Below are positions 1 through 64,000 of a stretch of DNA of 64,000 nucleotides, piece after piece. The position numbers and the translations under genes are program-made. Each line of letters opens with the position of its first letter. Positions within the stretch are counted from its first letter, which is position 1. The notes beneath the pieces were generated by a model. That model ran no database searches, had not been told where the DNA came from, and worked only from the letters and a program-made list of their open reading frames with translations. This DNA is from Anaerobium acetethylicum (lineage in GTDB: Bacteria > Bacillota > Clostridia > Lachnospirales > Lachnospiraceae), in assembly GCF_900096945.1 (NCBI RefSeq), contig NZ_FMKA01000013.1, positions 1 through 64,000 on the forward strand, in the 5' to 3' direction.

Positions 1-182
1 TCTCGTACACAAAATTTCTTCTTTTTTTCCAAAATCACCAATATTCAATTTTCAATCTACATTTGCATCTTTTGATTCTAACTCCGAGAAGTTATGTTAT
101 TATAGTAGCACACATCCATAAAGTAAAATTATTTATTGTGATGGATATATAAAAATAATTTATAGATAATATGGAGTTGCAT

Positions 183-1067
183 ATGCTGGATTTTAGAATA
201 GAAACATTTTTGTGTGTCTGCAAGCATCTGAACTACACAAAGGCAGCAGAAGAATTGAAAATAACACAGCCCGGGGTATCGCAGCATATTAAATATCTGG
301 AAGCTAATTACGGAGATAAGCTGTTTCGCTATACCAATAAAAAGCTGGCTCTCACACAAGCCGGTATGGAACTGCGAGATGCCATGATTTCGGCGAAACA
401 CGATTATATGCATCTGAAGAAGAATATCAAGGAACGTGCAGACGGGACAAAGCGGATCAAATTCGGCGCCACCCTTACGGTTGGTGAATTTCTGCTGCCG
501 CCTAAAATAAGAGATTATATCAGAAGAAATCCCAATACGCAGATTGATTTTACCATAGCAAACACGAAAGAGCTGCTGGGTTTATTAGAAGACGGCAAGA
601 TTGATTTTGCAATGGTCGAGGGCTATTTCAAGAAAAGCGGATACGAATACAGGACAATATCCAATGAAAAATATGTCCTGGTCTGCGGAAATGAGGATCC
701 CCTGGAAAAGGTGGAAGCGTTTGAGGAATTATTTGGGCATAACTTGTTAGTCCGGGAAGATGGATCCGGCACGAAAGAAATTCTGGAACGTTATCTTTCT
801 GAGCATGGATATGCAGTTTCTGATTTCTCAAGCATATCAGTGATCAATAATATACAGGTGATCAAACAGCTGCTTGAGGGCGGATGCGGCATAAGCTTTC
901 TTTATGAAATCGCCGTGAAAAAGGAACTGGAAGAAGGAAAACTGAGGGCGGTTCCAATAGCAGGATTTGACCTGCACCATGAGTTTAATTATATATGGCG
1001 CAAGAACAGTGTTTTCTGCGAGTATTATGAAACATTATTTGCTTCTTTGTTTGGCGGGGATGAATAA
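183..1067 (+). CDS. LysR-family transcriptional regulator
   Basis: A DNA-binding regulator of about 294 residues. The N-terminal 60 residues form the typical LysR winged helix-turn-helix (LNYTKAAEELKITQPGVSQH), and the rest is a substrate-binding-like effector domain. I prefer the ATG at 183 over the one at 171 because GGAG at 173-176 sits at the right distance before 183 and the protein then begins directly at the helix-turn-helix (MLDFRIETFL). No divergent target gene is visible, because the region upstream (1-170) is AT-rich and holds no gene. The regulated gene may lie outside the window. Effector unknown. Confidence 0.9.
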   Translation: MLDFRIETFLCVCKHLNYTKAAEELKITQPGVSQHIKYLEANYGDKLFRYTNKKLALTQAGMELRDAMISAKHDYMHLKKNIKERADGTKRIKFGATLTVGEFLLPPKIRDYIRRNPNTQIDFTIANTKELLGLLEDGKIDFAMVEGYFKKSGYEYRTISNEKYVLVCGNEDPLEKVEAFEELFGHNLLVREDGSGTKEILERYLSEHGYAVSDFSSISVINNIQVIKQLLEGGCGISFLYEIAVKKELEEGKLRAVPIAGFDLHHEFNYIWRKNSVFCEYYETLFASLFGGDE

Positions 1068-1190
1068 GATGCTAAGCAGGATTTGAAAAAGTATTAAATA
1101 AATCTTTGAGAGAAGAATTTATGAGAGCAATAGACAAATGTCAGCAGGCATTTGATCAGGCTGATTAATTGATAGAAATGGGGAAGTATC

Positions 1191-2066
1191 ATGCATGAGA
1201 CAAAGGTGAAATCTATTCTGTCCGCTCAGAACGGCATGAACATGTACCGAGGGTGTACTCACGGCTGTATCTACTGTGATGCGAGGAGTACCTGTTATCA
1301 GATACTGCATGAATTTGAAGATATTGAAGTGAAATCGAATACTGCAGAATTACTGGAACAGGCATTACGAAGCAAGAGAAAAAAATGTATGATAGGAACC
1401 GGAGGGATGAGCGACCCGTATCTTCATGCTGAAAAGCAGCTGAAGATTACCAGAAGATGTCTGGAACTGATTGATGAATATGGCTTTGGGGTTGCGATAC
1501 AGACTAAATCCGATCTGATACTAAGGGATCTGGACCTGCTGAAAAGTATTAACAGAAAGACCAAGTGCGTTGTTCAGATGACTATGACTACATATGATGA
1601 AAATTTATGCAGAATTCTGGAACCAAATGTTTGTACTACAAAGCGCAGGGCAGAAGTCTTAAATATCATGAGAGAGGAAGGAATCCCCACTATATGCTGG
1701 ATGACACCAATACTGCCTTTTATTAATGATACAGAAGAAAATATAAATGGTATTTTAGACTATTGCAAGAAGGCCGAGGTATATGGAATTCTTCTCTTTG
1801 GGATAGGGCTGACCCTGCGTGATGGGGACAGGCAATACTTTTATAGTAAGCTGGATCAGAATTTTCCAGGGATGAAAGAAAAATATGTCAGGACATATGG
1901 TAATGATTATGAGATTCCATCTCCAAAAAGTGAGCACCTTATGAAAATCGTCAAGACGGAATGCAGTAGAAATAATATCATATGCGATGCCAGTCAGTTA
2001 TTTGCTTACATGCGCTTGTTTGAAGATAAACAGGCAGGAAGGCAAATGAGTTTATTTGAAGATTAA
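1191..2066 (+). CDS. Radical SAM protein, SPL/Rv2578c-like
   Basis: A 291-residue radical SAM protein. The iron-sulfur ligands C22, C26 and C29 lie in CTHGCIYC, the CxxxCxxC motif that binds the 4Fe-4S cluster used to cleave S-adenosylmethionine. The motif lies very near the N-terminus, and the run from YRGCTHGCIYCDAR to GTGGMSDPY resembles the Rv2578c/spore-photoproduct-lyase-like subgroup found in many clostridia. A GGGGAAG ribosome-binding site precedes the ATG. The substrate is unknown, and DNA repair by true spore photoproduct lyase is not implied. It stands alone between the LysR gene and the two-component pair. Confidence 0.85.
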   Translation: MHETKVKSILSAQNGMNMYRGCTHGCIYCDARSTCYQILHEFEDIEVKSNTAELLEQALRSKRKKCMIGTGGMSDPYLHAEKQLKITRRCLELIDEYGFGVAIQTKSDLILRDLDLLKSINRKTKCVVQMTMTTYDENLCRILEPNVCTTKRRAEVLNIMREEGIPTICWMTPILPFINDTEENINGILDYCKKAEVYGILLFGIGLTLRDGDRQYFYSKLDQNFPGMKEKYVRTYGNDYEIPSPKSEHLMKIVKTECSRNNIICDASQLFAYMRLFEDKQAGRQMSLFED

Positions 2067-2279
2067 GGAAAGAGACGAATAAACAGGCTTTATGCTTTGG
2101 AAGGTGCAATACGGGGAATCAGGAAAACCTTATTGCCGGATGAGAGAAAAGCAGAACTCAGGGAGTTTTATAAATGGCATAAGAGATAGAAAATAGTATG
2201 AATGCAGGTTTGACAAATTCCAGTAAGGAAGATACTATTAGGGCTAATATCAAAGTAATTACAAGGGGAGGAAAAGTAG

Positions 2280-3029
2280 ATGTATTTGTTTCTAAAATAC
2301 ATCATACAAGAGAATATGATTCGTATTGCAATTGTGGAGGATGAGAGAGACTGCCAGCTTTCATTGGCTGAGTATCTGGGTCGATTTGGAAATGAAAATG
2401 ATAAGAAGTTTGATATTGCATTGTTTGATGATGGGATGGATATCACAGAGAATTATGAATCCAGATGGGATATCATCTTCATGGATATCAAAATGAAGCA
2501 CATGGATGGCATGACAGCCGCAAGAAAAATACGGGAGTATGACAAGGCGGTCATCATCATATTTATCACGACCATGGCGAAATTTGCGATTAAAGGCTAT
2601 GAGGTGGATGCATTGGACTTTGTCCTGAAGCCACTGAAGTATCCGCAGTTCGTTGACAAAATGAAAAAGGCGCTCAGTTCGCTTTCCAGAATTTCAGAAC
2701 ACAAATATCTGCTTTTACCTGTTGAAGATAGAAAAGAGCGTGTTTCTACGGAACAGATCATGTTTATAGAGGTCAAGGGCCATAATCTTTATATAGTCAC
2801 GGAACAGGGTACTTATACGATGCGCTATTCCATTTCAAAACTGGAAAAGGAATTGACCGGATATCATTTTATACGATGCAATAATTCCTACCTGATTAAT
2901 CTTAAAAATGTGACTGGTGTGGAGAAGGATATTGTGATGATTAATGAGAATAGAATACCAATCAGCAGAACGAGGAAAAAGCAGTTTCTGGAGTCGCTGT
3001 CAAATTATCTGGTCGGGGGATATCGCTGA
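2280..3029 (+). CDS. LytTR-family response regulator
   Basis: A 249-residue AgrA-like response regulator with an N-terminal receiver domain (phosphoacceptor D69 in DIIFMDIKM, acidic pair ED at 20-21) and a C-terminal LytTR DNA-binding domain from about residue 140. The ATG at 2280 has a strong GGGGAGG eight bases upstream. The conserved domain starts at an in-frame ATG at 2316 (MIRIAIVED), so the first 12 residues may be an extension. The stop overlaps the start of the histidine kinase gene (TGATG at 3028-3032), so the two are translationally coupled. The GH3 gene just downstream is the obvious candidate target. Confidence 0.92.
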   Translation: MYLFLKYIIQENMIRIAIVEDERDCQLSLAEYLGRFGNENDKKFDIALFDDGMDITENYESRWDIIFMDIKMKHMDGMTAARKIREYDKAVIIIFITTMAKFAIKGYEVDALDFVLKPLKYPQFVDKMKKALSSLSRISEHKYLLLPVEDRKERVSTEQIMFIEVKGHNLYIVTEQGTYTMRYSISKLEKELTGYHFIRCNNSYLINLKNVTGVEKDIVMINENRIPISRTRKKQFLESLSNYLVGGYR

Positions 3030-4354
3030 TGAATAGCTTTCCATTATCAAGCCTGCTCATTTATTTTCCGCTGGAATTATTCGGTGCGGTCATCGTTTAT
3101 GGGTTTTTATTAAAAAGAAGAACTCATTTTGCAGCAAGAATGATCATTTTTGCTTTGCTCAGCTATTTTGCTGTAGTTCAACTATTGTCAGGAGTTTGGG
3201 AAATAGCAGGTATAGCTGATTTGACAAGTTATAAGACAAGTTTTATGATGTATGGCCTCTTATGTGTCTGCATATTTTTATCCATGATAGTTGTCGTATG
3301 GGGCACCTGTGATGTCAGATTCCGTGAAGCGGTCTATTGTGCGACCTGTGCATATCTGACGGAGCATATGGTCTACTGTATCCGGATTCTGATCAATCAT
3401 GTATCTGGAAAAAATCTCACAGATGCCGGTACAATCTGGTATTATCTGGTGCATGCGGGGGCGTACTTTATCGCATACCATATATTTGTAAAACGGATGA
3501 TCAGCGGAAAGCATTATGCGGCGGGAGCCGTACAATCTTTGTGGCTGAGTTTAAGCACCCTGTTCATGGTTCTGGTAATGAGCCTGGTAGCGAGTGCATA
3601 TGAGTTTGCCTGGATCCATGGGATTTATGCATTTTTCTGCTGTTTTTTTGTACTCATCAGCCAGGTGAATCAGTTGAAACAGTTAAATCTGCAGAATGAG
3701 CTGAACTACAACCAGCAGCTCTGGATCAAGCACAAGGCCCAGTATGATATGTCAAAGGAAAACATTGATATCATTAACCGGAAATGCCACGATCTTAAGC
3801 ATCAGGTGGCTGCTTTAAGGCAGATCAGCGATCTGGAAAAGCAGAAAGAAGCGATTGATTCCATGGAACATTCCATTCTGATTTATGATTCCATTTTGGA
3901 GACAGGAAATGAAATTCTGGATACAGTATTAACCGAGAAAAGTTTAATCTGCACTGCAAACAATATCGATTTGAACTGCATGATAGATGGAAAACGGCTG
4001 GATTTTATGGATACGGTGGATCTGTATACATTGTTTGGAAATGCTCTGGATAATGCGATTGAAGGGGTGCTGAAGCTGGATCGCGAAGAGAACTGCGGCA
4101 TCAGCATACTGGTCCATGAGAAAGTCAACCTGATCTTTATCCAGGTGGAAAATCACTTCCGGGGAGGGCTCCAAATGAAGAACGGACTGCCTTTGACCGA
4201 CAAGGAAGATAAGAAATATCACGGGTTCGGACTGAAAAGCATTATTCATGTGGCAGAGAAATATGGCGGATTCGTCAAGATAGAAACGGATTGCCAGATA
4301 TTCGTACTCAGAATTACAATTCCCATATATGAAAAAGCATTGACTGTCCAGTAG
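3029..4354 (+). CDS. GHKL-type sensor histidine kinase
   Basis: A 441-residue membrane sensor kinase paired with the upstream LytTR regulator. About the first 210 residues are strongly hydrophobic with roughly six membrane segments. A coiled linker (QVNQLKQLNLQNELNYNQQ) leads to the phosphoacceptor box at H254 (KCHDLKHQ) and a GHKL ATPase domain (N box GNALDNAIEGV, G box KYHGFGLKS near the C-terminus). This layout matches AgrC-like kinases of clostridia, which usually sense peptides or small ligands from outside. Signal unknown. The start is fixed by overlap with the preceding stop. Confidence 0.92.
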   Translation: MNSFPLSSLLIYFPLELFGAVIVYGFLLKRRTHFAARMIIFALLSYFAVVQLLSGVWEIAGIADLTSYKTSFMMYGLLCVCIFLSMIVVVWGTCDVRFREAVYCATCAYLTEHMVYCIRILINHVSGKNLTDAGTIWYYLVHAGAYFIAYHIFVKRMISGKHYAAGAVQSLWLSLSTLFMVLVMSLVASAYEFAWIHGIYAFFCCFFVLISQVNQLKQLNLQNELNYNQQLWIKHKAQYDMSKENIDIINRKCHDLKHQVAALRQISDLEKQKEAIDSMEHSILIYDSILETGNEILDTVLTEKSLICTANNIDLNCMIDGKRLDFMDTVDLYTLFGNALDNAIEGVLKLDREENCGISILVHEKVNLIFIQVENHFRGGLQMKNGLPLTDKEDKKYHGFGLKSIIHVAEKYGGFVKIETDCQIFVLRITIPIYEKALTVQ

Positions 4355-4530
4355 CCTGTTACCGTGTCCTGAACAGCCGCCAAAAGTATTGGGATCTGCC
4401 TCTGCCTGTGAGTTGTGACACAAAATTGACCAGTTAGGACATGCAGAACAAACAGAACAGGTACCATGATAAAATCCTTATAAATTGTGCACAATTTGAA
4501 AGAGATGCGAAATTCTTAGGGAGGTTAATC

Positions 4531-7500
4531 ATGGAAACAACACAAAAAAGAGTGAAGAAAAAGAGAAAAGCAGGGAAAAATGGAAAGGTTATCAAAACGG
4601 TCATTTCAGCAATATTAGTAGTGGTCATGATCGCTGCGATTGTGGCTGCGAATAGTCTTCTGGTCGAAAACAGCCGTATCGTGAATAATATAATGGGATT
4701 CAATCAAAAGACGATCAGCAGTTCAAATGTGGATTCCACCGGCCTGGACCTTGCATACAACAAATCTGACTATACGCCTGAAGAAATCGGTGCAGCAGAA
4801 GATTCCCTTTATGATTCCATATCAGCCGAAGGAATTGTTCTGCTGAAGAATGATGATCAGGTATTGCCGCTTTCCAAAGAAACTACCTTCAGTTTTTTCA
4901 GCGTCAATGCGGCGAAAATAAGTATTGGCGGAGGAATGATGGGTGGCGGCATCAGCTTGAAAGATGCCTTTGATCAGGAATCTGTGAAGATGAATGATGC
5001 GTTATGGCAGTTCTATTCCAAAGGGGATGGCTCTGAGTATGGATTGGGATCTGGATCCATCAGCTATGGAGACAGTGAAGATTTCAGCATCAAGGAATGC
5101 CCGCTTTCTGTATTAGAGGGAAATGAAGAGGTTATGGAAAGCCTGAGCGGAACCACACCGGTCTATTTCCTGAAACGTGTAGCCGGAGAAGGCCGCGATA
5201 TGCCTCGTTCCATGTACAATCATGCAGATAACAAGGAAGACCAGGCAAAAAGCTATCTGGAACCGGATACGACAGAACTGGAAATCCTTTCATACTTAAA
5301 CGATAATTTCAATGAGGTGATTCTTGTAGTCAACTCAAATGCAGCCTTAGAGCTTGACTGGCTGGCTGATTTCCCTAATATCAAAGCAGTCATCTATGCG
5401 CCGGATGGACTTGCTGCGCTTCCGGGCATACTCACAGGAACCATAAATCCGTCGGGAAGGACTGTCGATACCTTTGCTTCAGATGCACTGGCTTCACCTG
5501 CAGCGCAGAATATAGGCGATTATGCTTATTATGCGGAAGATGGAACTCCGACAAAATACAATTATGTCAGCTACAAAGAAGGAATCTATGTAGGATACAA
5601 ATACTATGAAACCCGCTATGAAGATGTCGTATTGGGACAGGGAAATGCAGGGGAATATGAGTATGCTTCTGAAGTGTGCTATCCGTTTGGTTACGGATTA
5701 TCCTATACGACATTTGAATGGGGCAATCAGCAGGTAACCTGGAACGATTCAACATGTACAGTGACAGTAGATGTAACGAATACAGGTGATGTGTCAGGAA
5801 AAGATGTGGTGGAAATCTTTGTACAGAGTCCGTACACGGAATATGACAAGGAAAATCATGTGGAAAAAGCCTCTGTACAGCTTGCGGGTTATGATAAAAC
5901 GAAGGAACTGCAGCCAGGTGAAACTGAAACTGTGACAGTTACATTTGATGAAGAGCAGTTGAAAGCATATGACTACACGAATGCAAAAACTTATATCCTG
6001 GATGCCGGTGAATATTATATTGCCGCAGGAAAAAATGCCCACGATGCGATCAACAACATACTCGCGGCAAAAGGGAAGACTACAGCCGAAGGCATGACCA
6101 GCGACGGAAATCAGAATCTGGCGTCAACATATACACCGGACATTGCAGATACGGACGCAGTGACCTACTCTGTTGATTCCTATAGCGGAGAGCAGATTAC
6201 CAATCAGCTGGATGCTGCAGATGGCGATATTGCCTGTCTTTCAAGAAGCGACTGGCAGGGAACATGGCCTGAACACGACGGAGTGGCAAGTTCCGTAATC
6301 AGTACATGGGGAAATGAGATAAACGGCACTGATGCGGAGGGCAATCCTGCTTCCTATACCTATTACAAGACAATCGACAGTGAAGGGCTCGCACAGCTGG
6401 ATTCTTTCGATTCCCTGAGCCCCGTGGATCCTGAAAGCTTTCAGGATGAAATCGTATATGGCGAAAAGAATAATTTGACCTTGATTGAAATGCGCGGCCT
6501 CGACTTTGATGATCCCCTTTGGGAAGACCTGCTCGATCAGCTGACACCGGAGGATTATTATAATACGATCGGAATATCAGGTTATGGCATTGAGTTTATC
6601 GATTCTGTGAATATGCCTTTCTGTAAAGATGCAGATACGGCAGCAGGCCTGATTTACGGCGGGACAGGAAAAATGTTTCCAAATATGATGACCCTGGCGC
6701 AGACCTGGAATCAGGATCTGGCACTGGAATACGGCACCATGATCGGCAATGAAGCAGTATTAGGCGGAGCTGACGGATGGTATGCTCCATCCATGAACAT
6801 TCACCGCACACCTTTCTCAGGAAGAAATGGTGAATACTATTCAGAAGACGGATTCTTATCCGGAACAGTTGCCTCTTTAGAAGTAAAGGGAGCGGCTTCA
6901 AAAGGACTTTATACCTACATCAAGCATTTCGCATTCAATGACCAGGAAAACCACAGAGGCGACAGAGACGGCCAGTTTGGCCTGGCAACCTGGCTGAATG
7001 AGCAGGCAGCACGTGAACTCTATCTATTGCCATTTGAAATCTGCATGAAAGTGGGGAATATTGAGCAGAACTATCTTGTTAAGAATGAAGATGGGACATA
7101 TAAGAATGCAGCCCGGGAAATTCCTGCCTGTCAGGCAGTCATGACAGCTTTCAATCGTATGGGTTATACCTGGACCGGAGGATCATATCCGTTAATCACA
7201 GGAATCCTCCGGAATGAATGGGCATTCAACGGATTGATCATCACGGATAATGCCAATACAAGTCTCTTTATGGACTGTTATCAGATGATTGAGGCGGGAG
7301 GAGATATAAAATTAACTTCTTTAAGTGATTCTGCCCGTTTTGACTATGATAAAAACGATGCGGCTACCTACCATTATGGAAGGGAAGCAATGCACCGTCT
7401 TCTGTATACGGTTTCCAACTCCAAGGCAATGAATGGAGCGATGCCAGGAAGTGTATTTAAAAATGAAATGCTGTTTACAGAAAAATTAAAAATTGGCATT

Positions 7501-7614
7501 AATATCGGATGCGGTATCGGTATTGCGCTTTTGGTTCTGTTTACTATATTGCGTTTTGTAAAAAAGAAAGAAAAAAGCAAAGTAGTTTGTGATATTTCAT
7601 ACTCGAACGAATAA
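4531..7614 (+). CDS. Circularly permuted GH3 glycosidase, membrane-anchored at both ends
   Basis: A glycoside hydrolase family 3 enzyme of 1027 residues, probably a beta-glucosidase or related exo-enzyme. The domain order is inverted: the C-terminal GH3 domain comes first (GIVLLKNDDQVLPL), then a fibronectin-III-like part (about 415-510), and the catalytic TIM-barrel domain lies at the C-terminal end (KHFAFNDQENHRGDRDGQ; nucleophile D906 in GLIITDN). There is a basic tail plus membrane segment at the N-terminus (VISAILVVVMIAAIVAA) and another near the C-terminus (IGCGIGIALLVLFTILRF, then lysine-rich). I chose ATG 4531 because AGGGAGG lies just upstream; an in-frame start at 4441 lacks one. 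It probably acts at the outer membrane face and follows the LytTR/GHKL pair. Confidence 0.88.
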   Translation: METTQKRVKKKRKAGKNGKVIKTVISAILVVVMIAAIVAANSLLVENSRIVNNIMGFNQKTISSSNVDSTGLDLAYNKSDYTPEEIGAAEDSLYDSISAEGIVLLKNDDQVLPLSKETTFSFFSVNAAKISIGGGMMGGGISLKDAFDQESVKMNDALWQFYSKGDGSEYGLGSGSISYGDSEDFSIKECPLSVLEGNEEVMESLSGTTPVYFLKRVAGEGRDMPRSMYNHADNKEDQAKSYLEPDTTELEILSYLNDNFNEVILVVNSNAALELDWLADFPNIKAVIYAPDGLAALPGILTGTINPSGRTVDTFASDALASPAAQNIGDYAYYAEDGTPTKYNYVSYKEGIYVGYKYYETRYEDVVLGQGNAGEYEYASEVCYPFGYGLSYTTFEWGNQQVTWNDSTCTVTVDVTNTGDVSGKDVVEIFVQSPYTEYDKENHVEKASVQLAGYDKTKELQPGETETVTVTFDEEQLKAYDYTNAKTYILDAGEYYIAAGKNAHDAINNILAAKGKTTAEGMTSDGNQNLASTYTPDIADTDAVTYSVDSYSGEQITNQLDAADGDIACLSRSDWQGTWPEHDGVASSVISTWGNEINGTDAEGNPASYTYYKTIDSEGLAQLDSFDSLSPVDPESFQDEIVYGEKNNLTLIEMRGLDFDDPLWEDLLDQLTPEDYYNTIGISGYGIEFIDSVNMPFCKDADTAAGLIYGGTGKMFPNMMTLAQTWNQDLALEYGTMIGNEAVLGGADGWYAPSMNIHRTPFSGRNGEYYSEDGFLSGTVASLEVKGAASKGLYTYIKHFAFNDQENHRGDRDGQFGLATWLNEQAARELYLLPFEICMKVGNIEQNYLVKNEDGTYKNAAREIPACQAVMTAFNRMGYTWTGGSYPLITGILRNEWAFNGLIITDNANTSLFMDCYQMIEAGGDIKLTSLSDSARFDYDKNDAATYHYGREAMHRLLYTVSNSKAMNGAMPGSVFKNEMLFTEKLKIGINIGCGIGIALLVLFTILRFVKKKEKSKVVCDISYSNE

Positions 7615-7630
7615 TAAAATCAAATAGGAC

Positions 7631-7909
7631 GTGATGCAAAACATGTTCATTCGCAGCGCGCTCTCGCTTAAATGAAGACGTAGTGGTACGTAAGGCCGCA
7701 AAATACGAGACCTAAGTACCAACGTCTTCATAAAGCTGCTCATTGAATCTTGTTTTGCATCACTGCGTGTTGGATGGCGAATGTGCAAATCGATGAAACT
7801 GAATGTTGCAAGAGAGCTTTGGACACTCTAATCCAGAGTATAAAAACAGAACATTCGGCATAACCATTTAGAACAATCATCCAGTGAAGTGATCTACAAT
7901 GGATTTGCA
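7631..7909. repeat. Two adjacent long imperfect palindromes between convergent genes
   Basis: The 280-bp gap between the GH3 gene and the convergent AraC gene is filled by two palindromic blocks. The first spans 7631-7763, with perfect outer arms (GTGATGCAAAAC and its complement at 7752-7763) and nested arms ATGAAGACGT (7672-7681) with ACGTCTTCAT (7722-7731) and TGGTAC (7684-7689) with GTACCA (7716-7721). The second spans 7784-7909, with arms TGCAAATC and GATTTGCA and nested GAATGTT/AACATTC. It may act as a bidirectional terminator or be a MITE-like insertion. It does not share the linkers of the other repeat family in this window. Confidence 0.6.
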
Positions 7910-8889
7910 TAAAACCCCGAGTCACCATGCTGCTTCCTGTATTCAGCGGGACTCATCCCATATTCTTTTTTGAACAGACTATAAAAACTGCTTTTATCTT
8001 TATAGCCGATAATAGCAACGATATGCTCGATGCTGTAATCAGTATAGAGCAGATAGTTTATGGCATTCTGCAACCGGATATGAACGATCAGGTCACGAAA
8101 GGTCTGCCCTGTCTGTTTGTGGATCAGTGCAGAAAGATATTTTGGGTGGTAATTGAACTGTGAGGCAACGGCATTCATGCTGACAGTCTGATAATTCATG
8201 TAAATATAGTCGATAATCTCTGCCATCGCTGTGTTGCCATGGCGGGAATGTTCCGTGCCGCATCTTATAATGAATGAAAAAATCAAAGTAAGCAATGACT
8301 CGATGATAACCTGGCTGTATTGCTTTTTATCAAGATATTCTTTTGTCAAAAGTTCAATCAGATGATCTGTATCCTTATCCAGAGACTGAAGATACAGGAA
8401 AGATGGTTGTTTTACATTTTCAACACGATAGCGTATAAAAAAGGCATTGAGCAGCGGATCGTGAAACAGTACCTGAAACAGGGATTTCTGGAACAGGTTT
8501 GTGGGAAGTACGATGTTAAGTATCAAATCTGTTTCTTTCGTATATTTTTTAAAATAATGCACCGCATTGGGATTCATGATACAGAGATTTCCTTCCTGCA
8601 GATGGATTTCCTGTCCATTAATGACACCAATCGGAGATCCCTTGCAAACATAAATCAGTTCAAAAAAATCATGATAGTGCTTAATGCTGTTTCCGCTTTC
8701 GCGGTGGAATGACATGAACAGGGATTGCGAAGCGTCCCGAAAGAAAAAAGAAGCAGAAAAAAGAAGCGGGGAATCAGATGATGGTTTTTCAGCTTCTTTT
8801 TTTGGTACGGAAAGCAAAGCGCGTTTGGCGTTTTCTTCCTCGATTTTGTCTGAGTGCTCCCAAAGCTTATTGATTAAATTCTGTTCCAT
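7894..8889 (-). CDS. AraC-family regulator with cupin sensor domain
   Basis: A 331-residue regulator transcribed away from the rhamnosidase gene. A cupin-like sugar-sensing domain occupies the first half (HYHDFFELIYVCKGSPIGVINGQEI), and two helix-turn-helix units form the C-terminal AraC domain (IGYKDKSSFYSLFKKEYGMSPAEYRKQ). The start has GAGGTAAG eight bases upstream on the minus strand. The divergent layout (213 bp to the GH78 gene) is the usual arrangement for an activator of rhamnose or rhamnoside use. Its last codons lie inside the palindrome that fills the gap to the GH3 gene. Confidence 0.9.
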   Translation of the reverse strand: MEQNLINKLWEHSDKIEEENAKRALLSVPKKEAEKPSSDSPLLFSASFFFRDASQSLFMSFHRESGNSIKHYHDFFELIYVCKGSPIGVINGQEIHLQEGNLCIMNPNAVHYFKKYTKETDLILNIVLPTNLFQKSLFQVLFHDPLLNAFFIRYRVENVKQPSFLYLQSLDKDTDHLIELLTKEYLDKKQYSQVIIESLLTLIFSFIIRCGTEHSRHGNTAMAEIIDYIYMNYQTVSMNAVASQFNYHPKYLSALIHKQTGQTFRDLIVHIRLQNAINYLLYTDYSIEHIVAIIGYKDKSSFYSLFKKEYGMSPAEYRKQHGDSGFYANPL

Positions 8890-9102
8890 AATATCTTACC
8901 TCACAACACAGGATGTATTACCTGGGAATATTTAAAATCCTACTGTATTATTATATAATCCATGTATGTGAAAAGCCAGAAGAATCATGCGATAGATCAA
9001 AAAAATACAATCGGGAAATGCCGGAAAAATCGTTGTGTGAAATGGTAAGCATAAACCGGCATAAGAATAGTAAAAATCAGCAGAATAAAAGGAGAAGCTC
9101 AA

Positions 9103-12009
9103 ATGAAAATCACATCATGCAAAACAAATCATATTGTCAACCCACTCGGGTATGGCATGGAACAAGCAACGATATCATGGATCGCAGAGGATACATCATC
9201 CAAAAAACAGTTGGCGGCCCAAATTATTGTGTCACAGGATGCCGAAATGAAAACGGTGATCTATGACAGCGGAAAAACTCCGGAATTATCCAGCCTGGCT
9301 GCAGAGCTGCCTGTAAAACTGGCTCCGTATACGAGATATTACTGGACAGTCAGGGTGTGGGGAGATGACGGAGACGAAGCTGTTTCTGATGTGAACTGGT
9401 TTGAGACCGGGAAACGTGAAGATGGCTGGCAGGCAAACTGGATTACTCCTGAATGGGAAGACAAAAACATTCATCCCTATATGAGAAAATCCTTTCATAT
9501 CAATAAGAAGATAAAGTCAGCAAGAGCGTATATCACAGGCATGGGGCTATACGAGCTTGAAATTAACGGAACCCGTGTCGGACAAGAACGCTTGACGCCA
9601 TACTGCAATACTTATGATGCATGGGTGCAGTATCAGACGTATGATGTAACAGAATCGCTGCAGGAAGGGAACAATGCCGTGGGCGTGCTGCTTGGCAATG
9701 GATGGGCGAAGGGACGATTTGGAACATTCGGCGATCTGAATACCCCCTACACTGATTCGTTTGCACTCCTGTGTGAATTACGCATCACATTGGAAGACGG
9801 AAGTGTAGAGGTTATCTGTTCGGATTCAGACTGGAAATGCAAACCATCTCCGATCATAGACGATACGATTTATAATGGCGAGATTTATGATGCCACCAGA
9901 GAAATACAAGGATGGTCCAAAGCAGGATTTGATGATTCGGACTGGGAAAAGGTACGGGAATTTGATGCGGCAGGGCTTGGAAAGGTAACTGACAGGCTTT
10001 CGCTCCCAGTACTTGTGAAGGAAACGCTTAAGCCCGTGGAGCTGATCCGTACGCCGGCCGGTGAGCTTGTAATCGATATGGGTCAGAATATGGTTGGCTG
10101 GCTACGCATCCATATCAGGGAACCGAAAGGAACGCAGATTAAGATTTCCCATGGTGAAGTACTGCAGGATGACAATTTCTATCGTGATAATCTCCGTGAA
10201 GCAAAAGCAGAGTATATCTATACATCAGACGGAACCGATCGTGTCATAGAACCTCATTTTGCCTTCTATGGTTTCCGGTATGCGAAACTGGAAGGATTTA
10301 CTGAGCCGGTTCAGATTGAGGATTTCACCGGCTGCGTCGTATACTCCGACCTGGAACAGACGGGGGAGATTGAAACATCGGATCCATATGTGAACCGCCT
10401 CTTTCTGAATGCATTATGGGGGCAGAAAGGCAACTTCCTTGATGTTCCGACAGACTGTCCGCAGCGTGACGAAAGAATGGGATGGACCGGCGACGCCCAG
10501 GTATTCAGCGGGACGGCATCCTTTAATATGGATACGTATGCTTTTTATGTGAAGTTCATGCAGGATGTTTATGAGGAGCAGAAGTTCTGCGATGGCATGG
10601 TTGCAAGTACTGTGCCGACTTTCAGCAAAATGAAGGGCTCAGAAAGCAGCTTTGCAGGCGGCGGCGCCTGCGCATGGGGAGACTGTGCGACGGTGATTCC
10701 ATGGGAAGTATATCTCCATTTCGGAGACAAGGCGATTCTGGAAAGGCAGTATGAAAGCATGAAAGCCTGGGTCGACTGGATTAGAAGACAGGATCAGCAG
10801 TCAGGGGATCATAAACTCTGGACGGCAGGCTTCCACTTTGGAGACTGGCTGGCGTTGGATGGACCGATCGAAGGCGGAGTCATGGGCGGAACTGATAATG
10901 GGTTGCTGGCATCTGCGTACTACAGGCTGTCCACGAACATCCTTTCAAAAACGGCGAAAATCCTGGGTCATACAGAGGACGCAGCATTCTACGGCGCCCT
11001 CTCGGAGCAGATCAAATCAGCAATCCAGGATGAATTTTTCACTAAAAACGGACGTTCTGCTATCCAGACGCAGACTGCACATGTTGTGGCATTGCATTTT
11101 GACCTGGTGCAGCCGGAAGTCAGGGACAGGGTGCTAAAGGATCTGCAGGTGCTGCTGAAAAAGAGCGGCATGCATCTCAAGACCGGTTTTATTGGAACGC
11201 CGTACTTATGCCGTGCACTTTCAGACAATGGAGACTCCGAGAGCGCTTATAAGCTTTTTTTCCAGGAGGACTATCCAAGCTGGCTGTATGAGGTCATGAT
11301 GGGAGCGACTACAATCTGGGAAAGATGGAATTCCATCATGCCTGATGGAAAAATATCGGGCACCGGCATGAATTCGCTGAACCATTACGCTTACGGGTCA
11401 ATTGTTGAGTGGATGTACCGTAATATGTGCGGCATCAATCCAATTGAAGAGGCGCCGGGCTTCAGGAAGTTTATAATTAAGCCCTCCGTATACGGGAAGT
11501 TGAATTATGCAAAGGCAAAAATCAAATCTGCCATGGGCATGATCGAAAGCGGATGGACCAGGGAGGAGGATGGAACGCTGACAATAAACATAGCGGTTCC
11601 TTTTCATGCGGAGGCTGTTGCATATCTGCCGGATGCGGACCTGCTGGCTGTGAAGGGCCTGGAGGGGCTGAGTGCCAGCCAGGATAAAGATAAGGTGAAG
11701 GTAGAGCTGCCGGCTGGGCGTTATACATTTTCTTATCTGCCGTCAAGGGACTATGATATGAAATATACAATCGAAACATCCCTACAGGAACTGCTCGTAA
11801 CGCCTGAAACAAGAAAGATTCTGGAGGATGCATTGCCGCTGCTTCTACAGGCCGCGTCTGGAGATATGGGATTCGAGCTTCCCTACAGTATTGGTGAAGC
11901 TGCCCAAAATGCAGATTCATTCATGTTTGGGATGATGTTTGGCGAGGCCGACCTGAATCTCCTCAATGAGAAACTGATGGCAGTTCCGGTGAAGCTCAGA
12001 ACACTGTAA
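9103..12009 (+). CDS. GH78 alpha-L-rhamnosidase
   Basis: A 968-residue alpha-L-rhamnosidase that releases terminal rhamnose from plant glycosides or polysaccharides. It has an N-terminal beta-sandwich/lectin-like part (ADPYTRYYWTVRVWG region), a galactose-binding-like domain, the six-hairpin catalytic domain with DCPQRDERMGWTGDAQ (about 450-466, containing the catalytic acid) and TTIWERWNS (about 733-741, second catalytic Glu), and a C-terminal sandwich. After that comes an unusual helical extension of about 85 residues (from SRDYDMKYTIE on) that I do not recognise. There is no signal peptide, so it probably acts inside the cell. AAAGGAG precedes the start. The divergent AraC gene likely controls it. 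Confidence 0.93.
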   Translation: MKITSCKTNHIVNPLGYGMEQATISWIAEDTSSKKQLAAQIIVSQDAEMKTVIYDSGKTPELSSLAAELPVKLAPYTRYYWTVRVWGDDGDEAVSDVNWFETGKREDGWQANWITPEWEDKNIHPYMRKSFHINKKIKSARAYITGMGLYELEINGTRVGQERLTPYCNTYDAWVQYQTYDVTESLQEGNNAVGVLLGNGWAKGRFGTFGDLNTPYTDSFALLCELRITLEDGSVEVICSDSDWKCKPSPIIDDTIYNGEIYDATREIQGWSKAGFDDSDWEKVREFDAAGLGKVTDRLSLPVLVKETLKPVELIRTPAGELVIDMGQNMVGWLRIHIREPKGTQIKISHGEVLQDDNFYRDNLREAKAEYIYTSDGTDRVIEPHFAFYGFRYAKLEGFTEPVQIEDFTGCVVYSDLEQTGEIETSDPYVNRLFLNALWGQKGNFLDVPTDCPQRDERMGWTGDAQVFSGTASFNMDTYAFYVKFMQDVYEEQKFCDGMVASTVPTFSKMKGSESSFAGGGACAWGDCATVIPWEVYLHFGDKAILERQYESMKAWVDWIRRQDQQSGDHKLWTAGFHFGDWLALDGPIEGGVMGGTDNGLLASAYYRLSTNILSKTAKILGHTEDAAFYGALSEQIKSAIQDEFFTKNGRSAIQTQTAHVVALHFDLVQPEVRDRVLKDLQVLLKKSGMHLKTGFIGTPYLCRALSDNGDSESAYKLFFQEDYPSWLYEVMMGATTIWERWNSIMPDGKISGTGMNSLNHYAYGSIVEWMYRNMCGINPIEEAPGFRKFIIKPSVYGKLNYAKAKIKSAMGMIESGWTREEDGTLTINIAVPFHAEAVAYLPDADLLAVKGLEGLSASQDKDKVKVELPAGRYTFSYLPSRDYDMKYTIETSLQELLVTPETRKILEDALPLLLQAASGDMGFELPYSIGEAAQNADSFMFGMMFGEADLNLLNEKLMAVPVKLRTL

Positions 12010-12033
12010 GATGGCAACGTGTCAGTGCACTAG

Positions 12034-12112
12034 GTTCAGAGGTCATCAAAAATCGAGTGTTATGTAAATCCAGCATAAAAATATCTCACAGGACAGAGGT
12101 TCTGAACAGTTT
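12034..12112 (+). repeat. Dispersed hairpin repeat, 3' half copy
   Basis: This matches the right half of the dispersed repeat family: a CGAG linker, a GTTATG...CATAAAAATA hairpin, then CTCACAGGACAGAGG and the terminus TTCTGAACAGTT. The left half is not recognisable. It lies directly after the rhamnosidase stop and before its terminator. Confidence 0.5.
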
Positions 12113-12116
12113 AGCC

Positions 12117-12155
12117 AAAATGCGCCATGCGGGGTTTCCCATATGGCGCATTTTT
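12117..12155 (+). terminator. Intrinsic terminator after the rhamnosidase gene
   Basis: AAAATGCGCCAT and ATGGCGCATTTTT form a perfect stem followed by a run of T. It ends the GH78 transcript. Confidence 0.85.
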
Positions 12156-12263
12156 GGTACAATACCTGTACAGAGAAGGGCGGCTGTGTTTTTGCTTAGT
12201 TATAAGCAGCCTTAAAAACAAAAGCGCGAACTTGTCTGAAACAGGAAAAGGTGGAAAAATGAA

Positions 12264-12869
12264 ATGACAGGAAAAACACACATATCGGTCGGACTGGCAT
12301 CATCCTTGCTGGTCACACAGCCTGATACGATAAAAGAAATGGTATTATGCACCGGAATTGCCTTCATTGGCTCCGTCATCAGTGACGTGGACGTGGATAC
12401 ATCCGAATCACACAGGGATCTGGTCAGAGTAATCAGCATCATCGCTATCGCAGCCTGCATGATAGCTTTTGCGGACTACAGATGGGGCGTTGGAATTGTT
12501 GACGCACTCAGGAGGCACAGCGGTGCCGTGAGGCTGGCCACGGGCATCGGCGCATTCCTGGGAATCTGTATATTTGGGATGTTTCAGCCCCACAGATCCT
12601 TTATGCATTCGCTTCCGGGGATGGCCCTGCTTTGTGGAAGCTTATGGTATCTGTATCCCGCAGTGGTTCCGTATTTTGCCGTATCGATGGCTTCCCACAT
12701 CATAATCGATATGCTGAATCATAAAAAAGTACGGATTTTGTATCCCTTGAAATGGGGAATCGGACTAGACTTCTGCCTGGCAGACGGACTGGTGAACAAT
12801 CTCCTGTTTACAGCCGGAAGCATCACCGCTGCAGTCTTTATCTTCATACAGGTGGTCCGGATGTTTTAA
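12264..12869 (+). CDS. YdjM/DUF457-like membrane metal-dependent hydrolase
   Basis: A 201-residue multi-spanning membrane protein of the YdjM (LexA-binding, inner-membrane metal-dependent hydrolase) type. The start MTGKTHISVGLA and the later motifs HRSFMHSLPG and SHIIIDMLNHKKVRILYP carry the conserved His and Asp residues of the family. An AAGGTGG lies nine bases before the ATG; a competing ATG at 12259 gives only two codons. It stands alone, with a terminator upstream and a promoter for the MATE gene downstream. Substrate unknown. Confidence 0.8.
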   Translation: MTGKTHISVGLASSLLVTQPDTIKEMVLCTGIAFIGSVISDVDVDTSESHRDLVRVISIIAIAACMIAFADYRWGVGIVDALRRHSGAVRLATGIGAFLGICIFGMFQPHRSFMHSLPGMALLCGSLWYLYPAVVPYFAVSMASHIIIDMLNHKKVRILYPLKWGIGLDFCLADGLVNNLLFTAGSITAAVFIFIQVVRMF

Positions 12870-12915
12870 AAAACAGGGATTTCATATAAACACAGGATAA
12901 AACACCCTTAACAGG

Positions 12916-12943
12916 TGGACATTTCACAACATTCTTCTATAAT
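12916..12943 (+). promoter_or_regulatory. Promoter of the MATE gene
   Basis: TGGACA at 12916-12921, a 16-base spacer and a perfect TATAAT at 12938-12943, 35 bases before the start codon. Confidence 0.65.
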
Positions 12944-12978
12944 AGAGTATGAAGAATATAAACAGAGAGGATTTAAAA

Positions 12979-14328
12979 ATGCCAAATAACATGACAGAAG
13001 GGAGACCGATAAGACAGATCGTCTTATTTGCCATACCCGTTTTACTAGGTAACCTTTTTCAGCAATTGTATAACGTTGTTGATTCAATCATAGTAGGAAG
13101 ATATATCGGGGTCGATGCGCTTGCTGCGGTAGGTTCGACAGGAGCCCTGATTTTCCTTGTTTTTGGGTGGATCATCGGAATGACCAATGGTTTTTCCATT
13201 ATGATCGCCCAGAGTTACGGTGCCGGGGATTTCAAGAGGCTCCGCCAGTTTGCAGCGCTTTCCTTTGTGCTCTGTGCAGTTATGGCAGTGGTGATGACAA
13301 TCGGACTGTTATGGGCCAATGGATTTATTCTGCGCCTGATGCAGACCCCGGAGGAAGTATTCAAAGATACCTATAATTATATCGGAATCATGTATGCGGG
13401 ACTTGCAATCACGGTTTTCTACAATATGTATGCGGGCATGCTGCGTGCCATCGGCGACAGCCGGACGCCTTTATATTTTCTGGCGATTGCCTCAGTGCTT
13501 CACATCATTCTGGATATCGTTTTCATTAATGTATTTTCCATGGGAGTGGAAGGTGCAGCCTACGCCACTATAGTATCCGAATTTGTATCCCTGATCCTTT
13601 GCGTCTGGTATACGACAAAAAAATATGAGATTTTCAGGATGGGAAAAGAAGATTTTGCTATTGATGTAAGTAGAATCTGGAAGCTGCTGACCATGGGCGT
13701 GCCTATGGCCCTGCAGTTTTCCGTAACAGCGATCGGCACGATGATCGTGCAGGCAGCCTTAAACGGGATGGGCCCTTTGATCATGGCGTCCTATTCCGTT
13801 GCCGGAAAGATCCAGAGCCTTGTATCCCAGCCCTATGTGGCTCTTGGAGCTACGATGGCAACCTACGTGGGGCAGAACCGGGGTGCAGGTAAAATAGCAA
13901 GAGTAAGAGATGGCGTGAAGCAGGGCACAATACTGGCAGTTTCATTCAGCATCCTTTCAGCAGCTATTATATTTTTCTTTGGGGATGTGCTAATAAAAGG
14001 CTTTATCAGTGAGGATGTGCAGAACGTGACAAAAACAGCTATGATATATTTCCGTACCGTATTGTGGTTCTACCCATTTCTCAGTATGATTTTTATCTAC
14101 AGAAATTCCTTGCAGGGACTCGGAGACGGGCTGATGCCTATGATTGGCGGATTATTGGAACTTGCGGCCAGAGTTGTCGTGATCTATTTTGTTGCAGACC
14201 GTCTGGGATATCAGGGAATCTGCATGGCAGATCCATTTGCATGGATTCTTGTATCAGTGGCATTGATTCCCGTATACTATAAAAGGATAGCAACTATTCA
14301 GGACTACGTTCTTCATAGTCACAGATGA
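12979..14328 (+). CDS. MATE-family multidrug/Na+ antiporter
   Basis: A 449-residue exporter with about twelve membrane segments in two related halves, typical of MATE proteins (QIVLFAIPVLLGNLFQQLYNVVDSIIVGRYIG at the start; a second copy of the fold from about residue 235). I choose ATG 12979 because GAGAGG lies just upstream; the in-frame ATG at 12949 lacks a site. The last 11 codons (TIQDYVLHSHR) and the stop are made of dispersed-repeat sequence that recurs at 27.39 and 40.76 kb, so the repeat appears to have replaced the native 3' end. Substrate unknown. Confidence 0.93.
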   Translation: MPNNMTEGRPIRQIVLFAIPVLLGNLFQQLYNVVDSIIVGRYIGVDALAAVGSTGALIFLVFGWIIGMTNGFSIMIAQSYGAGDFKRLRQFAALSFVLCAVMAVVMTIGLLWANGFILRLMQTPEEVFKDTYNYIGIMYAGLAITVFYNMYAGMLRAIGDSRTPLYFLAIASVLHIILDIVFINVFSMGVEGAAYATIVSEFVSLILCVWYTTKKYEIFRMGKEDFAIDVSRIWKLLTMGVPMALQFSVTAIGTMIVQAALNGMGPLIMASYSVAGKIQSLVSQPYVALGATMATYVGQNRGAGKIARVRDGVKQGTILAVSFSILSAAIIFFFGDVLIKGFISEDVQNVTKTAMIYFRTVLWFYPFLSMIFIYRNSLQGLGDGLMPMIGGLLELAARVVVIYFVADRLGYQGICMADPFAWILVSVALIPVYYKRIATIQDYVLHSHR

Positions 14329-14432
14329 TGCACGCAAATTGCAAAATCAGCAATTTGGCGCACGCATGTCTCGGGTATTTATGCAAATTCAGCATAAATA
14401 CACCTCGCGTGACAGGGGTTCTGTACAGTTAC
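14291..14432 (+). repeat. Dispersed hairpin repeat, full copy
   Basis: A full-length member with the left hairpin ACTATTCAG...CATAGT, linker GATGATGCACGC, hairpin AAATTGC-AAAATCA-GCAATTT, linker GCGCACGCATGTCTCGG, hairpin ATTTATGC...GCATAAAT, linker CACCTCGCG, and the right end CTGTACAGTTAC. Its left end is read through as the last codons of the MATE gene. It separates MATE from the ROK gene. Confidence 0.75.
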
Positions 14433-14471
14433 AAAGGATATACAAATGATTTTATAAAAATGGGGGTTAAT

Positions 14472-15590
14472 ATGGACAAAATACAGAATACTGATAAGAA
14501 GCGTATGAATAAAGTGCGTGTCGCCAGGTTTATCCTGCGCCAGGGCGAGACCACCAAACAGGAAATAGCAGGTTCGCTTGGAATCAGCATGCCTACTGTC
14601 CTTCAGAATGTAAAAGAACTTGTGGACTCAAAATTAGTGATTGAAACAGGGGAATATCAGTCCACAGGCGGTAGAAAACCAAAGGCGCTGGCGATTAACG
14701 GACAGCTCAAGTATGCAGTCGGTCTGGACATAACGAAAAATCATATCAGCTACGTCCTGATCGATCTGACCGGAAGAATTGTAAAAAAAGAAAGAAACAG
14801 AAAAAACTTTGAAAATACGCTGGCTTATTACGAAGAAATGAATGATAAAATGCAGGAATTCATTGATTCGTGCAAGGTGAAACAGAGTAAAATATTGGGC
14901 GTCGGGCTATCAATACCGGGAATCATAGATCTGGAACATAAGAATCTGATTGATTCCCATATACTTCAGGTCCACAATTTAGATCTGGATATCGTCAGTT
15001 CATTTATTCCGTACGAAACCTATTTTGAAAATGACGCAAACAGCGCAGCCTTTGCAGAAATCAGCGGGGAGACAAAGAATGTTATCTTCCTGTCGTTAAG
15101 CAATACAGTCGGCGGATCCATCTATATGAATCAGGAGATCTATAAGGGAGATAATTATAAAAGCGCCGAATTCGGTCATATGATCATCGAAACGAACGGC
15201 AAAGAATGCTATTGCGGAAAAAAAGGATGTATAGATGCCTATTGCTCTGCCAAGGTCCTGTCAGCATTGACTGATGATGATTTAGAGCTGTTCTTTGCGA
15301 AACTGAAAGAAAAGGATGCCGTCTGTACAGATGCATGGGATGAGTATCTGGATTATCTGGCAATCACAATTACAAATCTGAGAATGGCTTTCGATTGTGA
15401 CATCATACTGGGCGGGTATGTAGGAGCATATCTGAAGCCCTATGCCATTGAATTAAGTGATAAACTGAAGAAATACAATCTGTTTGAAAATCAGACATCC
15501 TATGTACAAAACTGCAGGTATCAGCTGGAGGCATCGGCAGTCGGGGCGGCAATGAAATTCGTAGATGTATTTTTTGAAAAAATAGAGTAG
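14472..15590 (+). CDS. ROK-family transcriptional repressor (copy 1)
   Basis: A 372-residue XylR/NagC-type regulator. An N-terminal winged helix (TTKQEIAGSLGISMPTVLQNVKELVDSKLV) is joined to a ROK sugar-binding domain with the zinc motif CYCGKKGC near residue 246 and a preceding GHMIIE histidine. The open frame begins at 14325 inside repeat sequence, but ATG 14472, preceded by GGGGG, gives a normal N-terminus. It is one of three ROK paralogs in the island. Its position right before the first promoter/operator modules suggests it binds one or more of them. Effector likely a sugar or sugar phosphate. Confidence 0.9.
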   Translation: MDKIQNTDKKRMNKVRVARFILRQGETTKQEIAGSLGISMPTVLQNVKELVDSKLVIETGEYQSTGGRKPKALAINGQLKYAVGLDITKNHISYVLIDLTGRIVKKERNRKNFENTLAYYEEMNDKMQEFIDSCKVKQSKILGVGLSIPGIIDLEHKNLIDSHILQVHNLDLDIVSSFIPYETYFENDANSAAFAEISGETKNVIFLSLSNTVGGSIYMNQEIYKGDNYKSAEFGHMIIETNGKECYCGKKGCIDAYCSAKVLSALTDDDLELFFAKLKEKDAVCTDAWDEYLDYLAITITNLRMAFDCDIILGGYVGAYLKPYAIELSDKLKKYNLFENQTSYVQNCRYQLEASAVGAAMKFVDVFFEKIE

Positions 15591-15595
15591 TGAAT

Positions 15596-15647
15596 AAAGT
15601 GCTAAGTGCTTTTGGTGATAATACACAAAAAGCAGCTGGCACTTTTT
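15596..15647 (+). terminator. Intrinsic terminator after ROK copy 1
   Basis: AAAGTGCTAAGTGCTTTT pairs with AAAAGCAGCTGGCACTTT with few mismatches, and is followed by T residues. Confidence 0.8.
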
Positions 15648-15729
15648 TGTTTGGAACAATTCAATTTCGTGGATTATCACAGAAGTAGAGAATGATATTT
15701 GTTGAAGTAGATGAAAATGCATAAAACAG

Positions 15730-15800
15730 TTGACATTCGGGGTGCCAGGTGGAATAATGTAGTTACTTACATAAAGCGTTTTATAAAAGTAATACAAAAG
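15730..15800 (+). promoter_or_regulatory. Promoter plus ROK-type operator, site 1
   Basis: TTGACA at 15730-15735, a 17-base spacer and AATAAT at 15753-15758, then ACATAAAG, CG and TTTTATAAAAGTAA at 15769-15792. The block has the same order and spacing as three other sites in the island. The span 15591-16067 otherwise holds no gene, so this is the distal of two tandem promoters for the 16068 operon. Confidence 0.7.
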
Positions 15801-15933
15801 TTTCTCGGCAAATGCGAAGGTAATTGAAGGTGAGTGGAAGTCACATATGTGTAGATGGCTTTCTGAAGTGCCAGAACTGACAATGTGCATAATGTACAAA
15901 AAAACCAAATAAATGAACTTAAGTTAAAAGATA

Positions 15934-16021
15934 TTGACAAGAGATATAATGTCTGTTAGTATTTAGTATATTAAATAAAGACGTTTTATAAAATGTAATT
16001 ACAAAATCAAATTATAAAACG
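15934..16021 (+). promoter_or_regulatory. Promoter plus ROK-type operator, site 2
   Basis: TTGACA (15934-15939), a 17-base spacer and TAGTAT (15957-15962), then AAATAAAG, ACG, TTTTATAAAATG and a TTACAAAAT tail. The element also extends to an inverted CGTTTTATAA...TTATAAAACG pair (15982-16021). It lies immediately downstream of the -10 box, where a repressor would block initiation. It controls the 16068 dehydrogenase/epimerase operon. Confidence 0.78.
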
Positions 16022-16067
16022 AACTCTTAAAAAAGTCAGGAAAAAATGAAAAAAAGGAGGTATTTCA

Positions 16068-17096
16068 ATGAACATGAGAGCATTGGTATATAACGGCCCC
16101 AAAAGTATCCGGGTTGAGGATGTTGCAGTGCCGGCAGTCGGAGAGACTGATGTTTTGATCAGGGTGAAATATTGTGGAGTCTGTGGAACGGACATACATA
16201 TCTACAACGGTGAGGGCGGTGCTTTCGCAGTTGAACCACCTTTGATTATGGGGCATGAGTTCTCAGGTATCGTTGAAAAAACCGGCTCAAAGGTAAAAAA
16301 GGTTAAGCCAGGTGATCTGGTTACCATAGATCCAAATGATATGTGCGGCGAGTGCTATTACTGCAAGAACGGCATGGAGCAGTTCTGCCAGAACGTGACT
16401 GGATACGGAACCACGGTCAATGGCGGTTTTGCACAATATTGCGTTGTCAGCGAAAAACAGGTTTTCAGGTTTAAAGAGGGCATGGATGCTTTGACAGCAG
16501 CTATGGCGGAGCCGGTTTCCTGCTGTATCCACGGAATTGACCTTTGCAATATAAAACTGGGTGACGAGGTGCTGATCATCGGTGGAGGTCCTATTGGTCT
16601 CATTATTCTGCAGCTTGCTAAAATGGCAGGCGCCAGCAAGGTGATTCTCTCAGAACCCGTTGCGGAAAAACGTGAGCTTGCAATGAAGCTTGGAGCAGAT
16701 CTGGCTATCAATCCGCTGGAGGAAGACGTTCCTGAAATTTTAAAGGCCAACTGCAAGAACATCAATGTTGTGATCGAATGTGTAGGAAATCCCCGCACGA
16801 TTGACAACGCCATCCAGTGGGCTGGAAATGGAGCCACGGTCATGATGTACGGCCTGACAGGACCTGATGCTGAGATTGCGGTAAAGCCGGACGTGGTATT
16901 TAAGAAAGAACTGAAGCTGACAGCTTCCTTTATCAATCCTTACACCTTCGAAAGGACGATCGCCATTCTGGAATCCGGGAAGGTGAACGTAAGGGATCTC
17001 ATCACTGATATAGTTGGTCTTGAAGATTCCGTTAAAGTGTTTGAGGATGAGAAATACAGGCGCAGCGGCAAGGTCGTTATCCAGATGAATGACTAG
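16068..17096 (+). CDS. Zinc-dependent polyol/alcohol dehydrogenase (MDR)
   Basis: A 342-residue medium-chain dehydrogenase of the sorbitol/threonine dehydrogenase group. The catalytic zinc ligands are C39 (GVCGTD) and H63-E64 (GHE), the structural zinc cysteines are C93, C96, C99 and C107, and the NAD-binding loop is GGGPIGL. Enzymes of this group oxidise a polyol to a ketose with NAD+. AAGGAGG precedes the start. It is the first gene of an operon with the 3-epimerase 48 bases on, so its product is probably the ketose the epimerase acts on. Exact polyol (arabitol, sorbitol, others) not determinable. Confidence 0.9.
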   Translation: MNMRALVYNGPKSIRVEDVAVPAVGETDVLIRVKYCGVCGTDIHIYNGEGGAFAVEPPLIMGHEFSGIVEKTGSKVKKVKPGDLVTIDPNDMCGECYYCKNGMEQFCQNVTGYGTTVNGGFAQYCVVSEKQVFRFKEGMDALTAAMAEPVSCCIHGIDLCNIKLGDEVLIIGGGPIGLIILQLAKMAGASKVILSEPVAEKRELAMKLGADLAINPLEEDVPEILKANCKNINVVIECVGNPRTIDNAIQWAGNGATVMMYGLTGPDAEIAVKPDVVFKKELKLTASFINPYTFERTIAILESGKVNVRDLITDIVGLEDSVKVFEDEKYRRSGKVVIQMND

Positions 17097-17144
17097 AAGC
17101 CCGAAACAGGCGGACAGATGACTTATATAGAAGGGAAGACGAAA

Positions 17145-18026
17145 ATGAACAAATTGGGTATTTTCACAAACTTCTGGGAAAAGAACTGGGATTTCGATCA
17201 TCAGAAGTATATCAGGAAAGTACAGAAAATCGGGTTTGACATTCTGGAATTCCAGGCGCAGCCGCTTCTCGACATGTCAAAGGAAAACATGAGCGAAATC
17301 AAAAAGTGTGCAGATGACTGCGGCATTGAGCTGACCTACAGTCTGGGCCTTGATATGAAGTATGACGTTTCCAGCGAAAATGATGCTGTCCGTCTGGGCG
17401 GAATTGAATATCTGAAGCGTATCGTTGAGCGTATCAGCTACATGGACGGCAGAGCTATTTCCGGGGTCGGCTATGCAGGCTGGGGTTCACCGGATTATAT
17501 TGTAAACGATAAGAGTGCCATGCTTGAGCGGTCCGTTGCCAGTATGCGCGAAATCATGAAGACGGCAAAGGATTATAATATTACCTATTGTGTAGAAGCA
17601 GTAAACAGGTTTGAAAGCGTGCTGATCAATACGGCCGCAGAAGCCCTTGACTACGTTGCCAGGGTGGACAGCGATCATATCGGCGTGCTCCTGGATACGT
17701 ACCACATGAATATAGAAGAGGACAGTATAGGGGACGCCATCCGTCTTGCCGGAGATAAGCTCTTTGCCGTTCATACGGGTGATAATAACAGGAGATGTCC
17801 GGGACGCGGGCATATTGATTTCGATGAGGTCTTTCAGGCGCTTTCTGACATCGGGTATAAAGGCAGGATCGTATCTGAACCCTTCGTTCAGATGGGCGGC
17901 GAGGTCGGAAGGGATATCAAGGTTTGGAGGAATCTTGAGGAGCCAACGGAAGCACATCTTGATGAAGAAGCGGCATATCTGCTGAAATTCGAGCAGGATA
18001 TGCTAAGAAAGTATGGAATGGACTAA
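17145..18026 (+). CDS. Ketose 3-epimerase (D-psicose/D-tagatose type)
   Basis: A 293-residue TIM-barrel enzyme of the D-tagatose/D-psicose 3-epimerase family, which interconverts ketoses at C3. The metal ligands E151, D184, H210 and E245 are all present, in VEAVNRFE, LLDTYHMNIEED, VHTGDNNR and SEPFVQMGG, matching the clostridial psicose epimerases almost in register, and the length is the family norm. I choose ATG 17145 (MNKLGIFTNF), which follows GAAGGGAAG; an in-frame ATG at 17118 only adds nine residues. It is co-transcribed with the 16068 dehydrogenase, and together they would oxidise and epimerise a rare sugar. Confidence 0.9.
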   Translation: MNKLGIFTNFWEKNWDFDHQKYIRKVQKIGFDILEFQAQPLLDMSKENMSEIKKCADDCGIELTYSLGLDMKYDVSSENDAVRLGGIEYLKRIVERISYMDGRAISGVGYAGWGSPDYIVNDKSAMLERSVASMREIMKTAKDYNITYCVEAVNRFESVLINTAAEALDYVARVDSDHIGVLLDTYHMNIEEDSIGDAIRLAGDKLFAVHTGDNNRRCPGRGHIDFDEVFQALSDIGYKGRIVSEPFVQMGGEVGRDIKVWRNLEEPTEAHLDEEAAYLLKFEQDMLRKYGMD

Positions 18027-18202
18027 GAAGGATAAGCATATGACCGTGCTGAAATCTGTTGATGAAAAGCAGAATTTGCAACCTTTTACTTGAAAATACT
18101 ATAAAAATAGTCAGATATTGTAAGGTGCAAACGTGCAATCGTGAGAAAATTAACAATATATTGTCAAGTTGCATAGTTGGAAAATGAATTTTTAAAAAAA
18201 TA

Positions 18203-18280
18203 TTGACAATATGTACAATCTGTTGTAAAGTATTTTTAGAGATAAATAAAGCGGTTTTATAAAATGATTTTAAAAAATCG
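18203..18280 (+). promoter_or_regulatory. Promoter plus ROK-type operator, site 3
   Basis: TTGACA (18203-18208), a 17-base spacer and TAAAGT (18226-18231), then ATAAATAAAG at 18242, CGG, TTTTATAAAATG and a TTTTAAAAAATC tail. It has the same arrangement as sites 1, 2 and 4 and drives the SDR gene at 18373. The 346-bp gap 18027-18372 holds nothing else I recognise. Confidence 0.78.
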
Positions 18281-18372
18281 TTGCAAATATATAGCCGCTT
18301 CAATAAACGTAAAAACAGAATAGGTGGTTCCAGTACCTGCTGATCAAAATTTAATGAAAAAGGAGATATGAA

Positions 18373-19137
18373 ATGAAGCATGATTTTTTTTCACTTAAAG
18401 GAAAAGTATGCATCGTTACAGGCGGATATCAGGGAATTGGTGAAACCGTAGCCGCTTATCTTGCCGATGCCGGCGCAGACATTGCTATTTTCGATATGGC
18501 TGATGCATCTTCGGTAGCCGAAAAAATAGCTGCAGAATACGGCGTTCGCGCCAAAGCTTATATCTGCAATGTAACAGATCCGGAGAATGTACAGGAATGT
18601 ATAGACAAGGCAGCAGAAGATATGGGCACGTTAGATCTTCTCTTTAACAATGCCGGTATCTGCATCCATAAACCTGCTTTGGAATGTGAACCTAAGGATT
18701 GGTTAAAAGTAATTGATGTAAATTTAAATGGTGTTTATTACGTGGCACAGACATTCGGAAGATATCTGGTCGCAAACAATAAAAAAGGAAATATCGTCAA
18801 TACAGCTTCCATGTCTGCGACAATTGTAAACATCCCGCAGGGACAGGCATCATACAATGCTTCGAAGGCAGCTGTCGTACATCTGACGAAATCTCTTGCA
18901 GTAGAATGGGCAGATAAAGGAATCAGAGTCAACTGCATCAGCCCAGGCTACATTCGTACAGCGATTACAGGAAATTCAAATCCTGAATGGCAGAAATTGT
19001 GGATTGAATCCATTCCTTATAAACGGATGGGAACACCTGAAGAGCTCGCAGGAGCTGTGATTTACCTGTTGTCTGATGCATCTACATATACATCGGGCTG
19101 TGACATGATTATTGATGGCTGCTTTACTCTGGTATAA
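18373..19137 (+). CDS. SDR-family oxidoreductase (copy 1)
   Basis: A 254-residue classical short-chain dehydrogenase. It has the cofactor loop TGGYQGIG near residues 16-23, NNAG in the middle, and the catalytic Y161-xxx-K165 (YNASK) after the serine in NTASMS. It probably oxidises a polyol or reduces a ketose (sorbitol, sorbose or arabitol dehydrogenase-like). AAGGAG precedes the start. It is paralogous to the SDR at 31303, and both have the same operator directly upstream. The ABC importer follows after a 250-bp gap filled by a dispersed repeat. Confidence 0.9.
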   Translation: MKHDFFSLKGKVCIVTGGYQGIGETVAAYLADAGADIAIFDMADASSVAEKIAAEYGVRAKAYICNVTDPENVQECIDKAAEDMGTLDLLFNNAGICIHKPALECEPKDWLKVIDVNLNGVYYVAQTFGRYLVANNKKGNIVNTASMSATIVNIPQGQASYNASKAAVVHLTKSLAVEWADKGIRVNCISPGYIRTAITGNSNPEWQKLWIESIPYKRMGTPEELAGAVIYLLSDASTYTSGCDMIIDGCFTLV

Positions 19138-19138
19138 C

Positions 19139-19290
19139 GTAACTGTTCACTCCGTGACCAGTAACATGCTTCGCGATGCACAGAAATGGTTGAAATGCAC
19201 CATTTCGTGCTGCAATCCTCGGGTTTTATGTGACTTTCGCTTCGCTACACTCACAAAAACACCTTGCGATGGATGACGTATGAACAGTAA
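19139..19290 (+). repeat. Dispersed hairpin repeat, full copy with divergent stems
   Basis: It keeps the linkers GATGCACAG, CCTCGGG and CACCTTGCG, but the stem sequences differ from other copies: left hairpin GTAACTG...CAGTAAC, middle AAATGG...CCATTT, right GTTTTATGTGA...TCACAAAAAC, right end TGAACAGTAA. Conserved linkers with changed but still paired stems argue for selection on structure. Confidence 0.72.
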
Positions 19291-19352
19291 TGGTATAGCA
19301 CTACATCTAATCATTGGTTTCTGAAATAAACGGCGAAATGCTGTTTATATAT

Positions 19353-19367
19353 GTTAATGATATTAAC
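19353..19367 (+). promoter_or_regulatory. Small palindrome before the ABC importer
   Basis: GTTAAT-GAT-ATTAAC lies just upstream of the AGGAGGG ribosome-binding site of the solute-binding protein gene. It may be an operator. I see no clear promoter here, so the importer may be read from the 18203 promoter. Confidence 0.35.
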
Positions 19368-19385
19368 AAATAGGAGGGCTAAAAA

Positions 19386-20399
19386 ATGAAAAAGAGATTA
19401 ATCGCTTTATTACTCACAACCGCAATGGTGGTAACCGGACTGGTAGGATGTACGACTAAAGAACCTACTACAGACAACAAGACTACTGAGGAAACGGAAA
19501 AAGAAACAGGCGATACCTTCAAGGTCGGCATCACGATCCAGTCGCTTGAAAACAGCTATTGGGCAGGCGTTTTCGGAGAAGTTGAGACTTTACTGAAGGA
19601 AAAAGGATGGGACTACACAATCCTTGCTTGTAATGATAGCTCGGCTACCCAGATCCAGCAGATTGAAAACTTTGTTACGAATGAAGTTGATTTAATCATG
19701 GTTCATCCTTCAGATCCTAATGCTATTGAAGATTATCTGAAAGCAGCTATGGACGCCGGAATCAAGGTAATGTGCTGGGATGACAAGATGACAAATACCG
19801 ATCTTAACTGGGTTCTTGATAACACTGAGTTAGGTTATACGATTGGTAAAGAAGCAGCAAACTTCATTAATGACCATTATTCAGCAGATAAAAAGGCTGA
19901 GGTAGCAATTATGAACTATCCTCAGACTCCGATCCTTCTTGAAAGAGAAACTGGTATCTTATCCGCACTTGAAGAAATTGCAAAAGACAAATATGAAATC
20001 GTAGCACAGCAGCCAGCGATTGATGCACAGGCAGCATTATCAAATATGGAAACGATCCTTCAGGCTAATCCTGATTGTAAGATTGTATGTTCCATCGGAG
20101 CAGGTGGAGATATCGGCGCTAACGAAGCATTCATGACAGCTACTGGCGGAAAGATTCCGGATGATATGGGTATCTTCTCAGCTGATGCAACACAGCAGCA
20201 GCTTGAAGCAATTGTAAATGGCGAAGCAAGCAGGGCATCTGTTGGATTTGAAGGATCTAATAAGAAAACAGCAGAAGCAGTAGTAGATTTATATGAAAAA
20301 TTACTCAATGGCGAAACCTTTGACGAACAGAATCTTGTAAGACCGCTTCTCGTTATCGATGCTGAAAATGCAGAAGAATATTTAGCAGATTACAAATAG
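19386..20399 (+). CDS. Sugar ABC transporter substrate-binding lipoprotein
   Basis: A 337-residue periplasmic-binding-like protein of the ribose/galactofuranose type (type I fold). The signal peptide ends at a lipobox with C22 (GLVGC), so the mature protein is anchored to the outer face of the membrane. The motif NDSSATQIQQIENFVTNEVDLIMVHPSDP is typical of RbsB/YtfQ-like binders. AGGAGGG precedes the start. ATPase and permease genes follow, separated by a stem-loop that would keep this gene's message more abundant. It likely imports the sugar or polyol that the island degrades. Confidence 0.93.
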   Translation: MKKRLIALLLTTAMVVTGLVGCTTKEPTTDNKTTEETEKETGDTFKVGITIQSLENSYWAGVFGEVETLLKEKGWDYTILACNDSSATQIQQIENFVTNEVDLIMVHPSDPNAIEDYLKAAMDAGIKVMCWDDKMTNTDLNWVLDNTELGYTIGKEAANFINDHYSADKKAEVAIMNYPQTPILLERETGILSALEEIAKDKYEIVAQQPAIDAQAALSNMETILQANPDCKIVCSIGAGGDIGANEAFMTATGGKIPDDMGIFSADATQQQLEAIVNGEASRASVGFEGSNKKTAEAVVDLYEKLLNGETFDEQNLVRPLLVIDAENAEEYLADYK

Positions 20400-20440
20400 T
20401 ATGCAGTATAGTATGCAGTAGGTAGGTTCTAAGTTGTTAA

Positions 20441-20474
20441 TGTGGAGCTGTCATGAAATACAGCTCCACATTTT
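20441..20474 (+). terminator. Intercistronic stem-loop in the ABC operon
   Basis: TGTGGAGCTG and CAGCTCCACA form a perfect 10-bp stem followed by TTTTAT. It lies between binding protein and ATPase genes, a position where partial terminators or 3'-end stabilisers are common. Confidence 0.75.
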
Positions 20475-20502
20475 ATAAAATAAGAATGGCGTGGTATAGA
20501 AT

Positions 20503-22014
20503 ATGAATGATGAATATATTTTACAATTACAGCATATTAGAAAAGAATATCCTGGTGTTGTTGCATTAAAAGATGTTTCACTAGAGGTAAAAAAGGGTGA
20601 GATTCTTGCACTGATCGGAGAGAATGGTGCTGGAAAATCTACTTTGATAAAAACTTGTTCTGGTGCTGTTATTCCAACGTCTGGTAAAATTATAATAAAT
20701 GGCAAGGAATTTACCAGTATGACGCCTCAGCTTGCAGCTGAGAATGGAATAGCAATTATTTACCAGGAATTCAATAACGTAAAGGGTCTTTCCGCTGCTG
20801 AAAACCTGTTTCTGGGTAATCCCATCAGGAAGGGCATACTCGTAGACAAAAAAGCAATGGAAGAGGAAGCAGAAAAGGCTTTCGCCCAGTTGAATATCAA
20901 GATCAATCCGAAGACTCTTGTTGGAAATCTCACAGTCGGCTATCAGCAGATGGTTGAAATTGCCAAGGCGATCATGCAGGATGCCAAGGTTCTGATTATG
21001 GATGAACCATCGGCTCCGCTTACGAACGCAGAAGTAGAAAGTATGTTTAAGGTATGTGAATTACTGAAGTCAAAGGGAGTATCCATTATATACATTTCCC
21101 ACAGGCTGGATGAGATTTATCGTTTGTCTGACCGTATTGTTGTACTTCGAGATGGGGAATATGTGAAAACGCTTATTACAAAAGATTCAGTTGTAGATGA
21201 ACTGATTCATCTGATGGTAGGACGTGATTTAAAAGAATCATATCCACCGAGAAAACCTTGTATTAAAGAAGAAATCGTTCTGGATCTGCAGAATGTAACA
21301 GGCAACGGAGATAAAGAGATCAATTTACAGATAAAAAAAGGTGAAGTGCTTGGACTCGGCGGCCTGGTTGGAGCGGGACGTACAGAACTTGCGCAGATGA
21401 TATTTGGTGCTGTAAGGAAAACATCAGGTAAGATTGTTTTTAAAGGAAAAGAAATAGATCCGAAGACCCCAAGGGAAGCTATTGATTTTGGCATTGCTCT
21501 TGTGCCTGAAGATCGTAAACGCCATGGCGCACTGCTCGGAGTTTCTATTAAAAATAATATTAATATGCCAATATACAAGAAGATTTCCAGGTTTTCCGTA
21601 ATCGATTCAAAACAGGAACTGGAAACCGCACAAAAATATAAAGAAGAATTGTTAATTAAAACACCATCATTGAACCAATTAGTTAAGAATCTAAGCGGTG
21701 GAAATCAACAGAAGGTAATTCTCGGAAAATGGCTTGCTGCAAATTCAGAGTTGATTATTTTTGACGAACCAACCCGTGGAATTGATGTAGGTGCTAAATT
21801 TGAGATTTATAAGTTGATCAATAACCTGGTAGAGCAGGGAAAGACCATTCTTTTAATTTCATCGGAAATGGAAGAATTAATGGGCATGTCAGACAGAATT
21901 CTGGTTTTGGCGGAAGGCCGTATTACCGGTGAATTAAGAAAAGAAGAGTTTAAACAGGATTCTATTATGAGAATGGCATCCGCCGTGGAGGAGGTAAAGA
22001 AGAATGAAAAATAA
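20503..22014 (+). CDS. Sugar ABC transporter ATPase, RbsA-like
   Basis: A 503-residue protein with two fused ABC ATPase domains, as in RbsA/MglA. The first has Walker A GENGAGKST and Walker B VLIMDEPSA; the second has the family's altered Walker A (GLVGAGRTE), the signature LSGGNQQK and Walker B LIIFDEPTRGID. It energises import with the permease encoded next, whose start overlaps its last codons by 11 bases. The protein binds the cytoplasmic face of the permease. There is no strong ribosome-binding site (GGCGTGG only). Confidence 0.94.
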   Translation: MNDEYILQLQHIRKEYPGVVALKDVSLEVKKGEILALIGENGAGKSTLIKTCSGAVIPTSGKIIINGKEFTSMTPQLAAENGIAIIYQEFNNVKGLSAAENLFLGNPIRKGILVDKKAMEEEAEKAFAQLNIKINPKTLVGNLTVGYQQMVEIAKAIMQDAKVLIMDEPSAPLTNAEVESMFKVCELLKSKGVSIIYISHRLDEIYRLSDRIVVLRDGEYVKTLITKDSVVDELIHLMVGRDLKESYPPRKPCIKEEIVLDLQNVTGNGDKEINLQIKKGEVLGLGGLVGAGRTELAQMIFGAVRKTSGKIVFKGKEIDPKTPREAIDFGIALVPEDRKRHGALLGVSIKNNINMPIYKKISRFSVIDSKQELETAQKYKEELLIKTPSLNQLVKNLSGGNQQKVILGKWLAANSELIIFDEPTRGIDVGAKFEIYKLINNLVEQGKTILLISSEMEELMGMSDRILVLAEGRITGELRKEEFKQDSIMRMASAVEEVKKNEK

Positions 22015-22954
22015 CGTTGTTCTTAATCAATTAAAAAGTAAAGCGATCTGGGTGGTTTTTGTAATCCTGTTTATAGGATTTGCGATTGCAAACCCAAGGT
22101 TCCTTTCATCGTCAAACCTATTTACAATTGCCCGTCAGGTTTCTATGTATGGTATCGCTTCCATCGGTATGACGTTTGTCATTCTGATAGCAGGTATTGA
22201 CCTTTCGGCAGGTTCCGTCATCACGATCGTCAATATTGTGTGTGCGTACCTGATGGTCAACAGCGGCTTTAGTATGCCGGCTGCGATTATCTGTTCGTTG
22301 ATTATGGCTGTTGGAATCGGTATTTTGAATGGTTTCATGGTTTCAACAATCGGAATTCCTGCAATCATTGCAACTTTTGCAACACAGATCGTTTTTGAAG
22401 GAGCAGCGTATCTGCTTTCTGGCGGAACACCGATTTATGGATTCGATACAAGATTCAAGATTATCGGCCAGGGTTATGTTGGACCTATACCGGTACCTGT
22501 TATTATCATGATCTGCTGCTTCGCTGTTGGTGCTTTTATCCTGAACAAGACCTACTTCGGACGTTACTTTTATGCAGTCGGCGGTAACGAAGAAGCATCA
22601 AAGCTCTCTGGTATCAGAGTTGGCTATATCAAATACCTGATCTATGCTTTATCAGGATTATTCGCAGGGCTTGCAGGTATTGTAATGCTTTCCCGTACGA
22701 ATTCCGCACAGCCTACAGCAGGTAAAGGATATGAATTCGATGTTATCACATGTGTTGTATTAGGCGGCGTTTCCGTTTCAGGTGGATATGGTAAGATTTC
22801 AAATGTAATTGCAGGTGTTATGATCATCGGCGTTCTGACAAATGGTATGGTTCTTTTAAATGTAAGTACCTATATGCAGATGGTTGTAAAAGGGCTTGTC
22901 CTTGTACTTGCTGTAGGCTTTGACTGCTTCCAGCAGAAACGCGCAACAACTTAA
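22004..22954 (+). CDS. Sugar ABC transporter permease, RbsC-like
   Basis: A 316-residue membrane permease of the ribose/xylose class (BPD_transp_2), with about eight to ten membrane segments and the family signatures GIDLSAGS and GGVSVSGGYG. GGAGG lies before its ATG within the end of the ATPase gene. It forms a homodimer that, with the ATPase and lipoprotein, imports one monosaccharide or polyol. It is the only dedicated importer in the island. Confidence 0.94.
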   Translation: MKNNVVLNQLKSKAIWVVFVILFIGFAIANPRFLSSSNLFTIARQVSMYGIASIGMTFVILIAGIDLSAGSVITIVNIVCAYLMVNSGFSMPAAIICSLIMAVGIGILNGFMVSTIGIPAIIATFATQIVFEGAAYLLSGGTPIYGFDTRFKIIGQGYVGPIPVPVIIMICCFAVGAFILNKTYFGRYFYAVGGNEEASKLSGIRVGYIKYLIYALSGLFAGLAGIVMLSRTNSAQPTAGKGYEFDVITCVVLGGVSVSGGYGKISNVIAGVMIIGVLTNGMVLLNVSTYMQMVVKGLVLVLAVGFDCFQQKRATT

Positions 22955-22992
22955 ATATTAGTTTTATGTTACATAGTATGGTTTGTTTTTAG

Positions 22993-23132
22993 GAAACTGT
23001 TCAAGATTAAGTTTTTCCTGGTCGAAGGGGATGCACACAAATTCAAATGCCAGTAATTTTGCGCATGCGTAACTTGGGGTTTATGCAGAATCAGCACAAA
23101 ACACCTTGCTGTACAAGAGCTTAGAACAGTTA
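22993..23132 (+). repeat. Dispersed hairpin repeat, full copy
   Basis: The outer ends AACTGTTC and GAACAGTT are exact inverted repeats here. Inside are GGGGATGCACAC, an AAATT...AATTT hairpin, GCGCATGCG, CTTGGGG, a TTTATGC-AGAATCA-GCACAAA hairpin and CACCTTGC. It lies between the importer operon and its terminator. Confidence 0.72.
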
Positions 23133-23152
23133 CGAATAATCTTAATGATCTG

Positions 23153-23195
23153 CACCCCAAAGTTATATGAAAAATAGGCTTTGGGGTGTATTTTG
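23153..23195 (+). terminator. Intrinsic terminator of the ABC operon
   Basis: CACCCCAAAG (23153-23162) and CTTTGGGGTG (23179-23188) form a perfect 10-bp stem followed by TATTTTGT. Confidence 0.8.
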
Positions 23196-23222
23196 TGATT
23201 GAATTGAAAAGGAGATAATGAT

Positions 23223-24269
23223 ATGAAAGAAATGATGATTCAGCAGGTAATGACAGCTCCACATAAGATTGAGTTTAATGAGGTTCCGGTACCGGAAGTA
23301 AAACCAGGTCAGGTTTTGGTACAGATCAAGAGAATCGGCGTATGCGGAAGCGACATCCATGTATTCCATGGACAGCATCCATATACAAGCTATCCGGTTA
23401 CACAGGGACATGAGGTATCTGGCAAGGTCGCGGCATTAGGCGAAAATGTAACCGGAGTTGAAGTGGGACAGAAGGTTACGATTGAACCTCAGGTCTACTG
23501 CGGCGAGTGTTATCCATGTACGCATGGAAAATACAATCTGTGCGAAAATTTAAAAGTCATGGGATTTCAGACTACAGGAACTGCAAGCGAGTATGTTGCA
23601 GTAGATGCTTCCAAGGTTACACCGTTACCTGATAACATGACTTATGATGAAGGGGCTATGATTGAACCCCTAGCTGTTGCAGTCCATGCCTGCAGACGCC
23701 CCGGCGATGTGAAAGGCATGAAAGTTGCAGTCCTTGGAGCAGGCCCGATTGGTATATTGATCGCGCAGACATTAAAGGCTTTCGGAGCTGCAGAAGTTAT
23801 GGTGACGGACGTTTCAGATTACCGTCTGGAACTTGCGAAAGAATGCGGCGCTGATTATATCTACAATACAAAAAATGTAGATTTTGGAAAAGCTGTTGTT
23901 GAATGTTTTGGAGCGGATAAAGCAGATATCATCTATGACTGCGCAGGCAACGATATCACCATGAACCAGGCAATTCAGAACGCCAGAAAGGGAAGCGTTA
24001 TCATTCTGGTTGCAGTATATGCAGGCATGGCAAACGTAGATCTCGCAAAGCTGAATGATTCCGAATTGGATTTAAATACGTCAATGATGTACAGACACGA
24101 AGATTATGTGGATGCAATACGCTTTGTCGGGGAAGGCAAAATCCAGCTCAAACCGCTCATGAGCAAGCATTTCGCATTTAAGGATTATCTGGCAGCTTAT
24201 GATTATATTGAAAACAATCGTGAAACAACGATGAAAGTTTTAGTGGATGTGGATCCGAGCAACGACTAA
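23223..24269 (+). CDS. Zinc-dependent L-iditol/sorbitol dehydrogenase-like protein
   Basis: A 348-residue MDR dehydrogenase. Catalytic zinc ligands lie in GVCGSD and GHE, structural zinc cysteines in CGECYPCTHGKYNLC, and the NAD loop is GAGPIG. It is a second polyol dehydrogenase in the island and differs clearly from those at 16068 and 28978, so it probably handles another polyol or the reverse step. AAGGAG precedes the start. No ROK-type operator is visible upstream. It is followed by a stem-loop and ROK copy 2. Confidence 0.9.
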   Translation: MKEMMIQQVMTAPHKIEFNEVPVPEVKPGQVLVQIKRIGVCGSDIHVFHGQHPYTSYPVTQGHEVSGKVAALGENVTGVEVGQKVTIEPQVYCGECYPCTHGKYNLCENLKVMGFQTTGTASEYVAVDASKVTPLPDNMTYDEGAMIEPLAVAVHACRRPGDVKGMKVAVLGAGPIGILIAQTLKAFGAAEVMVTDVSDYRLELAKECGADYIYNTKNVDFGKAVVECFGADKADIIYDCAGNDITMNQAIQNARKGSVIILVAVYAGMANVDLAKLNDSELDLNTSMMYRHEDYVDAIRFVGEGKIQLKPLMSKHFAFKDYLAAYDYIENNRETTMKVLVDVDPSND

Positions 24270-24318
24270 ACATGAGGACAATAGGATATACAACGTGACG
24301 CATAAATAACTGTTCATT

Positions 24319-24346
24319 CATACAGCTGCAGAAATGCAGCTGTATG
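24319..24346 (+). terminator. Stem-loop after the 23223 dehydrogenase gene
   Basis: CATACAGCTGC and GCAGCTGTATG form an 11-bp perfect stem. It is not followed by a clear T run, so it may be a stabiliser rather than a terminator. Confidence 0.5.
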
Positions 24347-24415
24347 CTTAGGAAAAAGGAACTGCAGCTATTAGAAATCCAAAAACTTCTAAATAATGAA
24401 GGAGTTTAAAAGCCA

Positions 24416-25534
24416 ATGAACGTATTTGATAGTAAGCATAATAATAAAAAAAAGATATACCACTATATCCGGGAAAAGGGATTAGCTACCAAGCAGGATA
24501 TTGCATACAATCTGCAGCTGAGTCTGCCAACAGTTGCCCAGAAGCTGGAAGATCTGGTCGTTCGTGGCTTGGTCGGTGCAGAATGTAAGGTTGCAAATAA
24601 GGCCGGCGGCCGGAATCCTGTAGCATACACCTATGTAAAGGATGCAAAAGTGGCTGTTGGATTGGATATTACAAAGCGTCATATCAAAAGCGTTATTATA
24701 GATCTTGATGGAAACATTATAAAATATGTTTACAGAAGACGCTTATATCAGCGTAATGATGGCTATTTGAAGACTTTAGGGGAGACGGTTGAAAAGATAA
24801 TCGACAGCATCGGATTAAGCCGAGATAAAGTGATTGGCGTAGGGATTGCAGTTCCAGGGCTGATTGATTTTGAGAAACAGTGTGTGGTTCGCGGTACGGT
24901 CATAGATAATACGGGAATGAGCAGGGAGGATTTTTCAACATATATACAATATCCGACAAAATTGATACATGATTCTAATGCTTCAGGATTTTGTGAAATA
25001 TGGATGTCGTCTGAATTGCGGAATGCATTTTATATCAGTTTGTGTAATAGTGTCGGCGGAACAGTTCTGATCGATAACGAAGTTTACATGGGGGATGGCC
25101 TGTACAGCGGTGAAGTCGGCCATTTGAATCTGGTAACCGACGGGATGCAGTGTTATTGCGGGCAAAAAGGCTGTGCGGACGCATATTTGAATGCAGAACG
25201 GCTTGCTGATTATACGAACCGCGATCTGGGAATGTTTTTCCTAAGGCTGGAGCAGGGCGATGGTGTATTGAAAGAGATATGGGATGAATATTTGGAATAT
25301 CTGGCAGTTCTGATTCATGATATCAGGATGATGTTTGGTTCTACCATTATCGTAGGTGGATATGTCGGAATTTTCATTAAGGACTACATGGAGGTTCTCT
25401 GCGAGAAGGTAAACAGGAAAAATCCATTTGGTGAAGATGCAGCCGGTTATATCATGCCCTGCAATAATAACACGGAAGCAGTAGCTACAGGCGCAGCATT
25501 ATACTTTGTGAAAGAGTTCATAGAGGCAATTTGA
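24416..25534 (+). CDS. ROK-family transcriptional repressor (copy 2)
   Basis: A 372-residue ROK regulator very close in sequence to copy 3 at 34015: both begin MN-FD-K-NN and share LATxQDIAY and LQLSLPTV in the helix-turn-helix. The ROK domain has GHLNLV and the zinc motif CYCGQKGC. Its target is probably one of the shared island operators or an unseen site near 23.2 kb. AAGGAG precedes the start. The similarity of copies 2 and 3 suggests duplication of a regulator-enzyme module. Confidence 0.92.
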   Translation: MNVFDSKHNNKKKIYHYIREKGLATKQDIAYNLQLSLPTVAQKLEDLVVRGLVGAECKVANKAGGRNPVAYTYVKDAKVAVGLDITKRHIKSVIIDLDGNIIKYVYRRRLYQRNDGYLKTLGETVEKIIDSIGLSRDKVIGVGIAVPGLIDFEKQCVVRGTVIDNTGMSREDFSTYIQYPTKLIHDSNASGFCEIWMSSELRNAFYISLCNSVGGTVLIDNEVYMGDGLYSGEVGHLNLVTDGMQCYCGQKGCADAYLNAERLADYTNRDLGMFFLRLEQGDGVLKEIWDEYLEYLAVLIHDIRMMFGSTIIVGGYVGIFIKDYMEVLCEKVNRKNPFGEDAAGYIMPCNNNTEAVATGAALYFVKEFIEAI

Positions 25535-25584
25535 AAAAGATGATCGAATCGGAATCATAAGCTTGCACTTCGTAAAGAGACGGG

Positions 25585-25626
25585 ACAGGATATCTTGAAT
25601 TTTTTTTCGGGATATCCTGTTTTTTA
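25585..25626 (+). terminator. Intrinsic terminator after ROK copy 2
   Basis: ACAGGATATC and GATATCCTGT form a perfect 10-bp stem followed by TTTTT. Confidence 0.85.
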
Positions 25627-25638
25627 GAATATTTTCGA

Positions 25639-25667
25639 TTGACATATTTGATTATATGTTGTAATGT
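25639..25667 (+). promoter_or_regulatory. Promoter of the GntR-led operon
   Basis: TTGACA at 25639-25644, a 17-base spacer and TAATGT at 25662-25667. No ROK-type operator follows, so this operon appears to be under GntR control instead. Confidence 0.7.
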
Positions 25668-25728
25668 TACTACATAGTTATGTATTGAAAAACAATACAG
25701 ACCACAATCTTTAAGGAGGAGAGCGAAA

Positions 25729-26478
25729 ATGCTGGATGCAAGTCAGATCAACAAGAATATTCCGGTACCATTATATTTTCAACTGAAAGAACTTCTGCTT
25801 ACAGAAATCAAAAAAGGAACATATAAGATCGGGGAAACGATACCGACAGAGAATGAATTAAGCGAAATGTTCCATATAAGCCGCACGACTGTAAGGCAGG
25901 CAGTGGGCGAACTCGAACATGAGGGATGGCTCAACAGGGTAAAGAGCAAGGGAACATTTGTAGCAAGGCCGAAATTCCAGCAGAGTTTCACGCAGGCATT
26001 GGAATCTTTTAATGACCAGATCATACAGTCGGGCAGGGTTCCGAATACTGTGGTGCTCGATTTCAAGGTCATGATACCAGCCGAAGATATAGCGGCTCAG
26101 CTTGGGTTAAAACCGAAGGAAAAGGCAATCTATATCCATCGTAAGCGATGCGCGGACAATGAGCCGATCCTGATGGTAGAGACTTATCTGCCATACGAAA
26201 GATGCAGCTTTGTCATGGAACATGATTTGGAAACGGAATCTTTATATGCCATTTTGGGAACGGATGAGAAAACCAGAATCTGTAAGATTGAACGTCTGAT
26301 CGAAGCGGTAGAGGCAACAGAATATGACATCAGGAATCTCGGGATAGAAAGCGGTAAAGCCATTCAGCAGTTCATTTCCACGGGATATAACACATTTGGC
26401 GATATTATTGAATATTCAATATCCAGATACAGAGGAGACAGAAATACGTTTAAAACGACTATCATGCAGAACCAGTAA
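25729..26478 (+). CDS. GntR-family regulator with UTRA domain
   Basis: A 249-residue regulator of the HutC/UTRA subfamily. The winged helix lies in residues 10-75 (PTENELSEMFHISRTTVRQAVGELEHEGWL) and a UTRA effector domain follows, which in this subfamily usually binds a sugar phosphate. AAGGAGGAG precedes the start. It heads the run of aldolase, FGGY kinase, GatD-like dehydrogenase and PfkB kinase genes on the same strand, so it probably responds to an intermediate of that pathway. Confidence 0.92.
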   Translation: MLDASQINKNIPVPLYFQLKELLLTEIKKGTYKIGETIPTENELSEMFHISRTTVRQAVGELEHEGWLNRVKSKGTFVARPKFQQSFTQALESFNDQIIQSGRVPNTVVLDFKVMIPAEDIAAQLGLKPKEKAIYIHRKRCADNEPILMVETYLPYERCSFVMEHDLETESLYAILGTDEKTRICKIERLIEAVEATEYDIRNLGIESGKAIQQFISTGYNTFGDIIEYSISRYRGDRNTFKTTIMQNQ

Positions 26479-26535
26479 GGTAATTTTTTAACATTTCATT
26501 GGATAATGCTTAAGCATTACAGAAAGGATACCAAT

Positions 26536-27384
26536 ATGTCATTCGTTACAACAGAAAGACTGCTTTTAGATGCCCAGAAAAGAGGATATGCAGTAGGTGC
26601 ATTCAATGTGGAGAATATGGAAATGGTGCAGGCGGTCGTTGCGGCTGCAGAAGAACTGAAAGCGCCGGTCATCATGCAGACAACACCTTCAACAGTTAAA
26701 TATGCAAGTTTAGCATATTTCTATTCCCTCGCTAAGGCTGCCGGTGAGGCGGCAAGCGTGCCCGTAGCGATTCACCTTGACCACGGCAGCAGCTTTGAAC
26801 TTGCCATGCAGGCATTGAGGACCGGCTATACATCCATCATGATTGACGGTTCCCATAGTGTCTTCGAGGAAAATATCGCACTTACAAAGAGAGTAGTGGA
26901 TGCCTGTGCACCTTCGAAGGTTCCTGTCGAAGCGGAACTTGGAAAAGTCGGCGGAAAAGAGGACGATCTGGACGGCGGAAGCGGCGGATTCACGGATCCT
27001 TCAGAAGCAAAAGAATTTGTTGAAAAGACGGGGATTTCATCCCTGGCTGTGGCAATCGGGACAGCCCATGGATTATATGCAGGTGTGCCAAAACTCGATC
27101 TGGAACGCCTCGGCGAAATCAGGAAAGTGGTTGATATCCCATTGGTTCTCCATGGAGCATCAGGATTGTCGGATGACGCAGTCAGAGAAAGCATCAAGCT
27201 TGGAATCTGCAAGGTCAATTTTGCAACTGAACTCAGGATCGCATACAGTGACGGGGTCAAGGAATGCTTCAAGAAAGCACCGGACGCCTTCGATCCAAAA
27301 AAATACGGTGAAGCCGGACGCGAGAACGTGAAACAGCTTGTCATTAACAGAATGAAAGTCTGCGGATGCGACGGGAAAGCATAG
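26536..27384 (+). CDS. Class II ketose-bisphosphate aldolase, GatY/KbaY-like
   Basis: A 282-residue zinc aldolase that cleaves a ketose-1,6-bisphosphate into dihydroxyacetone phosphate and glyceraldehyde-3-phosphate. The metal-site motifs HLDHG, GTAHGLY and LHGASG are present. The sequence resembles tagatose-bisphosphate aldolases GatY/KbaY down to the C-terminal CGCDGKA, though fructose-bisphosphate aldolase cannot be excluded. ATG 26536 follows AAAGGATA; the in-frame ATG at 26506 adds ten unlikely residues. With the PfkB kinase at 30113 it would form the lower half of the pathway. Confidence 0.88.
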   Translation: MSFVTTERLLLDAQKRGYAVGAFNVENMEMVQAVVAAAEELKAPVIMQTTPSTVKYASLAYFYSLAKAAGEAASVPVAIHLDHGSSFELAMQALRTGYTSIMIDGSHSVFEENIALTKRVVDACAPSKVPVEAELGKVGGKEDDLDGGSGGFTDPSEAKEFVEKTGISSLAVAIGTAHGLYAGVPKLDLERLGEIRKVVDIPLVLHGASGLSDDAVRESIKLGICKVNFATELRIAYSDGVKECFKKAPDAFDPKKYGEAGRENVKQLVINRMKVCGCDGKA

Positions 27385-27386
27385 AT

Positions 27387-27455
27387 CACTATTCAGGACT
27401 ACGTCCTTCACAGTTACACGTGATGCACATAAATTGCAGAACATGGATCTGCATT
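27387..27455 (+). repeat. Dispersed hairpin repeat, 5' half copy
   Basis: CACTATTCAGGACTACG, CCTTCACAGTTAC, GTGATGCACATAAATTGC and a following short stem match the left half of the family. The right half is missing, and the copy runs into the ribosome-binding region (GGGAG) of the kinase gene. It fills the gap between aldolase and kinase genes. Confidence 0.65.
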
Positions 27456-27469
27456 GATGGGAGACGAAT

Positions 27470-28954
27470 ATGGAAGATTTATTATTGGGTATCGATATTG
27501 GAACATCGGCTTGTAAAATCGCGATTTTCAATAAAAAAGGCGACGTGATCGCCCAGTCTAACCAGAGTTATCAATTGTACTATCCGAATCCGGGATGGGT
27601 GGAACAGGATCCGGATGAATGGTGGGACAGCATATGCCTTGGCATAAAAGACTGTCTGGCACAGTCCGGAGCTGATCCGGTACAGATAAAAGGAATCGGG
27701 ATAGATGGGCAGAGCTGGTCCTCGATTCCTGTCGACAGGGATGGGAACTGCCTGCACAATACCCCGATCTGGATGGACACAAGGGCAAAGGATATCGCTG
27801 AACGGGTGACGAAAGAGGTCGGAGCGGACAGGATTTTTGAAGTGGCAGGAAATGCATTCCTTCCCTCTTACACAGCCCCGAAAATATTGTGGTTCAAAGA
27901 AGAAAGACCTGAAATTTATGAAAAGACTTATAAATTCCTGCACAGCAACAGTTACATCGGGATGAAGCTAACAGGCGTCATGTCTTCCGATAAGTGCCAG
28001 AATTATGGCATTCATTTCTTCAATATGAAGACCTGTACCTATGACATGGAACTGGCAGAAGAAATTGGAATCTCTATTGATAAAGTTCCGGACATCTACG
28101 ACTGTCACGACATCATCGGTTCTGTAACGAAAGCGGCTGCCGAGATCACGGGATTAGCGGAAGGGACGCCTGTCGTTGCTGGCGGACTTGATGCAGCCTG
28201 CGGTACGCTGGGAGCCGGCGTATATAAGGCGCAGCAGACCCAGATTCAGGGCGGCCAGGCCGGCGGCATGAGCATCTGCGAAGACAAGCCGATTGCCCAT
28301 CCGAAACTGATCCTCAGTACACACGTCATACCAGACCTGTGGCTGCTGCAGGGCGGAACCGTCGGCGGAGGCGGAGTCCTCAGATGGTTCAAACAGGAAT
28401 TAGGCGGTGGACAGTCCTTCGATGAACTGACTGCTCTGGCAGAGGCAGTGGAGCCGGGATCCGATGGGGTCGTCTTTCTTCCCTACATGTCGGGCGAGCG
28501 ATGCCCGATCTGGAACCCCGATGCAAAAGCCGTATTTTACGGATTGGGATTTGACAAGACAAAAGGCCATATGCTCCGTGCGGCCCTTGAGGGCGTAGTC
28601 TTTTCAGTTGCCCACAACCTGAAGGTTGCAGAAGAGGCAGGCGCCAATATAAAAGAGATGGACATAAGGGCAATGGGCGGCGCCGCCAACAGCAGGCTTT
28701 GGATGCAGATGTATGCCGATGTAACGGGATGCAGGATCAGCATACCTGCTTCTGATACGGCAACCACACTGGGAGCGGCTATACTGGCAGGTGTAGGCAT
28801 TGGCATGTATGGCAGTTTTGAGGAAGCAGTCGAGGAAACGGTAAAAATAACAAGAGTTCAGGAGCCGGTTGCAGAGAACCATAAAAAATACATGGAATCC
28901 ATGGAATTATATCTGGAGCTCAGTGAAAAATTAAAAGATACATTCAGCAGATAA
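27470..28954 (+). CDS. FGGY-family carbohydrate kinase, xylulokinase-like
   Basis: A 494-residue ATP-dependent sugar kinase of the FGGY family, with the N-terminal phosphate loop GIDIGTSACK and the catalytic-aspartate motif GGLDAACGTLGAG. True xylulokinases carry GQMHG in the sugar site; here the same place reads GIDGQSWSS, so the substrate may be another ketose. Given the PfkB kinase and bisphosphate aldolase in the same run, phosphorylation of a ketohexose at C1 would make sense, but that is inference. Its ATG follows GGGAG provided at the end of a repeat copy. Confidence 0.88.
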   Translation: MEDLLLGIDIGTSACKIAIFNKKGDVIAQSNQSYQLYYPNPGWVEQDPDEWWDSICLGIKDCLAQSGADPVQIKGIGIDGQSWSSIPVDRDGNCLHNTPIWMDTRAKDIAERVTKEVGADRIFEVAGNAFLPSYTAPKILWFKEERPEIYEKTYKFLHSNSYIGMKLTGVMSSDKCQNYGIHFFNMKTCTYDMELAEEIGISIDKVPDIYDCHDIIGSVTKAAAEITGLAEGTPVVAGGLDAACGTLGAGVYKAQQTQIQGGQAGGMSICEDKPIAHPKLILSTHVIPDLWLLQGGTVGGGGVLRWFKQELGGGQSFDELTALAEAVEPGSDGVVFLPYMSGERCPIWNPDAKAVFYGLGFDKTKGHMLRAALEGVVFSVAHNLKVAEEAGANIKEMDIRAMGGAANSRLWMQMYADVTGCRISIPASDTATTLGAAILAGVGIGMYGSFEEAVEETVKITRVQEPVAENHKKYMESMELYLELSEKLKDTFSR

Positions 28955-28977
28955 TGTAAGGAAAGGCAGGTATACAG

Positions 28978-30027
28978 ATGAAGGCAGGAGTATTGCATGC
29001 AAGGGAAGATTTGAGATATGAAGAGATTGAGACGCCAAAACTAAAAGTGGGTGAAGTTTTAGTCAAGGTGAAATATACAGGAATCTGCGGTTCAGACATT
29101 CCAAGGGTAAACGGGGATGCATCCCATTATTTTCCTAATATTTTGGGCCATGAATTTTCAGGCGTCATCGCTGAAACTGGAGAAGGCGTTACCACTGTAA
29201 ACGTCGGAGACAGGGTATCAGGCGTTCCGCTTGTTCCTTGCCTGAAATGCGAAGACTGCCAGAAGGGCAACTATTCACTCTGCAAGCACTACAGCTTTAT
29301 CGGTTCCAGACAGTTCGGAAGCTTTGCAGAGTATGTTACAGTGCCTGAGAAAAATGTGGTCAGATTCGAAGATTCGATTACGTTTGAACAGGGAGCCCTC
29401 TTTGAACCGATTACGGTTGCACTCCACGGATTACAGTGCCTGGACTACAAAGGCGGCAAAACTGTGGCCATACTCGGCGGCGGAACCATCGGCCTGTTTA
29501 CAATGCAATGGGCAAAGATATTCGGTGCAAAGAAAGTGGTTGTATTTGATATCGACAACGACCGCCTGGAACTTGCAAAGAAGCTCGGCGCTGATGCGGT
29601 GATCAACACCCTGGAAGAAGGCTTTATGAAAAAAGCGAAAGAGCTGACCGGGGGAAAAGGCTTTGACTATGTATATGAGACTGCCGGAAACACGGTTACG
29701 ATCAAGATGACATTTGAACTTGTCGCCAATAAAGGCGAAGTATGCCTGATCGGAACGCCTACGAAGGAATTGTCATTCAGCGTTTCTGAATGGGAAAACC
29801 TCAACCGCAAGGAATTCAAACTGACTGGTTCCTGGATGTCATACAGCGCCCCATTCCCTGGAAAAGAATGGGAACTGACGGCGCATTATGTCGGAACAGG
29901 TGCAATGAAGTTTGATGATTCCTTCATTTTCAGGAAAATGCCTTTAAGCCAGATCAAGGATGCTTTCGAACTATTCAAAGTACCTGGCCAGGTAAAAGGG
30001 AAAATACTGATTGACAGTGAAAAGTAA
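28978..30027 (+). CDS. Zinc-dependent dehydrogenase, GatD-like
   Basis: A 349-residue MDR dehydrogenase most like galactitol-1-phosphate 5-dehydrogenase. It shares ICGSDIPR, LGHEFSGVI, YSFIGSR and GSWMSYSAPFPGKEWE with that enzyme. Catalytic and structural zinc cysteines are complete and the NAD loop is GGGTIG. GatD makes tagatose-6-phosphate, which fits the neighbouring PfkB kinase and GatY-like aldolase. However, no PTS is present to make a polyol phosphate, so it may act on a free polyol or a kinase product. It lies 23 bases after the FGGY gene with GGAAAGG as binding site. Confidence 0.87.
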   Translation: MKAGVLHAREDLRYEEIETPKLKVGEVLVKVKYTGICGSDIPRVNGDASHYFPNILGHEFSGVIAETGEGVTTVNVGDRVSGVPLVPCLKCEDCQKGNYSLCKHYSFIGSRQFGSFAEYVTVPEKNVVRFEDSITFEQGALFEPITVALHGLQCLDYKGGKTVAILGGGTIGLFTMQWAKIFGAKKVVVFDIDNDRLELAKKLGADAVINTLEEGFMKKAKELTGGKGFDYVYETAGNTVTIKMTFELVANKGEVCLIGTPTKELSFSVSEWENLNRKEFKLTGSWMSYSAPFPGKEWELTAHYVGTGAMKFDDSFIFRKMPLSQIKDAFELFKVPGQVKGKILIDSEK

Positions 30028-30112
30028 AAGTGATTTACAGAGCCGCTGTCCCGGGAGTTGAAATGGCGAAGACCTGTCGCCATTCGGGCAGGGGTGCAAA
30101 AGGGAGGAAAAT

Positions 30113-31039
30113 ATGATTGTAACAGTGACCTTAAATGCTGCGGTAGACAAAGCCTATGTGATCGAAGAGTTGAAAAAAGGCGAAGTAATGAGGGTGATCA
30201 GGTGCACGAACACGCCTGGCGGAAAAGGCCTGAATGTTGCCAGAGTAATCAAAAGCTGTGGAGAAGAAGTGCTTGCCACAGGATTTTTAGGCGGCCATAC
30301 GGGAGCATATGTGAAGGATATGCTTGACGAACAGCAGGTTCCAAACGATTTTTTCTATACGTCCGGTGAGACAAGAGCCTGCATCAATATCCTGGAGAGC
30401 GACGGGACTTCAACAGAACTGCTGGAACCGGGGGAGCCGGTGAGCCAGGAAGCTGTGGACGGGTTCATCCGGAAATATGAGCAGATAATCGCCAGCAGCA
30501 ATGTGGTCACAATGTCCGGCAGCGTTTCGGCGGGCGTGGACACAGATATCTATGCGAGGCTGATAGAGATGGCCAAAGCAAAAGGGAAAAAAGTGATCAT
30601 GGATACAAGCGGCGTCCTTCTGAAAAATGGCGTTCAGGCAGGCCCCACAATGATCAAGCCTAACCGTGATGAGATTGAGGCATTGTTAGGAATCAAGGTC
30701 CAGAACCGCCTGGAAGTCATAGAAGGCGCAAAAAAACTGCAGTCAATGGGAATCGACTTTGTCGTGGTTTCCCTGGGAGCAGAAGGGGCATTAGTTGTTA
30801 CGAAGGATGCAGTCTACCACGGGCAGCCGCCGAAAATCAAGACCGTCAATACGGTCGGTTCCGGGGATTCCATGGTTGCGGCTTTTGCTGTCGGTCTGGA
30901 AAGAGGCTATGAGGTTGAAGAAATGCTCAGATATGCAGTTGCAGTTTCAGCGGCAAATACTCTGACCATGGCAACGGGAAGCTTCCGTACGGAAGATATG
31001 GAAAGAATATATAAAGACGTTGTTGTAACGCGTCTGTAA
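30113..31039 (+). CDS. PfkB-family kinase (1-phosphofructokinase/tagatose-6-phosphate kinase type)
   Basis: A 308-residue ribokinase-fold kinase. It has the N-terminal PfkB signature (PGGKGLNVARVI) and the C-terminal one (TVNTVGSGDSMVAAF) with the catalytic aspartate near residue 252. This subgroup phosphorylates fructose-1-phosphate or tagatose-6-phosphate to a 1,6-bisphosphate, the substrate of the aldolase at 26536. GGGAGG precedes the start. It is the last gene of the GntR-led run and is followed by a strong terminator. Confidence 0.9.
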   Translation: MIVTVTLNAAVDKAYVIEELKKGEVMRVIRCTNTPGGKGLNVARVIKSCGEEVLATGFLGGHTGAYVKDMLDEQQVPNDFFYTSGETRACINILESDGTSTELLEPGEPVSQEAVDGFIRKYEQIIASSNVVTMSGSVSAGVDTDIYARLIEMAKAKGKKVIMDTSGVLLKNGVQAGPTMIKPNRDEIEALLGIKVQNRLEVIEGAKKLQSMGIDFVVVSLGAEGALVVTKDAVYHGQPPKIKTVNTVGSGDSMVAAFAVGLERGYEVEEMLRYAVAVSAANTLTMATGSFRTEDMERIYKDVVVTRL

Positions 31040-31042
31040 ATG

Positions 31043-31081
31043 AAAAGCAGCAGTTCTCATAAAGGGAGCTGCTGCTTTTTT
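31043..31081 (+). terminator. Intrinsic terminator after the PfkB gene
   Basis: AAAAGCAGCAG pairs with CTGCTGCTTTT and ends in a T run. Confidence 0.88.
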
Positions 31082-31121
31082 GTGCCCTGAATTTTAAATG
31101 ATCCGCTGAAATAGCATGCTG

Positions 31122-31165
31122 GAATCCATGTTTACTGGCCACAGAGTGAGCAGTAACATGGATTC
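31122..31165. repeat. Solo left-hairpin remnant of the dispersed repeat
   Basis: GAATCCATG and TTACTG pair with CAGTAA and CATGGATTC around CCACAGAGTGA. The core TTACTG-CAC-AGA-GTG-CAGTAA recurs at 33.88 kb and, with TCC in the loop, at 19.14 kb. It stands just before promoter site 4. Confidence 0.5.
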
Positions 31166-31197
31166 TGATATTATATGAGAGAAAAACAAAAATTGAA

Positions 31198-31275
31198 TTG
31201 ACAATCCCAAGGACTAAGTATATAATACGCTTATAGATAAATAAAGTCATTTTACAAAATGAATTTACAAAAATA
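31198..31275 (+). promoter_or_regulatory. Promoter plus ROK-type operator, site 4
   Basis: TTGACA (31198-31203), a 17-base spacer and a perfect TATAAT (31221-31226), then GATAAATAAAG at 31236, TCA, TTTTACAAAATG and a TTTACAAAAA tail. It has the same layout as the other three modules. It drives the SDR/ribulokinase operon and sits about 30 bases before that ribosome-binding site. Confidence 0.8.
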
Positions 31276-31302
31276 ATTTATATTAAAAAAGGAGACAATA
31301 AT

Positions 31303-32076
31303 ATGGGAATTATTGAAAGAATGAGATTGGATGGAAAAACAGCTTTTGTAACTGGAGGAGCAAGAGGAATCGGTAAATCAATTGCAACAGCTATCGCAGA
31401 GGCAGGAAGCAATGTCGCAATTATTGATCTTGATATTGAAGAGGCAAAAAAAACAGCGGATGAAATTGCAAAGTTAGGCGTTAAAACAATCGCCATCAAA
31501 GCCGATGTTACAAAAGAAGAAGATGTCGACAATATGATAAAAGTTATTTTAGATACATTCGGAAAGCTGGATGTGGCATTCTGCAACGCAGGCATCTGCC
31601 TGAATATCCCAGCTGAGGAAATGACTTATGACCAGTGGAAGAAAGTAATCGACATCAACCTGAACGGTGTATTCCTTTCCTCCCAGGCAGCGGCGAAAGT
31701 CATGCTGAAACAGGGTAAAGGTTCTATCATCAATACGGCATCCATGTCAGGTCACATTGTCAATGTACCGCAGCCACAGTGCTCTTACAATGCATCCAAG
31801 GCCGGAGTCATCATGCTTACAAAATCCATGGCAGTCGAGTTCGCTAAAAAAGGCGTTCGTGTAAATTCAATCAGCCCTGGATATATCGGAACAGAGCTCA
31901 CTTTGGAATCGCCGACTTTAAAACCGCTGATCGAACAGTGGAATGCCATGTCGCCGGTCGGACGTATGGGAAGACCAGATGAACTTCAGGCAATCGCAGT
32001 ATACCTTGCAGGCGATACAAGCGATTTTACCACAGGTTCAGATTTCATAATTGATGGAGCATTTTCTTGTTTCTAA
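31303..32076 (+). CDS. SDR-family oxidoreductase (copy 2)
   Basis: A 257-residue short-chain dehydrogenase paralogous to the one at 18373, with cofactor loop TGGARGIG, the NxAG equivalent CNAG, and the catalytic pair Y162/K166 (YNASK). Both copies share NTASMS and VNxPQ, and both are preceded by the same operator. Probable role: interconversion of a polyol and ketose. AAGGAG precedes the start. The ribulokinase gene follows after 15 bases, so its product may be the ketose that kinase phosphorylates. Confidence 0.9.
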   Translation: MGIIERMRLDGKTAFVTGGARGIGKSIATAIAEAGSNVAIIDLDIEEAKKTADEIAKLGVKTIAIKADVTKEEDVDNMIKVILDTFGKLDVAFCNAGICLNIPAEEMTYDQWKKVIDINLNGVFLSSQAAAKVMLKQGKGSIINTASMSGHIVNVPQPQCSYNASKAGVIMLTKSMAVEFAKKGVRVNSISPGYIGTELTLESPTLKPLIEQWNAMSPVGRMGRPDELQAIAVYLAGDTSDFTTGSDFIIDGAFSCF

Positions 32077-32091
32077 AGAAGGAGGGACGGA

Positions 32092-33765
32092 ATGAAAAAG
32101 TATACAATTGGTGTTGATTACGGAAGCCTTTCAGGAAGGGTGCTTCTTGTTGATGTAGAGAATGGTGAAGAAGTTGCATGCATTACAGTAGATTATGCCC
32201 ATGCAGTCATGGACAGGGTTCTGCCTGATGGAGTGACAAAACTGGCGCCGGAAACGGCTCTGCAGCATCCACAGGATTATCTGGATGTGCTGAGGGCAGT
32301 TCCAAAAGCCCTGGAAGAAGCGGGAGTTACGAAAGAGCAGATAATCGGAATCGGCGTGGACTTCACGTCCTGTACGGTTCTTCCAATAGACAAAGACGGC
32401 AATCCGCTGTGTTTCAATGAAAAATATGCAAGCCGCCCCCACGCATACCCGAAACTGTGGAAGCACCATGCAGCCCAGTATGAGGCAGACAGGTTCAATG
32501 AAGTCGTGGCAAGCCGCGGCGAGGAATTCATCAAACGTTATGGCGGCAAGATGTCTTCTGAATGGGTAGTGCCAAAAGCAATGCAGATCCTTCATGAAGA
32601 CGAGGAAATCTATGATGCGATGGACCGCTTCATTGAAGGCGGAGACTGGATCGTGCTGCAGCTGACAGGAGAAGAGAAAAGAAGCCTCTGCCAGGCAGGC
32701 TACAAGGCTGTCTGGTCTAAAAAGGACGGCTATCCGTCAGATGATTTCTTTAAAGCCCTCGACCCTAAGATGGAGCATTTCGTGGATGAAAAACTGAGCC
32801 GCGATATCTATGCGACAACGGACACAGCCGGATATCTTACCAAAGAGGCAGCACAGCTGACCGGCCTGATGGAAGGAACTGCGGTAGCGGTTGCGAACGT
32901 GGATGCCCATGTAGCCCTTCCGGCAGTAAAGATTACGGAACCGGGCAAGATGCTTATGATCATGGGAACCTCTACATGCCACATTATGATGGGCAGGGAA
33001 GAGAAGTTCATCCCGGGAGTTGGCGGAGTCGTAGAAGATGGCGTAATTCCAGGATATTTTGCTTATGAGGCAGGCCAGGCATGTGTAGGCGACCATTTCG
33101 ACTGGATGGTACACAATGCGGTTCCGGCATCCTATGAACAGGAAGCGAAGGAAAAGAATATGGGAATCCATCAGCTGCTGACAGAGAAGGCTGCCATGCT
33201 GAAGCCGGGCGAAAGCGGACTGCTGGCACTTGACTGGTGGAATGGAAACCGAAGCATACTTACGGATGCAGATCTCACAGGCATGCTCCTTGGATGCACG
33301 CTGCTGACAAAACCTGAGGAAATATACCGTACCCTGATTGAAGCGACTGCTTTTGGTACAAGAGTAATCGTAGAAGCATTCGAAGAGGGCGGCGTACCGA
33401 TCGAGGAATTATTCGCAGCAGGCGGAATTTCAAAAAAAAATTCGATGATGATGCAGATTTATGCGGATATTACAAACCGCGAAATCAGGATATCTTCTTC
33501 TGCACAAGCACCGGCACTTGGGGCTGCACTGTTTGGAGCAGTGGCAGCGGGAAGCGAGAAAGGCGGCTATGACACGATTCAGGAGGCATCAGAAAAGATG
33601 TCGCGTCTGGAAGATAAAATGTACGTGCCGATACCGGAAAATGTAGCATTGTATAATGAACTTTATAAAGAATACAAGACACTTCATGATTATTTTGGAG
33701 CTGGAGAAAACAATGTTATGAAACGTTTGAAAAAGCTCCGCAATGAGATTAAAAGCTCCAAATAG
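32092..33765 (+). CDS. araB: Ribulokinase (FGGY family)
   Basis: A 557-residue kinase with the ribulokinase-specific motifs [12 protein letters not shown] at the N-terminus and [15 protein letters not shown] near residues 85-99. It would phosphorylate L- or D-ribulose, or a related ketose, at C5. It lacks the usual neighbours AraA and AraD and instead follows an SDR, which suggests ketose made by dehydrogenation (for example ribitol or arabitol to ribulose) rather than by isomerase. GAAGGAGGGA precedes the start. It is in one operon with the SDR under operator site 4. Confidence 0.88.
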
Positions 33766-33793
33766 CATCTGAATGTCGAGAATGATTTGCATG

Positions 33794-33825
33794 ATGGGAT
33801 CGACAGAATTGCACTGCGATCCCAT
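33794..33825 (+). terminator. Stem-loop after ribulokinase
   Basis: ATGGGATCG and CGATCCCAT form a perfect 9-bp stem. No T run follows, so termination strength is uncertain. Confidence 0.5.
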
Positions 33826-33872
33826 TGGTCGAAAATATGAACCAGAGTGTCCTTATATGGCTTTATGGAAAG

Positions 33873-33911
33873 ATATTAGGTTACTGTTCACAGAGTGACC
33901 AGTAACAATAT
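33873..33911. repeat. Solo left-hairpin remnant of the dispersed repeat
   Basis: ATATT and GTTACTG pair with CAGTAAC and AATAT, with a TTCAC-AGA-GTGAC inner part. It has the same core as at 31.13 kb, and lies just before the ROK copy 3 promoter. Confidence 0.5.
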
Positions 33912-33935
33912 TGGAGTTTCAGGGATTTATCAACC

Positions 33936-33965
33936 TTTACAAATATTGAGAGTTCGTTATATAAT
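33936..33965 (+). promoter_or_regulatory. Promoter of ROK copy 3
   Basis: TTTACA at 33936-33941, an 18-base spacer and TATAAT at 33960-33965. Confidence 0.65.
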
Positions 33966-34014
33966 TAGAAAGACTGTATAAGGACACATACATTAAGAAA
34001 TGGCGGGGAATTCA

Positions 34015-35136
34015 ATGAATATTTTTGACATTAAGCAAAACAATCGAAATAAAATATATTTTTATATACGCAATAGCGGGCTGGCAACAAGGCAGGATAT
34101 TGCTTATGATCTGCAGCTGAGTCTGCCTACTGTTACACAGAATCTGGAATATCTGGTGCAGCAGGGGCTGATCAGCTCTGCGAGCAAAGTGGTGAACAAA
34201 GCAGGCGGTAGGAATCCTATCGCCTATTCGCCTATCGCTGACGCAAAAGTTGCAATCGGGCTTCATATCACGAGACATCATATTAAAACCATAATTGTGG
34301 ATTTGGATGGAAATGTTCTTAAGTACAATTACAAGAGACAAGTATATGAACGGACTGATGAATACCTGAAGCTCTTAGGAGAGGAAGTAGAGACGATTAT
34401 AGACAGCATACAATTGGATCGAAAAAAAATCCTGGGAGTAGGGATTGCAGTGCCGGGTATTGTAAATCATGAGGAAGGCTACGTGGTCCAGGGCAGAGTA
34501 ATTGACAACACAGGAATGAAGTGTGAAGAATTTTCAAAATATATTCCATACCCTTCCACGCTGATCCATGATTCCTATGCTTCCGGTTTTTCTGAAATAT
34601 GGATGACGCCAGACATCCATAATGCTTTTTATATCAGTTTATGCGACAGCGTAGGCGGTTCCGTATTGCTGAATGACAAGGTGTATATGGGCGACGGCCT
34701 GTACAGCAGCGAAATAGGACATCTGAATCTGATCCCGAATGGCAGGAAATGCTACTGTGGACAGAAAGGATGTCTGGATGCATATTGCAACGCAGAGATT
34801 CTTGCTGATTATACCGACGGCGATCTGAAAGCATTTTTCAGCCAAATGGAGCAGGGAGACGAAAAACTGCAAATAGTATGGGATGAATACCTTGATCACC
34901 TTGCCGTTGCAATAAACGATATCAGAATGCTATTCGGATGTACGGTGATTGTAGGCGGTTATGTAGGTGCTTACATGAAGGAATATATGGATATCCTGTA
35001 TGAAAAAGTCGATTCCAAAAGTCCATTTAGCGAGAGTTCTGAGAGCTACCTGATTCCCTGCAAGAACAAGATAGAATCCGTAGCGACAGGAGCGGCTCTT
35101 TATTTCGTGGAAGAATTCCTTAAGGATATACCTTGA
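34015..35136 (+). CDS. ROK-family transcriptional repressor (copy 3)
   Basis: A 373-residue ROK regulator, the closest relative of copy 2 at 24416. It has a helix-turn-helix with LATRQDIAY and LQLSLPTV, a ROK domain with GHLNLI, and the zinc motif CYCGQKGC. I place the start at ATG 34015 (MNIFDIKQNN), which aligns with copy 2 and has GGGGA upstream; ATG 34000 is in frame but has no good site. It follows the SDR/ribulokinase operon and may repress it through operator site 4. In these two copies and copy 1 the usual Glu after the zinc motif is Asp (GCxDAY), a change common to all three. Confidence 0.92.
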   Translation: MNIFDIKQNNRNKIYFYIRNSGLATRQDIAYDLQLSLPTVTQNLEYLVQQGLISSASKVVNKAGGRNPIAYSPIADAKVAIGLHITRHHIKTIIVDLDGNVLKYNYKRQVYERTDEYLKLLGEEVETIIDSIQLDRKKILGVGIAVPGIVNHEEGYVVQGRVIDNTGMKCEEFSKYIPYPSTLIHDSYASGFSEIWMTPDIHNAFYISLCDSVGGSVLLNDKVYMGDGLYSSEIGHLNLIPNGRKCYCGQKGCLDAYCNAEILADYTDGDLKAFFSQMEQGDEKLQIVWDEYLDHLAVAINDIRMLFGCTVIVGGYVGAYMKEYMDILYEKVDSKSPFSESSESYLIPCKNKIESVATGAALYFVEEFLKDIP

Positions 35137-35152
35137 CAGATGCAACGATATG

Positions 35153-35178
35153 ACCGACCTGAACAGGCCGGTTTTTTA
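35153..35178 (+). terminator. Intrinsic terminator after ROK copy 3
   Basis: ACCG-A-CCT pairs with AGG-C-CGGT around a GAAC loop and is followed by a T run. Confidence 0.82.
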
Positions 35179-35242
35179 CTTGTGGAATTTGATGGATTAT
35201 ATGGATTCATTTGGCTGAATATGCTATAATAAGAAAAAGTTA

Positions 35243-35288
35243 GTGACAGTTCAGTCATCCTGTGAAGGACGCAGGACTGCATAGTTAC
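35243..35288. repeat. Collapsed mini-copy of the dispersed repeat
   Basis: GTGACAGTTCAGTC and CAGGACTGCATAGTTAC bracket CCTGTGAAGGACG. The ends resemble the family termini and CAGGACT matches the left hairpin of the full copies. The inner hairpins are absent. Confidence 0.4.
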
Positions 35289-35336
35289 AAAAGTAGATAG
35301 AATGCAATATAACAAAAATCAGGAAAGAGGGATGTT

Positions 35337-35603
35337 ATGAGAATTTTATTGAAAGACTATGAAACCGGAGATCTGTACATCAAAGAATCCTATGAAGCAA
35401 GCTATGGGGTTGTGGATTACGAGACGCAGCAGACTGCGGTCACGTTTTTTTTATCAGATGGATCCGGCGCATTCGGTGTACCGTGTCTTACCCCTGAAGA
35501 GGGAAATGAACTTGTGAAAAAGGTCGCAGTCCAGGGTTATATCGATCTGACCGATAACAGCAATGTTTATTTCGAACTTGCGGAAGAAGAAGCGGATGAA
35601 TGA
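35337..35603 (+). CDS. Small hypothetical protein
   Basis: An acidic 88-residue protein with a good ribosome-binding site (AAAGAGGG). It has no signal peptide or membrane segment, and alternating short strands (GVVDYETQQTAVTFFLSDGSGAFGVP) suggest a small beta-rich fold. I do not recognise the family. It stands alone, with a hairpin terminator downstream. Confidence 0.65.
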   Translation: MRILLKDYETGDLYIKESYEASYGVVDYETQQTAVTFFLSDGSGAFGVPCLTPEEGNELVKKVAVQGYIDLTDNSNVYFELAEEEADE

Positions 35604-35669
35604 GAAGCGGGAAGATGCTTCAGGATATTTTGAAAATTGCAATTTGAATCATATAGAAGTTTAGTTGAG

Positions 35670-35707
35670 GCTGTAGCCCACCCAATATATTGGCTGGGCT
35701 ACAGCTT
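35670..35707 (+). terminator. Intrinsic terminator after the 88-residue gene
   Basis: GCTGTAGCCCA (35670-35680) and TGGGCTACAGC (35695-35705) form a perfect 11-bp stem with a further CCAATATATTGG pairing inside the loop. Confidence 0.7.
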
Positions 35708-35793
35708 ATTGTTGATTTGCAGGGAATTCCTTGAAGCGAATGGCTTTATTTCTGCGTAGGACGTGTCGTCAATAACATAGGAGATTAAGAATC

Positions 35794-36963
35794 ATGTGGA
35801 ATATTATTTTTTTAGGAATGGTCAGTTTTTTCGCCGACATCAGCTCTGAAATGGTCTACCCGATCATTCCGCTGTATCTGACATCGGCATTCGGGGCAAC
35901 GCCGGCCCTGGTCGGCATCATAGAAGGAATCGCGGAAAGCCTTGCAAGCCTGCTGAAAGTATTCAGCGGGTATATAACTGACAAATACAGGCATAAGAAA
36001 GCGGTGGCCTTCACAGGCTATGCAGCGGGACTTGTGTACAAAGCCGCTTTAATCATGGCTGGCTCATGGATGGGGATTCTAGGAGCCAGGATGATCGACA
36101 GGATTGGCAAGGGCATAAGGACGGCTCCGAGAGACGTCATGGTCTGCGAGAGTGCGGAAAAAGGCCGGACAGGCCAGGCATATGGCATTCATAAGGCACT
36201 GGATATGGCAGGCTCCGCCCTGGGAATCCTTTTTTCCTACCTTCTGCTCAGAAATGCCGGAGCGGCAGGAAACAGCAGTGACTACAAACGGATCTTTCTG
36301 CTTGCCTGTATTCCGGCGGTGCTCAGCCTCCTAATGTTCTTTCTGATCAGGGAGAAGAAGACGGAATGCGCTGTAAAGGAAAGAGAGCCATTCTGGAAAA
36401 ATATGAGGAAGCTTGATGGACAGCTGAAGCTTTATCTGCTTGTGGCGTTTCTGTTCACCCTTGGAAACTCGTCGAACACATTTCTCCTGCTCCGCGCCAG
36501 AAGCGTAGGCTTCGATGATACTTCTGTTATTCTGCTCTACTTTGCATATAATATGACAGCTTCCCTTCTTGCGATTCCGGCCGGAAAAAGGTCTGACCAG
36601 GTCGGAAGAAAGCGGCTTCTGGTGGCTGGCTATGCTGTTTTTGCGGTTGTATACATGGGCTTCGCCTTCGCGTGGAGCAGGCCGCTTATGGCTGCGCTGT
36701 TCGTGCTTTACGGTCTGTATACCGCCATGATTGCCGGGGTTGAGAGGGCTTACATTTCGGAAATCGCGCCGGCAGAACTGAAGGGCACGATGCTGGGGCT
36801 TCATTCAACCGTTGTCGGCATCGCACTGCTGCCTGCAAGCATGATTGCGGGATTCCTTTGGGATCTGTTCGGCGCATGGGTGCCGTTTGTTTTCGGATCC
36901 TGCATGGCCCTGGCTGCGGCTTTGATTCTGTTTTTCTTCATGAAGAACGGAAAGACTGAATAG
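35794..36963 (+). CDS. MFS transporter
   Basis: A 389-residue major facilitator with about twelve membrane segments. The loop-2/3 motif appears as GYITDKYRHKK and again in the second half as GKRSDQVGRKRLL. It begins with a conserved acidic stretch in the first helix (FFADISSEMVYPIIPLYL), which is typical of the fosmidomycin-resistance/YfkF-like group found in many anaerobes. Substrate unknown. AGGAG lies ahead of the ATG. It is followed 36 bases later by the DUF3267 gene and may be co-transcribed. Confidence 0.88.
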   Translation: MWNIIFLGMVSFFADISSEMVYPIIPLYLTSAFGATPALVGIIEGIAESLASLLKVFSGYITDKYRHKKAVAFTGYAAGLVYKAALIMAGSWMGILGARMIDRIGKGIRTAPRDVMVCESAEKGRTGQAYGIHKALDMAGSALGILFSYLLLRNAGAAGNSSDYKRIFLLACIPAVLSLLMFFLIREKKTECAVKEREPFWKNMRKLDGQLKLYLLVAFLFTLGNSSNTFLLLRARSVGFDDTSVILLYFAYNMTASLLAIPAGKRSDQVGRKRLLVAGYAVFAVVYMGFAFAWSRPLMAALFVLYGLYTAMIAGVERAYISEIAPAELKGTMLGLHSTVVGIALLPASMIAGFLWDLFGAWVPFVFGSCMALAAALILFFFMKNGKTE

Positions 36964-36999
36964 TGCAGCTTTTGGAGTAAAAATATATGGAGGAACAGA

Positions 37000-37620
37000 A
37001 TGAAATACACAAAGAAGTTGCCCAAAACGGATGAGGAACTGAGTTCATATTTGATAGACGCTGGCTGGATCAAAATAAAGGAGCCGCAAAATCTACCTTT
37101 GGCTATATTATTTTCGCTTCCGTTTGCTTATCTGCTGTTAGGCATTATTTTATGGCTTGCTTATCTACTTAAACCCGGGCTTTTCAACTTTATGGCATCT
37201 AATTCGTTATCAATTGCCTTATCAATTGATTTACAACTTCTTCTGTTCGTTGGGGCAATCTTTGTATATATGTTTTTACACGAGATGATTCATGCGATTT
37301 TCATTCCCGGCGTCTTAAAATCAGAAAGAACATTTTGGGGTATGAATGGTGTGTTTGGTTTTGTTTTCACAACGGAACCCATCAAAAAAGGCAGGTTTCT
37401 GGTTATCTCATGCATGCCTTTCGTCCTATTATCTGTATTAGCCGTTCTGTTTTTGAATTATATTGGATATCTCAATTGGTACACACTGCTGCTGTGTCTT
37501 ATAAACGCAGCAGGATCATGTGTTGATTTTTTGAATATGGTGCTCATTGGGTTTCAGGTTAAAGGAAAGCATACGATTATCTCCAATGGATTTGAAACAT
37601 TTTACAAACTGACAAAATGA
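37000..37620 (+). CDS. DUF3267 putative membrane zincin
   Basis: A 206-residue membrane protein of the DUF3267 family. A HEMIH (HExxH) motif follows the second hydrophobic stretch (IFVYMFLHEMIHAIF), as in putative zinc metallopeptidases of this family, and there are about four membrane segments. TGGAGGA precedes the start. Its stop overlaps the beginning of the next open frame (ATGATAAAAATG), so it may be coupled to the AraC regulator gene. Substrate unknown. Confidence 0.82.
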   Translation: MKYTKKLPKTDEELSSYLIDAGWIKIKEPQNLPLAILFSLPFAYLLLGIILWLAYLLKPGLFNFMASNSLSIALSIDLQLLLFVGAIFVYMFLHEMIHAIFIPGVLKSERTFWGMNGVFGFVFTTEPIKKGRFLVISCMPFVLLSVLAVLFLNYIGYLNWYTLLLCLINAAGSCVDFLNMVLIGFQVKGKHTIISNGFETFYKLTK

Positions 37621-37652
37621 TAAAAATGAGGGATAACGGGGAGGAAAACTCG

Positions 37653-38564
37653 ATGAAAACTTTTCGTAGTATAGAATTTTATACAGGCACCAGAGAGGAG
37701 CAGTTACCTGATTTTTCCACTGATTTCCCCTATGTTGCTTCTTGTGTAGACTTAAATAAATATTCGGGACGTTTTGTGCCCTGGCATTGGCATAAAGCTG
37801 TAGAATTGTTCTATATAGAAACGGGTACTCTTGAATACCGTACTCCAAAAGGGAAGATTCTGTTTCCAGCGGGCTCTGGCGGTATGGTAAATTCCAATGT
37901 ACTTCATATGACAAAGCCACAAGGGGAAAACATAAAAACTGTTCAGCTGATTCATATTTTCGATACATCATTTATTGCAGGGGAACATGGAAGCCGTATT
38001 GAGCAGAAATATATTTTGCCGATTACTACAGCACCGCAGCTTGAAATAATTGCGTTATATCCTGACAGTCAACCGCAAAAAAGAATATTGGACCTGATTC
38101 AGAATGCGATTCATCTCCCTGAGCAGGAGTTCGGATATGAAATCAGACTTCGTGAAATCCTATCAGAGATATGGCTTTCTCTTTTTGAAGTATCATCCTC
38201 CATATTAGAAGAAAAAAAGAAACATGATAAGACAAATGATAAAGTAAAAATGATGATGATATATATCCATGAACATTATGCGGGAAAAATTTCTATCCCT
38301 GATCTTGCGGCCGCTGCTTATTTGAGCGAGAGGGAGTGCTACCGGGTATTTCATGATTGTCTGCACATGACACCAACAGAGTATATAACAGGCTACCGTC
38401 TGCAAATGGCTTGCCAGATGTTAGCAAACAGCCAGGAACCTGTTACAGCAATCAGCCATGCGTGTGGTTTGGGAAGCAGCAGTTATTTTGGGAAAGTCTT
38501 TCGGGAATATATGGGGTATACGCCAGTGGATTATCGCCGAAAATGGCAGAATTTTGATAGATAA
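37653..38564 (+). CDS. AraC-family regulator with cupin domain
   Basis: A 303-residue regulator. An N-terminal cupin (FVPWHWHKAVELFYIETGTLEYRTP) binds the effector and two C-terminal helix-turn-helix units bind DNA (HACGLGSSSYFGKVFREYMGYTPVDYRR). ATG 37653 is chosen because GGGGAGGAAAACTCG lies directly before it; the upstream in-frame ATG at 37617 overlaps the DUF3267 stop. No sugar gene is adjacent, so its target may be the MFS transporter just upstream or genes elsewhere. Confidence 0.9.
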   Translation: MKTFRSIEFYTGTREEQLPDFSTDFPYVASCVDLNKYSGRFVPWHWHKAVELFYIETGTLEYRTPKGKILFPAGSGGMVNSNVLHMTKPQGENIKTVQLIHIFDTSFIAGEHGSRIEQKYILPITTAPQLEIIALYPDSQPQKRILDLIQNAIHLPEQEFGYEIRLREILSEIWLSLFEVSSSILEEKKKHDKTNDKVKMMMIYIHEHYAGKISIPDLAAAAYLSERECYRVFHDCLHMTPTEYITGYRLQMACQMLANSQEPVTAISHACGLGSSSYFGKVFREYMGYTPVDYRRKWQNFDR

Positions 38565-38630
38565 AGGCGGAAATAGAATATTTATTTTCATTCATACGCA
38601 ATATAATGATATTGTAAAGTTGATAGAGAT

Positions 38631-38656
38631 TGCAGCAGTCAAACTGCTGCATTTTT
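38631..38656 (+). terminator. Intrinsic terminator after the AraC gene
   Basis: TGCAGCAG and CTGCTGCA form an 8-bp stem around a five-base loop, followed by TTTTT. Confidence 0.85.
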
Positions 38657-38674
38657 AAGAACGGAGGATTGGCA

Positions 38675-38914
38675 ATGATGAAATTAAATATTCTGAACAT
38701 CAAAAATTTTTTTGGAGCAGTTAATGAATGTACAGGTGAAGTAAATATGCTTCGTCCTGACGGGAAAAAAGTGAATATAAGCAGACAATATCTGATCCAG
38801 AATGACTTGCAGGAAGAATACAGAAAAAATAAGAATTATCTGCGGATTAATTTGGATATTCCAAATCCTAAAGATTATATGAGCATTGTTTCTTATTATG
38901 CCGGAGATTGTTAA
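38675..38914 (+). CDS. Small conserved hypothetical protein
   Basis: A 79-residue protein (MMKLNILNIKNFFGAVNE start) preceded by a clear GGAGG at 38663-38667. It resembles small Lachnospiraceae proteins of the form N-(x)-FF-(x)-V--C-G-V, sometimes labelled polyA polymerase in databases. That label has no support here. No membrane segment or catalytic motif is visible. ATG 38675 or 38678 is possible. The frame's upstream extension to 38630 crosses the terminator and is rejected. Confidence 0.6.
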   Translation: MMKLNILNIKNFFGAVNECTGEVNMLRPDGKKVNISRQYLIQNDLQEEYRKNKNYLRINLDIPNPKDYMSIVSYYAGDC

Positions 38915-38932
38915 ATAGTAAAAGGGTCTAAC

Positions 38933-39019
38933 ATGAATATAGATTAGAAGACTGCAGAACTGGAATTAGTTAAAGCAGAAAAATCCAATCCTGGACCTTG
39001 GGAAGCACATTCTCGATAG
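38933..39019 (+). pseudogene. N-terminal remnant of an HD-domain protein
   Basis: The frame reads MNID, a stop, then KTAELELVKAEKSNPGPWEA and HSR before a second stop. SNPGPWxxHS is the typical entry of HD-domain phosphohydrolases, so this is a decayed start of such a gene with the rest lost. It is followed directly by the bidirectional terminator. Confidence 0.6.
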
Positions 39020-39028
39020 GAACTGAAA

Positions 39029-39065
39029 GAACAGCCAGCCCGTCTACTTTGCGGGCTGGCTGTTC
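39029..39065. terminator. Bidirectional intrinsic terminator
   Basis: GAACAGCCAGCCCG and CGGGCTGGCTGTTC form a perfect 14-bp stem between the 38675 gene and the convergent GH30 gene. Confidence 0.82.
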
Positions 39066-39093
39066 CAGTATTCACAGTTGAGTACAAATAGCG

Positions 39094-40584
39094 CTACGCC
39101 TGAAAATCAATACAGATCGTGCTGATTGTCTTAGCTGGCACAGATACACGGATCAACTGCCCATCCATACGAATTGCATAGGACGCATCTGCCTGACGAT
39201 GGTTCTGCATCACGATCACAATAGATCCATCTTGATTCTTAGCTGCAGTCATGTCTACAGTATCGTTGCAGCGGGAGAATGCAATGCGCCTGGCGCCTGG
39301 CAGAATATAGCGGGAGAAGTGTCCGATGTAATCAAAGGTCAGCAGCTTGCGGTAGGAACCGTCTTCATTTGCGCAGACTGGAGCACCAAAACCTAATGAA
39401 ACATGGCGTGGCCCCCCGTCTTTATCAACACAAAGGTTCCAGTCGATCCAGCGGTTCATGCCGTTATTCAGGCCTCCGATGATATCATGTCCATATGCGG
39501 CGGCGTCCTCATATTCTACTTCAGCTGCACTTGCCGTGCTTTCTCCAAAAAGAGATGCCAGCATATTTGTTTTTCCAGGTGGATGAAGTGCACAGCACTC
39601 GCTTGACATAAGTTTCATGTTTGGAAACATATCATGCGCAATGCCAAGAGATTCGAAATGATCTCCGGAATACCAGTGGAAAGCGATTCCTTCAAGCATC
39701 TTAGCGGTTTCGTCATCGATGATTTCACGGGCGAATTCGACAACGCGCTCCTTATTATGATCCCAGATGTAGAGTCCGATTTTATCTGTCAGACCAGCCT
39801 CCTTGAAAACAGGATATAAATAATCTCTCAGGAACGTTTTCTGTTCCTGTGCAGTCCATACGCAGCTGTCCCAGTTGGTTGCAGCGATGGTTTCGTTCTG
39901 AAGGCTCATCATTGTAACCGGTACGCCTTCATCAAGATAGGCCTGGACGTATTTTGCCAGATATCCAGCCCAGTCCTTATAGTATTCGGGCCTTAAGCTT
40001 CCGCCGTTACATCGGGATGGCGTCTCATAATCAATTGGCTCCATGAAGGCAGCCATCATGGCACCAGCACCATATATGGAAGCATCGTTTTTCGGTTTTG
40101 CAGGCGGCGTTTTCCATTGTTTTGGTGGAGACCATGGGCTAAGCAGCACGCTAAATGGTTCAACTGTCACAGCCATTGCATCTTTCAGCATCGGAAGCAT
40201 ATATTGACGGTCCCGATCAATGGAAAAAGTGGTGAAATCGGGATCCGAAACAGGATCTGCCACAGCCTGATATTCCTCCAGGGAATAATCGCAGCTATCC
40301 ATATGCATGCGAATAAATCTGTAATGCTGTCCGTTTTTCCCGAAGTGATCCTGCAGAAACTGTTTCTGATCAGGCTCCGTCATTTTGGAGTAAAGATATC
40401 CGACGGTATCTGTCAAGGCTCCGCCAAATCCTTCAATTTCCTGATATGTGAGATCGGGGTAAAGGTTGATGACACCGGATTCCAGATGTTTTGGTTCATC
40501 AGCTTCTAATGTGACTGGTATCGTATTTTCTTCTACCATAGATTTGCCATTGACTGCAAATGTGGTAATCTGTTTTACTTTCAT
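39094..40584 (-). CDS. GH30-family glycosidase
   Basis: A 496-residue retaining glycoside hydrolase of family 30 (glucosylceramidase-like, TIM barrel plus beta side domain). The acid/base glutamate lies in MMSLQNETIA and the nucleophile glutamate in LMSSECC; the entry EIEGFGGALTDTVGYLYSKM is diagnostic. There is no signal peptide, so it probably acts on short imported glycans such as beta-1,6-glucosides or xylosides. I choose the start at 40584 (MKVKQITTF), preceded by AAGGAGGG, rather than the open-frame start at 40632. It is divergent from an AraC gene across a 350-bp gap that contains a full dispersed repeat. Confidence 0.9.
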   Translation of the reverse strand: MKVKQITTFAVNGKSMVEENTIPVTLEADEPKHLESGVINLYPDLTYQEIEGFGGALTDTVGYLYSKMTEPDQKQFLQDHFGKNGQHYRFIRMHMDSCDYSLEEYQAVADPVSDPDFTTFSIDRDRQYMLPMLKDAMAVTVEPFSVLLSPWSPPKQWKTPPAKPKNDASIYGAGAMMAAFMEPIDYETPSRCNGGSLRPEYYKDWAGYLAKYVQAYLDEGVPVTMMSLQNETIAATNWDSCVWTAQEQKTFLRDYLYPVFKEAGLTDKIGLYIWDHNKERVVEFAREIIDDETAKMLEGIAFHWYSGDHFESLGIAHDMFPNMKLMSSECCALHPPGKTNMLASLFGESTASAAEVEYEDAAAYGHDIIGGLNNGMNRWIDWNLCVDKDGGPRHVSLGFGAPVCANEDGSYRKLLTFDYIGHFSRYILPGARRIAFSRCNDTVDMTAAKNQDGSIVIVMQNHRQADASYAIRMDGQLIRVSVPAKTISTICIDFQA

Positions 40585-40754
40585 AAAACCCTCCTTGATT
40601 TTTACTGAATGTGTATCTGATACCCTTATCATAAAACTTTCGCAAGAGAAAAACTTGTCTTATTCCTTCAAATCAGTCCAATATTCTATCAAATTACTAG
40701 AAAATGAACGGATAAAGTTTCATTTTCATATTGTATCGTTTATAATAACAGGAG

Positions 40755-40900
40755 AGTGACTATGCAGGACTACGCCCTTCATAGTCACAGATGATGCACA
40801 CAAATTGCAAAATCAGCAATTTGGCGCACGCAGAACTCGGGTTTTTATGCAAAATCAGCATAAAAACGCCTCGCGTAACGGGACTGCTGGATAGATACAC
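40755..40900 (+). repeat. Dispersed hairpin repeat, full copy (best-formed)
   Basis: Three perfect hairpins are present: GTGACTATG/CATAGTCAC (40756-40788); CAAATTGC/GCAATTTG (40801-40823); and GTTTTTATGC/GCATAAAAAC (40841-40867). The last two have the identical loop AAAATCA. The linkers are AGATGATGCACA, GCGCACGCAGAACTCGG and GCCTCGCG. It lies between the GH30 gene and its divergent AraC gene. The rest of 40585-40940 has no gene. Confidence 0.78.
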
Positions 40901-40940
40901 GGAAGAGCTAACAAAAGAAACAACATGATCGGCGGTGCTT

Positions 40941-41954
40941 ATGCAGGGAAAAAGAGGATACTTTGAAGCGAATAAAATAGCGGATTTTTTTGGATTACAG
41001 GCAACTGTGACTGCCGGAAATGTAATCTTTAATGGAGTGCACTGGCATGATCATGTTGAGATCCTTCTCTGTAAAAAAGGAGAAGTGCATCTCAGCGTTG
41101 ACGGGAAATCATATTCGCTATTTCCAGGGGATTTTATCACCATCAATAGCGGCGAAAGCCATGAAATAACGGATGGGAAAGAGGGGAATCTTCAAATCAT
41201 CTGTTCCATTGAATGCAAGGCATTAGGGAACATGGAAGATAAACAGATTTCCTGTGCCACAGCGGGAGATTGCGATGTTCAGGAAGAAGAGAGAAACCTG
41301 ATTCGTGAAGCGCTGGAACAGATGGCAGCTTTGAGCATGCTGGATCTGAAGAACATCTATGTGAAAGGGGCTGCATTGCCAAAATACTCGGAACAGGAAT
41401 ACCGAAAAGCTCTGACTCAGGATCATCCATTAAACCAGGAAGAAAACTGGTACCGTTATCATATGTACATGTATCAGCTCTTAATGGTTTTGGTGAAATA
41501 CAAAAAAGATGCAGTTCTGCAGAATAAGAAGAAGTGGGATGCAATCAATGTATGTGTCTTGTATATACATGAGCATTTGGGAGAAAGCTTAAATGCAGAA
41601 ATACTGGCAGAGAAACTTCATGTGAGTGAGCCAACGATTTACCGTCTGTTTTCGGAACAGATGGGGATGCATCTAGGACAATACATAACAGCGGTCCGGC
41701 TGAATGCCGCCTGCAGATATCTGGTTGAAACATCGGAAAAAGTAATCGATATCGCATATGCCTGCGGATTTACAGGGTTGAGTAATTTTTACCGTGCATT
41801 TCAACTTCATGTGGGAATGTCGCCAAAAGCTTATCGTGATTCACATCGGACAATGGGGAACCTGCTCATGCTGAACGAGCCGGATATTATGAAATTGAAT
41901 CGGTTTCAGAGTTTTCATGAACTGAAGTACGAAATTGATGATTTGATTTCCTGA
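40941..41954 (+). CDS. AraC-family regulator with cupin domain
   Basis: A 337-residue AraC regulator divergent from the GH30 gene. The cupin (GVHWHDHVEILLCKKGEVHLSV) and the double helix-turn-helix (ACGFTGLSNFYRAFQLHVGMSPKAYRDS) are complete. The start is ATG 40941, preceded by GGCGG; an in-frame GTG at 40935 is possible. By position it most likely activates the GH30 gene in response to a glycan fragment. The epimerase gene follows after 54 bases. Confidence 0.9.
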   Translation: MQGKRGYFEANKIADFFGLQATVTAGNVIFNGVHWHDHVEILLCKKGEVHLSVDGKSYSLFPGDFITINSGESHEITDGKEGNLQIICSIECKALGNMEDKQISCATAGDCDVQEEERNLIREALEQMAALSMLDLKNIYVKGAALPKYSEQEYRKALTQDHPLNQEENWYRYHMYMYQLLMVLVKYKKDAVLQNKKKWDAINVCVLYIHEHLGESLNAEILAEKLHVSEPTIYRLFSEQMGMHLGQYITAVRLNAACRYLVETSEKVIDIAYACGFTGLSNFYRAFQLHVGMSPKAYRDSHRTMGNLLMLNEPDIMKLNRFQSFHELKYEIDDLIS

Positions 41955-42008
41955 AACCCAGAACATTCCCGGAGCCTGCCTGGCAGGAAGAATTATTGGA
42001 GGCAATAG

Positions 42009-43523
42009 ATGAAGACGAAAAAAGTATTTTTAACCGGCGCGACAGGTTCCATGGGACAGGCCACATTAAAAGAGCTGTTGAAAACGGATCTTGAGATCGT
42101 TGCACTGATCCGGGATACCAGGCTGGATAAAAAGCTGATCAGGCCATATTTGAGGAATAAGAACCTGAAGGTCCACTACGGAGATCTTACAGTATACGGG
42201 GATGTTCTGCGCTGCATGAAAAGTGTCGATATCGTGCTGCACTGCGCAGCCTTTGTATCCCCGGCCGCCGACTATGATCCGAAGCTTGCCATGGAGATCA
42301 ATTATGGTTCCATTGTAAACATCATAAATGCCATCAAGGCACAGCCGAACTGGCAAGAAATCAGACTTGTCAGTGTAGGCACTGTCGCTGAGACGGGGGA
42401 CCGGATGCCGCCGATACACTGGGGGAGGGTGGGGGATCCGATCAAACCAAGCGTGCATGACTATTATGCGGTATCCAAAATCGCAGCAGAAAGGGCCGTC
42501 ATTGAGTCCGGACTGAAATACTGGGTTTCCTTAAGGCAGACTGGCATACTCTGTGAAAAGATGTCCAAAATCAGCGATGCCATCATATTCCACAACGGCC
42601 TGGACAACGTGCTGGAGTATGTAACCGATAAGGATTCCGGCGTCCTTATGAGAAACTGCTGCAACGACCTTCCGGGCGACTTCTGGGGTCATGTCTACAA
42701 CATAGGCGGAGGACCAGGATGCCGTATGAGCTGCTACGAAATGTTCAAAAACATGTTCGAGCCTCTTGGCATCAGGAATCTGGAGAACGTGATCGACTCC
42801 AGATGGTTCGCAACCAGAAACTTCCACGGCCAGTATTATCTGGATAGCGATAAGCTGGAGGAGTATCTGCATTTCCGAAGCCAGGATAAGCAGTATTTCT
42901 TTGATATCTATCGGAAGAATATGGGAAGCCTCGTGCCCATTGCGAAGCTGGTCACGAGGCTTCCTGGTGGAGAAAAGCTTATGGGGGCAGTCATCAGGAA
43001 AAGAGTTACAAAACATCTAATGGACGAGAGAGGAACCCTGAACTGGATTAAGAACAACAATGAGGAGTTCATAGCTCCGTTCTTCATTTCAAAGAAAGAA
43101 TGGCGGAAGATACCAAAATTGAGCCAGATGAAGCACTTCACAGACTGGAACAAGGTAGTTGAGATCGATCATGGATATGACGAGACAAAACCGGAATCGG
43201 AATTATGCCTTGAGGATGTAAAAGCCGCAGCACGGTTTCGCGGCGGCGAATGTCTGTCAGACAGCATGCAGACAGGAGAATGGGGCAAAAAACTGAAATG
43301 GAAATGCGCATTCGGGCATGAGTTCGATGCGAGTCCCAGGCTTGTCCTGGAAGGCGGGCACTGGTGCCCGGAGTGTGAACGTAAAAGCTGGAATTATCAT
43401 GAAGTGGCGAAGCGGAATCCGTTTTTTGCCCAGGTCTGGTATCCGCTCCACGACAAGAAGGAGCCCTCAAGGGAATATAGCAAGGAAGTGAGCGAACTGG
43501 ATGTCAGAATTGATGGTAAGTAA
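42009..43523 (+). CDS. Extended SDR (NAD epimerase-like) fused to a zinc-ribbon domain
   Basis: A 504-residue protein. The N-terminal two thirds is an extended SDR: cofactor loop TGATGSMG (about residues 10-17) and active-site YYAVSKIAAE near residue 155. After a variable middle, the last 110 residues carry KCAFGHEF and CPECERK, a Cys-x4-His/Cys-x2-Cys zinc-ribbon or treble-clef-like module. Such a fusion is not the usual form of UDP-sugar epimerases. GGAGG precedes the start. Function unknown; sugar-nucleotide or steroid-like substrates are both possible. Confidence 0.78.
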   Translation: MKTKKVFLTGATGSMGQATLKELLKTDLEIVALIRDTRLDKKLIRPYLRNKNLKVHYGDLTVYGDVLRCMKSVDIVLHCAAFVSPAADYDPKLAMEINYGSIVNIINAIKAQPNWQEIRLVSVGTVAETGDRMPPIHWGRVGDPIKPSVHDYYAVSKIAAERAVIESGLKYWVSLRQTGILCEKMSKISDAIIFHNGLDNVLEYVTDKDSGVLMRNCCNDLPGDFWGHVYNIGGGPGCRMSCYEMFKNMFEPLGIRNLENVIDSRWFATRNFHGQYYLDSDKLEEYLHFRSQDKQYFFDIYRKNMGSLVPIAKLVTRLPGGEKLMGAVIRKRVTKHLMDERGTLNWIKNNNEEFIAPFFISKKEWRKIPKLSQMKHFTDWNKVVEIDHGYDETKPESELCLEDVKAAARFRGGECLSDSMQTGEWGKKLKWKCAFGHEFDASPRLVLEGGHWCPECERKSWNYHEVAKRNPFFAQVWYPLHDKKEPSREYSKEVSELDVRIDGK

Positions 43524-43541
43524 TACTTCTTTTGAGATGAT

Positions 43542-43595
43542 ATGAATAACATAACAGCCGATGGCAGGAGAGCCATCGGCTGTTATGTTATTCAT
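43542..43595. terminator. Very strong bidirectional terminator hairpin
   Basis: Two perfectly complementary 24-base arms (43542-43565 and 43572-43595) flank the loop AGGAGA. The stem core AACAGCCGATGGC is GC-rich and the flanks are AT-rich, so it works for both convergent genes. The MerR stop codon lies inside the right arm. Confidence 0.88.
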
Positions 43596-44025
43596 GTGCA
43601 TGATTGTAGAGTGCCTGAATGTCCGCTGGCAACTGATCAGGGAGCATGGCATTTATATTTTCTTCGCTGCCATCCTTGATGGCCTTCTCATAATACCAGC
43701 ATTTGAAGCGAAGCATATCGAGAGTCTTCTGCATCTGTTCGATTTCATTCTCAACAGATTTCCTGCGGTTTTCAAATAATTCTTTTCGCAGAGGATAGGT
43801 AGAACTGCCTTCCGTACACCATTGCATGAACTGTTTGATCTCTTTGATTTCCATGCCGGATTTCTTGAGACACTCAATAACATGGATCGCTTCGATTTCG
43901 GCATCACTGAAGCGGCGGATGCCAGATATTCGTTCAATATTAGGAAAAAGCCCTTCCTTGTCATAATAGCGTAAAGTAGATATAGGTAATCCAAACATTT
44001 CTGATACTTGTCCGATTGTGTACAT
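43588..44025 (-). CDS. MerR-family regulator
   Basis: A 145-residue MerR regulator with the start MYTIGQVSEMFGLPISTLRYYDKEGL (winged helix) and a dimerising coiled coil (ENRRKSVENEIEQMQKTLDML). There are no conserved cysteines typical of metal sensors, so it more likely senses an organic or redox signal, as NmlR/AdhR relatives do. It is divergent from a hydrolase gene, with a MerR-type promoter between them. AAGGAGA precedes the start on the minus strand. Confidence 0.92.
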   Translation of the reverse strand: MYTIGQVSEMFGLPISTLRYYDKEGLFPNIERISGIRRFSDAEIEAIHVIECLKKSGMEIKEIKQFMQWCTEGSSTYPLRKELFENRRKSVENEIEQMQKTLDMLRFKCWYYEKAIKDGSEENINAMLPDQLPADIQALYNHAHE

Positions 44026-44097
44026 AAAAATCTCCTTATCATAGACTTAAAATAACGAATTTACCTTTGCATTTTACAAGACTTAAAAATAAATTAC

Positions 44098-44128
44098 TTG
44101 ACCTAAAGTTAGGTTCAGGTATTACAGT
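44098..44128 (+). promoter_or_regulatory. MerR-type promoter/operator
   Basis: TTGACC at 44098-44103 and TACAGT at 44123-44128 are separated by an overlong 19-base spacer, the hallmark of MerR-activated promoters. The spacer holds an inverted pair ACCTAA-AG-TTAGGT. It faces the hydrolase gene. Confidence 0.75.
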
Positions 44129-44184
44129 TATTATGTTATCAAAAATAAATAAAAAAATCAATAAAAAAATACGGAGGTTTCAAG

Positions 44185-45171
44185 ATGGAAGAATTAAAGT
44201 TAGTCGCTGAGTGGGATAAAACATTTGCTAAGAGTGGGAAGGTTGAGCACAAGAAGGTTACATTCCATAATCGCTATGGAATTACCCTGGCTGCAGATCT
44301 GTATATACCAAAGAATACAGAGGGAAAGCTCGCTGCAATCGCAGTAAGTGGACCATTTGGTGCTGTTAAGGAACAATGTTCCGGCCTTTATGCACAGACA
44401 ATGGCAGAAAGAGGATTTCTTGCAATAGCCTTTGATCCTTCTTTTACAGGCGAGAGCAGCGGACAGCCAAGATATATGGCATCACCGGATATGAATACAG
44501 AGGATTTCCAGGCTGCAGTTGATTTCCTTTCCGTTCAGGACAATGTGGATCCTGAGAAGATTGGTATCATCGGTGTCTGCGGCTGGGGAGGAATGGCTCT
44601 CAATACAGCTGCGATTGATACGAGAATCAAGGCAACTGTGACTTCTACTATGTACGATATGTCCCGTGTGAGTGCGAATGGATATTTTGACTCTGAGGAC
44701 AGTGAGGATGCACGGTATGAAAAGAAAAAGGCTCTAAATGCAGTCAGAACTGAAAACTATAAGAATGGCGAATATACAAGAGGGGGTGGATGCCTTCCAC
44801 TGCCGGTTTCCGAGGATCTTCCCTTCTTTGTTAAGGACTACAGCGAGTATTATAAAGGCCGCGCATACCATGGCAGATCCCTTAATTCCAATGAAGGCTG
44901 GAATACCATTGGATGCATGTCTTTTATTAACCAGCCCATCCTCATTTACAGCGGTGAAATCAGAAGTGCATGTCTCGTGATCCATGGTGAGAAGGCTCAT
45001 TCATGCTACTTCAGTAAAGATGCATTTGCGGCTATGACAAATGACAGTGCTTATGCAGAAAATAAGGAACTCATGGTCATTCCGGATGCTGTTCATACAG
45101 ATCTTTATGATAACATGGATGTGATTCCGTTTGATAAGATTCAGAGCTTCTTTGAGCAGTATTTAAAATAA
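44185..45171 (+). CDS. Alpha/beta hydrolase (YcjY/DLH-like)
   Basis: A 328-residue alpha/beta hydrolase. The nucleophile elbow reads GVCGWGG, so a cysteine takes the place of the usual serine, as in dienelactone-hydrolase-like enzymes. The family's oxyanion region (GPFGAVKEQCSGLYAQTMAERG) and the late histidine in DAVHTDLYD are present. GGAGG lies before the ATG. It is transcribed from the MerR-type promoter and is probably induced together with stress or aldehyde detoxification; the iron alcohol dehydrogenase gene lies next door, convergent. Substrate unknown. Confidence 0.85.
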   Translation: MEELKLVAEWDKTFAKSGKVEHKKVTFHNRYGITLAADLYIPKNTEGKLAAIAVSGPFGAVKEQCSGLYAQTMAERGFLAIAFDPSFTGESSGQPRYMASPDMNTEDFQAAVDFLSVQDNVDPEKIGIIGVCGWGGMALNTAAIDTRIKATVTSTMYDMSRVSANGYFDSEDSEDARYEKKKALNAVRTENYKNGEYTRGGGCLPLPVSEDLPFFVKDYSEYYKGRAYHGRSLNSNEGWNTIGCMSFINQPILIYSGEIRSACLVIHGEKAHSCYFSKDAFAAMTNDSAYAENKELMVIPDAVHTDLYDNMDVIPFDKIQSFFEQYLK

Positions 45172-45200
45172 AGGAATTATTACAAACAGAGGAAAATTAA

Positions 45201-45241
45201 ATCCTGGCAGGTGTTATGTGACACCGCCAGGATATTTTTTT
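45201..45241. terminator. Intrinsic terminator between convergent genes
   Basis: ATCCTGGC and GCCAGGAT with inner GGTGT/ACACC pairing form a long stem followed by seven T. Confidence 0.88.
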
Positions 45242-45289
45242 GAGAAATTTCATGAAGTTCCAATAATTAAAACTCTGTTTCTTATGAAC

Positions 45290-46465
45290 CTACAGCATAA
45301 GTCTGTAAATGGCATTTATATCCTCTTCTCCAAGAGATACAAATCCACCGATATGTCCCGTCCGGCCATCTCCATAACAGCAAGTATGGGCCATCTGTGG
45401 AATAGCATCTTCAGTTGCATCAAGTTCCGCTAAAGTAGCAGGCATTCCAATTGATTTCAGGAAGTTTTTGAAGCGTTCAATACCCTCTAAAGCGGTCCGT
45501 TCCGGATTGGAGAAATCCATATTGCAACCCCATACACGGGAAGCAGCCTGTGCAAAACGCATGACATCATGTTTGTATGTGTAAGTCATCCATGCCGGGA
45601 AGACTACTGCAAGGCCAGCACCATGTGCACAGTCAGAAAGAGCAGAAATTTCATGCTCGATATCGTGGCTCGCCCAATCCTGGGAACGTCCGACACCGCA
45701 GGAATTATTGTGCGCCATCATTCCGGCCCACATAATGTTTGCTCTTGCTTCATAGTGATCAGGATCAGTAATTACCCGCGGACCCTCGTGAATCATAGTG
45801 AGCAGCAAGCCCTCGATCAGACGGTCTGTGACTTCCACTTCCTTGGTATTTGTAAAATAACGCTCAAAAAGGTGCGCCATAATATCTGTGATACCGCATG
45901 CCGTCTGGAAAGCCGACAGGGTCTGTGTGAGCGCTGGATTTAAAATGGAGAATGCAGGACGGAAGCCTTCTCCGGAGGCACCGCGTTTATACATTCCATT
46001 TTCATTGGTGATTACAGAATCTGGAGAGCCTTCAGAACCGGCAGCTGCGATGGTCAGTACTGTACCGAGCGGCAACGCCTTTTCTACAGGTTTGCCCTGA
46101 TAGAATTCCCAGAAATCACCGTCATAAACAGCGCCTGCAGCGATAGCCTTGGCGGAGTCAATTGTGCTTCCACCGCCGACGGCTAAAACAAAATCGATGC
46201 CCTCTTTGCGGCATAAATCGATTCCTTCGTACACCAGACCACTGCGAGGATTCGGTTTTACACCGCCAAGCTCAACATAAGAGATGCCTTCCATTTCCAA
46301 AGAATTTGTAATACGGTCTAAAAGACCAGAGCGGACAACACTGCCACCGCCATAATGAATCAATACTTTAGTACCTCCGAAACATGCTACATATTTTCCG
46401 GCATTATGTTCCTCATCTTTACCGAAAACAAAATAAGTAGGACTATAAAACGTGAAATTATCCAT
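45290..46465 (-). CDS. Iron-containing alcohol dehydrogenase
   Basis: A 391-residue group III alcohol dehydrogenase (butanol dehydrogenase/YqhD-like), reducing aldehydes with NAD(P)H. The nucleotide-binding GGGSTIDSAKAIAAGA and the metal ligands Asp and His in CGITDIMAHLFE, plus the later histidines in DWASHDIEHE and DCAHGAGLAVVFPAW, are present. GGAGGAAG precedes the start on the minus strand. Placed beside a MerR/hydrolase pair it may serve aldehyde detoxification. Confidence 0.93.
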   Translation of the reverse strand: MDNFTFYSPTYFVFGKDEEHNAGKYVACFGGTKVLIHYGGGSVVRSGLLDRITNSLEMEGISYVELGGVKPNPRSGLVYEGIDLCRKEGIDFVLAVGGGSTIDSAKAIAAGAVYDGDFWEFYQGKPVEKALPLGTVLTIAAAGSEGSPDSVITNENGMYKRGASGEGFRPAFSILNPALTQTLSAFQTACGITDIMAHLFERYFTNTKEVEVTDRLIEGLLLTMIHEGPRVITDPDHYEARANIMWAGMMAHNNSCGVGRSQDWASHDIEHEISALSDCAHGAGLAVVFPAWMTYTYKHDVMRFAQAASRVWGCNMDFSNPERTALEGIERFKNFLKSIGMPATLAELDATEDAIPQMAHTCCYGDGRTGHIGGFVSLGEEDINAIYRLML

Positions 46466-46644
46466 AGGTCTTCCTCCAAATCAATTTGTGTTTTTAAGAG
46501 GAGTATATCATATATTAGTAAAAGGTGACAGTTACAAGATCAAGTATTGAAAGGTGAAATTGATTTCTTAAATTGATTTCATTGCCATCAAGAATGGCAG
46601 CATGGGATACAGACCAATTTCGGAACAAGAAAATTTGAGTAAAT

Positions 46645-46680
46645 TTATAAAACGATGTGGTATAATAATGTTAGTGTTAA
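46645..46680 (+). promoter_or_regulatory. Extended -10 promoter, duplicated block copy 1
   Basis: TATAAAACGATGTGGTATAAT is followed by AATGTTAGTGTTAA. TG-G-TATAAT is an extended -10 box at 46658-46666. The block recurs almost unchanged at 49337, before the paralogous gene. Confidence 0.65.
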
Positions 46681-46707
46681 AAAGTTTGAATTTATGGGGT
46701 ACAGTGC

Positions 46708-46938
46708 ATGAAAAAAATGGGAATCGGAGCTGCAATTGCTAGTGTTATGATTGCAATAATTGGCATCATTTTAAAAGCTAAAGAAAACACATCAGTATCA
46801 ATAATTGGTGGTGCTGAGGGTCCTGCATCTATTATTATTTCTAGTAAAGTTAATGAAGGGTTGGGGAGTGTTGGAATTGCCATTGGCATAATTGTATGTA
46901 TCATTGGGATGGTAGTATGGAAAACGGAGACTTTTTAA
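46708..46938 (+). CDS. Mini-membrane protein with degenerate OadB signature (copy 1)
   Basis: A 76-residue protein with two membrane segments (IGAAIASVMIAIIGIIL and VGIAIGIIVCIIGMVVW) flanking SVSIIGGAEGPASIIISSKV. This middle part resembles the GGADGPTSIF signature of the beta subunit of sodium-pumping decarboxylases (OadB/GcdB), here with Asp changed to Glu and Thr to Ala. It is far too short to be a pump. Function unknown. A paralog lies at 49405 and both share a promoter block. The ribosome-binding site is weak (GGGGTAC). Confidence 0.7.
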   Translation: MKKMGIGAAIASVMIAIIGIILKAKENTSVSIIGGAEGPASIIISSKVNEGLGSVGIAIGIIVCIIGMVVWKTETF

Positions 46939-46973
46939 GTGCAGATATGAATTCAGATTATGGATAAGTCAAT

Positions 46974-47003
46974 GGGCCGCCGAAAAGCGGCCCTGTTTGT
47001 TTT
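46974..47003 (+). terminator. Intrinsic terminator after mini-protein copy 1
   Basis: GGGCCGC and GCGGCCC form a perfect stem, then TGTTTGTTTTT. Confidence 0.85.
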
Positions 47004-47233
47004 TATATCCAGACATAGCATGCTTGAAAATACGGCAAAAAGAATTTACAATAGGTTCCATATAATTGACATTTCAAGAAATAGCTTTCATTATAGTACC
47101 CGGTGAATACATGAGAATGGCGTGAACTAGCTTTTTTGTTTTGGAATCATTCGTATAATGAAAGGATTTTAAAAGGTGTAGTAGTGATTTGAAAATAAGA
47201 ACAATAGATAAACGATATATAAAAAACAAATCA

Positions 47234-47351
47234 AATCGAAATGAAAATTATAAAAGCGATAAAATTTCGATGAATCGAAAATAATTCGCATTATCTTTAC
47301 TCAATGGTATAATTACATAATAAAAAGCTGTATGTCATTTATTTTCGAAAA
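47234..47351 (+). promoter_or_regulatory. Promoter region of the XRE gene with repeated ATCGAAA boxes
   Basis: ATCGAAA occurs at 47234-47240 and, as a perfect palindrome TTTCGAT-GA-ATCGAAA, at 47264-47279. A related TTTTCGAAAA lies at 47342-47351. TATAAT at 47308-47313, with a weak -35 (TTCGCA), sits between them. It may be an autoregulatory site for the XRE protein. The remainder of 46939-47487 is AT-rich without a gene. Confidence 0.45.
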
Positions 47352-47487
47352 AATGGGAGCCATTATTGTTTTGTATAAAAGAACCAATAATAATTTGCTT
47401 GAAAAATACAGATGTTAACTTGCGTTGCTTACGGCAACTGGCATTAAGGGCATATGATAATGCCATAAAAACAAGGAGGTACGGCAT

Positions 47488-48207
47488 ATGCTTGGCGACA
47501 ATATCAAAACGTTACGAAAACAGAAAGGAATATCACAGGAAGAACTTGCAACCCGCATTCATGTTGTAAGACAGACAGTATCCAAGTGGGAAAAGAATCT
47601 TTCTGTCCCTGATGCAGCAATGCTTCAGAAAATCGCAGAAGAGTTGGATGCATCAGTAAATGAACTGCTTGGTGCAGAAATCAGGCTGGAAGAGGACCGC
47701 AATGAAATAGCGGAGCAGCTGGTTAGAATTAATGAACAATTAGCTGTAAAAAACAGAAGAACATACACAGCGATTAAAACGATTGCAATCGTAGTTGCAG
47801 TTCTTGTTCTGTTTAGAATTGGACTGCTGATTGCCGGAATTTCTTTATACTCTTCTTCGAACAAGAAAGAGTATGCCGTGACTATCAGTATGGATGTGGA
47901 AAATCCGGTCTATACAGAGGATGACGTAAATGATGCTGTCGATGTTGTAGTCAGGCACTTCAATAAGAATTTTAAGGGCTGTGATTTAAAGGAAATTAAC
48001 TATGATGAAGCATATTCGTCGGAATGTTCAGAGGACTGGGTGAAACAGTATGATGCAGAAGAAGCTGTTGTTCTGACTTCATCATTTACAACTGACAGCA
48101 AAGGTGGAGACGGTAGTTTTAGTCCTAACGAAACATATGATAATTGGCAGTGGATATTGACAAGATCAGGATCCGGGAAATGGACTTTACATACTTGGGG
48201 ATATTGA
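47488..48207 (+). CDS. XRE-family regulator with a membrane anchor
   Basis: A 239-residue protein. An N-terminal helix-turn-helix (IKTLRKQKGISQEELATRIHVVRQTVSKWE) is followed by a short coiled part, one membrane segment near residues 92-115 (IKTIAIVVAVLVLFRIGLLI) and an outward domain of about 120 residues. This architecture is common in Firmicutes and may couple an extracellular signal to gene control. AAGGAGGT lies before the ATG. The frame 47366 upstream is a shadow. Confidence 0.85.
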   Translation: MLGDNIKTLRKQKGISQEELATRIHVVRQTVSKWEKNLSVPDAAMLQKIAEELDASVNELLGAEIRLEEDRNEIAEQLVRINEQLAVKNRRTYTAIKTIAIVVAVLVLFRIGLLIAGISLYSSSNKKEYAVTISMDVENPVYTEDDVNDAVDVVVRHFNKNFKGCDLKEINYDEAYSSECSEDWVKQYDAEEAVVLTSSFTTDSKGGDGSFSPNETYDNWQWILTRSGSGKWTLHTWGY

Positions 48208-48226
48208 AATAATTTGTAAGAGATAG

Positions 48227-48394
48227 CCAGATGGAAAAGTAAAGGTGTTTTTGGATCAATACTTTTTAGAATCATCTGAATTAATTGGAATTCATCCGAA
48301 TGACAATATAGCTACAGTATGGCTGAAGACAAAAGGCTTAGTGAATATTATTACAGAACATGGAAATGAAATCGAGATCGTTTCAATAAGGTAA
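48227..48394 (+). pseudogene. C-terminal remnant of prolyl-tRNA deacylase ProX (YbaK/EbsC)
   Basis: From 48227 the frame reads PDGKVKVFLDQYFLESSEL and then IGIHPNDNIATVWLKTKGL before a stop at 48392. HPNDNxATVWLKT is characteristic of the C-terminal end of ProX-type Cys-tRNA(Pro)/Ala-tRNA(Pro) deacylases. A TAG lies just upstream and no start codon is available, so only the last third of the gene remains. Confidence 0.7.
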
Positions 48395-48404
48395 TTGGAG
48401 GGAA

Positions 48405-49199
48405 ATGATGAATATTGCGAAAACCAAGATTGTTTTTTTTGATATAGATGGAACTCTGCTCAAATTGGGTAGTACGGAGCTGTCATCCAAAACGAAGGAA
48501 ACATTACTGAAATTACAAAAAAACAACATTCGTATTTGTATTGCTACGGGCAGAGCGCCTTTGACAACGCCAAAGTTCGAAGGAATTGATTTTGATGCAA
48601 TCATTAATTTTAATGGATCCTACTGTCTTGCAGGTGATGTGGAGATATACAAAAATCCTATTTCTACAGAAACTGTACATAAAATTATTAGCAATGCCAC
48701 TGGCATTGGACGGCCTATTGCACTTGCATCTATTGATAAAATAGGAGCGAATGGTTGTGATCAGGATTTAGAAGACTATTTTAAAATTGCTCACGAACCT
48801 GTTCCTTTAGAATCAAGGTTCGAGGATTTGTCCAATAGTGAGATTTACCAGATTATGTCAGGTGGAAGGAAAGAAGAATATAGCAGTCTGTTGCAAGGAG
48901 TTACTGGTGCGGAAATAACGGCATGGTGGTCACGAGCAGTGGATATTATTCCGGTAAATGGCAGCAAAGCACGTGGAATTCAGAAAATACTGAAATATTT
49001 CAATCTGAAAAAAGAACAGGCACTTGCTTTTGGTGATGGAAATAATGATATCGCCATGCTACAGTCGGTTGGACTTGGTATTGCTATGGGCAATGCTACG
49101 GCAGAAGTGAAAAACATGGCCGATGTAGTATGTGATAGTGTGGAAAACGATGGAATCTATGGCTTTTGTATGAAGTATCATTTGATAAATAAGGAATAG
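48405..49199 (+). CDS. HAD-superfamily phosphatase, Cof type
   Basis: A 264-residue haloacid-dehalogenase-like hydrolase of the Cof (IIB) class. Motif I is FFDIDGTLL (D13, D15), motif II is ATGRAP, and motif III/IV is FGDGNNDIAML near the C-terminus with the preceding lysine in NGSKARGI. Such enzymes remove phosphate from sugar phosphates or nucleotides. The GGAGGG site supports ATG 48405 or 48408. It follows a decayed ProX fragment. Confidence 0.92.
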   Translation: MMNIAKTKIVFFDIDGTLLKLGSTELSSKTKETLLKLQKNNIRICIATGRAPLTTPKFEGIDFDAIINFNGSYCLAGDVEIYKNPISTETVHKIISNATGIGRPIALASIDKIGANGCDQDLEDYFKIAHEPVPLESRFEDLSNSEIYQIMSGGRKEEYSSLLQGVTGAEITAWWSRAVDIIPVNGSKARGIQKILKYFNLKKEQALAFGDGNNDIAMLQSVGLGIAMGNATAEVKNMADVVCDSVENDGIYGFCMKYHLINKE

Positions 49200-49334
49200 A
49201 GGAGTCTGATATGATACCAGAGAGAAAAAGGCTATATAGGAATTGGAATTAGCAGGAAAAATTGATACAGGACCAAGATAGATCATTCCCAAAATATTGC
49301 ACTTGCAGCACAGGTATAGCGATATTGGAGTTGC

Positions 49335-49370
49335 TTTAAAAACGATGTGGTATAATGATTTTAGTGTTAA
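49335..49370 (+). promoter_or_regulatory. Extended -10 promoter, duplicated block copy 2
   Basis: TTTAAAAACGATGTGGTATAAT with TG-G-TATAAT at 49348-49356, then GATTTTAGTGTTAA. It differs from the block at 46645 at only a few positions. Confidence 0.65.
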
Positions 49371-49404
49371 GAGAATAACTATTAATTTGGGGGAGGAACA
49401 TTAT

Positions 49405-49671
49405 ATGAAAAAAATGGGAATTGGAGCTGCAATTGTTGGTGTGATGATTGTAATAATTGGAATCATTTTAAAAACTAAAGAAAATGCATCGGTATCAATA
49501 ATTGGTGGTGCTGATGGTCCCACATCTATTTTTATTTCCGATAAAGTTAATGTAGGACTAGGGATTGCTGGGATTGCCATTGGCATAATATTATGTATCA
49601 TTGGCATAACATTATGTATCATTGGGATGGTAATTATTTTTAAGAAGAAAAATCCGGGCCAGGGAGAATAG
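49405..49671 (+). CDS. Mini-membrane protein with intact OadB signature (copy 2)
   Basis: An 88-residue paralog of the 46708 protein, with two membrane segments around SVSIIGGADGPTSIFISDKV. GGADGPTSIF matches the signature of the beta subunit of sodium-pumping oxaloacetate/glutaconyl-CoA decarboxylases (GGADGPTAIY in OadB), a region of the sodium path in that much larger protein. GGGGGAGG precedes the start. The second helix carries an internal duplication (ILCIIGITLCIIGM) absent from copy 1. Function unknown; a GGCCAGG/CCTTGGCC stem overlaps the stop. Confidence 0.75.
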   Translation: MKKMGIGAAIVGVMIVIIGIILKTKENASVSIIGGADGPTSIFISDKVNVGLGIAGIAIGIILCIIGITLCIIGMVIIFKKKNPGQGE

Positions 49672-49761
49672 ACCTTGGCCTTTCGTTTATGATAATCAAA
49701 TTGAGAAACCATCTTTTCTATGGTAAAATACCTCTATGCGTTCAGTAGTCTGCACCCCCTA

Positions 49762-49783
49762 AATTGACTACTAATTGACTACG
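49762..49783. repeat. Tandem 11-mers left of the insertion point
   Basis: AATTGACTACT is followed directly by AATTGACTACG. The 11-base period resembles recombinase arm-site repeats. The rest of 49680-49918 holds no gene I can support. Confidence 0.5.
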
Positions 49784-49918
49784 TTTTACTGCTGTGATTT
49801 GATATGTTTTGCTGTGATCTGCAAATTATTAGATTTTTAACGAAGTTTATGATGGGTTGAAAGCCATTAAAATGGGAAAAACACGGTAATTCATAGCATT
49901 TCAGAAAGGAAAAAAGAG

Positions 49919-50005
49919 ATGAAAAAAATAATGTTCGTCTGCCACGGCATAGTATTAACAAAGTTGCGGAACCCTTGTAAACACTGGGCTGGGAGGCCCC
50001 TCTAA
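49919..50005 (+). pseudogene. 5' fragment of a low-molecular-weight protein tyrosine phosphatase gene
   Basis: The frame starts MKKIMFVCHG, which is the beginning of low-molecular-weight phosphotyrosine phosphatases (VCHGNICRSP holds the CX5R P-loop), with AAAGGA upstream. After CHG the sequence departs into IVLTKLRNPCKHW and stops at 50005. The gene is therefore cut within its active-site codons at about 49949-49953, the left junction of the conjugative element. The remainder of the gene should lie beyond the right end, outside the window. Confidence 0.7.
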
Positions 50006-50010
50006 AAAAG

Positions 50011-50032
50011 TTACGACACCATTACGACACTA
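50011..50032. repeat. Tandem 11-mers inside the element's left end
   Basis: TTACGACACCA is followed directly by TTACGACACTA about 60 bp inside the junction, the position expected for recombinase arm-type binding sites. Confidence 0.5.
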
Positions 50033-50236
50033 TCATTTTCCGCCGAAAAAAATATTTTAAAAGTAACATGTTTTTGAGATGCCAAACTATGATGATTTTG
50101 AAAATAAAAACTAGAAAAAGTATGCAGGTGCGTTCGGAATTGGTTCCAATAGTCGAAGAATTCTGGATGAATAAATATGCATATTTTTGTATTTTAATTA
50201 GAGCGGTACTGTCATGGAAATGATTCATATTGCTTT

Positions 50237-50361
50237 TTTTCCATTTATAAGAAATTGCTATAAATGGAAAACGCTCCGCGAGGAGGCACATGACGCGCAA
50301 GAAGAATATGTCGCAGAAGCGACTGCGCGTCAGCGCGAGAGTTTCGCAAGCGAAACTCTTT
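50237..50361 (+). promoter_or_regulatory. Structured leader with attenuator-like terminator
   Basis: Three successive hairpins precede the ParM-like gene: TTTTCCATTTATA with its exact complement (50237-50271); TGACGCGCA/TGCGCGTCA with an inner GTCGC-AGAA-GCGAC (50291-50332); and an intrinsic terminator AGAGTTTCGC-AA-GCGAAACTCT followed by T (50338-50361). A small peptide frame with an AGGAGG site runs through hairpins two and three. Ribosome position would decide whether the terminator forms. The stretch 50033-50236 is AT-rich with no gene. Confidence 0.65.
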
Positions 50362-50367
50362 TTCTAA
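50290..50367 (+). CDS. Leader peptide, 25 residues
   Basis: A 25-codon frame, basic (MTRKKNMSQKRLRVSARV start, ends KLFF), with a perfect AGGAGG at 50281-50286. Its coding sequence spans the anti-terminator-like hairpin and the terminator hairpin, and its stop lies just after the T run. This arrangement fits a leader peptide whose translation controls read-through into the ParM-like operon. No other function is expected. Confidence 0.55.
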   Translation: MTRKKNMSQKRLRVSARVSQAKLFF

Positions 50368-50396
50368 TGGTTACGCAGTAGAATGGAGGGGTGTAA

Positions 50397-51320
50397 GTGG
50401 AAAATAATATAGTGATCATTGGTTTGGATCATGGCTGGAGTTCCTGCAAAAGCAGGAATACGATTATCGTGTCAGGAATCAAAGAGATGGCGACGGAGCC
50501 GGCGCTGATCGACAGCCTTCTGGAATTTGAAGGAAAATACTACAAGGCTGGGGGACAGAGGCTTGAGGTCAGGGATACGAAGGTAGAAGACGAGAACTAT
50601 TATCTTCTGACGCTTGCCGCATTAGGCGCGGAGTTAAGATGCAGGGGTATAAGCAGCGCCAGGATAGTATTATCTGTAGGGCTCCCGCTGACAAGATTCG
50701 GCGCTGAAAAGAAAGACTTTATTTCGTATCTCTCTAAAAACAGGGAAGTCTGTTTCAAGTACGAAGGGATAGCTTATAATATCGTGATTGAAAAAGTCCT
50801 GGTATCGCCCCAGTGCTATGCAGCCGTGTCGGACAGGATCAGCACGTTTGAAGATAATCTGGTAGTTGTGGACATAGGCAGCTGGACGGTCGACATTATG
50901 CCAGTCATCAACCAGCTTCCGGATGAGGCAAAGTGCAGAACCCTGCAGGGTGGCCTTATCACATGTATGAGGGAGATTAACGAGGAGCTGATGCGGAAAA
51001 TGAACAGAGAGGCGCCGGAAATATATATTCAGGAGGTCATGATAAATGGCACAAGCAATATCAATCGGGAGTACCTTGAAGTAATACAGTCCGGGCTCAG
51101 AACTTTTGCAGAGAAGATCTACAATACGCTGAAGGAGCTTGCGTATAATCTTGATCTGATGCCGGTCGTGTTTGTAGGCGGAGGAGCAATGGTCATGAAG
51201 AACTTCGGAAAGCTGCAAGATAGCAATATTCATTTTATCGAAGACGTGAGGGCGAATGCAATTGGATACGAGTACCTTGCGGAACTGAAGCTTTTCGGCA
51301 AAGGCAGGAGGTCGGTTTAG
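50397..51320 (+). CDS. ParM/StbA-like actin ATPase
   Basis: A 307-residue actin-like protein of the plasmid-segregation type. It has the phosphate-1 motif GLDHGWSSCKS, phosphate-2 VVDIGSWTVDIM and the adenosine motif VVFVGGGAMVMKN. Such filaments push plasmid or excised-element copies apart. The start is GTG 50397 with GGAGGGG upstream. The next gene follows after 10 bases and probably encodes its DNA-binding partner. Carriage on an integrated element suggests stabilisation of the excised circle. Confidence 0.88.
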   Translation: MENNIVIIGLDHGWSSCKSRNTIIVSGIKEMATEPALIDSLLEFEGKYYKAGGQRLEVRDTKVEDENYYLLTLAALGAELRCRGISSARIVLSVGLPLTRFGAEKKDFISYLSKNREVCFKYEGIAYNIVIEKVLVSPQCYAAVSDRISTFEDNLVVVDIGSWTVDIMPVINQLPDEAKCRTLQGGLITCMREINEELMRKMNREAPEIYIQEVMINGTSNINREYLEVIQSGLRTFAEKIYNTLKELAYNLDLMPVVFVGGGAMVMKNFGKLQDSNIHFIEDVRANAIGYEYLAELKLFGKGRRSV

Positions 51321-51330
51321 GAGGTTCAAT

Positions 51331-51732
51331 ATGGCACGTGGCAGAGTTACGGCGATATCAGTGAGGTTCAACCTCGACAATGAGCAGCACTGCAGAGTAA
51401 AGGAGGCTCTTTCAAATCTGGATCCCGATATCTTTAGGTCGAAAAACCAGTTCATAATAGATGCCATAGACGCCTATGTGAATGGGAAGACAGTAAAACC
51501 TGATGCCCGTAATGAAAAAGAATTTCTTGTTGAGATTCGTGAGACAACAGAAAATGCAGTGATGAGAGTTCTCGGCAATTTCTTTCGTGATGCACCTGTT
51601 ATGGGATGGCAGGAGGCCATTGCTGGAACCGGAGAAGAAATGAAAGAGACGAAACAGGAAGAGGCAGAAAAGGAAAACGGCATAACGAATCCAGGAATTC
51701 TGGATATGATGAATAGCTGGTACAACGAATAG
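51331..51732 (+). CDS. Probable ParR-like partner of the actin ATPase
   Basis: A 133-residue protein with a ribbon-helix-helix-like start (RVTAISVRFNLDNEQHCRVKEALSNL) followed by NQFIIDAIDAYV, as in small DNA-binding partition adaptors, then an acidic variable tail. Its place immediately after the ParM-like gene (TAGGAGG site) is the usual one for ParR/StbB. The assignment is from context and fold pattern, not from a recognised family. Confidence 0.65.
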   Translation: MARGRVTAISVRFNLDNEQHCRVKEALSNLDPDIFRSKNQFIIDAIDAYVNGKTVKPDARNEKEFLVEIRETTENAVMRVLGNFFRDAPVMGWQEAIAGTGEEMKETKQEEAEKENGITNPGILDMMNSWYNE

Positions 51733-51744
51733 GAGGAGAGCATT

Positions 51745-51921
51745 ATGAGAGAAATAATAAAAAAATTTCTATGGCTCATTGGGATGATTTGCAAAGGAAC
51801 TGCATTTACTGTTCTATTTCTGCTTAAGCTGATTCTGGAAGTATTGAAGCTGGCGCTTCTCGTATTCAGCCTGGTTGCCAGAGTTTTTCTTATCTTTGTG
51901 AGAGCAGGAGTGCCTGAATAA
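51745..51921 (+). CDS. Small hydrophobic protein
   Basis: A 58-residue protein that is almost entirely hydrophobic, with two membrane helices (FLWLIGMICKGTAFTVLFLL and VLKLALLVFSLVARVFLIFV). AGGAGGAG precedes the ATG, and it starts 12 bases after the preceding stop, so it belongs to the ParM operon. Function unknown. It is followed by a stem-loop terminator. Confidence 0.6.
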   Translation: MREIIKKFLWLIGMICKGTAFTVLFLLKLILEVLKLALLVFSLVARVFLIFVRAGVPE

Positions 51922-51950
51922 AAGATGCATGTATAAGCAAGTGTAATGAA

Positions 51951-51979
51951 TCAAAAGCTGCCGAAATGGCAGCTTTTGA
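51951..51979 (+). terminator. Terminator of the ParM-like operon
   Basis: TCAAAAGCTGCC and GGCAGCTTTTGA form a perfect 12-bp stem with a GAAAT loop. Confidence 0.75.
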
Positions 51980-52184
51980 TTTAAAAGTATTACATTATTT
52001 AAAAGATAAACTCGAGAATTAAAATGCTAATTATATGGTTTGGATACTTCGCTCGTATTCACAATGATTTTACGACTAAAAAATGAAAAAGTATAAAAAT
52101 GAGTTTGGTATTATAGAAATGAAGTGTTAGAATATAAGAACTAACATTTATGTAAATTAATGGTGATTATTCGGTCATTTAGTC

Positions 52185-52258
52185 TCTAGAGGTGTTTTTA
52201 TGCTGGTTTTGAAATTTGTGTGCATCAATTGTCATTCTGAAGGACGTAGAAATGATTG
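52185..52258 (-). repeat. Dispersed hairpin repeat, collapsed copy inside the element
   Basis: On the minus strand it reads CTACGTCCTTCAGAATGAC, TTGATGCACACAAATTTC, then AAAACCAGCATAAAAACACC. This is the family's left half joined to its right half at the CAAAATCAGCA motif, with the DNA between the two identical loops missing. The same region otherwise (51980-52275) is AT-rich and holds no gene. Confidence 0.65.
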
Positions 52259-52275
52259 GCTGAAATAGGAAGCTG

Positions 52276-52304
52276 TTCACATGATTTTAGCTGAATGGGA
52301 TAAT
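52276..52304 (+). promoter_or_regulatory. Promoter of the Septu operon
   Basis: TTCACA at 52276-52281, a 17-base spacer and GATAAT at 52299-52304, about 20 bases before the start codon. Confidence 0.55.
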
Positions 52305-52324
52305 TATGAGAAAGAGGTAATAAA

Positions 52325-53620
52325 ATGAAAATTAATAATTTGAAGATCAAAAATTTTCGGTGTTTTGAAAATTTGAATATTTCATTACAATCAGATTATA
52401 CTGTATTGATTGGTATAAATGGTTCCGGAAAGTCTTCAATACTAGATTCGATTTCTATTGCATTGGGTAGTTATTTAACTGGATATGATAAAATCAAAGC
52501 AAATGGAATTCATGCAGATGATGCGCATTATAAAATGTATGAAATGGGAAGCAATATAGAGCGGCAGGGGCAGTATCCGGTAGAAGTGTACGTTGATGCG
52601 AATGTTGATAACCAGGAAATGTCATGGAAACGTACTCTTAATGGTGAGGGTAGAAGAACTACTTACGGGGATGCAAAAAATATAATAGCATATGCGCAAC
52701 AGCTGCAGAGTAAGGTGAGAGCTGGGGATAAAAATTGTATACTTCCTATTATTGCATATTACGGAACCGGAATATTATGGATGCAGAAAAAGGAAAAAAG
52801 AATTATAATAGGGAAAAATAAGAAAACAGAAACAAGTAGAATATCTGGTTATATAGATTGTTTAGATGTTGCTTCAAATGAAAAGTTGATGATGAAATGG
52901 TTTGAAAAAATGACATATATTCAACTGCAAGATGGAGAAATGGTACCTGAATTAGAAGCTGTAAAGAAGGCCATGAAACAGTGCTTTATGAGTTCTGATG
53001 AAAATATTCTGGATGCTAAATTTTCGTTTGATGTAAAAAGTAATGAAATAGAAATATTGATATTCAAAAAGAATGGAATTAAGGAAAAATTACCAATGAA
53101 ATCATTAAGTGATGGAATAAAAGGTGCTGTAAGTATGATTGCTGATATAGCTTACCGAATGGCAATGCTGAATCCACACTTGTTTGATAATGTACTACAG
53201 ACGCCAGGGGTTGTTTTAATTGATGAAGTTGATATACATCTTCATCCAGCATGGCAGAAAAAGATAGTTTCTGATTTAGTAAGCACATTCCCGAATGTTC
53301 AGTTTGTAGTTACAACACATTCGCCATCTGTTATTGCAAATGTACCCAAAGAACATATTTTGATTTTGGATAATTATGAGGTTCATTTGCCTCAAAATAC
53401 AACCTATGGAAGAGATGTTTCGGCAATATTGCGAGAAATTATGTATGCAGATGTCAGACCTAAAGAGGTCTCAGAAATGATTAAGAAATTTTATGATGCA
53501 ATTGATGAGGATGATATAGAACAGGCAAAAAAACTGTTGGATAACATGAAAACTATTCTGGGAGATTTGGATTCGGAAGTAGTACAAGCGCAGGTTTACC
53601 TGGATGTGCAGGAGGTATAG
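52325..53620 (+). CDS. ptuA: Septu defence ATPase PtuA
   Basis: A 431-residue ATPase of the SMC/RecF-like type. It has an N-terminal strand-turn MKINNLKIKNFRCFENLNI, Walker A GINGSGKSS (30-38), an ABC-like signature region (MKSLSDGIKGAVSM), Walker B with VVLIDEVDIHLHPAW near residue 300, and the H-loop VVTTHSPSVIA. Followed by an HNH protein gene, this is the two-gene Septu anti-phage system, in which PtuA senses infection and gates the PtuB nuclease. The pair is more AT-rich than the surrounding element, which points to separate acquisition. AGAGG precedes the start. Confidence 0.87.
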   Translation: MKINNLKIKNFRCFENLNISLQSDYTVLIGINGSGKSSILDSISIALGSYLTGYDKIKANGIHADDAHYKMYEMGSNIERQGQYPVEVYVDANVDNQEMSWKRTLNGEGRRTTYGDAKNIIAYAQQLQSKVRAGDKNCILPIIAYYGTGILWMQKKEKRIIIGKNKKTETSRISGYIDCLDVASNEKLMMKWFEKMTYIQLQDGEMVPELEAVKKAMKQCFMSSDENILDAKFSFDVKSNEIEILIFKKNGIKEKLPMKSLSDGIKGAVSMIADIAYRMAMLNPHLFDNVLQTPGVVLIDEVDIHLHPAWQKKIVSDLVSTFPNVQFVVTTHSPSVIANVPKEHILILDNYEVHLPQNTTYGRDVSAILREIMYADVRPKEVSEMIKKFYDAIDEDDIEQAKKLLDNMKTILGDLDSEVVQAQVYLDVQEV

Positions 53621-53630
53621 TGAAAATATT

Positions 53631-54275
53631 ATGATTCATATTAGTAAAAATAGCGAGCCTGATGCATTCCGCAGATACCATAATAGTAATTTCGCAAGAT
53701 TTGACGATATGCCAGGAGATGTAAAAAGTGAATTGCGTAAGTCATTGTTGAATGAACAGGGTTATATTTGCGCATATTGCATGAGCAGAATAAAAGAAGA
53801 TGATGCTGTTAAAATAGAACATTATGAAGCGAGAAATGCATCAAATGAACTGGTCTACAGAAATCTATTCGCAGTCTGCAATGGTAACGAGGGTCAGAAA
53901 AGAGAATATCAGATTTGTGATACAAGAAAAGGACAAGAGATTCTGAGGATTAATCCTTTGCATCAAAGTGATATTAGAACATTTTTTAACAAGACTGATG
54001 GAACGATATTGTCTTCAAATAATGATTTTAATAATGATTTGAACCATATTTTAAATTTGAATTGTGAAAATACATATCTGAAATCAAATAGAAAAGCCGC
54101 AATTGATGCAATCGTAAAGAGGTTAAGCCGCTTGAAACCGGGTGAGAGTGCAGAAAACTTACTACGTCGATTAAGAGTTATGTATGAAGCAAAGGATGCA
54201 CAAGGGGAATATAAACCTTATGTTGGCGCCATCCTTTGGTGTATCAATAAAAGATTGAAAAAGTATCAAAACTGA
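53631..54275 (+). CDS. ptuB: Septu HNH nuclease PtuB
   Basis: A 214-residue HNH endonuclease of the TIGR02646 (retron/Septu HNH) family. The zinc cysteines and catalytic region are ICAYCMSRIKEDDAVKIEHY, with later CNGNEG and CDTRKG completing the site. PtuB cuts DNA or tRNA-like targets when released by PtuA. The likely start is ATG 53631. The only Shine-Dalgarno sequence (GGAGG, 53611-53615) lies 15 bases away, and an in-frame ATG at 53604 inside ptuA is the alternative. No retron reverse transcriptase accompanies the pair. Confidence 0.85.
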   Translation: MIHISKNSEPDAFRRYHNSNFARFDDMPGDVKSELRKSLLNEQGYICAYCMSRIKEDDAVKIEHYEARNASNELVYRNLFAVCNGNEGQKREYQICDTRKGQEILRINPLHQSDIRTFFNKTDGTILSSNNDFNNDLNHILNLNCENTYLKSNRKAAIDAIVKRLSRLKPGESAENLLRRLRVMYEAKDAQGEYKPYVGAILWCINKRLKKYQN

Positions 54276-54319
54276 TCATTCGATGTTATGTGTAAGATAA
54301 TTGAATAAAGAAAAACATG

Positions 54320-54348
54320 AAGCCGCAGATTTTTTTCTTGCGGCTTTT
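54320..54348 (+). terminator. Terminator of the Septu operon
   Basis: AAGCCGCA and TGCGGCTT form a perfect stem followed by TT; the loop is itself T-rich. Confidence 0.75.
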
Positions 54349-54399
54349 ATATATCCTGAAGATGAAGAGACTTCATCACGACAGGTGGAAAGGAGCATT

Positions 54400-54438
54400 A
54401 TGGTAAAGATACCATACCGACGAAAGATTCCGCCTTAG
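54400..54438 (+). CDS. Leader peptide, 12 residues
   Basis: ATG with AAAGGAGC upstream encodes MVKIPYRRKIPP and a stop. The last five codons lie in the 5' arm of the terminator that follows. Short length, strong ribosome-binding site and overlap with a terminator mark it as a leader peptide; the Pro-Pro end could slow ribosomes. Confidence 0.55.
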   Translation: MVKIPYRRKIPP

Positions 54439-54456
54439 TGAGGAGTCTTTTTTTGT
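54424..54456 (+). terminator. Attenuator-like terminator before the transfer operon
   Basis: AAAGATTCC pairs with GGAGTCTTT (one G-U pair), followed by a run of T. It sits 40 bases before the DUF5688 gene, so it must be read through for the transfer genes to be expressed from upstream. Confidence 0.72.
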
Positions 54457-54496
54457 TTGCCGCTTATCAAAAAACATACCAAACGGAGGAAAAATT

Positions 54497-55501
54497 ATGA
54501 TGAACTATGAATTATTCAAAGAAGCAGTAACTGAGAGATTCAAGGGTTTCATGCCGGCAGAGTTTCAGGATTATACCCTGAACACACGCCCGGTTGTGAA
54601 GGTGAACCAGACGCTTGACAGTCTGAGTCTTGTCCCTGACGGTGATGAAGAATGGAGCATGGCACCTACTTTCTACATCAACAACATGTATGAGCGCTAT
54701 CAGGAATGTGAAGATCTGCCGAAGGTGCTGCAGGAAGCCGCGGATGCCATGGTGGAGGCGTTCCATGAAGCGCCCGAGCTGAGGCCGAAGGTGGACTTTG
54801 ATTCCGCAAGGGACAACATCATCATGGTGCTGATTAATACCGAGCAGAACAGGGAAATGCTTGAGCATCTGCCACACAGGGATTTTCAGGACCTTTCCAT
54901 TATCTACCGCTGGGTGATGGACAGACAGGACGACGGCATTTCGAGCAGCGTCGTCAATAACGGCCTGGCAGAAAAGCTTAGCATGACGGAGGAGATGCTT
55001 TATCAGGTGGCGTTCGTCAATACGAAGGAGCTGTTCCCGCCAACCGTAAGATCCATGACGGATGTGCTGATGGATATGATGAAGTCCGAAGGCCAGCCGG
55101 AAGAATTGGTTGAGCTGATGTTCGGTGACATGCCGGAGGACGAGATGATGTATGTCATTTCGAATGACAGGGGAATCAACGGGGCGGCAAGCATACTTTA
55201 TGAGGATGAACTCCATAAGCTTGCTAAGAAGCTGGATACTGACCTGTATATCCTGCCCTCCAGCCTCCACGAATGCATCGCGGTATCTGCAGGTACGGGC
55301 GACCCGAATGACCTTGCCAGGATGGTAAATGAAATCAATATGGACCAGGTATCGCTGGAGGAAAGGCTCTCGAATCAGGTCTATCATTACGACAAGGATC
55401 TGAGGAAGCTTACCATGGCCACCGACACGCCGAACAAGAGGCTGGACGGGATCTGTGCCGAAGCGAAACTGATTTATGATAACAGGGAGCAGTCGAGATA
55501 G
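54497..55501 (+). CDS. DUF5688-family protein
   Basis: A 334-residue cytoplasmic acidic protein of the DUF5688 family, which is common on conjugative elements of Firmicutes and has no known biochemical role. ACGGAGGAAAAATT precedes the start (two adjacent ATGs, 54497 and 54500). It contains no membrane segment or recognisable catalytic motif. It is the first gene of the probable transfer operon after the attenuator. Confidence 0.78.
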   Translation: MMNYELFKEAVTERFKGFMPAEFQDYTLNTRPVVKVNQTLDSLSLVPDGDEEWSMAPTFYINNMYERYQECEDLPKVLQEAADAMVEAFHEAPELRPKVDFDSARDNIIMVLINTEQNREMLEHLPHRDFQDLSIIYRWVMDRQDDGISSSVVNNGLAEKLSMTEEMLYQVAFVNTKELFPPTVRSMTDVLMDMMKSEGQPEELVELMFGDMPEDEMMYVISNDRGINGAASILYEDELHKLAKKLDTDLYILPSSLHECIAVSAGTGDPNDLARMVNEINMDQVSLEERLSNQVYHYDKDLRKLTMATDTPNKRLDGICAEAKLIYDNREQSR

Positions 55502-55512
55502 GAGGCGTTTGG

Positions 55513-55638
55513 ATGGAGAAGACGGTAATGACGGTAAAGGAGCTGATTGAGCTCCTTTCAAAGCAGGAGGACGACGAATACATTATTCATGTGGAATTTG
55601 CAGAGGAGGATGAGGAGGATGCCGAGGAAGCTCTTTAA
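55513..55638 (+). CDS. Small acidic protein
   Basis: A 41-residue protein, very acidic at its end (FAEEDEEDAEEAL), with GGAGG before the ATG. It starts 11 bases after the DUF5688 stop and overlaps the start of the RadC-like gene by 20 bases in another frame, so translation is probably coupled. Function unknown; the acidic tail recalls small DNA-mimic or adaptor proteins but this is only a resemblance. Confidence 0.55.
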   Translation: MEKTVMTVKELIELLSKQEDDEYIIHVEFAEEDEEDAEEAL

Positions 55639-56167
55639 ACTGAACGTGGTATCGGTCAGGCTTGTGAAGGATGCCCCCGTATACTCGGATATTAAAATAA
55701 TGGATCCCCAGTCAGCTGCCATAGTGATCGGGGATCTTCTCTGTGAAATGGACAGGGAGGTACTCGCCGTCGTCAATCTGAAATCGGACAATACGCCGAT
55801 CAACTGCCACCTCGCCAGCATAGGGTCCCTCAACCAGGCGATGGCAGAACCCAGGGAATTATTCAAGGCCTCGATACTTTCGAATGCAGCTAGTATCATC
55901 CTGGTCCATAATCATCCGTCCGGAAATCTGGAGCCTTCAAAGGCGGATACCCGGCTGACGGACCGTATGATCAGGCTGACGTCAATGCTGGGGATTCCGC
56001 TTCTTGACCATATTATCGTCGGAGGCGATAACAGCAGATATTTCAGCTTCAAGGAAAAGCAGATGATGGCGAATCCGGGAATCCTTTATAGCAGCAACTA
56101 CGAGGCACTGCAGTTTGAGTCAATGATGGCGGCGGAAGTCCGGGAAGTGAAAGGAAAGGCAAGGTGA
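55619..56167 (+). CDS. RadC-like JAB-domain protein
   Basis: A 182-residue protein of the RadC/YeeS group with the JAMM metal motif HNHPSGNLEPSKAD. RadC-like proteins are frequent on mobile elements; a role in DNA repair is unproven. I start at ATG 55619 (MPRKLFKLNVV), preceded by GAGGAGGATGAGG; the open frame reaches back to 55547 but there it only mirrors the 41-residue gene. It lies between the small acidic gene and the toprim gene. Confidence 0.85.
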   Translation: MPRKLFKLNVVSVRLVKDAPVYSDIKIMDPQSAAIVIGDLLCEMDREVLAVVNLKSDNTPINCHLASIGSLNQAMAEPRELFKASILSNAASIILVHNHPSGNLEPSKADTRLTDRMIRLTSMLGIPLLDHIIVGGDNSRYFSFKEKQMMANPGILYSSNYEALQFESMMAAEVREVKGKAR

Positions 56168-56171
56168 CTGG

Positions 56172-57140
56172 GTGGAGAGGTTTACGGAGGAAGAACTGGC
56201 AGCTGCAAAATCCGTGGACTTATGCGAGGTTGCAAGAAGCCTCGGCTACACGGTGAAGCGGATCGGAAGGTATCATACCCTGCAGGAAATGGATTCCATC
56301 AGGATCTATGACTGTACGAACTGGTTCCGCTGGAGCAGGCAGTATGCGAAAGGGGAGAACGGCGGATCACAGATTGATTTTCTGAGGGTGTTTGCCGGCA
56401 TGGATGTAAAGGAGGCGGTATACTGGCTTCTGAATTTCTCGGGTTGTCTGAGGGCCGGCCGTGGCAATCTGGGGCAAAAGATGCTGAAAAATCAGGCATC
56501 AGAAAAGAAAAAGGAGGAGAGGAAACCGTTCGTCCTACCGGAACCAGCGGCTGACAATGCCTGTCTTTCCCGGTACCTGAATGAGAAACGCAGCATCGAC
56601 CTAAGCGTAATCGAGTTCTTTTTGAAGGCGGACCTGATTTACGAATCAAGGGATTATCACAATGTTGTCTTCAAGGGAAAGGATAAGGAAGGCGTTACGA
56701 GGTTCGCAAGCATGCGCGGGGTATTTGACAGAGATGGGAAAGGCTTCAAGTGCGATGTGGCGGGCAATGACAAGCATTACGGATTCAACACGGCAAACGG
56801 GGAGAGTGATGAGCTGATTGTTTTTGAGGCAGCCATCGATCTGATGAGTTATGCAGATATGAACAGTGACATTGAAACGAACAAGGTTGCACTGGGAATG
56901 CTTGCCGATGCCCCGATGGAGACTTTTTTAAGGGAGCACGGGCAGATACGGAAAATCAGGCTCTGCCTTGATAATGACGAGCCCGGAAGAAAGGCCTCTG
57001 CTGAGATCATGAGAAAGTACCAGGATCGCGGATATGAGGTTCTGGACTGCCCGGCGCCGCCGGGGTACAAGGATTATAACGAATGGCTGGCGGCATTGAA
57101 GTCTGCTTCCAGAACAAAAGCCAGAGACAGTTCCAGATAA
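56172..57140 (+). CDS. DUF3991/toprim domain protein
   Basis: A 322-residue protein with a zinc-free primase-like front (CEVARSLGYTVKRIGRYHTLQEMDSIRIY, then FLRVFAGMDVKEAVYWLL) and a toprim fold at the end (IVFEAAIDLMSYADM and LCLDNDEPGRKAS). It is found beside relaxase genes on conjugative elements and probably assists transfer replication. The start is GTG 56172, four bases after the RadC-like stop. It is the last gene before the oriT-like region. Confidence 0.82.
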   Translation: MERFTEEELAAAKSVDLCEVARSLGYTVKRIGRYHTLQEMDSIRIYDCTNWFRWSRQYAKGENGGSQIDFLRVFAGMDVKEAVYWLLNFSGCLRAGRGNLGQKMLKNQASEKKKEERKPFVLPEPAADNACLSRYLNEKRSIDLSVIEFFLKADLIYESRDYHNVVFKGKDKEGVTRFASMRGVFDRDGKGFKCDVAGNDKHYGFNTANGESDELIVFEAAIDLMSYADMNSDIETNKVALGMLADAPMETFLREHGQIRKIRLCLDNDEPGRKASAEIMRKYQDRGYEVLDCPAPPGYKDYNEWLAALKSASRTKARDSSR

Positions 57141-57202
57141 GCATTGCCAGGTATGAAAACCGTGTCCACATCTATGGGTACATTTTAATTGTCGGTTTAA
57201 GT

Positions 57203-57373
57203 CATGGTATCAGAATGTCATACCATGGGATACGGATGGTATGAAAAAGTGATACCGCGAAGGACAGAAAAATGGGGTTTTGGAAACAGGAGAAAGAGAT
57301 AATGCGGCCGGAAGGCTCTGTGGTATGAAATGTTAATGTCAGAATACCAATTTGGTATGAAAAATTGATACCA
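57203..57373. other. Candidate origin of transfer (oriT): four GGTAT/ATACC hairpins
   Basis: Four hairpins share the arms (T)GGTAT and ATACC(A): CATGGTAT/ATACCATG (57203-57227), GGTAT/ATACC (57238-57256), TGGTAT/ATACCA (57321-57349), and TGGTAT/ATACCA (57353-57373). They form two pairs about 110 bases apart. The gene-free 57141-57643 region directly precedes mobC and the relaxase gene, the usual place for an oriT. The nick site is not identifiable by eye; 57374-57643 shows nothing else. Confidence 0.62.
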
Positions 57374-57643
57374 CGGAGCAAATCCGGCATGAAAAGCAGC
57401 AGGCTGGTGCGGAAGAAGGGGTATTAGGGGCCTCCCCTAACCGGTGGCAGATGTATATACATTCTGCGTATCTGGCAAAGGATATCTTAAATTCAAAATG
57501 TCCACTACGTTAAGGGAAAAAATACCAGCAAGCACGGATAAAAGAAGCAGATAAGGAGGGAGCCAAAGGAATTCAGACCTTTTGAAAGACCATCGGAGCG
57601 GAGCCGGCAGTCAGATTGGAAACGGAAGACAGGGGTGAGATAG

Positions 57644-57976
57644 ATGGGGCGCAAAGGAAAAAGCGTGGTAAAGGACTTCAGGTTCAAGGAATCGGATGCA
57701 AAGCTGCTTGCTGAGAAGTCGGCTGCCCTGGGGATGAATGAGTCGGAATATATCCGGTTTATCCTGAGCCAGCAGCCGGAAGATTATCCGGAAATCAGGG
57801 AAGCTTATAAGGAGCTTATCAACGAGGTGAACAGGATCGGGAACAACATCAACCAGATCGTCCACAACAACAATTCGAGTCTCTACAGCGAGATGGACAA
57901 GGACAGGCTGTTCGCCTATATGAGGAAACTCAATGTAACCGTTCAGGAGGCGGTGAGGATCCATGGCAATCAGTAA
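57644..57976 (+). CDS. mobC: MobC-type relaxosome protein
   Basis: A 110-residue MobC-like accessory protein. It has a basic start (MGRKGKSVVKDFRFKESD), a ribbon-helix-helix-like part, and the family's NRIGNNINQIVHNNNS stretch near residue 75. It binds at oriT and helps the relaxase melt the nick site. Its stop overlaps the relaxase start by 14 bases. The ribosome-binding site is GGGGTGAG. Confidence 0.88.
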   Translation: MGRKGKSVVKDFRFKESDAKLLAEKSAALGMNESEYIRFILSQQPEDYPEIREAYKELINEVNRIGNNINQIVHNNNSSLYSEMDKDRLFAYMRKLNVTVQEAVRIHGNQ

Positions 57977-59441
57977 AATCCTCTATATGAAGGACTGCGG
58001 AACCGGGAATCCGGGGAAGCATCTGAAGCAGGGAATCGATTATATCACCAGGAAGGAGAAGACGGGGAACGGCCTTTATGTGGGAGGGTTGAACTGCCAG
58101 CCGGAATTTGCATACGAGCAGATGAGGGAGACCAAGAAAGAGTTCGGGAAGACGGATAAGAGGCAGGGTTATCATCTGATCATATCCTTTGCAGAAGGTG
58201 AGACAACGCCGGAACAGGCATTTGAGATTATCGGGCGGTTCGTGAAGGAGTATTTGGGAAATGGGTATGAAGCCGTTTACACCGTCCATGACAATACGGA
58301 CCACATCCACGGCCATGTCATTTTCAACAGCGTCAGCTTCATGGACGGCAGGAAATACCGGTACGAGAAAGGCGACTGGGCAAAATACATCCAGCCGGTT
58401 ACAAACAGGCTCTGTGAAGAATACGGGCTTTCGACAGTTGAGATATCAGAAGACAGGGCGCAACCCACAGAGACCTATCGGGAGTGGAACGATTATAAGG
58501 ATGGCAGGTTCGTATGGGGAGATATGATCAGGCGCGACCTGGATGCATGCGTCCTGCAGGCTCCGTCCTTTGAATCTTTTTTGGATCTGCTGAAGGAGAA
58601 AGGCTATGAAATCAAGCAGGGAAAACATCTGGCAGTACAGCCGGCTGGCCTGTCAAGGTTCCGAAGGACGAAATCCCTCGGCGAGAATTATACGGAGGAA
58701 AGGCTCAGGGAGAGGATACTGGCAGAATCACTGTCGGATTACCGTCCGGCGCGAAAGGGCTGTCAGCCAGGCATTATTAGGTGCAGGGTAAAACGGTTGA
58801 AAAAGTCCAGGATGAGCGGTATACAGAAGCGTTATTTTGCGAGGATGTACCGGCTGGGGAAATTGAAGAAGAGGCCTTACAGCAGGGCCTGGAAGTACAG
58901 GAATGAAATCAGAAAGTTCGAAAGGCTGCAGGAGCAGTATCTGTTTTTAACCCGGCATGGCGTGGGTAATATCCAGGGGCTGGAAGCAGTAAACGGAACC
59001 CTTTCCGGCATGAAAAAAGAAGCATCAAGGGACCGGAGCCGCCTCTACAGGGAGAGGGCAAAGTTCAGGCTCCTGTTCGAGAAAATGGAAGAGGCGGAGA
59101 GCCTTCAGAAAGCCGCGGCCAGCTTCAGGGCGGGGGATGATTTCTTCAAAGAGGAGTATCTGAAGTTCGAGGCAATTGAAAAGGAGATGTCAGGACAGGG
59201 ATACAGTTTCGAAGAAGTAACCAGGTTGAAGATCCACTATTCCGGTGAAATTGCCCGGATGAGAGAAAAAGAAAAAGCCATCAGGAAGGAGCTTTCCATT
59301 GCGAAAAGGCTTCTGAAGGAACTTTCCTGCGTGCCGGAGAAGCAGAAGATTCAGAGCAAACCAGAAAGGAAGAATCAAGGAGAACCAGAAAAGAATATGG
59401 AAACCAGAGAGAAGCAAGCAGAAGGATTGGGCAGCCGGTGA
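57963..59441 (+). CDS. MobA/VirD2-type relaxase
   Basis: A 492-residue DNA-nicking relaxase. The histidine triad is HIHGH (H114, H116, H118) in DNTDHIHGHVIFNSV, and the catalytic tyrosine is probably in the first 40 residues (the YITRK region). The C-terminal half is basic and helical. It would nick oriT and pilot the strand to VirD4. It overlaps mobC by 14 bases and is followed by three small transfer genes. Confidence 0.92.
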   Translation: MAISKILYMKDCGTGNPGKHLKQGIDYITRKEKTGNGLYVGGLNCQPEFAYEQMRETKKEFGKTDKRQGYHLIISFAEGETTPEQAFEIIGRFVKEYLGNGYEAVYTVHDNTDHIHGHVIFNSVSFMDGRKYRYEKGDWAKYIQPVTNRLCEEYGLSTVEISEDRAQPTETYREWNDYKDGRFVWGDMIRRDLDACVLQAPSFESFLDLLKEKGYEIKQGKHLAVQPAGLSRFRRTKSLGENYTEERLRERILAESLSDYRPARKGCQPGIIRCRVKRLKKSRMSGIQKRYFARMYRLGKLKKRPYSRAWKYRNEIRKFERLQEQYLFLTRHGVGNIQGLEAVNGTLSGMKKEASRDRSRLYRERAKFRLLFEKMEEAESLQKAAASFRAGDDFFKEEYLKFEAIEKEMSGQGYSFEEVTRLKIHYSGEIARMREKEKAIRKELSIAKRLLKELSCVPEKQKIQSKPERKNQGEPEKNMETREKQAEGLGSR

Positions 59442-59471
59442 AACAGCCGGCTCTCATAATGGAGGTAGATT

Positions 59472-60044
59472 ATGCAGGAAGGATTAGTAAAAAAGGAGAC
59501 AGGCTCAAGTGCGGTATCCATGAGGGATACCGATCATCAGATTCCGGAAGAAATGAAGAAACTGAAGGATATGGGGGAAGGGCAGCCTGAATATGTGGAA
59601 AAGCTGATGGCATGCATCGAGGACATCGTCAGCCGCATCGAGAGATATGACAGGCTGCTGGAACAGCTTTCCGGATTAGAACAGCAGTCTGGAAATAAGG
59701 CTTTTGTTCCGCTGTATTACGGAATGCCGGTATCCTATGAAGCTATGTTACGTACAGGGGGCCAGGTCCACAACATTCCTGTAGACCGGAGTGTCAGAAA
59801 ATCAAATCCAGGGATAATGGGGTTTGCGGCAGCGTTAGGCCTTAAGAGGAAATCAAAGCCGGATCTGGTAAAGGCCATAGCAAATAAGGAGTTATCACCG
59901 GAACAGCTGGTGCAGATACGCGTGGCCATGCAGAAAGGCCTCACGGAGAGCCAGCTGATGGAACTTGTCAATAACAGGATGGATGTGGATCAGATGAAGG
60001 AAATCATCGAGATTGCAGTCCTTGAAAATGCAGCGCAGGAATAG
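59472..60044 (+). CDS. Hypothetical element protein
   Basis: A 190-residue helical protein with TGGAGG before the start. The second half (KPDLVKAIANKELSPEQLVQIR) contains short repeated helices that resemble the ELxxEQLxxIR pattern of element-borne proteins. No membrane segment. It is placed between relaxase and PcfB genes, so a transfer role is likely. Family not recognised. Confidence 0.65.
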   Translation: MQEGLVKKETGSSAVSMRDTDHQIPEEMKKLKDMGEGQPEYVEKLMACIEDIVSRIERYDRLLEQLSGLEQQSGNKAFVPLYYGMPVSYEAMLRTGGQVHNIPVDRSVRKSNPGIMGFAAALGLKRKSKPDLVKAIANKELSPEQLVQIRVAMQKGLTESQLMELVNNRMDVDQMKEIIEIAVLENAAQE

Positions 60045-60055
60045 TGGAGGAAGAG

Positions 60056-60463
60056 ATGATAGATTTGGATATGATAAACGAAGCAGTTAAGGTCATTGGG
60101 GCTTATGAGAAGGATGGCAGACAATTTACCGAAAAGGAAAAGCATTTTGTTGCGGAGTATGCGTTTAAGACGGGAGATATGGAACTGGTGTCAGGCCTTG
60201 TGGCGAATATGTCTATTGCAAAAGAAGACGATGTGGAATTCATGAACCGCTATGAGACACTTCTCGGAAAAAGGGAAGTCTGGATCTCCCAGATTGAAAA
60301 TCTCCTGGTGGCCCTTGAGATGTACCGCATCGAAGAGGAGAAGGCGCTCAATAAGATAGCAGCCACTTTGAAAATCTGCGGCGTTGATGTATCGGTGGAT
60401 GATATCAGGGAAAAGGGAGCAGGCGAAATCAAACAGATGATAAAAAAGAAAGTAGTCATTTAA
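60056..60463 (+). CDS. Hypothetical element protein
   Basis: A 135-residue acidic helical protein. The open frame begins at GTG 60044, but ATG 60056, directly after GTGGAGGAAGAG, is the better start (MIDLDMINEAVKVIGAYEKD). No catalytic motif is visible. It lies in the transfer operon between the 190-residue gene and the PcfB gene. Confidence 0.62.
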   Translation: MIDLDMINEAVKVIGAYEKDGRQFTEKEKHFVAEYAFKTGDMELVSGLVANMSIAKEDDVEFMNRYETLLGKREVWISQIENLLVALEMYRIEEEKALNKIAATLKICGVDVSVDDIREKGAGEIKQMIKKKVVI

Positions 60464-60479
60464 AGGAGGAGAAAGAACT

Positions 60480-61112
60480 ATGTCTGAGATTCAGGATGCA
60501 GTGCAGATCATCCGCGTCGGGTATGACGGGATAGAGATAGCCATAAAGGTAGGGAGCGCAGGAATCGGCGGTGTGAAGAAAGTTGTCGATTTTCTGTTAA
60601 CGCTTCTGGAACAGGAGAAGACCCTTGGCAGGACATCCGTAAGGAAACTGCTTATGAAAGGCGGAGACCTTCAGGTGTTCCAGTACAACACAGAGGACAG
60701 GAAAAAAGTGGAAAGGATGGCAAAGAACTATGGGATTTTATATGCGGCACTGCCGGATATCAACAGGCAGGATGGGATGAGCGAAATCATTTTCCATTCG
60801 GAAGGCGTCCCAAGGGTGAACATGATGATCCAGAAGCTGAAGGGTGGAAGGATAGCAAGCATCGATGATTACCTGAACAACGGGAATGAAAAGAATCAGA
60901 AGATCCATTCTGAAAAAAGCAGGATAATAGAGGCGGTCATGGATACAGAAGTGCAGAAAGCCCATGACGATCCTGCAAATGAAAAGGGCAAGGAAAGAGC
61001 AGCGCATGTAAACGAAATGGGTATGGAAATACCAGAGAAGATGCAGGGGGCGTCCGGAACGGCGGCACTGGACGATGCGGAAAAACTAAATACGAAACCG
61101 AAGACGAGGTGA
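60480..61112 (+). CDS. PcfB-family (DUF3801) conjugation protein
   Basis: A 210-residue protein of the PcfB/DUF3801 family, found next to VirD4 genes in Gram-positive elements. The conserved core is GGVKKVVDFLLTLLEQEKT, LLMKGGDLQVFQ and YGILYAALPD. The family's last third is low-complexity and acidic/basic. It probably binds the coupling protein and relaxase complex. AAGGAGGAG precedes the start; VirD4 follows after four bases. Confidence 0.85.
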   Translation: MSEIQDAVQIIRVGYDGIEIAIKVGSAGIGGVKKVVDFLLTLLEQEKTLGRTSVRKLLMKGGDLQVFQYNTEDRKKVERMAKNYGILYAALPDINRQDGMSEIIFHSEGVPRVNMMIQKLKGGRIASIDDYLNNGNEKNQKIHSEKSRIIEAVMDTEVQKAHDDPANEKGKERAAHVNEMGMEIPEKMQGASGTAALDDAEKLNTKPKTR

Positions 61113-61116
61113 TGCC

Positions 61117-61627
61117 ATGATACAGAAGAAAAAGGCATCGCCTTTCTTTGTCTTAATGGGAGCGGTACTGAGCGGCTATCTGGGCTATCTGGCAAACGGA
61201 GCCTGGAAGGAAGGCATGGACATTAATGCATTCCTAAAAGCATGTAATGACGTGTGTGGTAGGCCATTTGCAGATTACCGGGATGTGGGGACAGGAAAGG
61301 CGGTGGCAGCTGCATTAGGAATCTATGCCGTTGCAATTGTCATGTATCTCACCAGCCAGAGGAACCTTATGCCGGGCAGGGAATACGGGACAGCCGCATT
61401 TGCCGATGTGAAGCAGGTCAATAAGAGGCTTGCGGATAAGGATGCGAATTTTAACCGGATTCTAAGCCGGAATGTCAGGATGTCCCTGGATACCAGGAAT
61501 ACGAAGCTGAACAACAATGTCCTGATCATCGGCGGGTCGGGTGCAGGAAAGACATTCTACGAGGTGAAGCCGAACCTGATGCAGATGCCCCGCGGATGCT
61601 CATTTATCTGTACGGACCCAAAAGGGG
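61117..61627 (+). CDS. VirD4/PcfC coupling protein, 5' exon (interrupted)
   Basis: The first 170 residues of a VirD4-type coupling ATPase. Two membrane segments lie in residues 8-30 and 63-80, and Walker A is GGSGAGKT (139-146). The exon ends in CSFICTDPKG, where intact homologs continue with E and the ATPase core. After codon 170 (61624-61626) the frame departs into intron sequence and stops at 61680. Splicing of the group II intron should restore the full protein; the 3' exon is outside the window. Confidence 0.82.
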
Positions 61628-64000
61628 GCGCGGAACGTTCCGCTATGAAAAGTAGTGGCACAGTTCTGCTGAATTATTAAATAAATTCAGTTCAACTGGA
61701 GAACTGAACACATGAATTGTCGAATGACAGGGTAACGCCTTGAAAGGCATCCTTAATCCTCCGACTTGCATGGATATGAGTAAACATTGAAATGTAAGAA
61801 GCTCGGTGAAGTCGGCAGAAAGGCACCGTAACAGTTTGGCTGACGAAAGCTACCCAGAGGTGGGCGGTGTGTCTGATATGCCGGAGGTCTATAAGTTACC
61901 TATGGTTAGAATGAGGAGAATAGACAAGCTCTTCTGACGAATCTTCGAATGTACGGGTCTATATCGGGACTATGTAGAAATGCATAGTGACACAAATAGT
62001 GTCGCTAGTGTGGGTGAGTAAGACTTCGCCTTTATGAAAGTCCATGCATTGTTATAGGCAATGGCAAGCTAGCAGGCTCATAGAAGAAACCTAAGGGTAA
62101 AATGTAAAGATAATGTGTTCGGAACGTTCGAAGCTGACAACGTGGAGAATTTACTTTCTGTGAAGCGTATCAAACGGGAAAATCACGCAAGTGATATAAG
62201 GGAGATTATGTCAGTGAAAGCGGAGGTATGGTACCTATGAAGCCATGATAATAAGTGGTGGAGGGAAGACCTCTAGTCGTGTAATTAGTAAATCAAAATC
62301 GAATTGGTATGGGTTCGTGTAAGACTAAGAGATGTACTCACTCCTAGATTGGAGGATACAGACCATGCTAAAGAAAGCCAAGCTACGTTATAACGAATAC
62401 TATGATATGCAAAAGGTGTTCGATTCCTTATACGCAGCTAGCAAAAACGGTAACAATTTTTATAAGTTACTAGAGATTATCGGTTCAGAAGAAAATATTC
62501 GTTTAGCATATCGTAATCTGAAAACAAACAGTGGTAGTAATACTGCTGGAACTGATGGGAAAACCATTGAAGATATCAAAACTCTTACAGATAAAGAAGT
62601 CATTGATACAGTTAGAATTATGTTAGATGATTTTATGCCAAGTTCTGTGAGAAGAGTGTTCATTCCAAAGCCAGGTAGTGATAAAAAGCGACCTTTAGGA
62701 ATTCCGTGTATATGGGATAGGCTCGTTCAACAATGCATTCTGCAAGTGTTAGAGCCAATATGTGAACCAAAGTTTCATAATCATTCCTATGGATTCCGCT
62801 CAAACAGAGGAGCAGACCATGCAATCAGCAGAACTGTCAGTATGGTTAATATGTTTCGTCATTACTATTGTGTTGATGTTGATATTAAAGGATTTTTCGA
62901 CAATGTTGACCATGGCAAGCTATTGAAACAGATATGGACACTAGGTATCAGAGATAAAAGGCTGATTTGTATTATCAGCAAAATCCTAAAATCAGAGATA
63001 GAGGGAGAAGGAATTCCAACGAAAGGAACGCCACAAGGTGGCATTATCAGTCCGCTACTGTCTTTGATAGTGTTGAATGAATTGGATTGGTGGGTAAGTG
63101 ACCAATGGGAAACATACCAACCAAAAAGATTTTCGAATAAGAAGAGCTTTTATTCCTATGCAAGGAACTATACCAATCTGAAAGATGGATTCATAGTTAG
63201 ATATGCAGATGATTTTAAAATCATGTGTAGGACATACGATGAAGCTCAAAGATGGTATTATGCTACGGCTGATTTCTTGAAAACAAGGTTGAAGTTAGAC
63301 ATTAGTCCAGAGAAATCCAAAGTAGTAAATATGAAGAAAAACTCGTCAACATATTTAGGGTTCAAAATAAAGGTTGTACCAAAAGGGAAAACAAGATACG
63401 GATTTATTGCAAAAACGGATATGAGCGACAAGGCAATCAGGAAAGCCAAAACTAACCTGAAAGCTAAGATTATTAACATCCAAAAGCATACCTCATATAT
63501 AGCCATAGAGAATTATAATTCAGCGGTCAGAGGTATACAGAATTATTACAGTATTGCAACAAATGTTTATAACAACTTAACGGATGTGAGTTACGCTCTT
63601 TTGCCGACCATTAGAATACGTCTAAGAGATATCAGTAAAACAGTCCCATTTAGGGAAACAGATATCGAATTTCAGCGAAAAGCAACTGGAATCAGAGATG
63701 ACACAAAGATTGTAAAAATAGGTTCACAGACATTACTTCCGATTACGGCGGTACGTCACAGAAGTCCTATGAATTTCTCACAAGACACAACGAATTACAC
63801 AGATGAAGGAAGAGAGAAAATTCACAGCAATCTGGAAAAAGTTACAGAATTAGAATTTGAAGCACTTGCAAGAGGCAGAGACCCTAATGAATCTGTTGAA
63901 TTCAATGATAATCGTATATCAGCTTTTGTAGTTCAACAAGGGAATTGTTATATAACAGGTCAGAAATTAAATGCCAATGATATGAAATGTTTTAGGAAAA
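61628..64000 (+). mobile_element. Group II intron inserted in the VirD4 gene (3' end outside window)
   Basis: The intron begins at about 61628 (GCGCG after codon 170 of VirD4; the exact base is uncertain by a few positions). About 740 bases of non-coding, hairpin-rich sequence follow, including paired stretches such as AGTTC/GAACT near 61690-61706, then the reverse transcriptase/maturase frame from 62365. Domains V and VI and the 3' splice site must lie beyond 64000. The orientation matches the host gene, as needed for splicing. Confidence 0.8.
62365..64000 (+). CDS. Group II intron reverse transcriptase/maturase (C-terminus outside window)
   Basis: At least 545 residues without a stop. RT motifs are in order: RRVFIPKPGSDKKRPLGIP, the CDVDIKGFFDN-type motif (VDVDIKGFFDNVDH), TPQGGIISPLLS, and the catalytic YADD (FIVRYADDFKIM). 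A thumb/maturase part follows (YNSAVRGIQNYYSIA). The frame ends in GNCYITGQKLNANDMKCF, the start of an HNH endonuclease domain. TTGGAGG precedes the ATG at 62365. It splices and mobilises the intron. Cut by the window end. Confidence 0.92.
   Translation, partial: MLKKAKLRYNEYYDMQKVFDSLYAASKNGNNFYKLLEIIGSEENIRLAYRNLKTNSGSNTAGTDGKTIEDIKTLTDKEVIDTVRIMLDDFMPSSVRRVFIPKPGSDKKRPLGIPCIWDRLVQQCILQVLEPICEPKFHNHSYGFRSNRGADHAISRTVSMVNMFRHYYCVDVDIKGFFDNVDHGKLLKQIWTLGIRDKRLICIISKILKSEIEGEGIPTKGTPQGGIISPLLSLIVLNELDWWVSDQWETYQPKRFSNKKSFYSYARNYTNLKDGFIVRYADDFKIMCRTYDEAQRWYYATADFLKTRLKLDISPEKSKVVNMKKNSSTYLGFKIKVVPKGKTRYGFIAKTDMSDKAIRKAKTNLKAKIINIQKHTSYIAIENYNSAVRGIQNYYSIATNVYNNLTDVSYALLPTIRIRLRDISKTVPFRETDIEFQRKATGIRDDTKIVKIGSQTLLPITAVRHRSPMNFSQDTTNYTDEGREKIHSNLEKVTELEFEALARGRDPNESVEFNDNRISAFVVQQGNCYITGQKLNANDMKCFRK

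Follow-up and report, generated by a model that had tools for sequence, protein, structure and literature searches.

Structure of the element in the window

The window (the whole stretch of Anaerobium acetethylicum DNA that was analysed, 64,000 nt) contains four complete copies of a dispersed, protein-free element of 141–153 bp, whose ends were fixed by terminal repeats and duplications. The sequence-only reading had reported four near-complete copies with common linkers around three hairpins; all four are real, its coordinates were off by a few bases only, and the linkers and hairpins are as it described. The copy under study is complete (143 bp, 40756..40898, plus strand) and belongs to subfamily A. 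A profile made from other copies in the genome recovered it (E = 7.7e-36), its core was recognised by a covariance model, and through flank comparison we found an imperfect 8-bp duplication on its two sides (ACAGGAGA/ACGGAAGA, 6/8).

Hairpin 1 of this copy (40756..40788, plus strand) is formed in the strand fold by the left terminal repeat and an inverted internal copy thereof. Hairpin 2 (40793..40827, plus strand) comprises the linker GATGCACA, the stem CAAATTGC/GCAATTTG and GCGC; its foot pairs GCAC with GCGC around one bulged A, and one A.C on the plus strand corresponds to G.U on the minus strand. Hairpin 3 (40836..40875, plus strand) comprises CTCGGG, the stem TTTTTATGC/GCATAAAAA and a CACCTCGCG-type linker (here CGCCTCGCG), and its foot pairs CGGG with CC-T-CG, leaving one bulged T. 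In general, hairpin 2 reads on the plus strand as GCAC, one bulged A, the stem S-AAAT...ATTT-S and GCGC (AAAT/ATTT was required by the scan described below), and hairpin 3 reads as CGGG, a stem rich in T, then CC, one bulged T and CG. Part of each of the linkers CTCGGG and CACCTCG therefore forms one side of the hairpin 3 foot. A k-turn was considered for this foot and dropped, as one-bulge pairing fits.

The other complete copies are also on the plus strand, and the core of each was recognised by the covariance model. Two belong to subfamily A: the copy at 14290..14432 has a perfect 8-bp duplication (AAAGGATA on both sides, 8/8), and the copy at 22993..23133 (141 bp) is diverged and its duplication has decayed (2/8). 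The copy at 19139..19291 (153 bp) belongs to subfamily B, with the duplication GGTATAAC/GGTATAGC (7/8). Besides these, the window has at least three partial copies and one solo left hairpin. The partial copies, all of subfamily A, are a left half at 27386..27444 (plus strand, profile positions 2–60, E = 3.2e-12), a right part at 12057..12111 (plus strand, positions 87–141, E = 6.8e-8) and a fragment at 52201..52249 (minus strand, positions 15–63, E = 1.8e-4). The solo hairpin, of subfamily B, is 27 bp long without a core (33880..33906, plus strand; profile positions 1–29 matched at 33880–33908, E = 0.0024), and an identical 27-mer with a 7/8 duplication occurs at G000:C13:4537.

The profile was built from 34 genome copies with a duplication of at least 7/8; the copies at 40756 and 22993 were not among them, and the latter was also recovered (E = 2.8e-16). 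The covariance model has 82 model positions and 27 training rows, which include the four window copies; in the window it found the four complete cores with E ≤ 4.5e-12, and the next match had E = 0.25.

Unrelated kinds of genes flank the window copies, namely the pairs MatE transporter/ROK protein, short-chain dehydrogenase/sugar-binding protein, permease/alcohol dehydrogenase and GH30 hydrolase/AraC regulator.

Copy number and placement in the genome

The A. acetethylicum assembly comprises 4.61 Mb in 105 contigs, of which 2.34 Mb (51%) could be read without N. This part contains 76 near-complete copies (at least 100 profile positions covered), 64 with subfamily A as the best profile and 12 with subfamily B. 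The density is about 32 near-complete copies per Mb, which would give about 150 copies genome-wide if the sample is typical, and at this density the element shapes the intergenic regions of its genome. BLAST alone gave at least 43 and at least 44 matches (40 of 208 and 40 of 242 candidates scored). Among 75 copies placed against ORFs, for which a simple length-based proxy was used, 62 are located between ORFs and 13 inside one. Element sites occur in all four arrangements of neighbouring genes.

Terminal repeats, duplications and insertion

The terminal inverted repeats of the element are about GTWACTRTTCA...TGAAYAGTWAC in A. acetethylicum and other copies. In the genome sample we found 404 terminal-repeat pairs 18–400 bp apart, not all of them separate elements; a perfect 8-bp duplication flanked 43 and a 7/8 duplication 27, and one shuffle of the flanks gave none above 5/8. 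For pairs 135–156 bp apart, perfect duplications at lengths 4 to 12 numbered 0, 1, 0, 1, 30, 0, 0, 0 and 0, with the 30 at 8 bp. Both ends were located for 37 of the 40 A. acetethylicum cores and 79 of the 90 cores from elsewhere, and when the ends were set by the terminal repeats alone, a duplication of at least 7/8 was present in 23/37 and 61/79 of these elements, respectively. Core-bearing copies span 110–166 bp, which is too short for a transposase gene. There was no clear target-site consensus among the insertion sites.

Insertion of the element is supported by one orthologous empty site. The element at locus L236 (MAG Lapin-002 bin83, duplication TGGTTGAC) is absent from L297 (Lapin-023 bin50), where the flanks align collinearly at 88 and 93%, the two aligned blocks being separated by 79 bases. 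In L297 the last 19 bases of the left flank, including the target copy minus one base, join the right flank directly; the sequence left of those 19 bases differs too. An occupied site with an identical duplication is common to two genomes (L223 and L247).

Considering the terminal inverted repeats, the 8-bp duplications, the many copies and the empty site, the element very probably belongs to the MITE class of non-autonomous transposable elements. Its ends would be moved by an outside transposase, and its core would be kept for its fold. A MITE was one of three possibilities that the sequence-only reading had named, and it is the one that these data favour.

Shorter forms were also detected. 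In 26 cases, similar ends and a duplication of at least 7/8 bound a sequence of 21–82 bp; at least one of these is possibly a chance palindrome, and a 27-bp solo left hairpin of subfamily B is among them. Such remnants probably arose by internal deletion, with short direct repeats close to both ends as breakpoints, and are probably not minimal transposons. A 29-bp form (GTAACTATTCAGGACTACTGAACAGTTAC) is present at two sites and could have arisen by deletion between GGACTAC repeats near both ends. The 27-bp left-hairpin palindromes of subfamily B occur 18 times solo, 7 of them with a duplication of at least 7/8, compared with 14 times within core-bearing copies.

Two sequences, at G000:C42:78978-79171 (194 bp) and L249:3573-3747 (175 bp), have similar ends and perfect 8-bp duplications around other interiors, and one mobility system may move several families.

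Distribution in other genomes

The element occurs in a family of gut bacteria. We scanned 299 genomes of this family (one genome per genus) with a pattern in which GATGCACA, AAAT/ATTT and parts of two linkers were fixed and the other stem letters were free. Seven genomes matched, including that of A. acetethylicum, and the reversed pattern gave 0 matches in the 299. The pattern scan of named genomes gave at least 106 stretches, and a relaxed search of the gathered sequence gave 130 cores, 40 of them from A. acetethylicum. By accession prefix these cores come from at least 29 genomes, for example those of the cultured carriers Blautia schinkii and Anaerocolumna sp. MB42-C2. In genome G135, apparently the CAMQZX assembly since its sites C13:821-870 and C21:3517-3566 coincide with L258 and L245, the cores are almost identical and hence probably young. 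BLAST with one A. acetethylicum copy against the 299 genomes found only its own genome and one weak relative, and thus similarity alone hides the family.

Two unannotated fecal phage records resembled a subfamily B copy (72% identity over 99% of it and 77% over 67%). Plasmid sequences had no match to the element, and viral contigs had 0 exact matches to the pattern.

A related hairpin layout was observed in MAGs of other Clostridia (L195:6227-6323, L212:1808-1903, L226:914-1009, L263:335-430 and L224:456-509). It consists of a variable hairpin, GATGCACA-hairpin-GCGC and a different third hairpin, with no GTTAC ends, and the covariance model scored 34–39 bits in the four loci searched (L195, L212, L226 and L263). 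These five loci represent a different, related family.

Fold and covariation of the core

On both strands, 40755–40900 folds more stably than any of 200 shuffles (z = -5.3 and -5.6), and with DNA parameters the fold of 40756–40898 likewise beats all 200. The sequence-only reading had observed that stems differ between window copies and stay paired. The pairing is indeed kept, but the differences are mostly those of subfamily A against B, since the copies at 14290, 22993 and 40756 are A and that at 19139 is B. On larger alignments the compensated stems were borne out.

Three alignments were used. The 27-row alignment for hairpin 2 was obtained from 82 of the 90 cores from other genomes, reduced to 30, minus 7 and plus the four window copies; it has 43 double-changed cells against 17.5 in shuffled alignments, a value reached by 0 of 500 shuffles. 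The 18-row alignment for hairpin 3, restricted to the ATTT type and with one misaligned row kept, has 25 against 7.7 (0 of 500). The model-fitted alignment was drawn from 62 chosen sources (61 loci and the window), which gave 69 matches including five of the related family and one that is cut off. Its 65 distinct rows have 254 double-changed cells against 80 shuffled (0 of 500) and 16–36 in slid controls, with 94.4% of cells paired and double changes in 17 of the 26 pairs; this shuffle count is not a probability, because the alignment was fitted to the structure, its rows are related and 5 of the 69 matches are the related family. Independently of that alignment, covariation is supported by the numbers of distinct stems in the 130 cores, 61 for hairpin 2 and 84 for hairpin 3; the scan had left free the outer S pair and the inner pairs of hairpin 2 and the whole stem of hairpin 3. 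The numbers of further pair types were not above shuffles (reached by 481, 499 and 119 of 500 in the two hairpin alignments and the model-fitted alignment). A large alignment in which covariation was lacking would have spoken against a selected fold; the large alignments made here covaried.

One-sided wobble is scarce: hairpin 2 has two G-U cells beside its 43 double changes, and hairpin 3 has none beside its 25. Double changes far above one-sided wobble are unusual for an RNA helix and favour arm copying or a reading at the DNA level. Part of the covariation could thus come from mutation that copies one arm to the other. In its strongest form this gives an ordinary MITE, in which pairing is kept by mutation alone (template switching in quasi-palindromes) and the fold has no function; we regard this as possible and rather unlikely. 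Base-paired transcripts, which are general among bacterial MITEs according to part of PMC2229807, would agree with it, and the linkers disagree, being kept although arm correction would not protect them.

Conservation of the linkers was partly imposed by the search, as the scan required GATGCACA, GNGC and CNCGGG and the regular expression tolerated small departures only. The four window copies were found without the pattern and represent two subfamilies; by hand count they are invariant in 18 of 23 linker columns, compared with 62 of 146 positions overall. CACCTCG lies outside the scan pattern and is exact in 98 of the 130 cores (up to two changes allowed; seven others look like a misplaced anchor). 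CTCGGG is exact in 118/130 and GATGCACA in 129/130, both partly imposed by the search. The compensated stems are strongly supported, between subfamilies and between genomes, but arm copying could also yield such stems; selection behind the paired stems is likely, not proven.

Evidence on the molecule and strand

The evidence on the molecule is mixed and leans weakly to RNA from the minus strand as the selected one. The consensus energy is -85 for the minus strand and -74 for the plus strand (17 rows, out of 48 after removal of similar ones). Over distinct stems, with hairpin 3 counted in 77 of 84, plus-strand A.C mismatches outnumber G.T by 30 to 8 (p = 0.0005); counted per genome and position the numbers are 29 and 7 (p = 0.0003), and collapsed across genomes 13 and 7 (p = 0.26). 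The hairpin 2 foot has a common minus-strand wobble, with GCGC in 114/130 cores, whereas the hairpin 3 foot has the opposite sign with 12 plus-strand G-U cells. Where both neighbouring genes run in the same direction, sense corresponds to the minus strand of the element at 25 of 38 A. acetethylicum sites and 25 of 39 others (50/77 in total, p = 0.012; p = 0.11 for sites of other genomes alone). For the three window copies between co-directional genes, the sense strand is the plus strand.

A structured regulatory RNA, a riboswitch-like leader or small RNA retained by the host at many loci, would fit the covariation, the lower minus-strand energy and the sense bias at the 77 co-directional sites. 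It would not explain the 8-bp duplications, the empty site, the occurrence in all four gene arrangements, the unrelated neighbours or the plus-strand sense of the three co-directional window copies. At the gathering score, no Rfam family matched the element, either in the window or in the 17 scan loci (of 106) that were compared, and weak Rfam matches on one copy were rejected (E of 0.6 or more). We consider such an RNA improbable: of the structured RNA proposed by the sequence-only reading, a stand-alone host role is unsupported given the scattered context, while an RNA role within the MITE is possible.

Search for a partner transposase

An autonomous element with the same ends (GTTACTGTTCAC and an 8-bp duplication) was not found in 2.34 Mb of the 4.61 Mb A. 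acetethylicum genome, in which many small contigs were masked, nor in 745 kb of other loci. Insertion sequences often land on small contigs in draft assemblies. In a complete Anaerocolumna record the exact 15-base ends had 16 matches, with no pair 1–4 kb apart. Terminal-repeat pairs 600–6000 bp apart with a duplication of at least 7/8 numbered three in A. acetethylicum and one elsewhere; all were 7/8 with imperfect repeats and were taken as chance. The partner may have been lost, masked or unread, or may be alike only in its outermost bases.

IS66 ends begin with GTAA and IS66 makes an 8-bp duplication. Like these, the subfamily A consensus begins with 5'-GTAA and is flanked by 8 bp, but subfamily B and many relatives begin with GTTA, and PF03050 (IS66), which matched in 57 of 150 family genomes, had no match in the A. 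acetethylicum genome at E 0.001. An IS6/IS26-type MITE is resembled in the 8-bp duplication and in 7 of 11 bases by hand count (GTTACTGTTCA against the IS6 end GGTTCTGTTGC given in part of PMC6807381), but the element does not start with GG, and the sole PF13610 (IS6/IS240) gene of the A. acetethylicum genome was rejected, as the ends in its flanks do not match the element. PF00872 (IS256) was detected in 3 of 8 carriers, once as a weak 37-residue match, and PF01610 (ISL3) in 1 of 8; neither had a match in the A. acetethylicum genome. Genome G135 has an open IS256-type gene at C152:2965-4083.

PF01797 (Y1) matched in 4 of 8 carriers, including A. acetethylicum, and had no match in the other four, one of which is only 68% complete. 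To our knowledge, Y1 single-strand transposition makes no target-site duplication and REP/BIME elements are without one. REP/BIME-like palindromes mobilised by a Y1 (RAYT) transposase, a reading suggested by short dispersed palindromic units, by solo hairpins (18 against 14) and by these Y1 genes, are therefore very improbable, given the clean, often exact 8-bp duplications and the carriers without a Y1 match.

Comparison with known elements and proposed mechanism

The comparison with known families drew on parts of PMC6807381, PMC2229807, PMC11109978 and PMC8632094. Bacterial MITEs such as Correia/NEMIS, RUP, ERIC and others are similar in having about 100–200 bp, terminal inverted repeats, target duplications and no need of a protein of their own, and bacterial MITE transcripts are in general highly base-paired (PMC2229807, in part). 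The ends of our element are different, and that part attributes to none of them linkers that are conserved while the stems co-vary across many genera. MRSC-65-2 is likewise a multi-copy mobile bacterial repeat supported by covariation, with its RNA or DNA form left open (PMC11109978, in part); compared by description, it has a single long stem and a UYCCGG repeat, whereas our element differs in its motifs, folds into three hairpins and has defined ends flanked by 8-bp duplications. Among the open PMC results listed, no title or abstract start named the element, and a term search in PMC10969869 gave 0 occurrences. By the searches made here, the element is of a known class, the MITEs, and apparently a new family with an unusually structured core.

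For this MITE we propose that a DDE-type transposase encoded elsewhere would recognise the terminal repeats and cut with an 8-bp stagger. The core consists of two hairpins, both of which have a one-base bulge and a short foot rich in G+C. It would be retained in source copies because, folded as minus-strand RNA or single-stranded DNA, it would be needed for the spread of the element or for host tolerance, and copies would decay once inserted.

The interior of a MITE is generally regarded as dispensable. In this element the 82-position core is recognisable by structure in at least 29 genomes while its stem letters change, and the element is a testable case for a cis-acting nucleic-acid structure in transposition or host tolerance. 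We might speculate further, tentatively and with more doubt than confidence, that it is a mobile nucleic-acid device whose spread depends on a specific protein reading the folded non-coding two-hairpin core, as minus-strand RNA or single-stranded DNA, and that sequence is constrained only in the feet, bulges and linkers. The core is maybe older than the present ends, because the related hairpin layout of the other Clostridia MAGs occurs without terminal repeats.

Other features of the window

A second dispersed repeat, unrelated to the element, is located at 7600–7870. It had 86 BLAST matches including itself in the readable half of the genome (about 150–215 bp among the best), and by eye its pieces seem to adjoin several elements. 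A 42-nt AT-rich motif occurs three times (15965–16006, 18236–18277 and 31231–31272), upstream of ORFs starting at 16068, 18373 and 31303, and is perhaps a regulatory site common to the three; a 61-base query over its second copy matched these three only in the readable half of the genome. A 222-nt repeat is present in two copies with 84% identity (46698–46919 and 49395–49616), and there was no third copy in the readable half of the genome.

Where the ORFs at 42009–43523 (plus strand) and 43588–44025 (minus strand) face each other, 43542–43595 contains a perfect 24-bp inverted repeat with a 6-base spacer, perhaps a two-way terminator. A group II intron RNA is located at 61699–61895 (Rfam RF02004, 175.9 bits).
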